A stretch of DNA of 55,347 nucleotides. Source: Bacteroidaceae bacterium (GTDB lineage: Bacteria; Bacteroidota; Bacteroidia; Bacteroidales; Bacteroidaceae). The translations under genes were made by a program, and so were the position numbers. The DNA lies in assembly GCA_017556585.1 (NCBI GenBank), contig JAFYMP010000090.1, positions 1 to 55,347 on the forward strand, given 5' to 3'. The notes beneath the pieces were generated by a model, which was not told the DNA's origin, made no database searches, and worked only from the letters and a program-made list of their open reading frames with translations. Shown here piece after piece: positions 1-55,347 of the stretch; positions within the stretch are counted from its first letter, which is position 1, and every line of letters begins with the position of its first letter.

Positions 1-528
1 CATGAACAGCTTGCTGAGTGCATGAAGGAGGAGTATATGTTTACTGCTCATCCTGATATGGCTTACGTATGGAAGTACTATATAGCATTGCAGAAACGTT
101 TGCCTGGTCAAAAGTTCCACAATCTGGAAATGGCCGATACAGCAGGTGTTATGCATAGCCTTTCAGAGTATGTTGGTAATGGTAATTATGTCCTGATAGA
201 CTTCTGGGCTTCATGGTGCGGTCCATGTATAGCTTCCATGCCTGCTTTGAAGGAGATTTACAATACATATTCAAGCAAGGGTCTGCAGATTGTTGGTCTC
301 TCTTTTGACAACAAGCATGAAAACTGGGTAGATGCTATTAATCGTCTGGAGTTGCCATGGATTCACCTTTCAGATTTAAAGGGTTGGGAATCTATTGCTT
401 CTGAAATTTATGGTGTAAGGGCTATTCCAGAAATGATTTTGATTTCGCCTAAGGGTGAAATAGTTGCTATAGGTCTTCACGGTGATGAACTGGAAGCTAC
501 TATTGCAGAAGTTTTTGCTGACAAGTAA
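1..528 (+). CDS. TlpA/ResA-like thioredoxin-fold protein, 5' end cut by window
   Basis: The reading frame is open to the first base of the window, so the first visible ATG (position 22) is probably internal and this is the C-terminal part of a longer protein. The motif FWASWCGPC (residues 61-69 counted from that ATG) is a thioredoxin CXXC active site, and RAIPEM near residue 136 supplies the cis-proline loop. In Bacteroidales such domains usually follow an N-terminal DUF4369-like region in an exported, membrane-attached disulfide reductase or oxidase. The likely role is envelope thiol redox control (inference). A strong stem-loop lies about 45 bp after the stop codon. Confidence 0.88.
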   Translation, partial: HEQLAECMKEEYMFTAHPDMAYVWKYYIALQKRLPGQKFHNLEMADTAGVMHSLSEYVGNGNYVLIDFWASWCGPCIASMPALKEIYNTYSSKGLQIVGLSFDNKHENWVDAINRLELPWIHLSDLKGWESIASEIYGVRAIPEMILISPKGEIVAIGLHGDELEATIAEVFADK

Positions 529-571
529 TTCTACCTCCAAGCAGAAGGATTAAGGTGAATCCTGTAATAAG

Positions 572-617
572 ACAAGACAGAGGAAATGTTGTAGAAAACT
601 TTCCCCTGTCTTGTTTG
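572..617 (+). terminator. Rho-independent terminator after thioredoxin gene
   Basis: ACAAGACAG (572-580) pairs with CTGTCTTGT (606-614). The stem continues through GGAAA/TTTCC (582-586/600-604) with one A-C mismatch and is followed by T-rich sequence. It separates the thioredoxin gene from the convergent YoeB module. Confidence 0.75.
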
Positions 618-686
618 TATTACTTTATATAAACTACTTTCTGTTTTATTTGTATGCTTGTGCTCTATAGCTACTTGTTGTACGAC

Positions 687-965
687 TCATTTGTCATTAT
701 AATGACCATAAGCAGTTAGTACGAGCACAATTACTTCTGTGTCTCGAATCTCATAAACTAACCTATGTTTCTTGCTGATTCGACGACTCCATTGTCCACT
801 GCGATTGTTAGAAAGTGGCTCTGGTTTTCCTGTGCCGGTACGCGGATGCTCATAAAGCTCTGCAATCAGTTTTATGGCTTTATTATAAGATGCAGGCTCG
901 TTTTTTAAAAGTCTTTTCAGATCGAGTTTTGCGGTCTCTTTTAAAACAACCTTGTAGGTATTCAT
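687..965 (-). CDS. yoeB: YoeB/Txe-family mRNA interferase toxin
   Basis: This 92-residue protein closely follows the YoeB pattern. The block GKPEPL...SGQWSRRI...HRLVYEI and the C-terminal GHYNDK match the E. coli toxin in order and spacing. By alignment the catalytic residues correspond to Glu49, Arg68, His88 and Tyr89. YoeB toxins are RelE-fold ribosome-dependent endoribonucleases that cleave mRNA in the A site. The ATG overlaps the stop codon of the upstream antitoxin gene by four bases (ATGA, 962-965), the usual coupling in type II toxin-antitoxin operons. Expression is probably autorepressed by the toxin-antitoxin complex (family knowledge). Confidence 0.9.
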   Translation of the reverse strand: MNTYKVVLKETAKLDLKRLLKNEPASYNKAIKLIAELYEHPRTGTGKPEPLSNNRSGQWSRRISKKHRLVYEIRDTEVIVLVLTAYGHYNDK

Positions 966-1195
966 AAATTTCTAATGTATTTGTCAAGTTCTTCAACACT
1001 TGCAAACTCTGTTGATGTTTCTTCACTGGCTTTGTCAACACGAGCAAAAAACTCGTCTTTTGTAAAAAGAGTTGAGTCTTCCTTCTCTGCAGCAAGTTTG
1101 CGCAAGTATTTTGCGGCTCGCCTCATCAAATGTTCATCTTCTGCAATAATACTCATATTACGAAGAATTTCGGCATTCATTTGTACTGCTGTCAT
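962..1195 (-). CDS. Putative YoeB antitoxin
   Basis: This 77-residue acidic protein lies directly upstream of the YoeB-like toxin with a 4-bp overlap, so the two are translationally coupled. Its sequence has no strong Phd/YefM signature. It has a helical N-terminus (residues 1-36, with MRRAAKYLRKL) and an acidic C-terminus ending EELDKYIRNL that could wrap the toxin. The antitoxin role is inferred from position and size. A TAATTTTG promoter box lies about 26 bp upstream. Confidence 0.75.
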   Translation of the reverse strand: MTAVQMNAEILRNMSIIAEDEHLMRRAAKYLRKLAAEKEDSTLFTKDEFFARVDKASEETSTEFASVEELDKYIRNL

Positions 1196-1220
1196 AACTA
1201 ATGTTTTTTAATTGATAAAA

Positions 1221-1228
1221 CAAAATTA
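1221..1228 (-). promoter_or_regulatory. -7 promoter box of the YoeB toxin-antitoxin operon
   Basis: On the minus strand this reads TAATTTTG, a match to the Bacteroidetes TAnnTTTG box, 26 bp upstream of the antitoxin ATG. No convincing -33 TTTG was found. Confidence 0.55.
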
Positions 1229-1349
1229 GAAACTAATTCTGAAATGAAAAAATAATATCGAAGAATTAACTCTTCTCTTTAATGAACTAGCTAATGATAT
1301 TTTAAGTCGTTATAGTATAATTAGAAATAGTTTTGGACTGAATCCCGTT

Positions 1350-3182
1350 TTAAAACAGTTGGTGGATAAGGTCTGAACGTCCCATACGTTTCAGTTCTGC
1401 TATTATTTTGGAGCGTTGTGCCGGTTCGTACCAGAAGAAGAACTGCCTCTGTGCAAGTTTCTCTTTTTGGGTACGTGCGGTATATACAGGTTTCATGGTG
1501 TATGGGTTTATGCCTGTGTAGAATATTTCGGTACTTAATGTCATTGGAGTAGGGGTGAAGTCCTGTATCTGCTCCAAATGAAAATTCAGTTTTTTTGTCT
1601 TTACGGCAAGTTCTGCCATATCTTCCGGCGTGCACTGCGGATGGCTGCTTATAAAGTATGGTATAAGCTGCTGATTCAGATTCTGCTCTTTGTTTATCTT
1701 GTCGAATGTTCGTTTAAACTCTTCGAAAGAACGGAACGATGGCTTGCGCATAAGGTTTAGTACTGAATCTGAAGTATGTTCCGGAGCTACCTTTAAGCGT
1801 CCGCTTACGTGTTTGGTTATCAGCTCTTTGGTGTATGCTGTATGTGACTGGTTTATCTTGTCATCAGCATCACGATATTGCAGAATGTCATATCGTATTC
1901 CGCTTCCTATACAGCATTTTTTTACACCCTGTATGGCACTTACTGCCTGATAAATATCTATCAGCGGATTTAAATCGGTGTTCAGGTTTGGGCATACTTT
2001 AGGGTGCAGGCAAGTAGGGCGCTTGCATTTGCGGCACAACTCTTTATCTCTGCCGGAGAGTCTGTACATATTTGCTGACGGACCGCCCAAATCGGAAATG
2101 TATCCTTTGAAATCGTCCATACGAACTACCTGCTTGGCCTCTTTCAGTATGCTGGCTTTGCTACGGCTGGCTATCTGCTTGCCCTGGTGAGCCGATATGG
2201 TGCAGAAGGCACATCCTCCAAAACAACCTCTGTGCAGAGTGATGGAGTGGCGTATCATCTCGTATGCCGGAATGCGTTTGTTCTTGTATTTTGGATGGGG
2301 CAGGCGTGTGTATGGCAAATCATAAACTTTGTCCAGTTCTTCTGTTGTCATAGGCGGGTAAGGTGGATTGACAACAGTAAAATTATTGCCTGTTTTCTGT
2401 ATTATTCTGCTTGCCTCTATCTTGTTCGATTCCTCTTCTATCACTTTGAAATTGGCTGCCTGTTTGTATCTGTCTGCCAGACATTCTGAGTGAGGATATA
2501 GTAGCTTGTCTTTACCGGAAATACCATTTGGTATGTTGCTTTCAGCAGTTAAAAAAGCTATCTGAGGCTGGTTGATAATAGTGCTGTGGGCATTTTTCGG
2601 AGTATTTTCCATTAATGCGTGGGCTATGGCTGTTATGGGTTTTTCGCCCATTCCGTAAACCAAATAATCTGCACCGCTTTCTACAAGTATGCTTGGCAAA
2701 AGTTTATCCTGCCAATAGTCATAATGTGTCAGTCTGCGCATGGATGCTTCTATGCCTCCTATAACTACAGGGATATCCGGGAATAGCTTTTTCAATATCT
2801 GTGTATAGACTATGGTGGGGTATTCCGGACGTCCGGAATGACGACCATCTGGTGTGTAGGCATCTTCTGAACGTAGCCTTTTGCCGGCTGTGTATCGGTT
2901 TACCATAGAATCCATGCAGCCTGCAGTTACTCCGAAAAAGAGTTTTGGAGTGCCTAATTTTTTGAAATCGCGCAAATCGTCCTGCCAGTTGGGTTGTGGA
3001 ACTATTGCTACGCGCAGTCCTTCGGCTTCCAATACTCTGCCTATAACTGCTGTTCCAAACGATGGGTGGTCAACATACGCATCGCCACTGAATAGAATTA
3101 CATCAAGTTCGTCCCAACCTAACTGTTCGCACTCTTTCTTTGTGGTTGGCAACCATTCGCTTATATTTCTGTAGCTCTGCAT
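1350..3182 (-). CDS. ygiQ: YgiQ-family radical SAM protein
   Basis: A 610-residue protein of the YgiQ (UPF0313) family at typical family length. The N-terminal half carries the family-specific cobalamin-binding-like region (VILFSGDAYVDHPSFG, residues 28-43). The radical SAM cluster CxxxCxxC is at Cys320, Cys324 and Cys327 (HRGCFGGCAFC). A later Cys-rich stretch (CRKCKRPTCLHPKVCPN) could bind a second cluster. The biochemical function of the family is not established; it is expected to be a cytoplasmic SAM-dependent enzyme. It is a single gene with its own promoter box (TACTTTTG, 3203-3210 on the minus strand). Confidence 0.93.
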   Translation of the reverse strand: MQSYRNISEWLPTTKKECEQLGWDELDVILFSGDAYVDHPSFGTAVIGRVLEAEGLRVAIVPQPNWQDDLRDFKKLGTPKLFFGVTAGCMDSMVNRYTAGKRLRSEDAYTPDGRHSGRPEYPTIVYTQILKKLFPDIPVVIGGIEASMRRLTHYDYWQDKLLPSILVESGADYLVYGMGEKPITAIAHALMENTPKNAHSTIINQPQIAFLTAESNIPNGISGKDKLLYPHSECLADRYKQAANFKVIEEESNKIEASRIIQKTGNNFTVVNPPYPPMTTEELDKVYDLPYTRLPHPKYKNKRIPAYEMIRHSITLHRGCFGGCAFCTISAHQGKQIASRSKASILKEAKQVVRMDDFKGYISDLGGPSANMYRLSGRDKELCRKCKRPTCLHPKVCPNLNTDLNPLIDIYQAVSAIQGVKKCCIGSGIRYDILQYRDADDKINQSHTAYTKELITKHVSGRLKVAPEHTSDSVLNLMRKPSFRSFEEFKRTFDKINKEQNLNQQLIPYFISSHPQCTPEDMAELAVKTKKLNFHLEQIQDFTPTPMTLSTEIFYTGINPYTMKPVYTARTQKEKLAQRQFFFWYEPAQRSKIIAELKRMGRSDLIHQLF

Positions 3183-3202
3183 ATCAACTTATTTTTCCAC
3201 CG

Positions 3203-3210
3203 CAAAAGTA
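3203..3210 (-). promoter_or_regulatory. -7 promoter box of ygiQ
   Basis: Minus-strand TACTTTTG, 21 bp upstream of the ygiQ ATG, fits the Bacteroidetes TAnnTTTG consensus. The rest of the ~200-bp gap to the zeta-like gene shows nothing recognisable. Confidence 0.55.
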
Positions 3211-3388
3211 CAAAATCTATTTATTTTATGGTAATTTCTCGTTTATATGGATCGTTTTTCTATCTCTGCATTTGAAAAATCATCAAAATTTCAAAGGTGA
3301 ATGACTAATAGATATTCTACAGATGAGTGAATTATATCTACAAATGCAACCAGTGTTCTATACCGCATTCGTTTGATACTATTGAATT

Positions 3389-4012
3389 TTAAATTAGCAC
3401 TTCATTTTCAGTGTCGGGTAATATGGCTTGCGCCCATTCAGGCACATCTTTTACATACATTTTACCCATAACACCATTTACTAAACGGAATTGTATTTTT
3501 GCATCTTCTCCATCCACGGAGTTGTCATAAACATAAAGACGGTCAACGATGGAAGATACAGTTTTACAATTCTCTATAGCCTTGTAATACCTTGAAATAA
3601 TTTTGGAGATAGGAACATCGTGTCCTCCTTTCATCACCCTGTCGGCAATTCGCGAGGCATTTATTTTCGGATTTTCTGTTGAGATGAAGAACAATCGAAT
3701 GAAGAAACCTGCATTTTTGGCCTTGATGATGAATTGAATTTTATCTTCAGCAGACATAACAGTTTCAATGACAAAGCTTTTTCTTTCAATCAAACATTTC
3801 TCTCTCCATTCTGCACAATAATTAGCTGCATTCAGAACTGCATCTCTTGAGTTCCAATCTCCAAACATTTCGTTGGCAACCTCATCTGGATTGATATAGA
3901 TGGTTCCCTCTGCCCATTCATGATGAATAAATCTTTTAGTCACAGAAGTCTTGCCCGACCCATTAGGCCCGGCTATGATAATCAATTCAGGTTTAAGCGT
4001 ATCCTTAGACAT
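3389..4012 (-). CDS. Zeta-toxin-like P-loop kinase
   Basis: The 207-residue protein has a Walker A motif GPNGSGKT at residues 15-22, followed by a helix and INPDEVANEMFGDWNSRDA, the pattern of zeta-toxin/AAA kinases. An internal FVIETVMS is typical of the substrate-binding beta strand, and RIADRVMKGGHDVP is the usual basic lid region. Zeta toxins phosphorylate UDP-N-acetylglucosamine; chromosomal homologues in Bacteroidetes are often annotated this way without proof of toxicity. Its start overlaps the end of the small upstream gene by 8 bp (4005-4012), so the two are probably one operon and possibly a toxin-antitoxin pair (inference). Confidence 0.82.
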   Translation of the reverse strand: MSKDTLKPELIIIAGPNGSGKTSVTKRFIHHEWAEGTIYINPDEVANEMFGDWNSRDAVLNAANYCAEWREKCLIERKSFVIETVMSAEDKIQFIIKAKNAGFFIRLFFISTENPKINASRIADRVMKGGHDVPISKIISRYYKAIENCKTVSSIVDRLYVYDNSVDGEDAKIQFRLVNGVMGKMYVKDVPEWAQAILPDTENEVLI

Positions 4013-4214
4013 TTACCGCTTGATTGATTTGTTTAGCCCATTTTTCGCGTTTGATAGCAATGTTTCTGCGCATTTGCTCGAAATGAGCAGCAGCTACTCT
4101 TTTACTGCTTTCGCGTGCTTCTTGGGCAACTTCTTTCATAACCTGCTCCAGCATTTCATCAGTAGGTTCCTGGCCTGTGCCGAATCTGTATGAATTCATT
4201 TCCTTCTCTGACAT
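4005..4214 (-). CDS. Small helical partner of zeta-like kinase, possible antitoxin
   Basis: A 69-residue, highly charged, predicted all-helical protein (EMLEQVMKEVAQEARESSKR, then FEQMRRNIAIKREKWAKQ). It is directly upstream of and overlaps the zeta-like kinase. Its family is not recognised. Position, size and translational overlap suggest that it neutralises or regulates the kinase, like epsilon antitoxins, but no sequence similarity to epsilon is visible. A TAnnTTTG box (minus strand, 4241-4248) lies about 27 bp upstream. Confidence 0.65.
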   Translation of the reverse strand: MSEKEMNSYRFGTGQEPTDEMLEQVMKEVAQEARESSKRVAAAHFEQMRRNIAIKREKWAKQINQAVNV

Positions 4215-4240
4215 AACGGCTCCTTTTTCTATTCTTTCTG

Positions 4241-4248
4241 CAAAAATA
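4241..4248 (-). promoter_or_regulatory. -7 promoter box of the zeta-like operon
   Basis: Minus-strand TATTTTTG, 27 bp upstream of the first ATG of the small-protein/zeta-like pair. Confidence 0.5.
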
Positions 4249-4284
4249 ACAATTTTCTTTTGTTAGTAAATGTTTTTGGGGACC

Positions 4285-4455
4285 TTAAATTCTCTTTTCA
4301 TTTTCAATGATTCTACAAGTTGTATCGGGTGAATAGTGCTTGAAAATCTGCTCAAAGTTATCTATCACATTGTCATTGGCTGCTGAAGCATCACGCATAA
4401 CAAAGTAGATAGGTTGTAATTTTTTAGGGTAAATCCTGTAGGATGGGGATTTTTC
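4285..4455 (-). pseudogene. Relic of the C-terminus of an unidentified gene, possibly a DNA methyltransferase
   Basis: Between two in-frame stops the minus strand is open for 57 codons and reads convincingly like protein (YRIYPKKLQPIYFVMRDAS, then NFEQIFKHYSPDTT, ending ENEKRI). There is no start codon apart from an internal Met. The pattern of a beta strand, RDxS and NxEQIF recalls the C-terminal end of type III-like adenine methyltransferases, but this is weak. It is probably a decayed gene tail. The 5' end of this relic overlaps the promoter region of the PL11 gene on the other strand. Confidence 0.35.
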
Positions 4456-4469
4456 CTACTTTATCTTTG
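4426..4469 (+). promoter_or_regulatory. Promoter region of PL11 gene with tandem AGGG..TCCT/GGGG..TCCTA boxes
   Basis: TATCTTTG (4462-4469) is a consensus -7 box. Just upstream are two related boxes: AGGGTAAATCCTGTA (4426-4440) and GGGGATTTTTCCTAC (4445-4459), about 20 bp apart. The arms GTAGGA (4438-4443) and TCCTAC (4454-4459) also form an inverted repeat. A very similar tandem occurs at 39358-39393. The layout suggests a dimeric transcription factor site, but the regulator is unknown. Confidence 0.45.
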
Positions 4470-4568
4470 TACGAGAATTATAAAACCTTATGCAAATATG
4501 TGGGTTGCAATAGGATTTTTGCAGAAGGAAATAGAATTTGAAATTACAGAACATAAAATATGGGAATT

Positions 4569-6461
4569 ATGAAAAAGGTAGCAATGTTATTAGGATTGAT
4601 TCTGGCGGTGCAGATGGTTGGAGCGCAGACAGCGTACAGTAATGATTTGCAGATGGAAAAACTGGACCGCGGAGTAGTGGCTTTCAGAACGTCAGAAGAC
4701 AGTGTAATGGTTAGCTGGCGTTTTATGGAGGGCGATACTCCGGAAACAGCATTCCACGTATATAAAAACGGCAAACGAATAACCAAAGAACCCATAACAA
4801 AATCTACCACCTTTATGGATGCCAATAGGGCGGAACAGGAGACTGTTTATCAAGTGAAAAAGGTTAAGTCTTTCAAAAATAGAAGAACATCCAATGGCAG
4901 TTGGGTGCTTAAAGCCGATGCTCCTATTGGTTATTTGGAGATACCGTTGCAGCGTCCTGCCGATTCAGAAAACATAAGGGGCGAAGAGTACACATATACG
5001 GCTAACGATGCTTCTGTGGCCGATCTTGATGGCGATGGTCAGTATGAGATTATACTGAAATGGGACCCCTCAAATTCAAAAGATAATTCACACAGTGGTT
5101 TTACAGGCAATACCTACATAGATGCTTACAAACTGGACGGAACCTTTATGTGGCGCATAGATTTGGGTAAAAACATTCGTGCAGGTGCCCACTATTCTCC
5201 GTTTATAGTATATGATTTGGATGGCGATGGTTGTGCTGAACTTGTGGTAAAGAGTGCCGATGGTACTGTGGATGCTACAGGAACAGTTATAGGCGATGCT
5301 ACAAAAGACCATCGTTACGGTTTAAATGCTGATGGTTCTGTTAATTGGGATATTGAAGGCCATTACGGATACATAGCATACGGACCGGAATATCTTACAC
5401 TGTTTGAAGGTGCTACAGGTAAAGCATTGACCACCATAGATTATACTCCGCAGCGTGGCGATTTGCGTTCATGGGGCGATAACTATGCAAACCGCAGCGA
5501 GCGCTATCTGGCTGCCGTGGGCTATTTGGATGGCAAAAATGCCAGTGTGATAATGTGCCGTGGATATTATACCCGTGCAGTGTTGGCCGCTTACGATTGG
5601 GATGGCAAAGAACTGAAACAGCGCTGGGTATTCGATACCAATACTCCGGGAAACGAAAAGTATCGTGGACAGGGCAATCATAATCTGCGTGTAGGCGATG
5701 TGGATGGTGATGGTTGCGATGAAATAGTCTATGGTGCTTGCTGCATAGATAACGATGGTACTGGGCTATACTCAACAGGGTTGGGACACGGCGATGCAAT
5801 GCACCTGACCGCATTCTTCCCGAATAACGATGCACTGCAGGTTTGGAGTTGTCATGAAAATAAGAAAGATGGTTCTGTACTTAGAGATGCTGCAACCGGA
5901 GAGATAATATTCCAAATACCATCAGGCAAAGATGTTGGCAGATGTATGGCTGCCGATATAGATGATGAAAACCCGGGTTTGGAGATGTGGTCATCGGCTT
6001 CCGATGGAATAAGAACTGTTACAGGTTCGCAGTTTACCACATCTACTGTAGGAATACCGGTAAATATGGCTGTTTGGTGGGATGGAGATCTGTTGCGCGA
6101 AATGCAGGACAATACACAAGTGTCAAAGTATCATAAAGTACTTAAGATGGCTGCAACCATACAGCGTTTTGATAATTGCGTTTCAAATAATGGGACCAAG
6201 AGTAATCCATCGCTTCAGGGCGATATTATTGGCGATTGGCGTGAAGAGGTGTTACTGCGTAGTTTCGATAATAACTCTCTGCGTCTTTACATATCGCCTG
6301 AAAGGACCAAATATAGATTCCACACATTCTTGGAAGATCCTGTATATCGTATAAGTATAGCCACCCAGAATGTAGGCTATAATCAGCCTACACAGGTGGG
6401 TTTCTATTTTGGTGCAGAACTGGAAGGGAGCGGCAAACTATTCCGCGGCTACCAATTCTAA
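4569..6461 (+). CDS. Rhamnogalacturonan lyase, polysaccharide lyase family 11
   Basis: About 630 residues with a signal peptide (MKKVAMLLGLILAVQMVGAQ). The mature region starts MEKLDRGVVAFRTSEDSVMVSWRFMEGDTPETAFHVY in sense, the N-terminal beta module typical of PL11 (YesW/YesX type). Repeated Ca-binding DxDGDGxxE loops follow (DLDGDGQYE, DLDGDGCAE, DVDGDGCDE), as in the eight-bladed propeller of these lyases. The predicted activity is beta-elimination of rhamnogalacturonan I backbones, outside the cytoplasm. The ATG at 4569 is preferred to the one at 4560 because it begins the signal peptide cleanly. The gene is monocistronic, with a consensus promoter box about 100 bp upstream. Confidence 0.9.
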   Translation: MKKVAMLLGLILAVQMVGAQTAYSNDLQMEKLDRGVVAFRTSEDSVMVSWRFMEGDTPETAFHVYKNGKRITKEPITKSTTFMDANRAEQETVYQVKKVKSFKNRRTSNGSWVLKADAPIGYLEIPLQRPADSENIRGEEYTYTANDASVADLDGDGQYEIILKWDPSNSKDNSHSGFTGNTYIDAYKLDGTFMWRIDLGKNIRAGAHYSPFIVYDLDGDGCAELVVKSADGTVDATGTVIGDATKDHRYGLNADGSVNWDIEGHYGYIAYGPEYLTLFEGATGKALTTIDYTPQRGDLRSWGDNYANRSERYLAAVGYLDGKNASVIMCRGYYTRAVLAAYDWDGKELKQRWVFDTNTPGNEKYRGQGNHNLRVGDVDGDGCDEIVYGACCIDNDGTGLYSTGLGHGDAMHLTAFFPNNDALQVWSCHENKKDGSVLRDAATGEIIFQIPSGKDVGRCMAADIDDENPGLEMWSSASDGIRTVTGSQFTTSTVGIPVNMAVWWDGDLLREMQDNTQVSKYHKVLKMAATIQRFDNCVSNNGTKSNPSLQGDIIGDWREEVLLRSFDNNSLRLYISPERTKYRFHTFLEDPVYRISIATQNVGYNQPTQVGFYFGAELEGSGKLFRGYQF

Positions 6462-6464
6462 TCT

Positions 6465-9371
6465 CTACTTGCTAAGGTATTTGATAAAGGCCTGCATAGT
6501 TTTGTAGCGGTCTTTTTCGTTGGTGATGCTTTCAAACGGGAAGCCTACTACTATGCAGTTATAGTCTTTACCATTGTAACCTATGGCTGCACTGTATCTC
6601 TGCTTTTTGTAGGTCATAATGGCTGTGGCTTTGCCGTTTGGTTCCAATATCTCGGGACGGGGCAGAGCATAAAACTCTCTGTTAGGTTTTCTGTTGATAT
6701 TGATGTTGCTCTTTATTCCGGTAACCACATCTTCTTCTATGTCTGTAACAGCTCCGCGATAGTTCAGATGAAGCTTCTCTTCCAGGAACTTTTCACCCTG
6801 TACTGTGCTGCACATATCGCTGCCTAAATATGAACCGGTAATAAGCAGATTGCCTCCACCGTCCAGATATGAACTTAGCGCATCTTGTATAGCAGGTGAC
6901 AGGGTAGAGTAGTCTTTATCATAAATGGTATCCTGTGCAGTATGTTTTTGCAGACCTAATATGTAATCTACAATCTCATAATCTGCCAGATCTATTTCAC
7001 CATTCTCTACTGCATTACGACTGCATGACACAAATGAATAGCTGGAACTCTCTGCAATTGCTTTTCCATGTATAAACGGATAGTTGAAAGAGTTACCGGC
7101 AAGTACATCGCCATTATACAGGTCGTTGCTGAATCCTATGGCTAAAGAGTCTTCCAAATCCATATTGGCTTTGCTGAATACCAGTTGCTCGCCACAGAAT
7201 ACAGGCGATGCTATGTACGATACACCCGGATCTCTGGCAATATTGAATCCCAGTTCTGTATCGGTCTCTATAGTTTCAGGACCGCTAAGCCTCTGGAAAC
7301 CGTTTACTATCAATATATATCCTTTATTGTTTTCCGATATGAATGCAGATAGTGTTTCAGATGGGAAACTTTCACCTCCGTCATTCAGAGCGGTTACCTT
7401 GAAACGGTAGATATGTCCTCTTTTGGGCGAAAAGACATAGCTGTTGCTGTTTATGCAGATACCGTTGTCAAAGCCTTCGTCATCCATAGCTGTATATACC
7501 ACATAACCTGTTGGTATGGCTGTTGGTTCCAATGGGTCGGTTGTGGGCTGCCAGGATAGGGTTATGCTGTTGTTCTTACGGTCCTCTTGAATCTTAAAGC
7601 TGTTTACAGGCAATGGTTGTATAACCGCAGGGTGTGAATGCATAAAGTTTACCCATTTGGTTATGGATTTGTAGATGGAACGCGATGCTATGAAACGGAA
7701 ATTTGGGTTAAGTGCAAATTTCAAATCGTAGAAATTCTGATGTGAAAGCAGTTCCAGTATCATAGATGGAACGGCAGGTTCTCTGCTTTCGCAGTAGTCT
7801 TTGTCCCATATTCCACGTTCTACCCAGTCTCTTCCCGTTAAAGCGGTAATGTCGTTCTTTAAATCGTAAAGAATCATATCGGCAAAATCGCGAGAGACAT
7901 CGCGTGTATGTCCGTTACCCAATACCCCATCGTTATGACGGGTGGTATGTATTCCCAATGAACCGGTAAGTGTGTCGCCATAGAAATATCCGGCATCGGT
8001 ATGTAGTGCAAATGCTAACTCTATAGGAACGCCCAGACCTTTTTCTGCTGTATTGAAGATAGAACTGCCTGACAGCCAATTGGTCATATAAGGACGTGTC
8101 CAGATATCTTCGCGATATTCATCGGCACCACTGTATTTGCTGAATACGGAATCGGGTGCGCCTGCAAATTCAGCATAATATTTAGCTCCTTCTAAATATC
8201 GGGCTATTCCGGATGGCTGATTCTCTCTGATTGCTGTACTGAAACCACCGCCAAAACGCACTGCATCGGCACAAACCATACCGCTGGTGCTGTTGCTGTT
8301 GTCAAGAGTGACCATAGCCTGTGCGCTCTGTCCCTTCTTAAAGTGGAATGTTCCCAAATATACCCATGTGCCGCCACCTATCTGCTGATTAACACTGAAT
8401 TCGGTTGTACCGCCGGAATGGAAGACCATATATTTGGCATCGGTTACACTGTTTGGGTAAGATTGATATGTTACATAGACGGCATAATCGCCATCGGATG
8501 GGATATTTGGAATCCACATGGCTACAGCATTGTCGGTAGCTTTGCCGCTATTGGTGTTTATGGTGTGTACGGTAGATTTATTGCCCGATAGACAGATTTT
8601 AGTGGAATCGGGGTTATAGCCAAATCCCATTCTCTTCTGCCAGTTTCTCTTTTTGGGCGATGTAAGTTTAAAACTCAGTTTGTCATCGCTGTTATCTACT
8701 ATAACACATTCGGTCTGCCAATCTCTTTCGCGGGAAGAATATACTATGGCACCGGCATTTTCAAGCATCGGTATCAAGTAGGGATATACAAACGACTGCG
8801 AAAGCAGGTCTTCGCGCGTAGTATATAAAGGTGGACGCTGCCACTCCCATCGTCTCTCTTTGCTGCTGTCAAAATGATAACCATGGCTGGGGGTGATAGA
8901 GAGATGTATATTATCCAGACCTTTGTCTATACTGAACGATTTGGATATGTTTCTAACCCAGGCAGCTCCGTTATATGCAGTGCTGTTCCAAAGCTGTTTA
9001 ACGTCCTTTGTCTCTCTGGCAAAATTTGGAACCAAATCTTCTATGCGTCTGTCGTTGCTGTATATGTTTATGGTGTATTTGCGAACATCTTTTGGCAAGT
9101 CGTTACGTAGATTGTAATAGATGGAATCAATAGTTTTCGGACGAAACAGTTGATACGCAAAGTTTTGGTTCAGATAGATCTCAATCTTTTTATTGTCATG
9201 GCTTATCACACTGCGACTTACACGGACATTTTTCAAATCCATACTATTGCAGTGATATTGTGCAAAATGCTGAGCTATTGAGTTACGAATAGCCCCATAA
9301 GAGCTTTGTGCAGATACGGGGCTAATGGTCAATAGGGTCAGCAACATCAAGGTTGTCAGACGTCTATTCAT
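6465..9371 (-). CDS. Large secreted amidase/golvesin-domain protein (often annotated xanthan lyase-like)
   Basis: 968 residues with an N-terminal signal peptide (LTTLMLLTLLTISPVSAQ). A central beta-rich segment (about residues 250-370, GDYAVYVTYQS...ADAVRFGGG) resembles a golvesin C-terminal/CBM module. It is followed by a region with HTDAGY, GIHTTRH and LELLSHQNF that looks like an N-acetylmuramoyl-alanine amidase-like Zn fold. A fibronectin III-like module comes next (ITLSWQPTTDP...GYVVYTA), then a C-terminal flavodoxin/GATase-like region (GGNLLITGSYLG). The catalytic role is uncertain: cell-wall or polysaccharide related. Homologues are common in Bacteroidales. It forms an operon with the small upstream gene (27-bp gap from that gene's stop to this ATG counting the spacer) and converges with the PL11 gene, leaving only 3 bp between stops. 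Confidence 0.75.
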   Translation of the reverse strand: MNRRLTTLMLLTLLTISPVSAQSSYGAIRNSIAQHFAQYHCNSMDLKNVRVSRSVISHDNKKIEIYLNQNFAYQLFRPKTIDSIYYNLRNDLPKDVRKYTINIYSNDRRIEDLVPNFARETKDVKQLWNSTAYNGAAWVRNISKSFSIDKGLDNIHLSITPSHGYHFDSSKERRWEWQRPPLYTTREDLLSQSFVYPYLIPMLENAGAIVYSSRERDWQTECVIVDNSDDKLSFKLTSPKKRNWQKRMGFGYNPDSTKICLSGNKSTVHTINTNSGKATDNAVAMWIPNIPSDGDYAVYVTYQSYPNSVTDAKYMVFHSGGTTEFSVNQQIGGGTWVYLGTFHFKKGQSAQAMVTLDNSNSTSGMVCADAVRFGGGFSTAIRENQPSGIARYLEGAKYYAEFAGAPDSVFSKYSGADEYREDIWTRPYMTNWLSGSSIFNTAEKGLGVPIELAFALHTDAGYFYGDTLTGSLGIHTTRHNDGVLGNGHTRDVSRDFADMILYDLKNDITALTGRDWVERGIWDKDYCESREPAVPSMILELLSHQNFYDLKFALNPNFRFIASRSIYKSITKWVNFMHSHPAVIQPLPVNSFKIQEDRKNNSITLSWQPTTDPLEPTAIPTGYVVYTAMDDEGFDNGICINSNSYVFSPKRGHIYRFKVTALNDGGESFPSETLSAFISENNKGYILIVNGFQRLSGPETIETDTELGFNIARDPGVSYIASPVFCGEQLVFSKANMDLEDSLAIGFSNDLYNGDVLAGNSFNYPFIHGKAIAESSSYSFVSCSRNAVENGEIDLADYEIVDYILGLQKHTAQDTIYDKDYSTLSPAIQDALSSYLDGGGNLLITGSYLGSDMCSTVQGEKFLEEKLHLNYRGAVTDIEEDVVTGIKSNININRKPNREFYALPRPEILEPNGKATAIMTYKKQRYSAAIGYNGKDYNCIVVGFPFESITNEKDRYKTMQAFIKYLSK

Positions 9372-9382
9372 ATTTTAGAGAA

Positions 9383-9655
9383 TTACTTTTTCAGATTGTT
9401 GAATCTATCTATTACTGCATTTATACGATTGTCGAAATCGGCATAAAAAGCTCTGTAATATTTCTTTGCATTTCCCGGTTCTGTGTGGCTTATGCGAGCT
9501 ATAAACTCTTCATCTATATCCAAAAGTTCCAACATTAAATCGCTTACCTCTTTTTCATCAACACCCGGAACGTAGTTTGCATAGATTATACACTCTGACA
9601 AAATATCACCAATGATGTCACTGATAACTTTCTTTAAATTTCTTCTACTTGCCAT
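9383..9655 (-). CDS. Small conserved hypothetical helical protein
   Basis: A 90-residue acidic protein starting MASRRNLKKVISDIIGDI. It is predicted mostly helical, with no signal peptide and no recognised domain. A longer frame begins at a TTG codon (9664), but the ATG at 9655 is better: it follows a TACCTTTG promoter box (minus strand, 9686-9693) by about 30 bp. It lies 11 bp upstream of the large amidase/golvesin gene and is probably cotranscribed. It looks like a genuine cytoplasmic protein of Bacteroidales, function unknown. Confidence 0.7.
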   Translation of the reverse strand: MASRRNLKKVISDIIGDILSECIIYANYVPGVDEKEVSDLMLELLDIDEEFIARISHTEPGNAKKYYRAFYADFDNRINAVIDRFNNLKK

Positions 9656-9685
9656 AATATTCAAAGTTTTAATTTAGCTATGAGT

Positions 9686-9713
9686 CAAAGGTAGTTGAAT
9701 TTTTATATCTTTG
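9686..9713. promoter_or_regulatory. Divergent promoter pair between the small protein gene and GH9
   Basis: Minus-strand TACCTTTG (9686-9693) faces the small hypothetical gene, and plus-strand TATCTTTG (9706-9713) faces GH9. Both fit TAnnTTTG and lie within 28 bp of each other, so the two transcripts start nearly back to back. Confidence 0.6.
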
Positions 9714-9743
9714 CAAAGAACTAACCAATTATTAATTGAAGAA

Positions 9744-12263
9744 ATGAAAAAAATCTTATTGTTTGCCGTTGTATGGCTTTTTTCTTTTGGTGTGAATGCA
9801 CAAGGATTTAAGTTGAATAACAAAGGTTATTTCCAAAACGAAGGAGTGAGTGTTATGGTTTTTGACGATGTCTATCCCGAAGGACATCAGAGTGGTGTTT
9901 GTTTAATAATGAACGGAAATCGTATAGCCACAAACGGTGACTTGCGTTTAGAGGCTACTCCGGGACAGTGGCAACCGCTACCAAAACAGTTAAAGAGAAC
10001 AGTTGCAGGAAATTCCATTACTACATCGTTAGTTTATCCCGATTCAAGTAAGCACGAAACCGGCTTTAACCCAATTATCTATCCCGATTTGCATCTCAGC
10101 TATTCGGTAAAAGTAGAGGCCGATGGTGACGATATTATTGTAACTCTGGATTTAGATCAGCCTGTTCCTGAAGAATTTTTAGGTAAAGTGGGCTTTAATT
10201 TTGAGTTCTTCCCCGGTTCGCTGTTTGGCAAACCCTGGATAATGGACCAAAAGAGCGGTATATATCCACAGCAACCAAATGCACCATTGGAATTTGCAAA
10301 GAGCAATATGGAGCATATAGGCGATTTTCATCGTGCAGGACGTTCCAGAGTAGATTTGGAACATCTGTTGGGTAAGGATGGAGAATACAATCCTATTATA
10401 GCAGACGATATTATTGCAGCTCCGTACGCAGTTGGTAATAAATTTACATCGCGTCCTGACGATGCATTAAACAGAGTGACTATTGAAACTATAACAGATA
10501 CACCTCTAAAATTATATGATGGCAGAATGAATCACAACAATGGTTGGTTTGTGTTGCGTAGCGAGGTGCCGGCAGGAAAAACAAAAGGTGCTGTTAAGTG
10601 GCGTATATCTCCAACTATATCGCCGGATTGGATCTACAAACCGGTAGTACAGACATCGCAGGTGGGTTATCTGCCTTTACAGCCAAAGACTGCACTTGTG
10701 GAACTCGATTCACGAGATACTCCGTTATCAGAAGCAAAACTTGTTAAGATGACTGCCAACGGGGATAGTCTGGTAAGAGTAATCAAACCAGAACCATGGG
10801 GCGATTTCCTGCGCTACAAGTATCTTGAGATTGATTTTTCTGATGTTAAGGCAGAGGGTATGTATCAGGTAATATATGGAGATAGCAAATCTCCAATCTT
10901 TGGCATATCAAGCGATATCTATTCTCGTGGTGTATGGCAACCTGTTTTGGAATACTTCTTACCTGTGCAGATGTGTCACATGAGAGTTACAGAAAAATAT
11001 CGCGTTTGGCACGATGCTTGTCACATGGACGATGCAGCTATGGCTCCGGCTTATAACCATATAGATGGATACGACCAGAAACCGGGTCTTTCAAAATATG
11101 AAGCCGGAGAAATAGTCGAGGGTGTAAACATAGGCGGCTGGCACGATGCCGGTGACTTTGACCTGCGTATTGAATCGCAATCGGGAGAATGTTATATTCT
11201 TGCTTTGGCATACGAAGCATTCAAACCGGAACTTGATGTTACATCTATAGATCAGCATACAAGAGTGTGTGAAATTCATCAGCCGGACGGAAAGAATGAC
11301 CTTTTGCAGCAGGTGGAAAATGGTGCGTTGAGTATTGTAAACAGCTATATTGCTCTTGGCAGACTTTACAGAGGTATTATCTGTAGAGATTTAAGACAAT
11401 ATGTGCATTTAGGCGATGCCGCTTCTATGACCGATGGTATTATAGGCAATGACGATGATCGTTGGATATTTACAGAAAATAATCCCGGACGTGAAATGTC
11501 AACTGCTACCAATTTAGCAGCTACTGCACGTGTACTGCGTGGCTTTAACGATACATTGAGTGTTCACTGTCTGAATATAGCAGAGACAATCTTTGCAAGC
11601 GCTAATGAAAGAACAGATAAGACACAGGCTGCTGCGGAACTGTATTTGGCTACTGGAAAAGATGTATATATGAATTATCTGCTTGATAATCAAGAAAACA
11701 TAATGAAGAGAATATCTGGTAATGCCTGGTATTTGGCCAGAATTGAGAAGAAATTCTCTGAAATGAAGAAAAACAAGAAAGCAAAGGCTTGGAGTAAAGC
11801 ATTTATGGAAGCAGTACCATCTATAAATGAAGGTTTGGCTAAACAGATTGCAGAAACTCCATACGGAGTGCCATATTCACCTGCAGTATGGGGCGAAGGT
11901 TGGGATATTCAGAGTTTTGGCTATCGTCATTACTTCCTGGCATCGGCTTATCCTGAAATATTCAGCCCGGAACCTGTTGCCAATGCGCTGAACTTTGTTC
12001 TTGGAGCACATCCGGGGCTGAATCAGGCATCGTATGCATCGGGTGTAGGTGCTACATCGGCAACTGTGGGCTACGGATTGAACCGTGCAGACTGGAGCTA
12101 TATACCGGGTGGTGTAATATCGGGAACAGGCTTAATACGTCCTGATTTCCCAGAACTGCTTACATTCCCGTTCTTGTGGCAGCAGACTGAATATGTATTA
12201 GGTGGTGGCTCATCGCACTATATGTTTATAGTATTGGCAACCAATCAACTTTACAACAAGTAA
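9744..12263 (+). CDS. Glycoside hydrolase family 9 endoglucanase-like enzyme
   Basis: About 839 residues. The ATG at 9744 gives a clean signal peptide (MKKILLFAVVWLFSFGVNAQ) and follows the -7 box; the upstream ATG-like frame start at 9711 lies inside the promoter. An N-terminal Ig-like CelD_N module is expected around residues 300-400 (VVQTSQVGYLP is its usual opening). The catalytic (alpha/alpha)6 barrel follows, with GGWHDAGDFDLR near residue 465, which carries the GH9 DAGD aspartates. GH9 enzymes are inverting beta-1,4-glucanases acting on cellulose, xyloglucan or mixed-linkage glucan. The C-terminal Asn/Asp-Glu acid motif is not obvious to the eye (around DFPELLTFPFLW), so the substrate is left open. 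Confidence 0.88.
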   Translation: MKKILLFAVVWLFSFGVNAQGFKLNNKGYFQNEGVSVMVFDDVYPEGHQSGVCLIMNGNRIATNGDLRLEATPGQWQPLPKQLKRTVAGNSITTSLVYPDSSKHETGFNPIIYPDLHLSYSVKVEADGDDIIVTLDLDQPVPEEFLGKVGFNFEFFPGSLFGKPWIMDQKSGIYPQQPNAPLEFAKSNMEHIGDFHRAGRSRVDLEHLLGKDGEYNPIIADDIIAAPYAVGNKFTSRPDDALNRVTIETITDTPLKLYDGRMNHNNGWFVLRSEVPAGKTKGAVKWRISPTISPDWIYKPVVQTSQVGYLPLQPKTALVELDSRDTPLSEAKLVKMTANGDSLVRVIKPEPWGDFLRYKYLEIDFSDVKAEGMYQVIYGDSKSPIFGISSDIYSRGVWQPVLEYFLPVQMCHMRVTEKYRVWHDACHMDDAAMAPAYNHIDGYDQKPGLSKYEAGEIVEGVNIGGWHDAGDFDLRIESQSGECYILALAYEAFKPELDVTSIDQHTRVCEIHQPDGKNDLLQQVENGALSIVNSYIALGRLYRGIICRDLRQYVHLGDAASMTDGIIGNDDDRWIFTENNPGREMSTATNLAATARVLRGFNDTLSVHCLNIAETIFASANERTDKTQAAAELYLATGKDVYMNYLLDNQENIMKRISGNAWYLARIEKKFSEMKKNKKAKAWSKAFMEAVPSINEGLAKQIAETPYGVPYSPAVWGEGWDIQSFGYRHYFLASAYPEIFSPEPVANALNFVLGAHPGLNQASYASGVGATSATVGYGLNRADWSYIPGGVISGTGLIRPDFPELLTFPFLWQQTEYVLGGGSSHYMFIVLATNQLYNK

Positions 12264-12385
12264 CTTGAATATTAATCAATGTTGAAAAAATATTAAATAA
12301 CAGAGGTTGTCTTTTTAACTTATGCTTATTTTTATTATAGTAGGTATAGAGGTAGATAATTGTAAAACTTAAATAATAGTACATT

Positions 12386-13216
12386 ATGAAGAAAATTATG
12401 ATGGCTGTGGCAATGCTTGCAATGGTAAGTTTGTCAGTAAGTGCTAAAAAAGAAAAGAAAGCAGAACCTGAAATCCTTTACGGAATCAAGTCTGGTATTA
12501 TCACAATGGCTCCTCAGGATATGAGCAGCTTTGGTGGCGGTATGGGCTTTGGCGGCGCTATGGGTGGCGCAATGGGTGGTCGTCAGGGAGGATTCGATTT
12601 CTCTTCAATGAGTCAGAAAATCTATTTTGACGATTATGGCCGTAAAACTGCTACTGTATCTGGTAATGCAGAAAGAAGTACACGTTCAATAGTTGTTGGC
12701 GAAGAGACTTTGATGATTAACGATGCTGAGAACACAGCTACAAAAATGCCTTCATTCGGTGGCCGTGGTGGTGCTATGATGGGCGGCATGGGCATGGGGA
12801 TGGGCATGTCTTCAAACAAACCTATCGACTGGTTGAACTTAGATGCCAAGACCATCAAAAAGAATAAGATTAAAGAACTTGGAGAAGAAGAGATAGCAGG
12901 TGTAATGTGCAAAAAGTATTCATATCGCGTAAATATGATGGGTACTTTTGTAGAACAGCTTGTTTGGATTTACCAGGGTATTACTATGAAATCTGAATCT
13001 GAAACAGATTTTGGTACAATGGGACAGACTGTTGCTACTCTTGAAGAGAATGTAGAGATTCCTGCATCAATGTTTGAAGTTCCAGAAGGTTGCGAAATCA
13101 GCGAACCACAGATGGGCGGCTTCGGCGGCGGCATGGGCGGCTTTGGTGGCGGTATGGGCGACTTTGGCGGCATGGGCGGCTTCGGCGGCGGCATGGGTGG
13201 CTTTGGTGGCTTCTAA
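12386..13216 (+). CDS. Secreted protein with Gly/Met-rich repeats, DUF4412-like
   Basis: 276 residues with a signal peptide (MKKIMMAVAMLAMVSLSVSA). Three low-complexity segments rich in Gly, Met and Phe (about residues 50-72, 123-143 and 236-276, built on GGFGGGM) interrupt a beta-rich domain. That domain contains a single Cys (GVMCKKYSYRV) and VWIYQGITMKSE, which recalls DUF4412/LolA-like periplasmic folds. The function is unknown. The C-terminal repeats are encoded by near-identical GGC/GGT-ATG units and could change length by slippage. The gene sits between the GH9 and GH43 genes and ends at a strong terminator, so it may be an independent transcript. Confidence 0.7.
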   Translation: MKKIMMAVAMLAMVSLSVSAKKEKKAEPEILYGIKSGIITMAPQDMSSFGGGMGFGGAMGGAMGGRQGGFDFSSMSQKIYFDDYGRKTATVSGNAERSTRSIVVGEETLMINDAENTATKMPSFGGRGGAMMGGMGMGMGMSSNKPIDWLNLDAKTIKKNKIKELGEEEIAGVMCKKYSYRVNMMGTFVEQLVWIYQGITMKSESETDFGTMGQTVATLEENVEIPASMFEVPEGCEISEPQMGGFGGGMGGFGGGMGDFGGMGGFGGGMGGFGGF

Positions 13217-13239
13217 TTCAAAACCCGAAAGATATAATG

Positions 13240-13274
13240 AGTCCTTGTTGAAATGCTCAACAAGGACTTTTTTT
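13240..13274 (+). terminator. Strong intrinsic terminator after the Gly/Met-rich gene
   Basis: AGTCCTTGTTGA (13240-13251) pairs perfectly with TCAACAAGGACT (13257-13268) around a 5-base loop, followed by a run of T residues. Confidence 0.9.
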
Positions 13275-13316
13275 GTATAAATACCATTTTATACATCTGT
13301 TATCTAAAAATATTTC

Positions 13317-13324
13317 TATTTTTG
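13317..13324 (+). promoter_or_regulatory. -7 promoter box of GH43 gene
   Basis: TATTTTTG, matching TAnnTTTG, 46 bp upstream of the GH43 ATG and directly downstream of the preceding terminator. Confidence 0.55.
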
Positions 13325-13369
13325 CAAAAGAACTACTTATAGGTGCATTATTAACTAAATAACCAAAAT

Positions 13370-16072
13370 ATGAAAAGAAAAATTGCAAACTTATTAGCAT
13401 TGCTGGTAACATCGGTAGCAATAGCACAGAATCCAATTGTGCAGACTTGCTATACCACAGATCCGGCTCCTCTTGTTCATGATGGAAGAATGTATGTATA
13501 TACCGGCCACGACGAAGCCGGTGCTGATTTCTTCTGGATGCAGGAGTGGCGTGTTTATTCAACAGACGACATGGTTAACTGGGTGGATCATGGATCACCT
13601 CTTGCTTTGGAATCGTTCTCATGGGCAGATGATCGCGCGTGGGCAGGTCAGGCTATAGAACGTAATGGCAAGTTCTATTGGTATATCTGTGCACATTCAA
13701 AGATTTCAGGTGGAATGGCTATAGGTGTAGCTGTTAGTGATACTCCTGTAGGTCCTTTCCGCGATGCAATTGGCAAACCTCTATTTGAAAATGGTTCATG
13801 GGACCATATAGATCCAAGTGTATTTATTGATGATGACGGACAGGCTTGGGTGTGTTGGGGTAATCCTCAGCTTTATTATCTGAAGTTAAACGAAGATATG
13901 ATCTCATACGAAGGAGATGTTATTCTTGCCGACATGACAGAAGAAGCTTTTGGTTCTCCAAAGAACAGAGAACGTGGAAAACAGTATAAAGACAGTTATA
14001 CTGAGGGACCTTGGCTTACCAAACGTGGTGATACATATCAGTTGATTTATGCAGCAGGCGGAATACCTGAACATATTTCGTACAGCACAGCAACAAATCC
14101 ATTAGGACCTTGGACTTACGCAGGTCAGATTATGCCTCAGGCAAATACAGGTTCATTTACAAACCATGCAGGTGTAGCAGACTACAAAGGTCATAGCTAT
14201 TTCTTCTATCATACAGGAAAATTGCCGGGTGGCGGTGGCTACGGACGTAGTGTGGCTGTAGAAGAATTTAAGTATAACGAAGATGGTTCATTCCCAACAA
14301 TTATGCCTACCGAAGAGGGTGTAGAACCTGTAGGTACATTCAATCCTTATCGTAAGGTAGAGGCTGAAACTATGGCATATTCTCGTGGCTTATCAACAGA
14401 ACAGAATAGTAAGATAGGTGTATATGTAACCGATATTCACAATGGCGATTATATTAAATTGCGTAATGTAGATTTTGGTCGTATGTTCCCGCGTACATTT
14501 ACAGCACGTGTGTCAAGTGGATTGCGTGGCGGTACTATTGAAGTTCGTCTTGATAGCATAAAGGGTCAGGTAATGGCTACTGTGAATGTTCCTGCAACAG
14601 GTGGTTGGGAAGAGTGGCAGACTATAGTTGTAGATGTTAAGGCTAAAGTTGCCGGTATTCACGACCTGTATTTCTGCTTTACAGGACGTAAAGGACCAAA
14701 GTTGATGTATTTTGACTGGTGGGAAATGCGTGGTGTAGAGCAGTGCAATATGCCATTTACTCAGACCAAATTTACTGCCGACCCATCTCCATTGGTAGTT
14801 GGTGATACACTCTTCCTGTATGTTTCTCACGATTCTTCTCCGGAAGATATTGCCGATGAAAATGAGCGTAGTTCAGCCGGTTTCTTTATGTACGATTGGT
14901 TGCTATATTCTACAACCGATATGGTTAACTGGACAGAACATGGTGCTGTAGCTTCATTGAAAGACTTTGAATGGCGTAGTCGTGATAATGGTGCGTGGGC
15001 TATTCAGACAGTAGAACGCAATGGAAAGTTCTATCTGTATGCTCCTCTTCACGGTCACGGTATAGGTGTATTGGTGGCCGATTCTCCATACGGTCCGTTT
15101 AAAGATCCACTTGGTGAACCATTGGTATGGCAACGCGAACATTGGGAAGATATAGATCCTACAGTCTTTATAGATGACGATGGACAGGCATATATGTACT
15201 GGGGTAATCCTAATACCTATTATGTAAAATTGGGTGAAGATATGATTTCCACAGTAGGCGATATTGTTAAGCTTCCACGTATTCCTGATTATCAGGAGGG
15301 TCCTTGGTGCTACAAACGTGGCGATTTCTACTATATGGCATTTGCTTCAACATGTTGTCCTGAAGGTATTGGCTATGCAATGAGTAAGTCTCCTACAGGT
15401 CCATGGGAACATAAAGGTCATATAATGGATCATACTCCTAGAAACAGAGGTAACCACCCGGGTATTGCCGACTATAAGGGACATACATATCTGTTTGGAC
15501 AGAACTACGACATAAAGAACATAGACATATTGCGTCATTACGAACGTCGTTCTGTATCATTCACAGAGATGAAGTACAATGCCGATGGTACTATTCAGGA
15601 ACTGCCATTATGGTTGGATCAGGAACAGAATGTCCAGCTTGAACTGTTCAACCCATACCGTCGTGTAGAGGCTGAAACAATGAACTGGGGTTATGGTCTT
15701 AAATCTGCAAAGATTGGTTTCGATAATACCGGTATTGTAGAAAAGATGCCATATTCAGAAGGCAAACGTGAAATGTATATCTATCATCTGGATAAAGATG
15801 AATATATCCGTCTGCGTGGTGTTGATTTTGGTGCAGGTGCTAAAAACTACACTATATCTGCAGCAGGTACAGGTAGCGCAAAACTGACTATCCGTTTGGA
15901 TTCTCCTGATGGCGAAGTTGTAGGAACTGTGAATATCAAATCTACAGGAAAGGTAGAAAAGTATCGTCAGTTCTCAACAAAGATAAACGGTGCATCGGGT
16001 GTTCACGACCTATATATCTGTATAGATGAAGCAGAAGGCGATGTTCGTTTGGACTGGTGGCGCTTTAAATAA
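13370..16072 (+). CDS. Tandem GH43-CBM6-GH43-CBM6 glycosidase
   Basis: 900 residues with signal peptide (residues 1-20). Two complete copies of a GH43 five-bladed propeller are each followed by a CBM6-like module. The first copy has base Asp31 (TTDPAPLV), pKa-modulating Asp148 (IDPSVFIDDDG) and acid Glu212 (YTEGPWL); the second has Asp471, Asp596 and Glu643 in the same motifs. All three catalytic residues are kept in both. The CBM6 segments start with (R)KVEAETM and RVEAETMNW. Family members are arabinofuranosidases, xylosidases or related enzymes on hemicellulose; which one cannot be read from sequence alone. The enzyme probably acts in the periplasm or at the surface. It has its own promoter and terminator. 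Confidence 0.9.
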   Translation: MKRKIANLLALLVTSVAIAQNPIVQTCYTTDPAPLVHDGRMYVYTGHDEAGADFFWMQEWRVYSTDDMVNWVDHGSPLALESFSWADDRAWAGQAIERNGKFYWYICAHSKISGGMAIGVAVSDTPVGPFRDAIGKPLFENGSWDHIDPSVFIDDDGQAWVCWGNPQLYYLKLNEDMISYEGDVILADMTEEAFGSPKNRERGKQYKDSYTEGPWLTKRGDTYQLIYAAGGIPEHISYSTATNPLGPWTYAGQIMPQANTGSFTNHAGVADYKGHSYFFYHTGKLPGGGGYGRSVAVEEFKYNEDGSFPTIMPTEEGVEPVGTFNPYRKVEAETMAYSRGLSTEQNSKIGVYVTDIHNGDYIKLRNVDFGRMFPRTFTARVSSGLRGGTIEVRLDSIKGQVMATVNVPATGGWEEWQTIVVDVKAKVAGIHDLYFCFTGRKGPKLMYFDWWEMRGVEQCNMPFTQTKFTADPSPLVVGDTLFLYVSHDSSPEDIADENERSSAGFFMYDWLLYSTTDMVNWTEHGAVASLKDFEWRSRDNGAWAIQTVERNGKFYLYAPLHGHGIGVLVADSPYGPFKDPLGEPLVWQREHWEDIDPTVFIDDDGQAYMYWGNPNTYYVKLGEDMISTVGDIVKLPRIPDYQEGPWCYKRGDFYYMAFASTCCPEGIGYAMSKSPTGPWEHKGHIMDHTPRNRGNHPGIADYKGHTYLFGQNYDIKNIDILRHYERRSVSFTEMKYNADGTIQELPLWLDQEQNVQLELFNPYRRVEAETMNWGYGLKSAKIGFDNTGIVEKMPYSEGKREMYIYHLDKDEYIRLRGVDFGAGAKNYTISAAGTGSAKLTIRLDSPDGEVVGTVNIKSTGKVEKYRQFSTKINGASGVHDLYICIDEAEGDVRLDWWRFK

Positions 16073-16097
16073 TTCAAAAAAAATAGACAAAACTATA

Positions 16098-16134
16098 AAG
16101 GTCTTCACTCTTTAATGCAGTGAAGACCTTTTTT
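16098..16134 (+). terminator. Strong intrinsic terminator after GH43 gene
   Basis: AAGGTCTTCACT (16098-16109) pairs perfectly with AGTGAAGACCTT (16119-16130) around a 9-base loop and runs into a T tract. Confidence 0.9.
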
Positions 16135-16151
16135 GTATTACTAAAATAGCA

Positions 16152-16159
16152 TATCTTTG
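16152..16159 (+). promoter_or_regulatory. -7 promoter box of GH98 gene
   Basis: TATCTTTG, a consensus Bacteroidetes -7 box, 27 bp upstream of the GH98 ATG and just after the GH43 terminator. Confidence 0.6.
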
Positions 16160-16185
16160 CTGATGTATAAAAAAAACCAACCATT

Positions 16186-19100
16186 ATGAGGAAAAGATTG
16201 ATATGTCTGACAGTGATTCTGTCATTGTTTGTGATTTTTACAAGAACATCTTATGCAGCTGAGTTGCGTCGTCCTATATCACCGGAGCAACCTATGTGGC
16301 TCATTCATATAGATACCTGGAATTATCCGGATCCTGAACGAATTATAGAACTGATTCCGGATGATATATTGCCCTATTGCGTCTTCAATATATCATTATC
16401 GGCATCGGACAATGTCTGTATAAGTGGTCCGAATGTCTGCGATTCATGGCTTAAGGCCTGTGCAGCAAAAAATGTTTGGTGTACGGTACAGTGCGCATCG
16501 GGTGGACATAGTCGTTTTTCCGATTTTGATCTTACTTACTACGAAAGATATTTCAATGAATACCCAAACTTTATTGGCTGGAACTTTGCAGAGCAATTCT
16601 GGGGATTTGGTGAAGACGGTACTCCTACCTTTCCGGAACGTCTTGCTCTGTTTGGGGAAATTCTAAAGATTTGCAACCGTTATGGCGGTTATCTGATAGT
16701 AAGCTTTACACAGGCTGAATATTCTGCCGATATGATGCCTATTGCATATATGAAACGTAACGCTATAGTAAATGAACAGCTTACAAATCATCCTGAGAAC
16801 TTTATCTGTTGTGAAAAATATACTATGAAACGTGGCTTCTTTGAAATTGAGAGTAACTGTTTGGGAGCATACTTGGGCGGATATGCAGGTCAGTATGGAA
16901 TACGTTTTGACCAGTGTGGTTGGGCTACATCCGACGAAGATGCTGAACCATTTGTAACAGCATCGGGAGCAATTCCAATTATGGAGCACGTAATGCTGAC
17001 AGGCGAAACTGTTATAGACGGACCGGAATTGATATGGCAGCAAGATACAAAAGAGACAAACCGTATAAATACCACCGATGGTTATTCGCGCAGAAACTGG
17101 GATTTCTTTTCACAGTTTGTAAATATAAATATTGACGAATTCCGTAAAATATTGGATGGTACTGTTAGAATCCTATCACGTGAAGAGGTTATAGACCGTA
17201 CAAAGATTTGCGTTATAAACGATCTGAATAGTGGGAATTTTGACGATTATACATCGCCTGCATCAATGTTTCATGGATTGTACCGTCAGGATTACGATGG
17301 TTCAGTAGATAATCCTATTGCGACAAATATATGGTGGATGAAGAAGACCGGACGTTATCCTACTTTCCCACAGGTATATGGCCTGCTTGATGAAACAGCA
17401 CAGAAACTTATTGGGGTAAAGAAATCGGAATATAGCAAACGTTGGCCAACGGTAGATGCAAAGGTGGCAGAATTCAATAAACTGTTTCCACAAGAATATA
17501 CAGGCGATATCTATGCCGCTCATGCTGAAAATACCTGGATGACATATAATCCGTATCAGTATGAACATACAAATGGAACAGTACATACATCTGCTAAAAG
17601 AGCAAAAGGTAATATACCTTTCCTGTATAATACATCGGAAAGTATCTCTTTTGATTATGCTCCGTATTCAATGGCTGTGATGAAAGAATTCACTGATAGC
17701 ATATTACTATACATGACCAATTATCGTACAACGTCGAATGGTGGTGAATATGCTCGTCAGACCGATACCGTTTATATTTACGGTGCATCAGAAATCCCAG
17801 AACTTACCTGGAAAGACAGGGCTAAACATACGGCAAGTAAGGTAGCAAGCCAGTACGAAAATGGAGTGTTTAAGATAGCTGTAACTCATAACGGACCGGT
17901 TGAATTGTATATAAAAAGTAGCGGTAATGCAGAAAATCGTCTTACAGAATGGACTCCTGCAAATATCCAGGTTCCGGCAGCTCCACCGGTATATACCGGT
18001 ACACGTCAGTACGAAGGTGAATTCTTCGATTACAAAGGTGGCGCGTCAATAACCACAAATGGCTATTATGGTTCATATAAGAATTACTACGGACAGGGAT
18101 ATATGGCTATGGGAACCAATTCATCGGCAATGGTTCGCGATACTATTTGCGTAGATAAAGCCGGAACTTATAGCATTGGATTGCGTTATATGGCACCAAA
18201 TAACAAAGTAACTGTAAAGACTACAATAGGTGCAACATCTGTAAATATGGCATTAGCTCGTACATATAGTACTACTACATGGAAATGGAGTTATGCAGAT
18301 TTTGAATTGAAAGAGGGTGTAAATGTTGTTACCATAGGTTTTGCGGGTTCACCTAACCAAGTATTGCTGGATTGCATCTCTGTAGCTAATGCCGATGCTA
18401 AAGCACCTAAGTGGGTATCTTTATCACTATCGTCGTTAACAGCTCCTTCTGTGCAACAGGGTGCTGAATCTGAATATGCTACAATAAAGGTACTTAAGTC
18501 TGGAATAGACAGCGCTGTTACAGCCACTATAGATAATGCTGCATTTATTGTTGATGTAAGAAGTGCTAAATCGGAAACTACTTCTGTAGATGTGAAACTT
18601 GATGCCTCAATGCCTATTGGCGATTACGAAGGAGTTCTGACAATAGTAGCAGATACAATAGTACGTGAAATTCCTGTGGTAGGTTCCATTACCCCGGGAG
18701 TATGTTCAATTCATTACGATTTTGAAGCTGACGCTGCCAGAACAACAGCAAAAACTCCGCCGGCTACAGGTGTAAAAGTGGGTTATCTGAACGGTGCAAC
18801 AGCAGGTGTGGTTAATTACACTGACAATAGCGGTCATAAGAGTAAAATGTTGAAGATATACTCTGCTAATTCAAGCAAACACGCTACCGGTGTGCTCAAT
18901 TTGAGCAATTTTACAAGTCAGGCAACAGATTATAGTGTAACATGGCGACAGGTGATTACCGCTTCAAATATAGCGCATAAGAATGGTGTGTTGTTAAGAG
19001 GAAATACCAAAGTTACCGGTAATTCATCAAAAGGTTATACACAGGGTATCTATGCCGGTTATTACATCAGTGTATATAATCACGGAACGGCAACAGATAT

Positions 19101-19545
19101 AAGAATGTATAAATCGACATCTGCTACTAACCTGAGTATGATGACTCAGAACGGAATAGATTTGTCTGTCTCAGTAGGCCAAAGTGTTTGGTATAGAGCT
19201 TCAGTAAGTGGTAGTACAAAGGTTACTCTTAAATTAGAGTACTCGTTGGATGGTAAGAACTGGAAGACTGCTACAACTACAACAGATGAATCGGAACCAT
19301 TCCAGATGGGAGCTACGCAATTTGTTTGGGGGCTTGATTCATCGCATAACGGTTTTAATATAGACGATTTGACCTTTACCGGCGTTACATACGATGAAAC
19401 TGTGACAGGTGTAGGTCCTGTAGAAGAAACAACAAATGGTGTAGTTTACGATGTTTATGGACGTGCAGTAGGTAGTGCTACCGAAATGGAATCTCTTCCA
19501 TCGGGAATCTACATAATAGACGGTAAAAAGTTCTTTAAAGACTGA
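16186..19545 (+). CDS. Glycoside hydrolase family 98 multidomain enzyme with sorting-like C-terminus
   Basis: 1119 residues with signal peptide (ends near TSYAAE). Residues about 27-330 match the GH98 catalytic barrel: PMWLIHIDTWNYPDPERII near the start, then NFAEQFWGF and GIRFDQCGWATSDED. A GH98 C-terminal beta domain follows. A CBM6/35-like module (about 600-740, RQYEGEFFDYKGGAS), a BACON/Ig-like segment (about 745-840) and a jelly-roll module then precede a short tail, VYDVYGRAV...LPSGIYIIDGKKFF. That tail resembles the C-terminal sorting signals of type IX secretion cargo. GH98 enzymes cut blood-group glycans or, in Bacteroides, complex arabinoxylan; the plant-wall neighbours favour xylan (inference). 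Confidence 0.85.
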   Translation: MRKRLICLTVILSLFVIFTRTSYAAELRRPISPEQPMWLIHIDTWNYPDPERIIELIPDDILPYCVFNISLSASDNVCISGPNVCDSWLKACAAKNVWCTVQCASGGHSRFSDFDLTYYERYFNEYPNFIGWNFAEQFWGFGEDGTPTFPERLALFGEILKICNRYGGYLIVSFTQAEYSADMMPIAYMKRNAIVNEQLTNHPENFICCEKYTMKRGFFEIESNCLGAYLGGYAGQYGIRFDQCGWATSDEDAEPFVTASGAIPIMEHVMLTGETVIDGPELIWQQDTKETNRINTTDGYSRRNWDFFSQFVNINIDEFRKILDGTVRILSREEVIDRTKICVINDLNSGNFDDYTSPASMFHGLYRQDYDGSVDNPIATNIWWMKKTGRYPTFPQVYGLLDETAQKLIGVKKSEYSKRWPTVDAKVAEFNKLFPQEYTGDIYAAHAENTWMTYNPYQYEHTNGTVHTSAKRAKGNIPFLYNTSESISFDYAPYSMAVMKEFTDSILLYMTNYRTTSNGGEYARQTDTVYIYGASEIPELTWKDRAKHTASKVASQYENGVFKIAVTHNGPVELYIKSSGNAENRLTEWTPANIQVPAAPPVYTGTRQYEGEFFDYKGGASITTNGYYGSYKNYYGQGYMAMGTNSSAMVRDTICVDKAGTYSIGLRYMAPNNKVTVKTTIGATSVNMALARTYSTTTWKWSYADFELKEGVNVVTIGFAGSPNQVLLDCISVANADAKAPKWVSLSLSSLTAPSVQQGAESEYATIKVLKSGIDSAVTATIDNAAFIVDVRSAKSETTSVDVKLDASMPIGDYEGVLTIVADTIVREIPVVGSITPGVCSIHYDFEADAARTTAKTPPATGVKVGYLNGATAGVVNYTDNSGHKSKMLKIYSANSSKHATGVLNLSNFTSQATDYSVTWRQVITASNIAHKNGVLLRGNTKVTGNSSKGYTQGIYAGYYISVYNHGTATDIRMYKSTSATNLSMMTQNGIDLSVSVGQSVWYRASVSGSTKVTLKLEYSLDGKNWKTATTTTDESEPFQMGATQFVWGLDSSHNGFNIDDLTFTGVTYDETVTGVGPVEETTNGVVYDVYGRAVGSATEMESLPSGIYIIDGKKFFKD

Positions 19546-19555
19546 TAATAGCAAC

Positions 19556-20455
19556 TTATTGCATTGAGCCGATAAGCAGGAAGATGAGGCCTATTAGTAC
19601 CAGGAGTAAGTCGAAAGCTTTGCTCCTTAAATTTTTCTCCTTGAACAGTATTGCTCCGCACAGGAATGATACTAGTACGCTGCTACGTCTTATCATTGAA
19701 ACAATGGAAATCATTGAAGCACTCTCTGTAAGGGCGTAGAAATATGCGTAATCGGCAATGGTAAGAAAAACCGATATAAATAGTATGCTCCATTTCCAAC
19801 GGAATGGGGTAGATGTTTTTCTTTTGGGAAACCATAGAGTAAACAGTACTATTGTCATTAAAACCACCTGGTAGAAGTTGCTCCACGCCTGAACAAACAT
19901 GTTGTTGTGCTGCCCCATCAGATACTTATCGTATAGTCCGCTTATAGCTCCAAACAGTGTAGATAAGATAAGCAAAAAGACCCATTTGTTGTGTTTGAAA
20001 TCTATTCCCTCTTTTTTACCGCTACGGCTCAACAAGTAAAATGAAATTATAGCTATAAGTACACCAATCCATTGGTAGATATTCAGTCTTTCGCCAAATA
20101 TCAGCAGACCTCCCAATAGTACAATAATAGGACGGGTTGCATTGATAGGGCCCACCAAAGTAATAGGCAGATGTTTCATACCAAAATATCCGCATATCCA
20201 CGAAGCAAGAACGATGCCGGCTTTTAGCACTACTTGAAGATGAACGTCCCATCCGTATGCAGGTACTTGAAAAAGGGTGTCGTTGAGTATGGGAGTGAAT
20301 CTTGATAGCAACACAAATGGAAGCATAAGAATACTGCAAAGCAACGTATTCATCCAGAGTACAGGAATGACAGCATTATCTTTTACGCCATTTTTTTTGC
20401 AAACATCATAAAAACCCAAACATAGGGCTGAAAGCAGTGCTAATGTTACCCACAT
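19556..20455 (-). CDS. EamA/DMT-superfamily transporter A
   Basis: About 299 residues with around ten hydrophobic segments and two EamA repeats. The first repeat has CGYFGMKHLPITLVGPINATRPIIVLLGG, in fragments typical of DMT exporters; the second begins at FLLILSTLFGAISGLYDKY. The ATG at 20455 (MWVTLALLS) is preferred to the one at 20500, since the promoter box TAATTTTG (20479-20486, minus strand) lies between them. The substrate is unknown: a metabolite efflux pump of the inner membrane. It is divergent from a second, different DMT gene and converges with GH98. Confidence 0.85.
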   Translation of the reverse strand: MWVTLALLSALCLGFYDVCKKNGVKDNAVIPVLWMNTLLCSILMLPFVLLSRFTPILNDTLFQVPAYGWDVHLQVVLKAGIVLASWICGYFGMKHLPITLVGPINATRPIIVLLGGLLIFGERLNIYQWIGVLIAIISFYLLSRSGKKEGIDFKHNKWVFLLILSTLFGAISGLYDKYLMGQHNNMFVQAWSNFYQVVLMTIVLFTLWFPKRKTSTPFRWKWSILFISVFLTIADYAYFYALTESASMISIVSMIRRSSVLVSFLCGAILFKEKNLRSKAFDLLLVLIGLIFLLIGSMQ

Positions 20456-20478
20456 AATATAATCTTGTAATTTGGCTG

Positions 20479-20556
20479 CAAAATTACATAATTTTTGCAA
20501 CCCGATAATAGCTGTCGCAGAAATTGAGTGTTATCTAAATAATAGTAGTAATTTTG
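20479..20556. promoter_or_regulatory. Divergent promoters of the two DMT transporter genes
   Basis: TAATTTTG occurs on the minus strand at 20479-20486 and on the plus strand at 20549-20556, one facing each transporter. The sequence TTTTGCAACCCG is found twice on the plus strand in this 110-bp interval, which may be chance or a shared operator. Confidence 0.55.
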
Positions 20557-20564
20557 CAACCCGT

Positions 20565-21488
20565 ATGAAACAGAACAATAAATATTTTTTCCATCTTTTG
20601 GCTTTGGCTGTTGTGGCTCTTTGGGGAACAACATTCATTTCTACTAAAGTATTGCTTAATAACGGACTCACACCATCTGTTATTTTTACCATAAGGTTTA
20701 TCATGGCGTACGCAGGCATTTGGTTACTCTGTCTAAAGTCAGCAACTACCAGAAAACTTATTGCCAACAATATTAAAGACGAACTGATATTTGTATTATT
20801 GGGTATAACAGGCGGTTCTATGTACTTCTATACAGAAAATACGGCACTTATGCATACTCAGGCATGTAACGTTTCGTTTATAGTATGTTGTGCACCGCTT
20901 CTGACCGTATTGCTAACCTTGATAGCAAAAAGAATGAAAAGGTTCAGTTCTACCGATGGTTTAGAAGATGTAAAACTAAACGTATGGATAGTAATAGGTA
21001 CCATATTTGCCTTGACAGGAATGGCACTTATGATATTTAACGGATATAAATTCGAACTATCGCCTAAGGGAGATATATTGGCATTTTTGGCAGCGCTATG
21101 CTGGAGTATCTACAGTATGTTTCTGGTTCATCATTCCAAAAAATATGGAGTATTATTCACTACAAGAAAGGTCTTCTTCTGGGGGCTGATATCAATCATC
21201 CCGTTTGTAATAGGTGAATTGAAACAGATAGATACAAACGCATTTGCGCAGACCGAGGTTATATACAATCTACTGTTTTTGGGAATAGTGGCATCGCTTA
21301 TATGCTTTGTATTATGGAATAAAGTGATGGAGAAGTTGGGTAATGTAACATCGACCAACTATGTCTATCTGAACCCTATCTTTACTTTAGTGGGCTCTAT
21401 CGTTATACTTCACGAACAAATTACCCCTATAGCAGCAGTAGGTTCGGCACTGATACTGATAGGGGTAATACTCTCCGGAAGAAGATAG
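20565..21488 (+). CDS. EamA/DMT-superfamily transporter B
   Basis: About 307 residues with ten predicted membrane segments. The opening LALAVVALWGTTFISTKVLL is a classic first EamA helix, and YVYLNPIFTLVGS near the end is a conserved last-repeat motif. The start at 20565 (MKQNNKYFF) is preferred, because the frame upstream runs through the promoter box. It is only distantly similar to the divergent transporter A, so they are not a recent duplication. Function: inner-membrane export of an unknown small metabolite. Confidence 0.87.
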   Translation: MKQNNKYFFHLLALAVVALWGTTFISTKVLLNNGLTPSVIFTIRFIMAYAGIWLLCLKSATTRKLIANNIKDELIFVLLGITGGSMYFYTENTALMHTQACNVSFIVCCAPLLTVLLTLIAKRMKRFSSTDGLEDVKLNVWIVIGTIFALTGMALMIFNGYKFELSPKGDILAFLAALCWSIYSMFLVHHSKKYGVLFTTRKVFFWGLISIIPFVIGELKQIDTNAFAQTEVIYNLLFLGIVASLICFVLWNKVMEKLGNVTSTNYVYLNPIFTLVGSIVILHEQITPIAAVGSALILIGVILSGRR

Positions 21489-21607
21489 TAAACATTCCAA
21501 AAGATGGGTACCTGTTTTTTGTTATTTCTGTAGTACTATATTATACCATTCAAAAATGAAGATTTAACGGATAGAGAGTTTACCAACATATCAGATAGTA
21601 TTAATGC
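21489..21607. other. Intergenic stretch with possible upstream part of a relic
   Basis: After the transporter stop there is a short run that reads like protein in another frame (EDLTDREFTNISDSINANF from about 21559) before stops. Together with the next entry it suggests a decayed, frameshifted gene. Nothing else is recognisable. Confidence 0.25.
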
Positions 21608-21778
21608 CAACTTTCAGATAAAGAGTTTGAACTTTTTGTTTGGACACAACGTGTTTTTGGCGTACTAGAAGATTGGGGACCATATCGTCATCAATATCTA
21701 TATATCGATGGTTATAAATATTGGACTATGGGATGTGGAATAGAAGATACAATCATTATAAATAGGGCAAAGAGTTAA
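21608..21778 (+). pseudogene. Relic of an unidentified gene, C-terminal fragment
   Basis: A 56-codon stretch between in-frame stops reads as a plausible protein tail (QLSDKEFELFVWTQRVFGVL, HQYLYIDGYKYWTMGCG, ending INRAKS). It has no start codon. Aromatic-rich sequence like this is not expected from random AT-rich DNA. The family is not recognised. It lies between the DMT gene and the RhuM module and may mark an earlier insertion or deletion. Confidence 0.4.
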
Positions 21779-21874
21779 TAAGTCCAAATGCTAATCACAA
21801 ATATCTTTTACTACATACCATGTACAGATTAAATTAAAGGCTTAGTAATTTTAGAAAATAGATGAGTGTGTTTA

Positions 21875-21903
21875 TTGTTTTTTTAATATTTTGTCTACCT
21901 TTG
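21875..21903 (+). promoter_or_regulatory. Promoter of the RhuM leader RNA
   Basis: TACCTTTG (21896-21903) is a consensus -7 box, and TTG (21875-21877) lies 18 bp upstream as a possible -33 element. Transcription would start near 21909, about 165 bp before the RhuM start codon. Confidence 0.6.
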
Positions 21904-21908
21904 CATCG

Positions 21909-22005
21909 GTAGGATACACGGGATAGCAAACGGACTGCACCCGTACTCGGCAATATGAGCTGTTAGTCCGAGCGCCCGTTAGAACTATCCTTACGGGCTT
22001 TTTTT
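21909..22005 (+). ncRNA. Structured leader or small RNA with intrinsic terminator, upstream of rhuM
   Basis: About 97 nt follow a good promoter. CGGACT (21931-21936) pairs with AGTCCG (21965-21970). GCCCGT (21974-21979) pairs with ACGGGC (21993-21998) and is followed by seven T, an intrinsic terminator. Two upstream segments can compete. ACGGG (21918-21922) can pair with CCCGT at 21940-21944 or at 21975-21979. GGATAG (21921-21926) can pair with CTATCC (21985-21990), which lies in the terminator loop. This is the layout of an attenuator or a terminator-ended sRNA. It does not match any riboswitch that I recognise, and it is not a tRNA. Confidence 0.6.
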
Positions 22006-22072
22006 ATGTGATTATATGTATCAATACCAAAAAAAGTATACAATATTAGTATTGATTTTAAAATATAACAAT

Positions 22073-23041
22073 ATGGATACACACAAACATTTTTTAGAAA
22101 ATGACGCTTTATTACATAGTAGTGAAAGTAATGAAAAGCACGTATTACCTACAGAGGGTGAAAAAGGAGAAATTATACTTTATCAGCCAGATGATAAGAT
22201 TTGTCTTGAAGTAAGACTGGAGGAAGAAACCGTATGGCTCACGCAGGCACAGATTGCAGATCTATTCGGAGTGAAACAACCTGCCATTTCAAAGCATTTG
22301 AGTAATATTTTTAAGAGTGGTGAATTAGACGAGAAAAGAGTTTATTCCATTTTGGAATATACTGCAACTGACGGAAAAATTTACAAAACAAAGTTTTACA
22401 ATTTAGATGCGATTGTATCAGTTGGTTATCGCGTCAACAGCATAAATGCAACACGTTTTCGCCAATGGGCCACAAGTGTACTTAAGCAATATATGCTTCG
22501 TGGATATGCAGTTCACCCAACCATTCAACAGGTGGAATATCATCTGTCAAAACAGATAGAAGGGCAGCGTGATAAACTATATCAACTACATCAGCAAGTT
22601 GAGCAACACCAACAGCAGATAGATTTTTTAATTCGCAGAGAGCAACCTGTTACAGAGCGGCTTTTTTCAGCCGGCTGTGTATGGGATGCTTATTCCTATG
22701 TTAGTAATCTGGTACGTACTGCAACAGAAAGACTGATACTTATAGACCCTTTTGTGGATGAACGCACATTGCTTCTTCTTGATAAACGAGCAAATGGAGT
22801 TTCTTGCACCGTTCATACTCGATACAGCCAGCAGATAGAGTTGGATTTTCAGAAGCACAATCAGCAATATATTCCTATCTGTAGAGTTCAGCTTCCGCAA
22901 TCTGTTCATGATAGATATCTGATAATAGATAACGAAGTATGGCTTCTTGGAGCGTCGGTCAAGGATATGGGACGTGGTCTTACCACTGTAATCAAACTCA
23001 GCTTTACACCGGAAGATATACTGAGTAGGGTTTTAGGGGAA
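22073..23041 (+). CDS. rhuM: RhuM-family protein with C-terminal PLD-like domain
   Basis: About 323 residues. The N-terminal half is typical of RhuM: EGEIILYQPDDKICLEVRL, then the winged-helix core ETVWLTQAQIADLFGVKQPAISKHL, then KFYNLDAIVSVGYRVNS and FRQWATSVLKQYM. A Gln-rich coiled coil follows (about 165-190). The C-terminal third (residues about 210-320) contains HDRYLIIDNEVWLLGASVKDMG in pieces, a phospholipase D-like HxK/D pattern without the usual lysine. RhuM proteins were first noted near Salmonella pathogenicity island 3; their function is unsettled. ATG 22073 is chosen because the frame from 22016 has no family sequence. The gene follows a terminator-ended leader RNA and may be controlled by it. 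Confidence 0.85.
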
Positions 23042-23048
23042 TAGAAAA

Positions 23049-23072
23049 ACAGCGGATCCGGAGATCCGCTGT
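23049..23072. terminator. Bidirectional terminator between rhuM and GH3
   Basis: ACAGCGGATC (23049-23058) pairs perfectly over 10 bp with GATCCGCTGT (23063-23072) around a CGGA loop (TCCG on the other strand). It sits between convergent genes, with A/T-rich flanks on both sides. Confidence 0.8.
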
Positions 23073-23099
23073 GATTTATAAAACGCTGTGGATTTTAGC

Positions 23100-25415
23100 T
23101 TACTGGAGAGTCGCGGTTGTTGGGTAGGCTATCTCTTGTGCAATGTTGAAGGAAGCGGTCTGGCGAATGTCCTGTGCAGAAGCAGCAAAACTTACCTGGT
23201 AATAACCGGCTTCAGTAACCCAAGCCGCCATAGATTCGTTATAAGATGCCAAATCGTATTGCTTGAAAGTAAATTCAAGAACCTCTTCTTCACCCGGTTT
23301 CAGTTCCCTTGTCTTAGCAAAAGCCTTCAACTCCTTAACCGGCTTTTCCATTTTTGATTCAGGAGCAGTTACATAAACCTGAACAGCCTCTTTACCTGCG
23401 TACTTACCGGTGTTTTTAACAGTTACAGTAAGTTTAAATAAATCGGCTTCTGTTTTAATGGTAGGATTTGAATATTCAAAAGTGGTATAACTCAAACCGT
23501 AACCAAACGGATATGATACCAATTCAGGATATTTGTCAAAATATCTGTAACCTACATCCAAACCTTCTGCATAATCGGTGTAGTCAAAGTTCTTGATAGG
23601 TTCTCTGTTTGGATTATTTCTGTTACGACGGCTCTCAGCATTCAACTCCTGATGATTAACAGGGAAATTCTTGCCTGTAGGAATATCGTTGAAGTTATTA
23701 ACGTAAGTATCTACTAACTTACCAGAAGGAGTAATACTACCTTTCAGAATATCACCAATAGCATAACCGCCTACCTGTCCCGGCAGACCAGCCAAAAGGA
23801 TTGCATCCGGCTTGTTCTTCCAATTTGATGTTTCAATAGGTGCTCCAATGTTCAGAACCACAACCACCTTTTTACCTTTTGTATGGAAAGCAGTACAAAC
23901 ATCGTCAATCATCTTTAGTTCAACGTATGTAAGTGTGTAGTTGCCCTGATATTCGCGGTCGCTGCTTTCGCCACAACTGCGACCTATGGTTATAATAGCA
24001 ATATCGTTTGCAATAGCATCAGCTCTCAGTTTGAATGGTTGTGACAGTAGTGATTCCGGCATAACAACATTTTCAAGTTGCATAAAGTTGTTTGCATTTC
24101 TTGGTTTGATGGTCTCTACGTGTTTTCTATATGGTGCAGCAATTGCAGGGTCAATTTTATAACCGGCAGCAGACAGACCATCCTCCATATTAACCACATA
24201 TTCGTAGTTTACGCTACCGCTACCTGTACCAACAGCCAGAAATTTATATGAACTGATACCGTAAAGAGCAATGTTCTTAATCTCTTTGCCAAATGGTAAA
24301 ACGTTATCGTCATTTTTTAGCAGAACCATACCTTCTGCAGCGCTTTGGCGTGCTATCTCTGCATGGGCTTTCATATCAGGAGTATTTGTAGGCTGATAAC
24401 CGTAGAATTTAGGCGATTTCTCTACAAGTTGCAGAACGCGTTTTACGTTTCTATCTACATCGGCAATATCCAGGGTACCATTATTTACAGCATCAATAAT
24501 AGCCTGTCTCTGTCTTGCATTACCCGGCATAAGCAGGTCGTTACCGGCCTTGACCATTGCAACAGCATCTTTACCACCTCCCCAGTCTGTCATTACAGTT
24601 CCATCGTACTTCCATTCTCCACGTAGAATACCTTCCAAAAGAGGGTAACTTTCTGCGGTGTGTACACCATTGATTCTGTTATATGATGTCATAATAGCCC
24701 ATGGGTTGGACTCCTTTACTGCTATTTCAAAACCTTTCAGATAGATCTCTCTTGCAGTACGGTCTGACATTCTGGAATCGTTATTGTTACGGTTTGTTTC
24801 CTGGTTGTTGAATGCAAAGTGTTTAAGTGTTGCACCAACACCATTGCTCTGAATACCATTTACAAGCGCTGCAGTCACCTTACCGGAAACTACAGGATCT
24901 TCTGAAAAGTATTCAAATGTACGTCCTAACAGCGGATGTCTGTGAATATTTAGTGCCGGTGCCAAAAGAACATCGGCGCCATATTGTTTAACTTCGTCAC
25001 CTATAGCTGTACCAACCTCCTCTATCAGTTCTTTGTTCCATGTGGAAGCCAGCATGGTAGCTACAGGATAGGCAGTACAATAGTAGGTCTTGTTATCGCC
25101 CTCTCTGGTAGGGTTGATTCTTAAACCGGCAGGACCGTCAGGTAACTGAATGCCTGGAATACCCAAACGTGCAATAGGTGTGGTAGTACCTGCACAACCG
25201 GGAAGAAAAGCTTTCACTTCTTGAATAGCCGGATCTATGGTATCACCCCAGAATGCGTGTGTACCTACCAACAGATCGGCTTTCTCTTCTAATGTAAGTT
25301 CTTTGATAATTCTATCTAAAGATACTTTACCAAAGACCACTTTTTTGTTGCAAGAACCTAATAAGATGGTTGTAGCAAATAACATTGCAATTTTGCAGTA
25401 GTTGAAAAATCTCAT
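23100..25415 (-). CDS. Glycoside hydrolase family 3 beta-glycosidase, lipoprotein
   Basis: 771 residues with a lipoprotein signal (lipobox LLGSC, Cys22). The GH3 N-terminal barrel is clear: LPDGPAGLR, GRTFEYFSEDP, KHF (198-200) and the nucleophile Asp277 in VMTDWGG. The GH3 C-terminal sandwich (GRSCGESSDREYQG) and a fibronectin III-like C-terminal domain follow (from about 660). Members are retaining beta-glucosidases or xylosidases that finish oligosaccharide breakdown. It is probably anchored in the outer or inner membrane facing the periplasm. It follows the CCA-type gene by 21 bp on the same strand, so cotranscription is possible, though the functions are unrelated. Confidence 0.92.
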   Translation of the reverse strand: MRFFNYCKIAMLFATTILLGSCNKKVVFGKVSLDRIIKELTLEEKADLLVGTHAFWGDTIDPAIQEVKAFLPGCAGTTTPIARLGIPGIQLPDGPAGLRINPTREGDNKTYYCTAYPVATMLASTWNKELIEEVGTAIGDEVKQYGADVLLAPALNIHRHPLLGRTFEYFSEDPVVSGKVTAALVNGIQSNGVGATLKHFAFNNQETNRNNNDSRMSDRTAREIYLKGFEIAVKESNPWAIMTSYNRINGVHTAESYPLLEGILRGEWKYDGTVMTDWGGGKDAVAMVKAGNDLLMPGNARQRQAIIDAVNNGTLDIADVDRNVKRVLQLVEKSPKFYGYQPTNTPDMKAHAEIARQSAAEGMVLLKNDDNVLPFGKEIKNIALYGISSYKFLAVGTGSGSVNYEYVVNMEDGLSAAGYKIDPAIAAPYRKHVETIKPRNANNFMQLENVVMPESLLSQPFKLRADAIANDIAIITIGRSCGESSDREYQGNYTLTYVELKMIDDVCTAFHTKGKKVVVVLNIGAPIETSNWKNKPDAILLAGLPGQVGGYAIGDILKGSITPSGKLVDTYVNNFNDIPTGKNFPVNHQELNAESRRNRNNPNREPIKNFDYTDYAEGLDVGYRYFDKYPELVSYPFGYGLSYTTFEYSNPTIKTEADLFKLTVTVKNTGKYAGKEAVQVYVTAPESKMEKPVKELKAFAKTRELKPGEEEVLEFTFKQYDLASYNESMAAWVTEAGYYQVSFAASAQDIRQTASFNIAQEIAYPTTATLQ

Positions 25416-25436
25416 AATGTAGTTAATTGTATTTGG

Positions 25437-26867
25437 TTATTTAATTGGTTCTATACCCATTTTCTTTGCTTCCTCTTTTACAAAAGCTAATGCAGCATCG
25501 TGCTCATTAGGAATAATGCCCTCTAAAATAGCATCTTTGATACTGCTCTTTAACTGTCCTACGGTAGCAGTCGGACCCAGACCGAAAGTCTCCATTATCT
25601 CAATACCATCAACAGGCGGTTGGAAATTCCTTATTCTGTCTCGCTCTTCCAAATCAATAAGTTTCTTTCTAACCAGACTGAAGTTTTCAAGCAGACGCCT
25701 CTTCTTCATCTCGTTTTTAGATGTGATATCGGCTTCGCACAGAGTCATTAAATCGTCTATATCATCGCCGGCTTCAAACAGCAGACGTCTTACGGCAGAA
25801 TCGGTCACAATATCATCTACTATAGCTATGGGGCGCATGTGAAGATCTACCATCTTCTGAACGTATTTCATCTTTTCGTTCTTAGGCATCTTCATCTTTG
25901 CAAAAATGTTCGGTATCATCTTCATACCCACTAAATTGTGGTTATGGAACATCCAGCCATGTGCAGCATCCCAGCGCTTGGTGCGTGGTTTGCCTATGTC
26001 GTGTAGCAAGGCTGCCCAACGCAACCATAGGTTGTCGCTTTTGCGGGCAACATTATCCAGAACCTCCAGAGTGTGGTAGAATACATCCTTATGGCCACGT
26101 CCGTTTACGGTTTCTATACCTTGCAGAGCTGAAAGTTCAGGGAATATCAGTTCCAACAATCCGCTTCTGTCTAATTCTATAAAACCCTTTGAAGGAATTG
26201 GCGATAACAGAATTTTGTTAAGCTCTTCTACAATTCGTTCCTTGCTGATAATTTTTATACGCTCTCTGTTCCTTTCCAATGATTGGAATGTGTCAAAATC
26301 TATCTGAAAGTTCAGCTGTGTGGCAAAACGTATGCAACGCAACATACGCAGCGGGTCGTCACTGAAGGTTATATCCGGATCTAACGGAGTTCTTATGATG
26401 CGGTCCTGTAGATCGTAGATTCCGTCAAACGGATCTACAAGTTCTCCAAATCTATTACCGTTAAGACAGATAGCCATTGCATTTATTGTAAAGTCGCGTC
26501 TGTTCTGGTCGTCCTCTAAAGTGCCGTCTTCTACAATTGGGTTGCGTGAATCTCTGTTGTACGATTCCTTTCGCGCACCAACAAATTCCACCTCTATGTC
26601 GCCCTTTTTAACCTGGGCTGTGCCAAAGTTCTTAAACAGACTGACGTGGGCATTACCCAATGCCTTGCCAAAAGCCTTGGCCATATCTAAACCACTGCCC
26701 ACTACCACTACATCGATATCTTTGCTTGGACGTTCTAAAAACAGGTCTCTCACATATCCTCCCACAACATAACATTCCAAACCTAAACGGTCTGCTGTTT
26801 GCGAAAGTGTTCTGAAAACCTTTTTGTCAAGCAGTTGTGATAATTCCTCGTCGCTGTATAACTTCAT
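25437..26867 (-). CDS. cca: CCA tRNA nucleotidyltransferase / poly(A) polymerase family with HD domain
   Basis: 476 residues. The nucleotidyltransferase head domain has VVGGYVRDLFL (residues 34-44) and the catalytic pair DID (Asp50, Asp52). RRDFTINAMAI and DDPLRMLRCIRFATQL are the conserved class II motifs. The C-terminal part contains an HD phosphohydrolase motif (LLHDIGKPRT, with HNHN downstream). This is the usual Bacteroidetes CCA-adding enzyme, which repairs or builds the tRNA 3' end; a poly(A) polymerase role cannot be excluded by eye. Its divergent promoter TAATTTTG (minus strand, 26889-26896) faces away from the next gene. Confidence 0.9.
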   Translation of the reverse strand: MKLYSDEELSQLLDKKVFRTLSQTADRLGLECYVVGGYVRDLFLERPSKDIDVVVVGSGLDMAKAFGKALGNAHVSLFKNFGTAQVKKGDIEVEFVGARKESYNRDSRNPIVEDGTLEDDQNRRDFTINAMAICLNGNRFGELVDPFDGIYDLQDRIIRTPLDPDITFSDDPLRMLRCIRFATQLNFQIDFDTFQSLERNRERIKIISKERIVEELNKILLSPIPSKGFIELDRSGLLELIFPELSALQGIETVNGRGHKDVFYHTLEVLDNVARKSDNLWLRWAALLHDIGKPRTKRWDAAHGWMFHNHNLVGMKMIPNIFAKMKMPKNEKMKYVQKMVDLHMRPIAIVDDIVTDSAVRRLLFEAGDDIDDLMTLCEADITSKNEMKKRRLLENFSLVRKKLIDLEERDRIRNFQPPVDGIEIMETFGLGPTATVGQLKSSIKDAILEGIIPNEHDAALAFVKEEAKKMGIEPIK

Positions 26868-26888
26868 ATTGATAAAACAGATTTATTG

Positions 26889-26938
26889 CAAAATTAGTGC
26901 ATTAACACCATTTTACTATCAAAAATAGAGTACTTTTG
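26889..26938. promoter_or_regulatory. Divergent promoters of cca and the 281-aa lipoprotein
   Basis: Minus-strand TAATTTTG (26889-26896) serves cca; plus-strand TACTTTTG (26931-26938) lies 18 bp upstream of the lipoprotein ATG. Both fit the TAnnTTTG consensus. Confidence 0.6.
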
Positions 26939-26956
26939 TGCAAGTAATTTATAAAA

Positions 26957-27802
26957 ATGAAGACCAATATGAAGAAATATTCATTCCTGGTGATATTAGC
27001 CCTGTTATTTACAGCGTGTGGCGAGAGTGTAGAAGAACAGGCACAGCGTTATATAGATAGAGCAAATCAGGCTTTTCAGGCAGAGAAATATAGCGAAGCA
27101 AAACAGTTGACAGATAGTGTAAAGATACTTTTCCCAAAAGCTTTTGAAGCCAGAAAACAGGGCATTAAGCTGATGCTGCAAGTAGAAGAGGCAGAACAAC
27201 TGCGTACAATAGAATACGAAAACAGTATGATAGCTGCCTGTAATGAGAAAATAGAGCCCTTGAAAAAGAGATTCAAATTTGAAAAAGATGAAAAGTATCA
27301 GGATTTGGGACTCTACGTAGTAGCTTCGCAGGTACCGGAAAAGAATGTAGGAGTAAACTATCTGCGTGGTCAGGTAGATGAATTGGGACGTTTGGTTATA
27401 ATTTCCACATATTCGGCATCGTCTTATATGCACCATCGTTCGGTACGTGTAGTATGTGGTGATGTATATGCAGAATCGCCTGTTTCTGACGATTTCTATG
27501 AATTCAAAGATTTGGGTATCTGCTATGAAAAATGTAATCTGAAATTTGGCCAGGATGGTGGCGTGGCTGCATTTATAGCAATGAACAAGGAGAGAAATAT
27601 TCAGGTCATATTGAAAGCTGCAGATGGTAAAACATACAAATACAGCATGAGACCTGCCGATAGAGATGCTATAGCTTCACTATATGAATTATCAACCCTG
27701 ATAACAGAACTTGAAGATCATAAAAAGATAAAAGAAGAGGCTGTTAGACGTTTGCAGTTTACACAGTCCAAGATGAACACTCAGGAAACCGTTAGCGAGT
27801 AA
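26957..27802 (+). CDS. Lipoprotein of unknown function with TPR-like N-terminus
   Basis: 281 residues with a lipoprotein signal (lipobox LFTAC). A helical, TPR-like segment (YIDRANQAFQAEKYSEAKQL, residues about 32-51) is followed by a coiled region and a beta-rich domain (GQVDELGRLVIISTYSASS). The C-terminus returns to helix. The family is not recognised beyond general similarity to Bacteroidales lipoproteins. The 3' end overlaps the convergent sprA gene by 11 bp (27792-27802). A second in-frame ATG (MKKYSF, four codons later) is an equally good start. Confidence 0.72.
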   Translation: MKTNMKKYSFLVILALLFTACGESVEEQAQRYIDRANQAFQAEKYSEAKQLTDSVKILFPKAFEARKQGIKLMLQVEEAEQLRTIEYENSMIAACNEKIEPLKKRFKFEKDEKYQDLGLYVVASQVPEKNVGVNYLRGQVDELGRLVIISTYSASSYMHHRSVRVVCGDVYAESPVSDDFYEFKDLGICYEKCNLKFGQDGGVAAFIAMNKERNIQVILKAADGKTYKYSMRPADRDAIASLYELSTLITELEDHKKIKEEAVRRLQFTQSKMNTQETVSE

Positions 27803-30800
27803 GCGAGAACTTTAGCGTGATACCGCAGTCGTGTGTAGCTGTTGGGTATGACGATGTTGATACCAACGGGAAATTACTCTGGAAATCGTAGTAGAAGTTC
27901 AAAGTAAGCATCTTGCTGTAAATGTAATCGGCGCTGAACGCTAATTTTACAGCTCTGTTGCCACTGGTGGCCTGTGTAGCCATAGTCTTGATATTTCTAC
28001 ACAATGCATTCTGATTTCTATAGGAGAAGTCCAGATTCATGTTCAGATTATTATTCACCTTATTACGTCCTGTACCTTGCTGTGCGCCAAACAGTTTAAG
28101 GTTGCTGATACGGTAACTTGCACCTGCGGTAATATCGTCAGATGTAGTCTCTACCACCTGTACAGCCGATGTACTCAAGTTGATTACTCTGGTCTTTCTG
28201 CACTCTAATCTTGCCGATAGAGAGTTGTTAAAGGTCATATCCACACCAACCAATGGTGCGAACGATTCATTTATAGACACAGAACCTATGTTAAACATAC
28301 TGTTTGGTATAGGACTGCCTGTAGTAATATCGTTTATGAAACCTAAATCGTTCATATACTCCATATAGCTCATAAAGGTGTTGTAACTACCCATTGAATA
28401 TACGCTCTTATATGAATGTTTCAGATTAAAACTCTTAAAGTATTTCTGGAAGAACGGAATCTGATTAAGTCCGGAGTAGGTAACACTCCAGTTTGGCATC
28501 ATAGAGAGGATAGATGGGAACAGATTCAAAGAACTCTTGTTAGCATCTTTACCTGTATATGCCGCCAGGAATGCAGGAATCAGAACATCGGCAGAGTAGG
28601 GGTTTACACCTCCGTTTTCAGGATTGTAAACAGAACCTGCCAGTGTAGTTCCTTCCGGATAGATAGCACCTACATACTGCTCTTCCACACGTCCGTGAAC
28701 TCTATTTATGTTTTCTGCAAAACGTTCAAAACTCTTTGATTTATAGCCATTGTCAGGGTTATGACCTTCAAAAGCACTCCTTAGTGTAACCACAGTCATA
28801 CTGAAAGTACCTGTTTGAGATTCAGGCATACCTGCATACATATACTGTATAGTACGGCTGTTGCTCTTTTCCCAACTGGAGTTGACATCTATTCTGAAAT
28901 TCATAAATGGTTCCAGCATCATCTTAATCTGCAAACTCTCGCCGGCAGAAGAAGCTGCAGAATATGAAACACTGTCATTCTGCAATAACCAATTATTGTG
29001 TTGCGCTTTGTGCAGATAGCTGTTGTTTGTAAGACCAAATGCAAAATCAAGTCCCGGAGCCAACATACCGTTTCCTGAATTCTGACCAAGCATAGATGCA
29101 TTTGGCAAGAATCCCGGTAAACTCATATTGTATGTGTTCCTGTATGTGAACGATGCATTTCTTATCATCATCACAGCTCTTGTGGTAAGATCCAAACCTT
29201 CCTTTAAGGTGAATCTTTCTGTCTTATAAACAGCATCAGGATCTAATACAGCTTTTACCATTACATTCAGAGTATCTTTATATTTAACCGTAATGGTGTT
29301 AGCATCTACACGTTTGTAACGCAGTTTAATAGTGGTACCATCTTTTGTGGTAAAGGTAACCTTTGGTTTTAGTGTACCTTGATTATGGGTAATGGTAAAT
29401 GTAGAATCGGGCAGTAGCGTAAACTCCTTCTGGAAAGCTTTTACCTTTTTTGGAGTAGGCTTCTTTCTGTTACCCTTATCGGTATATTTATCATTTATCT
29501 CCTTTAGATATGGCACCTTATTATATAGTGTCTGGAAATTCATACGTCCGTTAGACGATATAGTTCTGTTGCTGCTGATGATATTACCAAACGATGTTCC
29601 ATCTGCGTATGTAGTTCCTCTATCCCAACTGTATTGAGAATTAAAGGTAATATCGCTTGTGAACCACGATAGGACAGGCAGTTTGCTAAGAGGTATCTGA
29701 TACGATGCCTGGAAGGTCTGCTGGTAATCAAGTGGTCTGCCCATACGTGACAGGCTGGCCTTTACAGAATCTTTCCAAAGCGCATATTCATCGGGATACA
29801 AATCTTTATTGACTATCATATAAGGCTCTTCAATCTCTGCTTGTGTTTTGGCTGTGAATGACATACGCAAATCGCGAAGCGGGTCCCAACGCAGAGTCAT
29901 ATCTCTGTCCCAATAGAACTGTTGTGAGAAAAGCGCTGGAATATCGTTACTGCCACTCATAGATTCCAGATCGCGCTCCTGTAGCTCGTGGTAATTTCTA
30001 ACCAGATTGGTGTTAAAACTGAAACTCTGTGGTACAAAGTTTATGGTCATATCTTTCAAAATGGTTAGCCAGTTAGATTGGTATCTGATAAACGAGAATG
30101 GTTTCCAACCCTGTATGGTAGGAGAATATGAGTAGGTTAGGTTAGCCTTCCAACTCTTGTCATTTTCATACACTATGGTGCTGGCGCTGTTCTCCTGCAC
30201 AGAACTGGAGAAACTTGCGCTAAAGTTAGCCGGATCGTAAGGCATGGGCTTTTCACCACTTATATCTATTCTTGCATTAGAAATACTAAAGTTCTTCTGT
30301 ACGGTAACATCTTGTGTAATGCTACGTATGGAATCTTGTGATCTCCTGTCGGAATAAGAATCTATAACATCATCTAAAATAAGGTCAGTGTCGTAAGGAC
30401 TATAGTAAGGCGATACATTCTCTTTAGTGTATGAATAGTAGATAGGCAGAGAAACTTTAGCCTGTTCAGGCAGGAAACGTCCTATGTCGAAACTTGTGGT
30501 CATAGAGTACTTGTAGAAATCTTCCATACTTCTTTGACTAATACCCTGTTCCAAACCTCCATATCCTGCAGTACTCATCTGACCTGCAAAATCTACATTA
30601 CCTATGTCGGAAAGTTTCATAGACATATTGGCACGGGCCGCAGAACCTCCGCGACTCTCAAAACCTACCAGGCGCAATTCGTTAACCCACAATTCTGCCG
30701 ATTTTGTGGTGAGCGAATTATTTCTGATACCAATCATTATAGCCCTTACATTTCCTATTGACGGATTACCTATAATGCTGATTTTGTTCTCCGGATTTTC

Positions 30801-33800
30801 AGGATCGTATTCACTATAAAGTGTGCTCTGTGAAACTTCGCTGCTACCGCTGTTCTTTAAACGGTTTCTGTTATTCTTTACGGCAGTCAGCACATCGAAC
30901 GATATATCCAGCATATTCCTGTTAGGCCATACCATGCGACGGTCACCTTCGTTGTCGTTGTTATAGTAACCATGCTCTGTAATGGTAAGAGGAATTTCGT
31001 ACTCATAGTAGTTTCCTGTATAGTCAGAACCCAAGCGAATGAATACAGACATATCGCCATCTTCCAACATCTGACCATCGTTAATAGGAGCTTCCAAATG
31101 TGAGAACATCTGAATACGTTGATATTTACGCAAATCCAAAGCGCTCTTCTTGTATATACCACGGGCTTCGCCGGCTTCAAGATTTGTAACCTTAATACTC
31201 ATAGCCTGTTCGTTGTCTTGGATAAGCTGTGCCTGCTGTGGGTCAAGAATACGTGTTATTCCGGGGGGAACAACATAGTTTACAGGTGTACGGTCTCCAT
31301 TCTCTTCTATGTTTACCGATGTAGCAGTAAACGAACCGGAAATAACAGGAGTCTTGTTGGAACTGCTTGCAATAGGCTGTTCGTAGTTTCTCCATTGGCT
31401 GGTCATCAGTTCCAGTGAGCCAAAACGTATATGAGTTTCGTCTGTAAAGTTTGTCAGATAGATACGCATAAATCTTATAGAACTGAAATCGCGTATTCCG
31501 CCTACAGCCTTTTCGTATTCATCTACAGGGATTCTGAAACAGTACCAATTTACAGTCTCCATATTTCCGTTACGCAGTTTAATTTTAACCTCGCGTTTGT
31601 CGGCTATGTAGTTACGTCCCACCTGCAAATCGGACGGACGCAGTGAAATGCGGTACTGGAAGAACTTTTCATATTCATCCAGAGTATAATCCTGGTTGGC
31701 ATCTTCAATATCGGGAGTGGTACGAGAAGATTGATCAAAGCGTTCGTCTGTATCTTCTGAATTTGGAGAGTTGCCTTCTGTACCATTGTAACGCTTATAT
31801 CTGTCTAAAATAGATACCTGATTATTGTCGTAATCTGTACCACGATAATGGTGGAAGTTGTCGCCGGCAGGATCTTGTTCAAATGCACTATATATATTTG
31901 CAGGCACACGTCCTTTAATCTGCTCCAAATAGGTTGCGTATGTAGAATATTTACGCTCTTCTTCTGAACTCAGACCATTCAAACCAACATCCTGTTTACG
32001 ACGGCTGTCTGCATTGCTGTTATCGAAAGCATATACCAGACTTGTGGTTGTTGGCACTTTACCCCAAACTGTTTCAGAATATTGTGTGGCATCGTTATTA
32101 ACAGGAATACCATTTTCAAAATACTTCTTTCCGTCTAACAGAATATCTTCCGATACTTCGCCCAGATTTATATACATATCTCCACCCATGGCATTCTGGT
32201 TGTAGATAAACGGATCCAGCATCCAGAATTCTATATATTCTATGTTGGCAGTTTCAAAATCGGTAGTGCTGAGACTGCGCATAATACCTGCCCAATTCTG
32301 AGACGGATTAGGCAGATGACCATTTCCATCCAGATTAGGATTAAGGTTATACGGACCACGTTCTTGCGGATAGTATGCCAGGTTTAATATGGATAAGGTG
32401 GTAGATTCACTGGATGTAGATTCCTTGTTAGGGTACAATTCACGTTCATACACCTCTCTTACATAGTGGTTAGACAACTGGTCCAAATCACTCTTGATAT
32501 GTGAAGGAGTAAGCATGGAATTTCTTCTGGTAAAGAGCGGGTCTATAGTGAACCAGTTAATCAAAGCTCTGTTGTAACCGGCCTCTACACTGCCAGTCTT
32601 GCCATATCCCGGCATACCTGTAGGAACGGCTGCCAGCGACCAGGCAGAAGGACGGCTTATATCTATACCACTCTCTGCTGCTTCAAAATCGTCTATGTAT
32701 GATGAACTGCCCTGAACTTTATCTGATACTTCCGATATAAGATGAGCCATCTCTGCAGAGAAATTAATCTGGGATGGTTGTGTGGCATTGACAAACGGAA
32801 TAAGGTCTATCAAGTTTGTAAGTGCCTGGCTTTCGCGTTTGTAGTTTACGTTAAAACCAAACATTGTGTTTACCAATGGTTCGTCACCCATAGTAACCTT
32901 ACTGGTTAACGGACGTTCATTCAGGTGCATCAGCGTACCGCCTATCTTAAAGTCGCGATTGAAATCGTATGCCCAATTCACACCTGCCATAGTCTTTCGC
33001 TGCATGCTGAATTCGGTGTTGCTCTCTAACTGAACATCAACCTTTGTGCCGGCATCAATAATGTTTTGGTTTATAATGGTAACAGTACCCATGCTGTAGT
33101 CCAGAATATAATCGCTATTCTCCACCAGTTCTACACCACCGGCAGTTACACGTACCGAACCACGAGGAATATTGCCAGCCCCTAAATAGATGATACTATT
33201 GGATGAACCGGAATGTTGTCCCATAAGCAGGAACTTATCCTTTTCTGCCATACGTTGTGCCACCACTTTAGTGGAATCGTATAGCTCCTGGAATACATAT
33301 TTGCTTGCCAAACTACTGTTGTTGATACTCTTACGCAGATGCTCACCAAACGGTTCTACAACCGGGAAGATGATTTTTCCCGATGATGCCAATACCGTAT
33401 AACCTTCAATAAAGTCAAAACGACCATTAGGATGTGCAGACTGATTGTCGTCCAAACGGTCCAGATTCATCATCTGTAGCAGATTGGTACTCTTTAACGA
33501 TGCCTCCGGCAGATAGGTGATATAGCTGCCTGTGCTGTCGCTTGCGTAGTAGATGTTCAGTTTGAATTTGTTGCTGCTTACTGAACCACTACCCAATGAA
33601 TAGATATTCTTCATCATCAGATCCCAGGTACCACTGCCCGGAACATTTGAATTTGATTTAAGCAACTTAACGTACAGGGCGTTGCCGGAATCTGTTATAT
33701 CTGAAGAGAATTCACCTACCTGATAGCTTTTGCCTCCGTAGGTATATTCAAAGGCTACCGCCAGAACTTCGTCAGAGCTAAGAGCGTTTCTAAGCGAAAT

Positions 33801-35132
33801 GTAACCCAAACTGCTGTTCAGAGTATATTCAGATTCAGAAAGCTTGCGGGCATTAGAAATCTTTTCGTAGTCTGTGCTACCCATTAGGAAACCACCCAAC
33901 GTAGTAGCCACATTATCTATATCGCGTGCCTGCGGATAGTCGTTTGCTATACGTCGGTAAAGGTCGTTGGCATTGTTGTCTGTGGCGGGGCCTCCTGTAC
34001 TGCTCCAGATGGCATTGCTAATATGTTCAGATTCTCCCAAATCTGTAAAAGCAATAATGTTTCTGGGGCTTTCATAGCTACTGCGTTTATTTGTAACCCA
34101 TAGCTCAATGCGGGTAATCTTAACCCCTGAAACTATGCTGGGAAGCATTGCCATATTCTTATCGTAATTATCGCGGAAGAAGTGTCCTAAAAAGAAATGC
34201 CTGTTTTCATCGTAATCGCTTGCATTAATCTCAAAGTCGGTAAGCTGTTCTCCACCCTCTGAACTTACAGAGGTGGATGTGGAGTTCTTTTGTGACAAAA
34301 CGGTTTGCAATGACAACTTGCCAAATTGAAGGTCGGCACGAATACCAAAGAGCGATGTAGCTCCCTGAATAAGTGATGAATTTGTGGGGAAGCTTACATT
34401 ACCTGCTTCAAGCAGACGAATAATCTCATCCTCTTTACCTTCGTAACGCAGTTTTATCTTTCTGGTGTCAAAATCGAAAGTGGTCTCTGTGTTATAGTTC
34501 AGATCCATGTTTATTTTATCTCCCACTTTGGCATTGATACTCAGATTTATCTGTTCGTCAAAATCAAAACCACCTGTCTTTCTGTTTTGAACCGATAACG
34601 ATGGATTATCCACCTTGCTCCTGTTTACACCAAACTTTATGGCAGCAGAACCATTTGTTCTTATCTGAACACCTCCCGGACCAAATATCTTTTCGGCAGG
34701 GCCAAGATCGAACTTCATATCGGTAAAATCGAACTTGTTTGTGCCGTTATTTGCAAATTCCTCTTCGTTCTTAGTGCGGAAGTAAGACTGCATAGAGCGT
34801 TGCATGCTCCATTTGTTGTATTCAGGCTGGGTCATCAGGAAAGGGGTAGTAAGATAGTTGTCGCCAAGCTTAACTCCCACTTTGTAAATGTCGGCCTCTT
34901 CATCGTATTCAGTAACATTCTGAATGTTTTCCGGTGTACGCAAATCGGCAGAATAATTTTTGTTCAGATCTTCCGATTCCTCCGGAACAGTCTTGCTAAC
35001 CTTAAAGCGGGCATTCTGAATGGTGTCTTGTGGCTCTGTCTCTGAGCTTTGTCCATATAACACACCTAAGCTCCCGCATAAACAGGAGCCTAACAGTATG
35101 GTTAATATCAGAACAAATCTCTTTAATGCCAT
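27792..35132 (-). CDS. sprA: SprA/Sov, type IX secretion system outer-membrane translocon
   Basis: About 2446 residues, the size of SprA/Sov, with signal peptide (MALKRFVLILTILLGSCLCG). Typical features are the N-terminal region (YLTTPFLMTQPEYNKW), the repeated LQFGKLSLQTVLSQKNSTS block, many alternating amphipathic strands and a C-terminal strand ending TLKFSLTR. SprA forms a giant 36-strand barrel that exports folded type IX cargo and supports gliding in some Bacteroidetes. The ATG at 35132 is preferred; the longer frame starts at TTG. It lies 16 bp after ruvA on the same strand, the conserved ruvA-sprA arrangement. Presence of the pore suggests a working type IX system, whose other parts lie outside this window. 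Confidence 0.95.
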   Translation of the reverse strand: MALKRFVLILTILLGSCLCGSLGVLYGQSSETEPQDTIQNARFKVSKTVPEESEDLNKNYSADLRTPENIQNVTEYDEEADIYKVGVKLGDNYLTTPFLMTQPEYNKWSMQRSMQSYFRTKNEEEFANNGTNKFDFTDMKFDLGPAEKIFGPGGVQIRTNGSAAIKFGVNRSKVDNPSLSVQNRKTGGFDFDEQINLSINAKVGDKINMDLNYNTETTFDFDTRKIKLRYEGKEDEIIRLLEAGNVSFPTNSSLIQGATSLFGIRADLQFGKLSLQTVLSQKNSTSTSVSSEGGEQLTDFEINASDYDENRHFFLGHFFRDNYDKNMAMLPSIVSGVKITRIELWVTNKRSSYESPRNIIAFTDLGESEHISNAIWSSTGGPATDNNANDLYRRIANDYPQARDIDNVATTLGGFLMGSTDYEKISNARKLSESEYTLNSSLGYISLRNALSSDEVLAVAFEYTYGGKSYQVGEFSSDITDSGNALYVKLLKSNSNVPGSGTWDLMMKNIYSLGSGSVSSNKFKLNIYYASDSTGSYITYLPEASLKSTNLLQMMNLDRLDDNQSAHPNGRFDFIEGYTVLASSGKIIFPVVEPFGEHLRKSINNSSLASKYVFQELYDSTKVVAQRMAEKDKFLLMGQHSGSSNSIIYLGAGNIPRGSVRVTAGGVELVENSDYILDYSMGTVTIINQNIIDAGTKVDVQLESNTEFSMQRKTMAGVNWAYDFNRDFKIGGTLMHLNERPLTSKVTMGDEPLVNTMFGFNVNYKRESQALTNLIDLIPFVNATQPSQINFSAEMAHLISEVSDKVQGSSSYIDDFEAAESGIDISRPSAWSLAAVPTGMPGYGKTGSVEAGYNRALINWFTIDPLFTRRNSMLTPSHIKSDLDQLSNHYVREVYERELYPNKESTSSESTTLSILNLAYYPQERGPYNLNPNLDGNGHLPNPSQNWAGIMRSLSTTDFETANIEYIEFWMLDPFIYNQNAMGGDMYINLGEVSEDILLDGKKYFENGIPVNNDATQYSETVWGKVPTTTSLVYAFDNSNADSRRKQDVGLNGLSSEEERKYSTYATYLEQIKGRVPANIYSAFEQDPAGDNFHHYRGTDYDNNQVSILDRYKRYNGTEGNSPNSEDTDERFDQSSRTTPDIEDANQDYTLDEYEKFFQYRISLRPSDLQVGRNYIADKREVKIKLRNGNMETVNWYCFRIPVDEYEKAVGGIRDFSSIRFMRIYLTNFTDETHIRFGSLELMTSQWRNYEQPIASSSNKTPVISGSFTATSVNIEENGDRTPVNYVVPPGITRILDPQQAQLIQDNEQAMSIKVTNLEAGEARGIYKKSALDLRKYQRIQMFSHLEAPINDGQMLEDGDMSVFIRLGSDYTGNYYEYEIPLTITEHGYYNNDNEGDRRMVWPNRNMLDISFDVLTAVKNNRNRLKNSGSSEVSQSTLYSEYDPENPENKISIIGNPSIGNVRAIMIGIRNNSLTTKSAELWVNELRLVGFESRGGSAARANMSMKLSDIGNVDFAGQMSTAGYGGLEQGISQRSMEDFYKYSMTTSFDIGRFLPEQAKVSLPIYYSYTKENVSPYYSPYDTDLILDDVIDSYSDRRSQDSIRSITQDVTVQKNFSISNARIDISGEKPMPYDPANFSASFSSSVQENSASTIVYENDKSWKANLTYSYSPTIQGWKPFSFIRYQSNWLTILKDMTINFVPQSFSFNTNLVRNYHELQERDLESMSGSNDIPALFSQQFYWDRDMTLRWDPLRDLRMSFTAKTQAEIEEPYMIVNKDLYPDEYALWKDSVKASLSRMGRPLDYQQTFQASYQIPLSKLPVLSWFTSDITFNSQYSWDRGTTYADGTSFGNIISSNRTISSNGRMNFQTLYNKVPYLKEINDKYTDKGNRKKPTPKKVKAFQKEFTLLPDSTFTITHNQGTLKPKVTFTTKDGTTIKLRYKRVDANTITVKYKDTLNVMVKAVLDPDAVYKTERFTLKEGLDLTTRAVMMIRNASFTYRNTYNMSLPGFLPNASMLGQNSGNGMLAPGLDFAFGLTNNSYLHKAQHNNWLLQNDSVSYSAASSAGESLQIKMMLEPFMNFRIDVNSSWEKSNSRTIQYMYAGMPESQTGTFSMTVVTLRSAFEGHNPDNGYKSKSFERFAENINRVHGRVEEQYVGAIYPEGTTLAGSVYNPENGGVNPYSADVLIPAFLAAYTGKDANKSSLNLFPSILSMMPNWSVTYSGLNQIPFFQKYFKSFNLKHSYKSVYSMGSYNTFMSYMEYMNDLGFINDITTGSPIPNSMFNIGSVSINESFAPLVGVDMTFNNSLSARLECRKTRVINLSTSAVQVVETTSDDITAGASYRISNLKLFGAQQGTGRNKVNNNLNMNLDFSYRNQNALCRNIKTMATQATSGNRAVKLAFSADYIYSKMLTLNFYYDFQSNFPLVSTSSYPTATHDCGITLKFSLTR

Positions 35133-35148
35133 TGAATACAAATTAAGA

Positions 35149-35745
35149 TTAGATACGTTTCAAAGCCTCTTTGATAGCGCCCTCCACAGATATGTTTGGT
35201 TGCTCTTTAACAATAGCCTGAACAACTTTTTGCGATGCAGCCTGTGGAAAGCCTAACATAACAAGTGCTGCTACCGATTCCTCTACAGTTTGTCCCGCTT
35301 GCGAATTTGTACCTATGTTCAGAATCTCTGTATTTGCTGCACCTTTTGCAACCTTGTCGTGCAAATCTACTATGATACGTTGTGCTGTTTTTGCACCAAT
35401 ACCTTTAACCTTCTTAAGAAGAGCATCGTTTCCGCTGCCAATAATCTCAATTAGTTCGGCAGGAGAAAAGGCCGATAATATCATAATAGCACTGTTACCG
35501 CCTATACCCGATACCGATATAAGTTGAAGGAACAGATCTCTCTCCTGTTTGTCGGCAAAACCAAAAAGGTTATAAGCATCTTCTCTTATAGCTTCGTAAA
35601 CATAAAGTTTGCACTCTTTTCTCTCCTGAATGGCAGAAAAAGTGTTCAGTGATATGTTCAGCATAAAACCAATACCTGAATTGGTCTCTAAGACTGCGTA
35701 GGTAGGTGTAATTTCGGCAATAGTGCCCTTTATGTAGTTTATCAT
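35149..35745 (-). CDS. ruvA: Holliday junction branch migration protein RuvA
   Basis: 198 residues beginning [20 protein letters not shown], the OB-fold domain I of RuvA. Tandem helix-hairpin-helix motifs follow ([16 protein letters not shown] and [16 protein letters not shown]). The C-terminal domain III ([13 protein letters not shown]) binds RuvB. RuvA tetramers hold Holliday junctions for RuvB-driven migration. The start at 35745 is certain from the family; the upstream extension is not coding. It lies just upstream of sprA. Confidence 0.96.
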
Positions 35746-35914
35746 ACTCTCTTTTATATAAATATAAATTAATAACGGCAGTATGGCTGCTTTATTGTAT
35801 AAAGACAAAAAAAATGTAAATAGATACCAATATCGTAAAAAAATACAATCCTTTTGTATAATTTTTCATCTGCTTGTTGTAATTTCGCACTTTGAAAAAC
35901 AAAAATATTAAAAG

Positions 35915-36814
35915 ATGAATAAGATTAAGGCAGCCATAGTAGGCTATGGAAACATTGGTCAGTATGTTTTAGAGGCACTCCAGAGCGCACCCGATTTTGA
36001 GATTGTAGGTATAGTACGCAGAAACGGAGATGCCGATAAACCTGCAGAACTGAACGAATATAAAGTAGTTAAGGATATACAGGATTTGCCAAAACCGGAT
36101 GTGGCAATACTTGCAGTTCCCAGCCGTAGCGCAGAAAAGTATGCAGCTCAGATATTGCCTTTAGGCATCAATACAGTAGATAGCTTTGATATTCACTCTT
36201 TGATAGTGGAGACCCGTTCCAGAATAGACAAAATAGCAAAGGAATGTGGTCAGGTGGCAGTTATATCGGCAGGATGGGATCCGGGAAGCGACTCTATAGT
36301 ACGTGCTCTTATGCAGAGTATGGCCCCAAAAGGAATAAGCTATACCAATTTTGGTCCGGGTATGTCTATGGGACACACCGTAGCCGTAAAAGCTATTGAT
36401 GGCGTAAAGAATGCACTTTCTATGACCATACCTGTAGGAACAGGAATACATCGCAGAATGGTTTATATAGAGCTGTTAGATGGCTATAAGTTTGAAGACG
36501 TTGCTGCAGCAATCAAAGCAGACCCATATTTTGTGAATGATGAAACTCACGTTATGCAGGTAGAGAGTGTAGATGAACTGAAAGATATGGGACATGGAGT
36601 AGAGCTAACCCGCAAAGGTGTTTCGGGCAAAACTCAAAATCAGCTCTTCTCATTTAATATGAAGATAAACAATCCTGCGCTTACTGCTCAGGTTCTGGTA
36701 AATGTAGCAAGAGCATCTATGCTTCAGAAACCGGGATGCTACACTATGATAGAGATTCCTGTCATTGATATGCTCCCCGGCAATCGCGAAGAACTCATTG
36801 CCCATTTAGTATAA
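35915..36814 (+). CDS. ddh: meso-Diaminopimelate D-dehydrogenase
   Basis: 299 residues with an N-terminal Rossmann motif (IVGYGNIGQYVLEAL) and the family blocks AGWDPGSDSIVRAL, NFGPGMSMGHTVAVKAI and ETHVMQVE. It catalyses the NADPH-dependent reductive amination of tetrahydrodipicolinate to meso-diaminopimelate, a one-step branch to lysine and peptidoglycan. It is a single gene with a TAATTTCG-like promoter box about 30 bp upstream. It is followed by the 5' copy of a 20-bp direct repeat. Confidence 0.95.
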   Translation: MNKIKAAIVGYGNIGQYVLEALQSAPDFEIVGIVRRNGDADKPAELNEYKVVKDIQDLPKPDVAILAVPSRSAEKYAAQILPLGINTVDSFDIHSLIVETRSRIDKIAKECGQVAVISAGWDPGSDSIVRALMQSMAPKGISYTNFGPGMSMGHTVAVKAIDGVKNALSMTIPVGTGIHRRMVYIELLDGYKFEDVAAAIKADPYFVNDETHVMQVESVDELKDMGHGVELTRKGVSGKTQNQLFSFNMKINNPALTAQVLVNVARASMLQKPGCYTMIEIPVIDMLPGNREELIAHLV

Positions 36815-36839
36815 CTGCCATATTGTAACATATTATTGC

Positions 36840-36859
36840 TACGGCAGGTCTGGAGACCT
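36840..36859 (+). repeat. 20-bp direct repeat, left copy
   Basis: TACGGCAGGTCTGGAGACCT is identical to 38139-38158. Each copy contains the inverted repeat AGGTCT-GG-AGACCT. Together they bracket the Abi/ncRNA cassette. They may be boundary scars of an inserted module or a dispersed REP-like palindrome. Confidence 0.75.
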
Positions 36860-36936
36860 ATATAAATGCGTCACAAAATAGGACATCTTCATGTCGTTGG
36901 GGCGACAGCTCGGGGATTTCTGGGGGCGAAGGTAAT

Positions 36937-37024
36937 AAAAAAGTCGCCGAGATTTCTCTCAGCGACCAAATTCTCCTTTTTATAGTGCAGCGTGAAGCGA
37001 TAGTAGACATCACGGGCACTTTGC
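36937..37024 (-). ncRNA. Putative AbiF-type small RNA next to the Abi_2 gene
   Basis: On the minus strand a -7-like box TACCTTCG (37037-37030) is followed by two helices. The first is an extended hairpin: AGTGC/GCACT closing pairs (37016-37020 with 36984-36988) and inner GTGA/TCAC pairs (37010-37013 with 36992-36995). The second is a stem of ten pairs with a GAAA tetraloop (36943-36966; GTCGC-T-GAGA with TCTC-G-GCGAC) followed by six T, an intrinsic terminator. It starts about 48 bp after the abi stop codon on the same strand. I recall conserved RNAs associated with abiF/abi_2 genes (the abiF RNA motif), and size, context and fold agree, but no covariance search was possible. Confidence 0.65.
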
Positions 37025-37071
37025 GAATGCGAAGGTAGAAATTATTTTCCAATAATTATATAATAATCATG

Positions 37072-37956
37072 TTAAAATGTTTCAAATCCAGAAACTTTTG
37101 CCAAGATTTCTCTAACTTTTTTGTTCTTTACTTTCTTGAGAAGCTCTTCAATTTCGGCGCACATTTCTTGATGCCTATGGATTGATATCTGCTTGATGAC
37201 GTACTGGATTACTGCAATTATACCTATGATGTTAGAGTTATTCGGTTGTGTCAGATTTCCGGCTGGACCATGTGGTAATCTCTGGGGCAGTTTTGTGTCA
37301 AACAGGACATTGCCATGAGCGCACATATTTCTTGCTTTACGGATGGTTTCAAAATAGCTCTGGAAGATACCTATTTTTGCAACGCCGTAATGAAGGGCTA
37401 TATCAGCTTGCACATCAGGCTTTTTGAGATTGTTGTAAAGAGACTGAATATTCCCAATTGTCATCAGCTCTATTGTCTTCCATGCTGGAGCATATCGATC
37501 CATCGGATACTTCTTGTGATGTTCTATGATGGTCGGATTGTCTTGAAATGCTTTCGTTCCGTACACAGTTGTGTAGAAACTATTTACATAACTTGGTTTC
37601 ATTACAGCGTGGCTGATGAACCAACACGGCTTTGTCTTGTATAGGTTTGACACATGATATGTGATATATGTCCTGATGTTTACCTCTATGCGGGTGAGGT
37701 ATTTCATCAGCAACCTTCTAAGGTCACAGTCGAAATAGTACAGATCTAATGCGTCAAGGAAGTTTGTTCCATCCTTGTAAATGTGATCTCTGTTCTTTTT
37801 GCTCGGATATTTCTTTTCAAATGGGAACAGATATGCTCCAAATCGATAGTATCCTATGTCAAGAAGCACTTCTTTAGCCTTCTTCTCATCATTGATGACC
37901 AGTCCTCTGTTTTTCAATTTTTCAACCTGCTCATCTAAAGTCGTTGCATATTTCAT
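37072..37956 (-). CDS. Abi_2 (AbiD/AbiF)-family HEPN abortive-infection protein
   Basis: About 294 residues from ATG 37956. Residues 1-40 (TLDEQVEKLKNRGLVI and LLDIGYYRFGAYLFPF) are the typical Abi_2 opening. Two R-X4-6-H motifs mark the HEPN RNase fold: R95-TYITY-H101 and the canonical RNxxxH at Arg209-His214 (RNMCAH). Such proteins are phage-defence or toxin RNases. The ATG at 37956 (or 37968) is preferred to 38001, because the promoter box TATATTTG (37979-37986, minus) lies between. A structured RNA lies just downstream on the same strand, which fits the RNA-antitoxin arrangement proposed for AbiF (established knowledge recalled, not verified here). Confidence 0.88.
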   Translation of the reverse strand: MKYATTLDEQVEKLKNRGLVINDEKKAKEVLLDIGYYRFGAYLFPFEKKYPSKKNRDHIYKDGTNFLDALDLYYFDCDLRRLLMKYLTRIEVNIRTYITYHVSNLYKTKPCWFISHAVMKPSYVNSFYTTVYGTKAFQDNPTIIEHHKKYPMDRYAPAWKTIELMTIGNIQSLYNNLKKPDVQADIALHYGVAKIGIFQSYFETIRKARNMCAHGNVLFDTKLPQRLPHGPAGNLTQPNNSNIIGIIAVIQYVIKQISIHRHQEMCAEIEELLKKVKNKKVREILAKVSGFETF

Positions 37957-37978
37957 AGATATCTTCATTTTGTTCGAG

Positions 37979-37986
37979 CAAATATA
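37979..37986 (-). promoter_or_regulatory. -7 promoter box of the abi gene
   Basis: Minus-strand TATATTTG. Transcription from it would begin about 6 bp downstream, giving a leader of only 5-17 nt before the candidate ATGs (37968 or 37956), which argues against the ATG at 38001. Confidence 0.55.
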
Positions 37987-38002
37987 GTGGTTTTGTGGCA
38001 AT

Positions 38003-38131
38003 TTAGTTATTATTATCTTCCATAAATTGCAGGATCCAGTCGGTGAGGTCGATGTGGGCTGCTTTTTCTCTGGTGGATTTGCCTTGGGATTTGAGCTCGT
38101 GGACGTTGCGGTGGGTGGAGGTGATTCCTTT
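38003..38131 (-). pseudogene. GC-rich relic of an unidentified gene tail
   Basis: Minus-strand open stretch of about 43 codons between stops, without a start. It reads GITSTHRNVHELKSQGKSTR, then EKAAHIDLTDWILQFMED, and is protein-like. Base composition is about half G+C with C-ending codons, clearly unlike its AT-rich neighbours, so it is probably transferred DNA. It sits between the abi promoter and the right copy of the 20-bp repeat. The family is not recognised. Confidence 0.4.
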
Positions 38132-38138
38132 TTTTAGT

Positions 38139-38158
38139 TACGGCAGGTCTGGAGACCT
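38139..38158 (+). repeat. 20-bp direct repeat, right copy
   Basis: TACGGCAGGTCTGGAGACCT, identical to 36840-36859. It follows a T-rich stretch (T7 at 38129-38135) and lies 10 bp before the end of the MORN gene. Confidence 0.75.
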
Positions 38159-38168
38159 GACGGGACAG

Positions 38169-39272
38169 TTAGAATTGGATGCCGATACCGGCGTAGAGAC
38201 CTTCTGCTTTATTCAGACCTACTATAAGATTGTAAAAGACACTGTCAGTGAAACCTATGTTGTATCTGATAAATGTACCATAGTTCATAAATACACTGTC
38301 AAATCTGGTTTTGTAGTATCGCTTGTTGCGTTCAAAAGGACCCGATTCAGAAGCCAAACAGTTTTTGTATGCAGTGTTTATGCCTAAACCTAAATTCACG
38401 CCAAACTGAACGAAATCATCCAAAAACCACCCAAAGTTAAAAAGTACATTGTAACCATTATATACCCCCTCTGTAAACTCCTCGTCAGGAAATTCATCCC
38501 AACCAATTACTGTGGGATATTCATCGTCTTCAACAACCACCCCATCTTTTCCTCTGTAAGGATCGGTAGGTATTCCAAAAGTTCTTTTGCCTATATTGGC
38601 ACTAAGGGTTACACCCCAAAACGTATATCCGTTACCTGCCGATATATCCAGTACCAACATATCTTTGCTACCTATGGATATACCCATACAGAGCACATCG
38701 TATTCGGGCACTTCGTAATAACTGTAGTCTTGAGAAGCCTGGGCGGCAGCAATAGAATCGGCCATCTCCTGGTTCTTGACTTTGCCTATGTATATGTCAT
38801 TTTCAAAGTATCCTTTGTAGAGAGTAGTATCTTGTTTTGACAATAGTACACCTGCGCCATGTCGCATATCGTCTTTCCATTCACCGGCATAATAACCTCC
38901 ATCTTCGTACATAAGAGTACCTACGCCATTGAACATGCCGTTTTCCCAATGTCCATTGTATTCAGCTCCATTTGCATATTTATACACACCTTCGCCGCTC
39001 ATTTTGTGGTCTTTGAAAGAACCGCTATAGTAGTCGCCATCAGGGAAACGCAAGTTACCCTTGCCGTTCCACAGACCATCTTTCCATTCACCGGAATAGA
39101 TAGTTCCGTCGCTATATTTCATTGTACCTTGTCCGTTGAACAGAGAATCTGCAATACCTCCTACATACCAAGAACCGTCATCGAATCTTAACGTATCCGA
39201 TTCCGTGTTTTGGGCTACTGCATTGCTTATGCAGAATAACAGAACCAAAAGTATGGTAAATGTTCTCCTCAT
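38169..39272 (-). CDS. MORN-repeat exported protein with C-terminal beta domain
   Basis: About 367 residues with signal peptide (TFTILLVLLFCISNAVAQ). At least five MORN repeats (residues about 30-150) follow the pattern YxGxWKDGxxxGxGxxxxxDG: YSGEWKDGLWNGKGNLRF, YSGSFKDHKMSGEGVYKY, YNGHWENGMFNGVGTLMY and YAGEWKDDMRHGAGVLL. The C-terminal part (from about 200) has alternating strands ending YAGIGIQF, suggesting an outer-membrane-associated beta domain. Start 39272 is chosen by the signal peptide and by the TACTTTTG box at 39299-39306 (minus). Function unknown; MORN repeats bind lipids or proteins. Confidence 0.82.
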   Translation of the reverse strand: MRRTFTILLVLLFCISNAVAQNTESDTLRFDDGSWYVGGIADSLFNGQGTMKYSDGTIYSGEWKDGLWNGKGNLRFPDGDYYSGSFKDHKMSGEGVYKYANGAEYNGHWENGMFNGVGTLMYEDGGYYAGEWKDDMRHGAGVLLSKQDTTLYKGYFENDIYIGKVKNQEMADSIAAAQASQDYSYYEVPEYDVLCMGISIGSKDMLVLDISAGNGYTFWGVTLSANIGKRTFGIPTDPYRGKDGVVVEDDEYPTVIGWDEFPDEEFTEGVYNGYNVLFNFGWFLDDFVQFGVNLGLGINTAYKNCLASESGPFERNKRYYKTRFDSVFMNYGTFIRYNIGFTDSVFYNLIVGLNKAEGLYAGIGIQF

Positions 39273-39298
39273 TTTTTTGTATAAATATAGTTGTTGTA

Positions 39299-39306
39299 CA
39301 AAAGTA
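39299..39306 (-). promoter_or_regulatory. -7 promoter box of the MORN gene
   Basis: Minus-strand TACTTTTG, 27 bp upstream of the MORN gene ATG. The tandem GGGGA..TCCTA boxes lie 52-94 bp further upstream. Confidence 0.55.
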
Positions 39307-39357
39307 ATGTATATAAAAATCCACTGCAAAAATAAAATTGGTAATTGCTATAAACAA

Positions 39358-39393
39358 GGGGAGATTTCCTACAAATATAGGGGAATATTCCTA
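39358..39393. promoter_or_regulatory. Tandem GGGGA..TCCTA boxes in the MORN/DUF2007 intergenic region
   Basis: GGGGAGATTTCCTAC (39358-39372) and GGGGAATATTCCTA (39380-39393) repeat with a 22-bp period, about two helical turns. They lie between divergent promoters for the MORN gene and the DUF2007-pro cluster. The same type of tandem precedes the PL11 gene (4426-4459). This suggests a dimeric regulator with direct-repeat sites; its identity is unknown. Confidence 0.45.
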
Positions 39394-39541
39394 AAAAAAG
39401 TAAAACACTGAACCCTGCAAACATGAAGAAACGGCTAAATACACCCAAAATATAGGATTATTTAACCAACAGGTGGTAGCTTTCGTTTCTTTGTTGTATC
39501 TTCGCACAAATAAATAGGAACAACGCAAATTCTTTGTTATT

Positions 39542-39766
39542 ATGAGCGAAAATAAAGATCTGAAGTGTGTTTTTAAAGGGGAGGCTTTTGAAGCAGAGAT
39601 AGTTAAAGGCAGATTAGAATCGGAGGGCATTCCTGCCATGATAATGAACAATTCAATGAGTGCAATACTTTCTACATACACCATAACATCCGGTAATGTA
39701 AGCGTGTTGGTGAATGCAGAAAATGAAGATAAAGCAAAAGAGATACTTGCAAATGAAAACGCCTAA
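39542..39766 (+). CDS. DUF2007-family putative signal-transducing protein
   Basis: 74 residues: LKCVFKGEAFEAEIVKGRLE then SEGIPAMIMNN and VSVLVNAENEDKAKEIL. This is the compact ferredoxin-like DUF2007 fold found in many bacteria. Function unknown; some members were suggested to be PII-like by fold. Its 3' end overlaps the start of proB by 14 bp, so it is translationally coupled with proline synthesis. A promoter-like TATCTTCG lies about 40 bp upstream. Confidence 0.82.
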   Translation: MSENKDLKCVFKGEAFEAEIVKGRLESEGIPAMIMNNSMSAILSTYTITSGNVSVLVNAENEDKAKEILANENA

Positions 39767-40544
39767 AAGAGTAGCAGTAAAGGTAGGCAGTAATGTGTTG
39801 ACACGTGCCGACGGAAGATTAGATATAGCCAGAATGGCGGCTTTGGTGGATCAGATAGCCGATTTGCATAAACGTGGAATAGAGGTAATGCTTATATCGT
39901 CCGGTGCGGTGGCATCGGGTAGAGGTGCATTGCCACATCTAAAAAACGATGATAGCGTAACAGGGCGTCAGTTGTTTGCCGCAGTAGGTCAGGCAAAGCT
40001 TATAGAACACTACTATAACTTTTTTCAAGAATACGATATTACTGTAGGTCAGATACTTACCACAAAAGAAAATTTTGTAGATCAAACACTGCAACTGAAC
40101 CAGAAACGTTGTATGGGTGCAATGCTTAAAAACAGAATAGTTCCTGTAATTAATGAAAACGATACAGTATCTGTAAAAGAGCTGATGTTTACCGATAACG
40201 ATGAACTTTCAGGACTGGTGGCACAGATGATGAAGGCAGAACTTTTGGTGATTCTTAGCAACGTAGATGGCGTATTCACAGGAAATCCGGAAGATCCCGA
40301 ATCTGAACTGATACGCACTGTTCAGGCAGAAGAAGATTATTCACAGTGTGTAAGCAACAGCAAATCAAAATACGGTCGTGGCGGAATGATGACCAAAATG
40401 AAAACCGCAAAATCTGTGGCTAAAAACGGAATTGAGGTAAGAATAGCCAACGGCACTCGTCAAAACATATTGTTAGATGTAGTGCTGAATCCGGAAACAG
40501 CCGTTTGCACACGTTTCTTAACACCTAAAAACAGAAAAAAATGA
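39753..40544 (+). CDS. proB: Glutamate 5-kinase, short form lacking PUA
   Basis: 263 residues beginning [20 protein letters not shown], the amino acid kinase N-terminus. [14 protein letters not shown] and INENDTVSV are the glutamate-binding and phosphate-handling motifs; [15 protein letters not shown] is the conserved ATP/Mg region. It makes gamma-glutamyl phosphate, the first step to proline. The chosen ATG (39753) gives the family start. The C-terminal PUA domain of the E. coli enzyme (about 100 residues) is absent, as in some other lineages. The stop codon overlaps the proA start (ATGA). Confidence 0.94.
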
Positions 40545-41785
40545 TAGACAATATATTACAGCGCATAGGCGATGCCGCATACAGACTCCCGTTGCTGCAA
40601 GAAGAGAAGATAAACGAAGCACTGTATGCAGTAGCCGATGCCATTATGACCAATGCCGATGAACTGTTGCGTGCCAATGCTCTCGATTTGGCTGCAATGG
40701 AAAAATCGAACCCAATGTATGACCGTCTGCTTCTTACCACAGAAAGACTGGAAGGCATAGCCGGCGATATGAGAAAAGTGGCAGAACTGCCACAGCCTGT
40801 AGGAGAACTGATAGATGAACGTGTGCGTCCAAACGGTATGAAACTAAAACGTGTCCGCGTGCCATTTGGAGTAATAGGAGTAATATACGAAGCACGTCCA
40901 AATGTAAGTTTCGATGTCTTCTCATTGTGCCTGAAATCTCGTAATGCCTGCGTGTTGAAGGGCGGTAGCGATGCTTACAATTCAAACAAAGCAATAGTAG
41001 AACTTATACACAGAGTGTTGAACGGCATAGGTATAAATCAGTATGTGGTAGATCTGTTGCCTGCCGGACACGAAGCAGCGCAAGAACTTATGCGTGCAGT
41101 AGGCAAAGTAGATCTGCTTATACCTCGCGGAAGCGCGCGACTAATAAAATCTGTACGCGAAAATTCTCTTGTCCCGGTTATAGAGACAGGTGCAGGTGTA
41201 TGTCATACCTACTTTGATAAAGATGGCGACATAGAAAAAGGTGCAGCAATAGTCTTCAATGCAAAGACCCGCAGAGTAAGCGTATGTAATGCGTTAGACT
41301 CTTTGGTGATACATAAAGAGAGATTTCAGGATTTGCCAGCTATATGCAATAGATTGCAGGAAAAAGATGTAGTAATAGAGGCAGATGAAGCATCGTACAG
41401 CATACTGCAGGGCGCATATCCGGCACAGCTGCTTGAAAAAGCCACAGCCGATAGCTTTGGTAAAGAGTATCTGTCGCACAGAATGTCTGTAAAATGTGTA
41501 GAGTCATTTGACGAAGCACTTGAACACATCAGAAAATATACATCGCACCATAGCGAATGTATAGTAACAGAGAATAGTGCGAATGCCAAAATGTTCCAGC
41601 AGTGCATAGATGCAGCCTGCGTATATGTGAACGTTTCTACAGCATTTACTGATGGAGCGCAGTTTGGATTGGGCGCAGAGATAGGTATCAGTACACAGAA
41701 ACTACACGCTCGCGGACCAATGGGACTAGCAGAGCTTACCACCTATAAATGGCTTATAGAGGGCGAAGGACAGACAAGAAATTAA
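40541..41785 (+). CDS. proA: Glutamate-5-semialdehyde dehydrogenase
   Basis: 414 residues of the aldehyde dehydrogenase superfamily. [19 protein letters not shown] and [15 protein letters not shown] are ProA-specific nucleotide-binding blocks. VCNALDSL contains the catalytic Cys, and [21 protein letters not shown] is the C-terminal signature. It reduces gamma-glutamyl phosphate to glutamate semialdehyde, the second step of proline synthesis. It overlaps proB by 4 bp and is followed 15 bp later by the ornithine carbamoyltransferase-like gene, forming one operon. Confidence 0.96.
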
Positions 41786-41800
41786 ACCGATAATAAAATA

Positions 41801-42754
41801 ATGAGACACTTTACAAACGTACACGATCTTGGTGATTTGCATCTTGCCCTGCAAGAAGCACTTGAGATAAAAAAAGACAGAACAAAATATGTAGAGTTAG
41901 GCAGAAATAAAACACTGCTTATGGTATTCTTCAACTCCAGTTTGCGCACACGTTTAAGCACCCAAAAGGCCGCAATGAATCTGGGTATGAACGTAATAGT
42001 GCTGGATGTAAATCAGGGAGCCTGGAAGTTAGAAACAGAACGCGGAGTGATAATGGATGGCGATAAATCTGAACATCTGCTTGAAGCAATACCTGTAATG
42101 GGTTGCTATTGCGATGTAATAGGTGTACGTTCATTTGCCCGTTTTGAAAGTCGCGAAGACGATTACAGTGAAAAGATAATCACTCAGTTTATACAGTATT
42201 CAGGCCGTCCTGTCTTCTCTATGGAGGCAGCAACAGGACATCCATTGCAGAGTTTTGCAGACTGGATAACAATAGAAGAGCATAAAACCAAAGAACGTCC
42301 AAAGGTGGTTCTTACATGGGCACCACACCCAAAAGCATTGCCACAGGCAGTACCAAATTCATTTGCACAATGGATGGTGGCTGTGGGTTACGATGTAGTT
42401 ATAACACACCCTGAAGGTTATGAACTTGATGAACGTTTTACAAAAGGTGCAACCATTGAATATGACCAGATGAAAGCCTTTGAAGGTGCAGATTTTATCT
42501 ATGCAAAAAACTGGTCTGCAGCATCGCCGGAAAATTACGGACAGATATTAAGCAAGGATATGGATTGGACTGTAAGCAGCAGACAGATGGCTGTAACCGA
42601 TAATGCCTACTTTATGCACTGTCTTCCTGTTCGCAGAAATATGATAGTAACTGACGATGTTATAGAAGGCCCCCGTTCACTGGTAATACCGGAAGCTGCC
42701 AATAGAGAAATATCGGCAACAGTAGTACTTAAGAAGATACTTGAAAATCTGTAA
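41801..42754 (+). CDS. argF': N-succinyl/N-acetyl-L-ornithine transcarbamylase
   Basis: 317 residues. FFNSSLRTRLSTQ (43-55) is the carbamoyl phosphate-binding motif in the form seen in the Bacteroides-type enzyme rather than in classical ArgF (STRTR). MHCLPVRRNMIVTDDV and EAANREISATVVLK close the protein. The enzyme carbamoylates an N-acylated ornithine in the arginine pathway. Substrate choice in this family depends on a residue near position 90-92. Here it is Ser90 (DGDKSEHLLEA), not the Glu of the acetyl-specific enzyme, which favours N-succinylornithine (inference). Same operon as proA. Confidence 0.92.
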   Translation: MRHFTNVHDLGDLHLALQEALEIKKDRTKYVELGRNKTLLMVFFNSSLRTRLSTQKAAMNLGMNVIVLDVNQGAWKLETERGVIMDGDKSEHLLEAIPVMGCYCDVIGVRSFARFESREDDYSEKIITQFIQYSGRPVFSMEAATGHPLQSFADWITIEEHKTKERPKVVLTWAPHPKALPQAVPNSFAQWMVAVGYDVVITHPEGYELDERFTKGATIEYDQMKAFEGADFIYAKNWSAASPENYGQILSKDMDWTVSSRQMAVTDNAYFMHCLPVRRNMIVTDDVIEGPRSLVIPEAANREISATVVLKKILENL

Positions 42755-42762
42755 TAGAGTTA

Positions 42763-43386
42763 TTACAGTTCAAAAGCATAGTGATAGTCGGCTCCATCTC
42801 CTTTGCAACTAAAGGTTATGGAGTCGCCTTTTTGTAAATCGTATCCATCTAATGGAACGGAAAAATAGGCATTTTTTGTAGAACCTATAGGGTCATTGTT
42901 ACGGTCGTGATATAGAATAAAATCCACGCCATTATCCTTTTTATCTGCAATCATAAAGAGAGAGTGGGGAGTATGATGCACAGAAATTAGAATGACAGCG
43001 TTCATATAACCGCCGCTTAACCATACACTCTGTACCTTAACAGGATCTTGTTTTATCTCTCTGTTTTCACATTCGCAAATATCTGTAGCTCTGTTTGATA
43101 GTATATTTATAGTTTCTAAAACTGTTGCAGTGGTAGAATCGGCATTTACAATATACATAGATATAACACGCAATACAGTATCGGCAGGTTCTTTGGTTCC
43201 GTCTCTGTCATCAACCATAAAGCGTTTGCCAAAATCGTCTTCCAAAACGGAAATATTGCCGTTGGAATCGGTCCAAAGAGTAACAAATCCGGTAATAATG
43301 TTTTCGGTTACATCAAGCTCTTTGCTACAAGAAATAGTGGCAAACAGAGATAGTACAGATAACAGTATGGTTAGAACTTTATTCAT
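42763..43386 (-). CDS. NigD-like lipoprotein
   Basis: 207 residues with a lipoprotein signal ending in the lipobox TISC. The domain (ENIITGFVTLWTDSNGNISV, DDFGKRFMVDDRD) resembles the NigD-like small OB-fold lipoproteins of Bacteroidetes. Function unknown, possibly envelope-associated. It is the last gene of the minus-strand cluster PASTA-rluD-ddl-acyltransferase and overlaps the acyltransferase gene by 8 bp, so it is probably cotranscribed. It converges on argF' with an 8-bp gap. Confidence 0.68.
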   Translation of the reverse strand: MNKVLTILLSVLSLFATISCSKELDVTENIITGFVTLWTDSNGNISVLEDDFGKRFMVDDRDGTKEPADTVLRVISMYIVNADSTTATVLETINILSNRATDICECENREIKQDPVKVQSVWLSGGYMNAVILISVHHTPHSLFMIADKKDNGVDFILYHDRNNDPIGSTKNAYFSVPLDGYDLQKGDSITFSCKGDGADYHYAFEL

Positions 43387-44539
43387 TATTCAGAGTGCTT
43401 AGTTTGTTTATTAACGGATTGGCATACATCTCTAACATCTTATGACGTAAGAAATCATAATCCGGATTCTCAAGAGATATTTTTGCCAACTGACCTTTCA
43501 AATACTTTTCAAACCTCTTTTTGTCTTTGGCAGTATAGTTACTGCACATATCGTTATTGCCGTTCAGCATGTCCAGGGCAATATAGTTGCATGGATAAAT
43601 TTTGTAACCGCTAAATATCTTGTTGTCTATAATGGCGGTCAACTGTTCCAAATACTGATTTCTGTTCAGAGTATTGTCTATGGCATCAAGTTCTGTAGCC
43701 AGTTCCGGCATAATTTCATAATGAACGTGACCTTTATAGCCAAAAATACCCACCTTCATATTGGTAAGGTCGGCCTGTTTGCTCTTTCTGTATGCAGGAT
43801 TATCGCGTTTCTGCTGGAACTCCTCTGCTTTCAGGTAATCGCAAGGGTCGAATTCGTAGCTTATAGTCAATGGTGTAATATGCAGAGATTTTATCTTTTC
43901 TGCTATAGTGCCTTCGCCAGACATCAGCAACATTTTTAGAACACTGCTTTGAGTCCTGTCATTGGAATCCTTTGCTCTGCCTTCGCGTTGTGCAAGCCAT
44001 AACGAACTCTTTTTACCCTCTATAACAAAGCGGATGTAATCTGATAACTGTTGCGATGACTGCATAAGCTCTGTTCTGGAAGCCGATCTGTTTACTATGA
44101 AACTTCTGTTAAGACGCACCAAAGTTTTAATCCAAGGATAGATAAGCAGGTTGTTACCTATACCTATTTCTACGGTTTTGCGTTTGTTGCTTACCAATAG
44201 AAAATCTAAAAAAGCAGAATCCAGGACTATATCTCTATGGTTCGATAAAAATAGAAAATCTTCTCTGCCTTCCGGTAAAGATGATATGTTGGAAGATAGT
44301 CCGTCTGTTTTATGATTTCTTAAAAACCTTACAAAAGGATACACCAACTTTACCTGAAATTCATGAATGCTCTTAATGTTTTTTGTGTATGCTTTTAGTA
44401 ACCAGATAGGCGACACCTTAAGCATACCTTTTATAATCTTTTTGAACGCTCTGTCATTCAAAAGAGAATCTATGGCCTGCTGAACTTCGTTATCTTCGTA
44501 AGAACGCATCTGTTCAAATTCTGCCGGAATCTGCAACAT
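43379..44539 (-). CDS. 1-acylglycerol-3-phosphate acyltransferase-like membrane protein
   Basis: 386 residues of the PlsC/LPLAT superfamily. The catalytic block is FLSNHRDIVLDSAFLDF, so the His and Asp are separated by five residues (HX5D) where classical PlsC has HX4D. SLWLAQREGRAKD corresponds to the glycerophosphate-binding motif (EGTRS class). It probably acylates a lysophosphatidate or a related lipid at the inner membrane. It lies 15 bp after ddl on the same strand. Confidence 0.8.
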   Translation of the reverse strand: MLQIPAEFEQMRSYEDNEVQQAIDSLLNDRAFKKIIKGMLKVSPIWLLKAYTKNIKSIHEFQVKLVYPFVRFLRNHKTDGLSSNISSLPEGREDFLFLSNHRDIVLDSAFLDFLLVSNKRKTVEIGIGNNLLIYPWIKTLVRLNRSFIVNRSASRTELMQSSQQLSDYIRFVIEGKKSSLWLAQREGRAKDSNDRTQSSVLKMLLMSGEGTIAEKIKSLHITPLTISYEFDPCDYLKAEEFQQKRDNPAYRKSKQADLTNMKVGIFGYKGHVHYEIMPELATELDAIDNTLNRNQYLEQLTAIIDNKIFSGYKIYPCNYIALDMLNGNNDMCSNYTAKDKKRFEKYLKGQLAKISLENPDYDFLRHKMLEMYANPLINKLSTLNNE

Positions 44540-44554
44540 CTTCTATCTTGTTTA

Positions 44555-45529
44555 TTAGTTGAAACTGTTTTCAATAATCTCTGTCAGCACCTCTTTTACA
44601 GTCATTCCGGCTGCACGTATCTGCTGAGGAATAAAACTTGTTTCGGTCATACCCGGAATAGTATTTATCTCTAACAGATTAATCTTATTGTCTTCTGTTA
44701 TAATGTAATCGTTTCTTATAATACCGTTGCAACCCACTATTTTGTATATGGCTGCAGTAAGCATCTGTATTCTGTCACGTAGTTCGTCCGGAATACGCGC
44801 AGGGGTAATCTCTTCTACTGCACCATTGTATTTGGCTTCGTAATCAAAGAAATCTCTTTTAGGAACAACTTCGGTAATAGGCAGCATAACCTCTCTCTGT
44901 TTGGTTTTATAGTAGCCGTTTGTAACCTCTGTGCCCTGCATGAACGATTCAATCATTATCTCATCGCTTTCGTTAAAAGCGGCTGCTATAGCCTCTTCTA
45001 TCTGTTCAGGCTCTTTTACCTTTGTTGTGCCAAAACTTGAACCGCCGTCAGATGGTTTGATAAAACAGGGTAACCCAATCTTTTCTACCACGTCGGCAGC
45101 TGTTATGGTATCGCCCTTGCGTAACATAATGGAATCTGCTATGCGTATGCCAAAACTCTTTAAGAACTGATTCAGCATAAACTTGTTGAAAGTTAAAGCC
45201 GATGCCAAAACACCGCAAGTAGAGTGGGGAATGTCAAGCATTTTCAGATAACCTTCTAAAATACCATTTTCACCCGGAGTGCCATGAATAATTATGTAGG
45301 CATATTCAAATTTTACCTTTTCTCCATCTTTTGAAAAACTAAAATCATTCAGATCTACAGGAGTATTTGTTCCATTGGTAATTACAGTCATTGAATTACC
45401 TTTTATTTCTACCAAATATGGATTGTATAGTTCCTTATCCAAATGTTCAAGAACTGTGTTTGCACTTCTTAAAGAGACCTCTCTTTCACTTGAATTACCT
45501 CCTGCTATAACCGCTATGTTACGTTTCAT
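44555..45529 (-). CDS. ddl: D-alanine--D-alanine ligase
   Basis: 324 residues with the ATP-grasp layout: IAVIAGGNSSEREVSLRSA at the N-terminus, IIHGTPGENG, then CFIKPSDGGSSFGTTKV and RNDYIITEDNKINLLEINTIPGMT, in pieces. The C-terminal NxxPGMT loop is the Ddl signature. It makes the D-Ala-D-Ala dipeptide of peptidoglycan. It sits between rluD (18 bp upstream) and the acyltransferase. The PASTA gene in the same cluster is consistent with a cell-wall operon. Confidence 0.96.
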   Translation of the reverse strand: MKRNIAVIAGGNSSEREVSLRSANTVLEHLDKELYNPYLVEIKGNSMTVITNGTNTPVDLNDFSFSKDGEKVKFEYAYIIIHGTPGENGILEGYLKMLDIPHSTCGVLASALTFNKFMLNQFLKSFGIRIADSIMLRKGDTITAADVVEKIGLPCFIKPSDGGSSFGTTKVKEPEQIEEAIAAAFNESDEIMIESFMQGTEVTNGYYKTKQREVMLPITEVVPKRDFFDYEAKYNGAVEEITPARIPDELRDRIQMLTAAIYKIVGCNGIIRNDYIITEDNKINLLEINTIPGMTETSFIPQQIRAAGMTVKEVLTEIIENSFN

Positions 45530-45547
45530 ATCTATATTATGAATTTA

Positions 45548-46609
45548 TTAGTCCATTGTATTTATGTATTCGCGCCAGCCCTCTACCAACTGTTTCATAT
45601 CTGTGGGCAGTTCAGAATCGAAAGACATCTGTTCACCGGTAACAGGATGCACAAAACCTAAAGTCTTTGCGTGCAGTGCCTGTCTGGGACAAGTATCAAA
45701 ACAGTGCTGTATAAACTGTCTGTAGCGACTGAAAGTAGTTCCCTTTAGAACTATATCGCCTCCGTAGCGTTCGTCGTTGAATAACGGGTGTCCCAAATGT
45801 TTCATGTGAACTCTTATCTGGTGAGTTCTGCCCGTTTCAAGTCTGCACTCTATAAGCGAAGTGTAGCTGTAGTTCTCTAACATAGTGTAGTGAGTAACGG
45901 CGTGTTTGCCCACTTCCGGGTCGAAAGAAACAGCCATCTGCAATCTGTCTTTTGGGTTTCTGGTTATCTGGCTCTCTATCCTTCCTGTAGGGGAATTTGG
46001 AACGCCCCAAACCAGCGCTTGATAGGTGCGTTGAGTAGTTTTGTTGAAAAACTGTTTACCCAATTCTGTCTTTGCGTATGGAGTTTTGGCTACCACCAGT
46101 AATCCCGATGTGTCTTTGTCTATTCTGTGAACCAAACCCACCTGAGGGTTGTTGGGGTCGTAGTCTTTATTGTCTCGCAGATGCCAGGCAATAGCGTTTA
46201 CCAATGTCCCGGTAAAGTTACCGCAACCGGGGTGTACCACAAGACCTGCAGGTTTGTTTATAACCATCAGGTAATCGTCTTCATAAACTACATTCAGCGG
46301 AATATCCTCCGGTAGAATTTCGCTACTGTAACGTGGACGATCCATCATTACAGTAATAACATCCAGTGGTTTAACTTTATAGTTGCTCTTTACTGCACTG
46401 CCGTTTGCCATTATCATTCCAGCTTCGGCAGCCTTCTGAATGCGATTCCTGGATACGTGTTCTATATGGTCAAACAGAAATTTGTCAACCCTTAACAGAG
46501 ATTGACCTTTATCTGCCACTACCCTATAATGTTCGTACAGTTCTATGGAATCGGACGTAGGTTCGGCATCGTCAAGCAGATCATCAATTTCGTCTTCTAA
46601 AAGGCTCAT
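45548..46609 (-). CDS. rluD: RluA/RluD-family 23S rRNA pseudouridine synthase
   Basis: 353 residues. An N-terminal S4 RNA-binding domain (LLRVDKFLFDHIEHVSRNRI, then AGMIMANGSAVKSN) is followed by the pseudouridine synthase domain with catalytic Asp in HRIDKDTSGLLVVAKT. GRTHQIRVHMKHLGHPLFND is the conserved C-terminal motif. It isomerises uridines in helix 69 of 23S rRNA if truly RluD-like; RluA/C specificities are not excluded. It is in the PASTA-ddl cluster with a 3-bp gap from the PASTA gene. Confidence 0.92.
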   Translation of the reverse strand: MSLLEDEIDDLLDDAEPTSDSIELYEHYRVVADKGQSLLRVDKFLFDHIEHVSRNRIQKAAEAGMIMANGSAVKSNYKVKPLDVITVMMDRPRYSSEILPEDIPLNVVYEDDYLMVINKPAGLVVHPGCGNFTGTLVNAIAWHLRDNKDYDPNNPQVGLVHRIDKDTSGLLVVAKTPYAKTELGKQFFNKTTQRTYQALVWGVPNSPTGRIESQITRNPKDRLQMAVSFDPEVGKHAVTHYTMLENYSYTSLIECRLETGRTHQIRVHMKHLGHPLFNDERYGGDIVLKGTTFSRYRQFIQHCFDTCPRQALHAKTLGFVHPVTGEQMSFDSELPTDMKQLVEGWREYINTMD

Positions 46610-46612
46610 AGT

Positions 46613-47218
46613 TTATTCGTTAAAAAAGAGCGATTCTATAATTGTGACACTGTCAGCAGCTTCAATATCTTCTACGGCATTACCATTGCCGGCTACAATA
46701 GTCAGAGTAGAACCTTCCGGAATTTCAGTGCCCGATTCTATGGCTTTGCCATTATATTTAATTTCGTACACCCAGTCTGCGTCGCCATCTACATATTCGT
46801 GCGGAGTAAGTTTGAATCCTGAACCCAATAACAGAGTTTCTGCAGCACGCAGAGAACTGTTGTCGGCTACGTCGGGTACAACTTTCATAGGAATCTTACC
46901 GGAATTAACCACTAAATATATGGTACGTCCCTCTTTTACGTATGCTCCCTGTTTGGGACGTTGCTCTATTACAGTTCCTTCTTCCATGTTTTTGTGGTAG
47001 CGATATTCTGTAACTTCGCCAGCCAGAGAATTGTTTTGCAGAACTATCATTGCATCTTCCACCACCAAACCATCTACAGCGGGAACTTCAATATGTTCAC
47101 CGTGGTTGGTATATGAATGAAGCCATTTGAATGTGCCAAAAATAATCAGCGCCACAGCAACTACCATTAAAAACAGGTGAAACACAATTCTCCAAATATT
47201 CTTGAATTTAATAGCCAT
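46613..47218 (-). CDS. PASTA-domain membrane protein
   Basis: 201 residues with one N-terminal membrane helix (residues about 11-28, IVFHLFLMVVAVALIIFG) and two PASTA domains (about 42-108, VPAVDGLVVEDAMIVLQN; and 112-182, VPDVADNSSLRAAETLL). PASTA domains bind peptidoglycan fragments or beta-lactams, so the protein likely senses or scaffolds cell-wall synthesis from the periplasm. It has no kinase domain. First gene of the operon with rluD, ddl, acyltransferase and the NigD-like lipoprotein. Confidence 0.86.
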   Translation of the reverse strand: MAIKFKNIWRIVFHLFLMVVAVALIIFGTFKWLHSYTNHGEHIEVPAVDGLVVEDAMIVLQNNSLAGEVTEYRYHKNMEEGTVIEQRPKQGAYVKEGRTIYLVVNSGKIPMKVVPDVADNSSLRAAETLLLGSGFKLTPHEYVDGDADWVYEIKYNGKAIESGTEIPEGSTLTIVAGNGNAVEDIEAADSVTIIESLFFNE

Positions 47219-47290
47219 ACCTTTTTTATTTTAATATACAAAGGTAGTAACAAACCTGCATATCTTCAAGGTTTATACCTAAAACAAAAT

Positions 47291-47321
47291 AAAAAAGGTG
47301 GTCAAAATAAATTTAACCACC
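47291..47321 (-). terminator. Terminator of rpmH
   Basis: On the minus strand GGTGGT pairs with ACCACC (47316-47321 with 47297-47302), followed by six T (47291-47296). It lies 30 bp after the rpmH stop. Confidence 0.7.
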
Positions 47322-47350
47322 CAATTATTCGTTATCTGAACCTTCCGGAA

Positions 47351-47512
47351 TTACTTCTTTGTTCCGCAATATTCGTCAGAAACAGTTAATTTCTTGCGAC
47401 CTTTTGCGCGACGTGAAGCCAATACGCGACGGCCGTTGGCAGTAGCCATTCTCTCACGGAAACCGTGCTTGTTCTTTCTCTTCCTGTTGGAAGGCTGGAA
47501 TGTTCTTTTCAT
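47351..47512 (-). CDS. rpmH: 50S ribosomal protein L34
   Basis: A 53-residue basic protein, [20 protein letters not shown] then [20 protein letters not shown], the unmistakable L34 sequence. Its C-terminal tail is slightly longer than usual ([13 protein letters not shown]). It is part of the large ribosomal subunit. Its own promoter box (TACTTTTG, minus strand 47559-47566) lies 46 bp upstream and a terminator follows. It is divergent from efp. Too short for standard length cut-offs. Confidence 0.97.
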
Positions 47513-47558
47513 TGTTATATACTTTTAATTGTTATTTTCTGTTTTTGAAATCGGAGTG

Positions 47559-47646
47559 CAAAAGTATGCTTTTTTTTCATAATAACAAAGAGTTGGCTCT
47601 TTTTTTGATGAAAGTTTTGCTTATTTGTTGCTAAACACTACTTTTG
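47559..47646. promoter_or_regulatory. Divergent promoters of rpmH and efp
   Basis: Minus-strand TACTTTTG (47559-47566) serves rpmH. On the plus strand TTTG (47616-47619) and TACTTTTG (47639-47646) are separated by exactly 19 bp, a textbook Bacteroidetes -33/-7 promoter for efp. Confidence 0.75.
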
Positions 47647-47688
47647 TATTCTGAAAACAATTATTTAATTATTACATACATATAATTT

Positions 47689-48255
47689 ATGATTCTTTGT
47701 CAAGACATTAAGAATGGAACTTGCATTAATTTAGATGGTCATCTTTATTTCTGCATAGAGTTTTTGCACGTAAAACCGGGTAAGGGTAATACATTCGTAC
47801 GCACCAAACTGAAGAGCGTAACAACAGGTAGAGTGTTGGAACGCACATTCCAGATTGGCTTCAAACTGGAAGACGTACGCGTAGAACGTCGTCCTTACCA
47901 GTATCTGTATAAAGACGATATGGGTTACGTGTTTATGAATCAGGAAGATTTTGAACAGGTAACTTTGAATAAAGATGTTATCAACGGTGTTGATTATCTT
48001 AAAGAAGGAGAAGTAGTAGAAGTTGTTACCAATGCTACTTCAGGTGAGATATTATTTGCAGATCTGCCTGTAAAAGTTATTCTGAAGATTACTTATACAG
48101 AACCTGGCTTAAAGGGCGATACTGCTACAAACGCAACCAAGCCTGCAACTGTTGAAACCGGTTGTGAAGTACGCGTACCTCTGTTCATCAATGAAGGTGA
48201 ACTTATTGAGGTAGATACACGCGACGGATCATACCAGGGCCGCGTGAAGGCATAA
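47689..48255 (+). CDS. efp: Translation elongation factor P
   Basis: 188 residues with the three OB-like domains of EF-P. The tip loop [10 protein letters not shown] places Lys32 at the conserved modifiable position. VRRPYQYLY-type ([13 protein letters not shown]) and the C-terminal [11 protein letters not shown] are family signatures. EF-P rescues ribosomes stalled at polyproline. Whether Lys32 is modified cannot be seen here, since no epmA/epmB gene lies in the window. It has a perfect promoter and is followed closely by radC. Confidence 0.96.
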
Positions 48256-48264
48256 GAAATATTG

Positions 48265-48963
48265 ATGAATAAGCCGGAAAAGCTGAATCTTAAAGAGTGG
48301 GCCGCCGAGGATCGCCCCAGAGAAAAGATGAAGCAAAAAGGTGCAAAAGCACTTACCAACGCTGAGTTATTGGCGATTCTAATACATACCGGAAACACAG
48401 AAGATTCGGTCGTGGCTTTGACTCAGAAAGTAATGGCTTCTTGTCGTAATAGTCTTGCCCAATTAGGCAGACTAAGCGTTGAGGAGCTATGCTCTTTTAA
48501 AGGAATAGGAGAGGCAAAAGCAATAACAATACTTGCCGCCTGTGAATTAGGACGTCGTAGAAAAGAAGAAGAACCTGTAAAACGGGAGAAAATATCTTCG
48601 TCTATAGATGTTTATAACTACTTTTATCCGCGAATGGTAGATTTGCCAACAGAAGAGTGTCATGTACTCTTTATGAATCAAGCGGGTATAGTAATAGACA
48701 GTATGCGTGTAAGTAGCGGAGGAGTGGCAATGACAGCGGTAGATAACAGAGTGGTACTGCGCGAAGCATTCCTTCGTAGAGCATCTGCCATAGCTTTGTG
48801 TCATAATCATCCGTCGGGCAATGCGTCACCCAGCAAACCCGATGATGATTTAACACGTAGGTTGTATGGAGCTTGCAAGGTTGTGCAGATACCTCTGTTA
48901 GACCATATAATATTTACGGATAACGGTTACTATAGTTACGCCGATGAAGGTAAATTAGAGTAA
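48265..48963 (+). CDS. radC: RadC-family JAB/MPN domain protein
   Basis: About 232 residues. An N-terminal helix-hairpin-helix (ELCSFKGIGEAKAITILAACEL) precedes a JAB domain with the JAMM zinc motif ALCHNHPSGNASPSKPDDDLT. It was long annotated as a DNA repair protein, but the role of RadC is unresolved. The ATG at 48265 is preferred to a TTG one codon earlier. The gene follows efp by 9 bp and precedes the DUF59 gene by 5 bp. Confidence 0.93.
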   Translation: MNKPEKLNLKEWAAEDRPREKMKQKGAKALTNAELLAILIHTGNTEDSVVALTQKVMASCRNSLAQLGRLSVEELCSFKGIGEAKAITILAACELGRRRKEEEPVKREKISSSIDVYNYFYPRMVDLPTEECHVLFMNQAGIVIDSMRVSSGGVAMTAVDNRVVLREAFLRRASAIALCHNHPSGNASPSKPDDDLTRRLYGACKVVQIPLLDHIIFTDNGYYSYADEGKLE

Positions 48964-48968
48964 AGATT

Positions 48969-49268
48969 ATGCTAAAGGAACGGATAATTGAAGTCTTAAA
49001 AACCGTATATGACCCTGAAATTCCCGTCAATGTTTACGATTTGGGGTTGATATATAAGGTGGAGTTGGATTCAGAGAATAACTGTGTTATTGATATGACT
49101 CTGACTGCTCCCGGTTGTTCGTTGGCCGATTTTATAGTAGAAGATGTAAGAATGCGTGTAGAAGGCATTGAACAGGTAAAATCGGTAACGGTTAATTTAG
49201 TCTTTGAACCAGAATGGAACAAAGATATGATGTCCGAAGAGGCAAAACTTGAATTAGGATTTATTTGA
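48969..49268 (+). CDS. DUF59/MIP18-family Fe-S assembly protein
   Basis: 99 residues: VLKTVYDPEIPVNVYDLGLIY and LTAPGCSLADFIVEDV are the conserved DUF59 blocks, with the key Cys in PGC. Members (SufT, PaaD, MIP18) help mature Fe-S proteins. It lies between radC and lpxH on the same strand and is probably cotranscribed with them. It is not the longer SufT form. Confidence 0.92.
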   Translation: MLKERIIEVLKTVYDPEIPVNVYDLGLIYKVELDSENNCVIDMTLTAPGCSLADFIVEDVRMRVEGIEQVKSVTVNLVFEPEWNKDMMSEEAKLELGFI

Positions 49269-49278
49269 ATAGAGCATT

Positions 49279-50025
49279 ATGCCGGAAAATGTATATTTCA
49301 TAACCGATGCGCATCTGGGATCGTGGGCTTTAGACAATAATAGAGAGAGGGAAAAACTATTGATAGATTTTCTTGATTCTGTAAGAGATAAAGCCAAGGC
49401 TATCTATATGTTAGGTGATATGTTTGATTTCTGGTACGAATTCAAATATGTAGTACCTAAAGGATATACACGTTTCTTAGGCAAACTATCGGAACTCACA
49501 GACAGTGGAATAGAGATACACTATTTTACAGGCAACCACGATATTTGGTGTTTTAGCTATTTGCAGGAAGAGTGTGGTGTAATACTGCATAAAGAACCGG
49601 CAATAATAGATATAAACGGTAAAAAGTTCTATTTGGCGCATGGTGACGGAATGGGCGATCCAAGTCGTTCTTTCCGTATATTGCGGTCAATATTCAAAAA
49701 TAGGTTCTGTCAGTTCTGTTTCTCTCTGCTTCCCACCCGTTGGAGCATTTATTTGGGAATGAGATGGGCAAAACATAGCATGAAAGGACATTTGGATAGC
49801 GGAATAGTACCCTATCAAGGAGAAAGTAACGAACATTTGGTACAGTATGCCAAACAGTATCTAAAGAACGATGATAGCATTAATTACTTTATATTTGGGC
49901 ATCGTCATATAGAGTTGGATTTAATGCTGTCGCGTGAAAGCAGAGTACTGATATTAGGAGACTGGATTTCTCAAAAAACCTTTGCAGAATTCAACGGAGA
50001 CAGATTAGTTGTAGATAACTTCTAA
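49279..50025 (+). CDS. lpxH: UDP-2,3-diacylglucosamine pyrophosphatase-like metallophosphoesterase
   Basis: 248 residues with all metallophosphoesterase motifs in order: FITDAHLGSW, GDMFDFWYEF, FTGNHDIW, LAHGDGMGD and FGHRHIELD. The overall pattern (SDAHLG-type start, WY after GDxxD) is LpxH. The enzyme cleaves UDP-2,3-diacylglucosamine to lipid X in lipid A synthesis at the inner membrane surface. Last gene of the efp-radC-DUF59 run. Confidence 0.9.
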   Translation: MPENVYFITDAHLGSWALDNNREREKLLIDFLDSVRDKAKAIYMLGDMFDFWYEFKYVVPKGYTRFLGKLSELTDSGIEIHYFTGNHDIWCFSYLQEECGVILHKEPAIIDINGKKFYLAHGDGMGDPSRSFRILRSIFKNRFCQFCFSLLPTRWSIYLGMRWAKHSMKGHLDSGIVPYQGESNEHLVQYAKQYLKNDDSINYFIFGHRHIELDLMLSRESRVLILGDWISQKTFAEFNGDRLVVDNF

Positions 50026-50041
50026 CAAATTATCTGATAAT

Positions 50042-50083
50042 ATAGAAATGCCCTGTACAATATGCTGTATGGGGCGTTTCTGT
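50042..50083 (+). terminator. Probable terminator after lpxH
   Basis: AGAAATGCCC near 50045 and GGGGCGTTTCT near 50071 can form an imperfect stem with a central A/T-rich loop. T-rich sequence follows. Confidence 0.5.
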
Positions 50084-50157
50084 ATATATGCAATTTATTT
50101 TTGGTATAATTATCAGTAATTAACAAAACAACTGCAACAACGAATTATTCTGACACA

Positions 50158-50165
50158 TATATTTG
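50158..50165 (+). promoter_or_regulatory. -7 promoter box of the lipocalin gene
   Basis: TATATTTG, 27 bp upstream of the ATG at 50193. Confidence 0.55.
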
Positions 50166-50192
50166 CACCAAAATTTTATAAATAATTGTGTT

Positions 50193-50717
50193 ATGAATAA
50201 GAATTTTGTTTGCTCAGTGATGTTATCATCACTATTTGCTTTTACAGGTTGTGCTTCTATCCCGGATGGTGCTACAGCTGTAAAACCGTTTGACCTTTCT
50301 AAGTATATGGGCAGCTGGTATGAAATAGCCCGTATAGATTTTCGTCACGAACGTGGGCTGGATAATACCTCGGCCCACTATTCGATCAACCCCGATGGAA
50401 CTATAAAAGTGGTAAACAGAGGGCGTAATATGGAGACCGGTCTCTATCAGGAGAGCGTAGGAAAAGCAAAGGTAGTTTCCTTAGATGGTTCTGCTATGCT
50501 TAAAGTTTCGTTTTTTGGACCATTCTATTCCGGATATAACGTATTGGCCATAGATGACGAGTATAAATATGCATTAGTGGCAGGTAGTAATTATAAATAT
50601 CTGTGGATGCTGTCTCGTGAAAAAAGTATGCCTAATTATATTCAGGATAAATATATGGAGGTGGCCGAAAAGGCGGGTTTTGATACCTACAAACTTATCT
50701 GGATAAATCAGGATTGA
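50193..50717 (+). CDS. blc: Lipocalin (Blc-like) lipoprotein
   Basis: About 174 residues with a lipoprotein signal (lipobox FTGC). The lipocalin hallmark YMGSWYEIARIDFRHERGL is followed by SAHYSINPDGTIKVVNRG and a C-terminal strand KYLWMLSREKSMP. Blc-type proteins bind lipids at the outer membrane and are often induced by envelope stress. ATG 50193 is chosen because it begins the signal and follows the promoter box. It is a single gene. Confidence 0.93.
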   Translation: MNKNFVCSVMLSSLFAFTGCASIPDGATAVKPFDLSKYMGSWYEIARIDFRHERGLDNTSAHYSINPDGTIKVVNRGRNMETGLYQESVGKAKVVSLDGSAMLKVSFFGPFYSGYNVLAIDDEYKYALVAGSNYKYLWMLSREKSMPNYIQDKYMEVAEKAGFDTYKLIWINQD

Positions 50718-50783
50718 ATAAGTTTGTAAATGCAGAATTTTTTTATTAAAATTGTATCGTTAAACCAATAAAAAGATAATTGT

Positions 50784-51227
50784 ATGAAAATAGGAGATAA
50801 AATGCCACAATTCAGTGTGGTAGATCAAGATGGAAACGTAGTTACATCGGCCGATTTACAAGGTTATAAAACAGTGATATATTTCTATCCAAAAGACAGT
50901 ACTCCGGGTTGTACCACAGAAGCGTGCAATATTCGCGACAACTACAATCGTTTTCTTGCACAGGGTTACAAAGTGTATGGAGTAAGTAAGGATTCTACAG
51001 CTTCGCATAAGAAGTTTATAGAGAAGTACCAGTTGCCTTTCCCTTTGCTTTCCGATAAAAGTACTCAGATGTTACAGGATTTTGGAGCTTGGGGCGAAAA
51101 GAAAATGTGCGGTAAAACCTGCATTGGTACTATACGTATGACTTTTGTTTTTAATGAAAATGGTATTTGTACCGATATTATAGACAAAGTTGATACCAAG
51201 AATCATTCGGAGCAGATTCTGAAATAA
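50784..51227 (+). CDS. bcp: Thiol peroxidase of the Bcp/PrxQ family
   Basis: 147 residues. FYPKDSTPGCTTEACNIRD holds peroxidatic Cys43 and resolving Cys48 in the CX4C spacing of PrxQ/Bcp. KVYGVSKDSTASHKKF is the second conserved block. It reduces peroxides with electrons from thioredoxin in the cytoplasm. It lies 66 bp after the lipocalin gene on the same strand and may share its transcript, suggesting an envelope/oxidative-stress pair (inference). Confidence 0.95.
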   Translation: MKIGDKMPQFSVVDQDGNVVTSADLQGYKTVIYFYPKDSTPGCTTEACNIRDNYNRFLAQGYKVYGVSKDSTASHKKFIEKYQLPFPLLSDKSTQMLQDFGAWGEKKMCGKTCIGTIRMTFVFNENGICTDIIDKVDTKNHSEQILK

Positions 51228-51241
51228 AAAATGTTTGTAGT

Positions 51242-51292
51242 AATAGGGCTATATTTGTTTTGGAGGAACCGAAACAAATACAGCTCTATTAT
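51242..51292 (+). terminator. Terminator after bcp
   Basis: AATAGGGCT (51242-51250) pairs with AGCTCTATT (51282-51290), and ATTTGTTTTGG pairs with the CCGAAACAAAT segment closer to the loop. Long, slightly imperfect stem. Confidence 0.7.
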
Positions 51293-51359
51293 TCTTTATT
51301 AGGGTAATCAATCAACTATTTAATTTAATAAACTAATATCAATTTCAAGAACTAATTTG

Positions 51360-51367
51360 TACATTTG
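51360..51367 (+). promoter_or_regulatory. -7 box upstream of the frameshifted FISUMP-like gene
   Basis: TACATTTG, 29 bp upstream of ATG 51397. Confidence 0.5.
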
Positions 51368-51396
51368 CAAAAACTAAATTCGAATGATAGTATTGT

Positions 51397-52096
51397 ATGA
51401 GAAAGTTTTGTATTAGTATGCTTTTACTTTCTGTTGCATTTTTATCGATAAAAGCGCAGCATAATAATAGTAAAGATGCAGTCACACCTAACCAACACAA
51501 CGGTTATGAATTTGTAGATTTAGGTTTAAGTGTGATGTGGGCAAATTGCAATATAGGTGCAAAGAAACCAGAGGACTTCGGTTACTTTTTCGCATGGGGC
51601 GAAACACGTTACAAAAGTCATTACAATTGGTTTACCTACAGATTTGGCGATTGGTGTGAGATTACAAAGTATTGTTCACAAACTATTTGTGGGAAGGATG
51701 GTTTTGTTGATAATAAAAATGTTTTAGAATTGTCCGACGATGCCGCAAATGTGGCGTGGGGTGGAGATTGGAGAATTCCCACAATAATGGAATTTAAAGA
51801 ACTTATGGACAATTGTGATTGGAATTGGTATAGCGATAATGGACTTTACGGATACAAAATAACCAGCAGGATAAATGGTAATAGTATTTTTTTTGCCTGC
51901 TTCCGGATATTGTAGCGATACAAAAGTCTATTTTATTGGTTCAGAGGGACGCTATTGGTCTAGTTCACTATCTTTAGATGATTCCAGTAGCGCTTACCGT
52001 TTATATTTCAGTTCAGATAGTGTAGATTGCTTAAATAGTTATTACGATCGTTGTTTAGGGCAAACCATTCGTCCTGTTTACAAACAGACACAATAA
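51397..52096 (+). pseudogene. Secreted FISUMP-like protein, frameshifted in a T8 run
   Basis: The first 172 codons encode a signal peptide (FCISMLLLSVAFLSIKAQ) and a domain with YEFVDLGLSVMWANCNIGA, YFAWGE-type and WGGDWRIPT motifs, as in the Fibrobacter major paralogous (FISUMP)-like domains of Bacteroidales. The frame then stops. The missing end (FLPASGYCSD...WSSSLSL...GQTIRPVYK) continues in the next frame up to 52096. A run of eight T (51887-51894) spans the break: with seven T the reading is seamless. It could be a true pseudogene, a phase-variable gene or an assembly error. Function unknown, surface-related. Confidence 0.75.
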
Positions 52097-52597
52097 ATTC
52101 TACATCTTCTAAACTCAGATTAATACTCATAATGCGATACATGACCAATAACTGCGGCCAATAGAAACTGATTTTGTGAATATAAGAAAATGAGAATTTT
52201 AATTATTGTAAATTAGAATTTTCTAACTGCATTTGTAAGTTGAATTCACCTATAGATTTTCTGTAGGTAATAATAATACTCAAACATATACAAATGATTC
52301 CGATATTGTATGTTATCGTTTCTATTGTGGCGGTATTGGATTACGCTGTGATGATACTAATTCAGGTATCTTAACTGTAAATATACATACAGCTAATCAG
52401 ATATTTATTCCTAAATCAAAGTTTGGAGAAGGTTTTTCAAAGCTTTTTATATACCATATCTATCTGATTTAGTCACTCAAATAATAAAGGTTGCATAAAA
52501 ACTTGTAATTTTAGTTAATTTTTTATGATTTGATTTATCATTATAGTCTTTAGTTGTATATTTATCGTTGTAATTAACCTGTTTAAGATATTGAAGT
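52097..52597. other. 500-bp AT-rich gap with a relic ORF
   Basis: Apart from an open frame without a start at 52239-52472 (next entry), nothing recognisable is present: no strong hairpin, repeat or consensus promoter beyond T/A-rich sequence. Confidence 0.4.
52239..52472 (+). pseudogene. Relic of an unidentified secreted-type gene
   Basis: 77 codons open between stops with no initiator. The reading FTYRFSVGNNNTQTYTNDSD, YRFYCGGIGLRCDDTNSGIL and ANQIFIPKSKFGEGF is protein-like, with Asn/Thr-rich turns as in surface proteins. It may be the remains of a neighbour of the broken FISUMP-like gene. Family not recognised. Confidence 0.35.
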
Positions 52598-53661
52598 ATG
52601 AAAAATTTTATTAGGATTTATTCTTTTTTTCTTTTGTTCACTGTAACATCTTGTTCTAACAAATCAAACGGAGATGTAGTAATTAAACCATCTGTAAAAG
52701 AAAATGCTAAGCCTTTAACATTGAAAGAAGTACCTACAGGGGAAGCATTGGATTTTGCGATGGTATGTTACGTCTATGATGATGTTCTAGTGGTTACTAA
52801 CTATGAGAATAGCAATAAACATCTGTTAGAATTTTATAATATAAATACCATGGAGCTGAAAAAACAGGCTATTTTACGTGGTAATGGACCTGGTGAACTA
52901 CTTCTATTACTTCCACGCAATTATAAAGATGAACTTCATGTTGATGGTGGCAGTACTTCTGGTGGAAAGTTGACGCAATTTAATGTTGTGGAATTTGCTA
53001 ATAACAAGGATAGCAAATTGGAATTTGTTGATTATGCATTTCAATGTCAGCAAAAGTACCTTTTAGATAATGATAAATTTCTTGTAGTTAATCCCTTTAG
53101 ATTAGTAAATAAAGAATTGGGAATAGAACAGGATGAAAACAGATTCATTATACTTGATGCCACTGATAGATTATTATCCAATGGACGTATTGATGCCTCC
53201 CTTGTAAATACTGGTGGAATAATGGTTAATTCCAAAGAGAAAAAGATATGTTACTACTCAGATGCTACAGCAGAAATAGAAATTTATGACTTTGATTTAA
53301 ATCTTATAAAAACAATAACTGGCCCAGATGATCTTAGACCTGTATATACAAGATTCCAAAATATTGTGCAAAATCGTACCAAAACTTTAACTTACGCATA
53401 TACGTATGCTTGTTATGATGATTCCTACATGTATTTGGCATATGATGGTAGAACCATAGATACCATGGAGTGGATTCAGAATAACGGAGTGATGGAAAAA
53501 GCAGAAAGTTGGGTATTTAAATTTGAGATGGCAATGTGATAGATGTCTATAAGGTAAGCAAAGAGAAGGAGATAGTTTCATTATCCGTTACTAAAAATGG
53601 CGACTTATATTTATGTTGCAAGGAAGAAGGACTGATTAAACTTTTTAAAGCCGAATTGTAA
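52598..53661 (+). pseudogene. Six-bladed beta-propeller-like lipoprotein, frameshifted near its C-terminus
   Basis: Codons 1-313 encode a lipoprotein (lipobox VTSC) resembling the BF3164/DUF4934-type six-bladed propeller proteins (LVVTNYENSNKHLLEFYNI, RGNGPGELLLL). The frame ends early at 53539, but the expected last blade (VIDVYKVSKEKEIVSLSVTK, ending LFKAEL) continues in another frame to 53661. A single missing base near 53532 (GAGATGGCAATG) would restore it. The product may be slightly shortened or inactive. Function unknown, envelope. Confidence 0.7.
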
Positions 53662-53722
53662 CTACTAAAAACAAACAGATAACTGTTTAAAAAACGAGAT
53701 TATTAAACTAAAACAGCATATT

Positions 53723-54937
53723 ATGAATAAGAGTATTATACTTTTAGCTATAATTGTTCTTGTTATGTCTTGTAAGAGTGGACAAAAAAAGAGCACAGAA
53801 AATGTAGTGGCAGATGCCGATACTGTTGCAGTTGTAGAGGTACCAACAGGCCCTATTACCATTCATATAGATGATGAGATGCGCCCCCTGTACGATACTT
53901 TAAGATTAGGCGAACTTATTGAATCCTACAGGCTTATACCATTATCTTCATCAGAGGAATCTTTTATGTGGCCCATTCGTGATATTCATTTTATGGAAGA
54001 TCAATACTTTATCTCTTATGGGGATTTATTAACCACACGAATGAAATCTTTTGATAAGAATGGAAACTTTATAAAAGAGATCTATAACATAGGCAGAGGC
54101 CCAAATGAGGTGGTATCCCCTTTAGAAAGAGTGTATAATGACGCTCAAAAGACAATAGCATTAATTTGTACTAATAGAGAAATTTTAAAGATAGATGCAG
54201 TAACGCATAATTTAAAAAAGATTTATATTGATGATATTCTTAAACCATTCAGACCTTGTTCATTTGATAATGGAATGTATGTAGGTATGACACTGAAGGA
54301 TTACAAAATTCCAGAGAGTATAGCAAAAGAGGGCAGCTTCTTATATTATTATGATTCTGATTTCAATATTATAGGTTCAATAGCGGACAATAAAGATAGA
54401 ACGCATAGAAATATAGAGGGCGTAACCACATTCCCTCGCCTTAAAGAAATTCTTTCACAATCTGGTGATAAAATTTTATACAAAGATATGTTTAACGATA
54501 CAATATATAGTGTAAGTGTAGATGGTAAATTTACACCTGCTATTATTGTTGATATCCCAAATAAGCTTAAGCCTACACTTCGTGAATCTGAACTGGCTAA
54601 AGAACAGGATAAACATAAGAAGATCTATTTAGATAACGTAACTGAAACAAAAGATTACATTATTATTACCTACTACTTTAAAGGTGTGCAACATACCGGT
54701 ATATGAAGTAAAGCCACACAGGAACTTTTGTATCTTTCTACCCGTCTTTCCGGTGTAATCCATTTAGTTATCCAGATAAATGAAATGAAATGGCATGAGG
54801 GCTGTTGTAATTTCAGTACAGAGAATAATACATTTATAACAGATATACCTGCATCAATGGCAAAATCTGAAATAGACAGTTTAAAAGATGAGGACAATTC
54901 TGTTTTAGTAGAAATTACTCTTGCAAATGGAAAATAG
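53723..54937 (+). pseudogene. Six-bladed beta-propeller-like lipoprotein with in-frame TGA
   Basis: Codons 1-327 encode a lipoprotein (lipobox VMSC) of the same propeller type as the preceding gene (IRDIHFMEDQYFISYGD, NIGRGPNEVVSPLERV). A TGA at 54704-54706 is followed, in the same frame, by a further 76 codons (SKATQELLYLST ... LVEITLANGK). A tryptophan codon TGG in place of TGA would give HTGIWSKATQ, which fits the family. This looks like a nonsense mutation, though the segment near 54760 may hold a second lesion. Probably nonfunctional or truncated. Confidence 0.65.
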
Positions 54938-54964
54938 GAGTAATATTAGATTAACGGCATATCT

Positions 54965-55249
54965 ATGACTGAACCAACAGAAGTTAAGGTAGAGGGTGGC
55001 ATTGAAACTGTTTTTTTTAGTTATACAAAAAGTGATTTAGACTGCGAATATATAGTACTTAATCCATTGATTTTCAAATCAGTCTATATGCGTCATAACG
55101 TGTCATCAGATGTCATAGTTGGGGCGTTTGGAAGGGAGGATTTTGGGGTGATTTTGATATTATATTACCGCAAATTCAAAGGATGGTTTTCCACAAATTC
55201 TGAGTCCAGAACACTGCAAAACTTGAAAGTTAAATGTGACTTATACTAG
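54965..55249 (+). CDS. Short unrecognised ORF, possibly a fragment
   Basis: 94 codons with no signal peptide or known motif (MTEPTEVKVEGGIETVFFSY, then DCEYIVLNPLIFKSVYM). It contains a T8 run (55010-55017). The C-terminal 45 codons look like a reading frame by chance. It may be a decayed end of the adjacent broken genes. Low confidence that it makes a protein. Confidence 0.25.
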   Translation: MTEPTEVKVEGGIETVFFSYTKSDLDCEYIVLNPLIFKSVYMRHNVSSDVIVGAFGREDFGVILILYYRKFKGWFSTNSESRTLQNLKVKCDLY

Positions 55250-55255
55250 AAAAAG

Positions 55256-55288
55256 TTGTCACTTTCGGAGGCAAAAAGGAAGTGACAA
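55256..55288 (+). promoter_or_regulatory. Inverted repeat at the start of the last gene
   Basis: TTGTCACTT (55256-55264) is the perfect reverse complement of AAGTGACAA (55280-55288), whose last base is the A of the following ATG. It could be an operator or an RNA hairpin hiding the start codon. Confidence 0.45.
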
Positions 55289-55347
55289 TGAAGCACAAGA
55301 CAAGAACAGAACGTGTGTATAACGAAGCCACAGGTTGGTATGAGACA
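55288..55347 (+). CDS. Start of a gene cut by the window edge
   Basis: Twenty codons (MKHKTRTERVYNEATGWYET) run off the end of the window. The reading is basic and polar, with no signal peptide. Family not recognised. A purine-rich GGAGG-containing stretch (55267-55280) and the inverted repeat lie directly upstream. Confidence 0.45.
   Translation, partial: MKHKTRTERVYNEATGWYET

What the first reader, a model, noticed from the sequence alone, without database searches (positions are those of the whole stretch)
36937..37956. Abi_2 HEPN protein paired with a terminator-ended structured RNA
Seen: a HEPN protein with two R-X4-6-H motifs (R95-H101 and RNMCAH) and, about 48 bp downstream on the same strand, an 88-nt region with promoter-like box, two helices (one closed by a GAAA tetraloop) and a T6 terminator. 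Recalled knowledge: conserved abiF RNAs accompany abi_2 genes and have been proposed as RNA antitoxins and as relatives of the ancestors of Cas13. Inference: this locus is an RNA-regulated HEPN toxin or defence module whose RNA has its own promoter.
Basis: partly seen in the sequence, partly recalled or inferred. Interest (0 to 1): 0.75.

Follow-up and report, generated by a model that had tools for sequence, protein, structure and literature searches.

The report
Toxin gene with new partner RNA
A bacterial gene for a likely RNA-cutting defence toxin sits next to a small folded RNA, of a kind not in the RNA family catalogue, that also accompanies its close relatives and probably keeps the toxin switched off.

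Summary
Window 37072-37956 (-) encodes an Abi_2/AbiD HEPN protein (E 8e-43). Downstream lies a small RNA gene with promoter box, two-helix hairpin and terminator. Rfam's abiF RNA (RF03085) does not match it, though that model matches two other places in the same assembly. The RNA is still conserved. An alignment of relatives covaries: 26 cells with double changes against 10 in shuffles; 85% of cells paired against 18-50% when slid. All 52 close-clade Abi_2 loci with readable flanks carry it; some are near-copies. In 294 other genomes of the order, its 4 matches at E 0.001 all lie beside a close-clade gene. The clade is one branch (100/99); PbAbiF (8VZ6), solved with its RNA, lies outside it. 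Best reading: an RNA antitoxin for an AbiF-like RNase toxin, with RNA shape and gene order unlike the published cases I could read. Gene and RNA share an insertion of about 1.3 kb flanked by 20-nt repeats. Binding and neutralisation are inferred. The Cell 2025 AbiF paper was not held, so earlier description is possible.

The parts
37072..37956 (-). Abi_2 / AbiD-like HEPN protein, 294 aa (an in-frame TTG start at 38001 would give 309 aa)
37315..37332 (-). Codons of RNMCAH (R209-H214), the HEPN RNase motif
   Evidence: R, N, H invariant in 39 of 39 close-clade and 22 of 22 other rows; R209, N210, H214 invariant in A5
37030..37037 (-). Promoter-like box TACCTTCG before the RNA (one mismatch to TAnnTTTG; consensus recalled)
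   Evidence: exact box in 36 of 39 loci, within one mismatch in 39 of 39
36937..37025 (-). Predicted small RNA (start estimated, not mapped)
37016..37020 (-). Helix P1, 5' strand AGUGC
37010..37014 (-). Helix P2, 5' strand CGUGA
36991..36995 (-). Helix P2, 3' strand UCACG
36984..36988 (-). Helix P1, 3' strand GCACU
36967..36983 (-). Linker AUAAAAAGGAGAAUUUG with a conserved A-rich part
   Evidence: A columns invariant or nearly so in A1 and A4
36943..36966 (-). Terminator hairpin, 10 bp, GAAA loop
36937..36942 (-). T6 run of the terminator
36840..36859 (+). 20-nt direct repeat bounding the module, low side
   Evidence: only two copies in the assembly
38139..38158 (+). 20-nt direct repeat bounding the module, high side
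   Evidence: empty site in relative L121

Best explanation
A two-part RNA-protein toxin-antitoxin and phage-defence module. The Abi_2/AbiD protein is a HEPN ribonuclease toxin. The small RNA, made from its own promoter just downstream and ended by its own terminator, folds into a two-helix hairpin that binds the protein, probably over the dimer interface that holds the RNxxxH site, and keeps it inactive. If the RNA supply falls, for example when a phage shuts off or degrades host transcripts, the free toxin cuts RNA and halts the cell. Shown here: protein family and motif, RNA structure by covariation, conserved promoter box, constant pairing of RNA and gene in one clade, arrival as a unit. 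Inferred from the studied AbiF systems: transcription, binding, neutralisation, RNase activity and release on infection.
For: Protein: Abi_2 E 8e-43, AbiD E 6e-55, PbAbiF 8VZ6 E 2e-24; RNxxxH invariant. RNA: 85.5% of cells paired and 26 double-change cells against 10.1 in shuffles on an alignment not fitted to the structure, same with 41 sequences. Own promoter box in 36 of 39 exactly. RNA at 31 of 31 family, 5 of 5 order, 3 of 3 phylum, 2 of 2 genome contigs and 11 of 11 readable viral-contig loci. RNA and protein distances correlate, r 0.64, p 0.0001, n 33. Insertion as a unit. For related systems: RNA antitoxin binding AbiF in C. difficile (PMC12373285, abstract and sections 7, 11, part of 13) and PbAbiF-AbiFr (PMC12737573, passages).
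Against: No transcript, binding or toxicity data. Helix P1 is nearly invariant and says little; on the 17-sequence alignment the number of further pair types is not above shuffles (134 of 500), and on the 41-sequence one the number of pairs with double changes is not (76 of 500); RNAalifold finds 8 of the 11 pairs with a weak covariation term of -0.6. Of 51 RNA matches in the family search 24 lie away from a listed close-clade gene; of the 30 fetched, 8 have no Abi_2 within 1.5 kb. In the studied C. difficile case the RNA is upstream and also attenuates the gene; here 37 of 39 are downstream.
Confidence: 0.78

Rival explanations
1. The RNA is a diverged abiF RNA: the same RNA, bound in the same way, drifted beyond the reach of the Rfam model and moved to the other side of the gene. 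It would still be an antitoxin.
For: Same plan: outer helix, short 5' joint, inner hairpin, longer 3' joint (RF03085 structure; A1 structure). The proteins are homologous. Some members have the RNA upstream (L022, L091, L115, L116, L119).
Against: RF03085 is not listed at E 10 for the window region or 18 close-clade loci. Helix lengths, conserved letters, joint lengths and usual gene order differ.
Confidence: 0.5
2. The RNA is only the 3' end and terminator of the abi gene, perhaps an mRNA stability element, with no antitoxin role.
For: It usually starts within about 20-90 nt of the stop codon and always ends in a terminator among the 38 parsed loci. At L045, L059, L062 and L067 it follows another gene closely.
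Against: Own promoter box in 39 of 39 within one mismatch; upstream of the gene in 5 loci; the covarying part lies before the terminator; two copies with a box each in L092 and L093.
Confidence: 0.1
3. The RNA is a guide, sensor or activator for the protein rather than an inhibitor, a step towards RNA-guided Cas13.
For: AbiD/F proteins are proposed relatives of Cas13 ancestors (PMC12165695, passages). The loops vary between clades.
Against: No spacer-like stretch was seen between the conserved parts: the core is 47-51 nt in all 17 first loci. Both studied AbiF RNAs inhibit.
Confidence: 0.07

Closest known systems
PbAbiF with ncRNA AbiFr (PDB 8VZ6; Zilberzwige-Tal et al., Cell 2025, known to me only through PMC12373285 and PMC12737573)
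   Same: Homologous HEPN protein (E 2e-24) with a small RNA partner
   Different: About 30% identity class, other side of a 100/99 branch, next to loci with RF03085. Its RNA letters were not available to compare.
AbiF_Cd with RCd22 in C. difficile (PMC12373285)
   Same: Abi_2 protein, RNA with hairpins and terminator, RNA as antitoxin
   Different: RCd22 is upstream, carries two RF03085 motifs and is co-transcribed with the gene; here the RNA is downstream with its own box and has no RF03085 motif
abiF RNA, Rfam RF03085
   Same: Two stacked helices with an asymmetric joint, found beside abi_2 genes
   Different: No match to this RNA in any scan
ToxIN-like type III toxin-antitoxin systems (recalled)
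   Same: RNA antitoxin held by an RNase toxin
   Different: Unrelated toxin fold; tandem-repeat RNA upstream of the toxin (recalled)

Membership tests
Abi_2 / AbiD-AbiF proteins | Match to the family model over its cut-off | tested here: met
   Pfam PF07751 147.3 bits against a cut-off of 25.6, positions 1-184 of 184; PADLOC AbiD 184.8 bits
HEPN ribonucleases | RNxxxH active-site motif | tested here: met
   RNMCAH, R, N and H in 61 of 61 aligned rows
HEPN ribonucleases | RNase activity | not testable with these tools
   needs the purified protein
abiF RNA RF03085 | Match to the Rfam model | tested here: not met
   no match at gathering nor in lists at E 10; the model does match L006 and L007 in the same assembly
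Type III toxin-antitoxin (AbiF group) | Structured RNA coupled to the toxin gene | tested here: met
   52 of 52 readable close-clade loci
Type III toxin-antitoxin (AbiF group) | RNA upstream of the toxin with a terminator between, as for RCd22 | tested here: not met
   downstream here and in 37 of 39 loci; upstream in L022 and L091 and in 3 viral-contig loci
Type III toxin-antitoxin (AbiF group) | RNA binds and neutralises the toxin | not testable with these tools
   needs co-expression and binding tests
The RNA family proposed here (models R1, R2) | Two covarying helices at fixed places beside close-clade Abi_2 genes | tested here: met

The most novel reading that the evidence does not exclude
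One clade of AbiF-like HEPN toxins uses a second kind of RNA antitoxin, separate from abiF RNA, encoded downstream from its own promoter. In many members the RNA carries two look-alike hairpin loops, the second being the terminator itself, so that one RNA could hold both halves of the toxin dimer. Solitary copies of the RNA beside other defence genes would then be relics, or protection against such toxins.
Probability: 0.4. Interest if true: 0.72.

Novelty: new variant of a known kind. Interest (0 to 1): 0.58.

Why it matters
AbiF-like toxins with RNA partners are proposed ancestors of Cas13 (PMC12165695, passages). A clade with a different RNA, in another gene order, gives an independent sample of how RNA can hold a HEPN RNase and a direct test of which RNA features matter. 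The covariance model also makes modules findable that RF03085 misses.

Tried and rejected
Rfam at gathering and at E 10 gave nothing at the RNA but matches below their cut-offs. The first viral scan, with the single protein, found no relative; the scan with the alignment found 13. A shared loop in the window's own RNA was looked for and is not there. Anticodon mimicry by the heptaloops was considered from the letters alone and dropped. The RNA of 8VZ6 could not be read: the library searched holds protein chains only. Phage and plasmid records hold only relatives under 60% identity, best 35%; their flanks were not examined.

The label 'sister group' was set by protein similarity, not by RNA. 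Of its 17 loci given to Rfam, 5 reach the RF03085 cut-off; most others show upstream hairpins of another look by eye only, and L028 and L100 gave no RF03085 match at E 0.5. L039 was left out of the tree because its start was miscalled. Rows dropped before counts: L022 was not parsed (38 of 39 parsed, two of them misparsed and corrected by hand); one search left out 4 near-copies of 38, one search left out 5 of 38. Fifteen of the 51 RNA matches, mostly weaker, were neither fetched nor beside a listed protein and were not inspected.

Full report
What is there. On the minus strand 37072-37956 encodes a 294-aa Abi_2 protein; the PADLOC match is AbiD and the one PDB sequence matched is 8VZ6, 'Abi family protein', E 2e-24. 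In that printed alignment RNSCCH falls at residues 210-215; PMC12373285 names R210 and H215 for PbAbiF and PMC12737573 gives 8VZ6 as PbAbiF. From 37037 down to 36937 follow a promoter-like box, a two-helix hairpin, an A-rich linker and a terminator. The stretch folds better than 200 of 200 shuffles.

Not the catalogued abiF RNA. No Rfam family reaches its cut-off in the window, and the lists at E 10 for 36750-38170 and for 18 close-clade loci do not contain RF03085. The model works in this assembly: it hits two other places at 58.5 and 45.3 bits, on contigs where the Pfam search finds no Abi_2 (assembly 82.8% complete).

A conserved RNA of its own. Relatives of the protein in the family (58 of 151 genomes at E 1e-10) fall into a close group of 40-51% identity over nearly the full length and a remote one of about 30%. 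Next to the close group a shared RNA is plain to the eye: AGUGC, an inner hairpin, GCACU, then UAUAAAAAGGA and a terminator. A MAFFT alignment of 17 (15 distinct), not fitted to the structure, gives 85.5% of cells paired (17.6-50.0% when slid) and 26 cells changed on both sides (shuffles 10.1, sd 2.9, 0 of 500 as high). I named the structure after reading these sequences, which favours it. All six pairs of helix 2 show double changes; helix 1 is nearly invariant. Against: further pair types are not above shuffles (134 of 500), and RNAalifold predicts 8 pairs with a covariation term of only -0.6. With 41 sequences, fitted to the model, 85.2% of cells pair and 67 cells are doubly changed against 25.1, but the number of pairs with double changes is matched in 76 of 500 shuffles.

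Association tested both ways. Family, 301 genomes: 31 protein matches at E 1e-40, 27 with an R1 match beside them at E 0.05. The other 4 (L077, L080, L082, L083) show the RNA on reading and score 26.9, 20.1, 25.0 and 17.7 bits with R1; L083, not used for R2, scores 20.8 with it. Fifteen of the 31 had been used to build R1. Order, 294 genomes besides the own one: R2 matches 4 genomes at E 0.001, the protein 5 at E 1e-40, and the 4 are among the 5 with the RNA within about 310 nt of the protein match; the fifth, L091, has it upstream at 28.3 bits. By my arithmetic that overlap has a chance of about 2e-8 for independent genomes, but the four are two pairs of near-identical modules. Phylum, 295 others: R2 matches none at E 0.001. 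The protein matches 8 at E 1e-30: 3 of 37-42% identity (L094-L096) carry weaker copies at 23.8-26.2 bits, downstream; 5 of 33-38% over part of the query (L097-L101) carry hairpins of another look upstream (by eye). Viral contigs: 13 relatives, 2 cut off at or inside the gene, 11 of 11 others with the RNA, 8 downstream and 3 upstream. With L003 and L004 this makes 52 of 52 readable loci, some near-copies.

Anatomy across relatives. An exact TAnnTTTG box lies before the RNA in 36 of 39 loci and within one mismatch in 39 (shuffles 0.9 and 11); that this is the Bacteroidota promoter box is recalled. The RNA is downstream in 37 of 39; L022 and L091, upstream, are sisters (100/98). L092 and L093 have two different copies in a row, each with a box. 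RNA and protein distances correlate (r 0.64, p 0.0001, n 33). In many relatives the terminator loop repeats letters of the inner hairpin loop (CUUUGUC in both for L019): over 34 loci the longest shared stretch averages 3.97 against 3.28 after re-pairing (6 of 20,000 as high), over the 19 with loops of six or more 4.89 against 3.95 (17 of 20,000). The 15 with shorter loops, the window's among them, show nothing (7,899 of 20,000). The pattern suggests, without showing it, that the terminator hairpin doubles as a second binding site in those members. I noticed the pattern before testing it on the same loci.

Tree and motif. In a tree of 61 proteins the 39 close-clade rows are one side of a branch (100/99; 0 of 500 shuffles as low). 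PbAbiF pairs with L033 (100/95), which has RF03085. One exception to the split by RNA: L068, in the sister group, has a new-type RNA at 39.4 bits downstream, after another hairpin. RNxxxH is invariant; the next residue is G in 34 of 39 close-clade rows and H in 21 of 22 others.

Movement. The module is bounded by 20-nt direct repeats, the only two copies in the 2.09-Mb assembly within one mismatch. In relative G891 (L121) the two neighbouring stretches align 48 nt apart against 1355 here. So gene and RNA arrived together with little else; the direction, gain here and not loss there, is inferred from the repeats.

Stand-alone copies. Of the 30 RNA loci fetched in the family search, 21 have a close-clade gene, 1 a sister-group gene (L068) and 8 no Abi_2 within 1.5 kb. 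L043 keeps 81% DNA identity with L018 over 233 bp including the last codons of the lost gene, and L051 shares 94% over 485 bp with L053 without its abi gene: likely relics. Others closely follow a GNAT gene (L045), a Gp49/HTH pair (L059) and an endonuclease-domain gene (L062).

Mechanism and novelty. By homology to the two studied AbiF systems (PMC12373285: abstract, passages, sections 7 and 11 and part 1 of the discussion; PMC12737573: passages) the RNA most likely neutralises the toxin by binding. Nothing here tests that. The Cell 2025 paper is not held, and PMC12804078 (passages) names two AbiF-related covariance models from it, used beside Rfam, which may include this RNA. Searches of the held library that listed no description of it: (listings; passages of PMC8040213 have no 'Abi').

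Noticed in passing
window 36840-36859 and 38139-38158: A 20-nt direct repeat found twice in the whole assembly bounds the module; a relative (L121) has the empty site.
   Followed up: partly
L006 1501-1537 and L007 1501-1537 (own assembly): RF03085 abiF RNAs with no Abi_2 gene found on their contigs; the one in L006 lies about 440 nt from an HsdM-like gene on the other strand.
   Followed up: partly
L043, L045, L046, L051, L059, L060, L062, L067: New-type RNAs without Abi_2 within 1.5 kb, several beside toxin-antitoxin or restriction genes.
   Followed up: partly
L092 and L093, downstream of the gene: Two different copies of the RNA in a row, each with its own promoter box, in near-identical modules of two different families.
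   Followed up: no
L026, L028, L030, L034, L036, L097-L101, upstream of the gene: Upstream hairpins around CGCUUCCCG or similar, possibly a third RNA look; L028 and L100 gave no RF03085 match at E 0.5.
   Followed up: no
L068 about 1350-1550: A sister-group Abi_2 gene followed by an unidentified hairpin with a promoter-like box and then a new-type RNA.
   Followed up: no
L002, end of G000:C76: A second Abi_2 gene of the own assembly, cut by the contig end, with a sister-group-like hairpin upstream.
   Followed up: no
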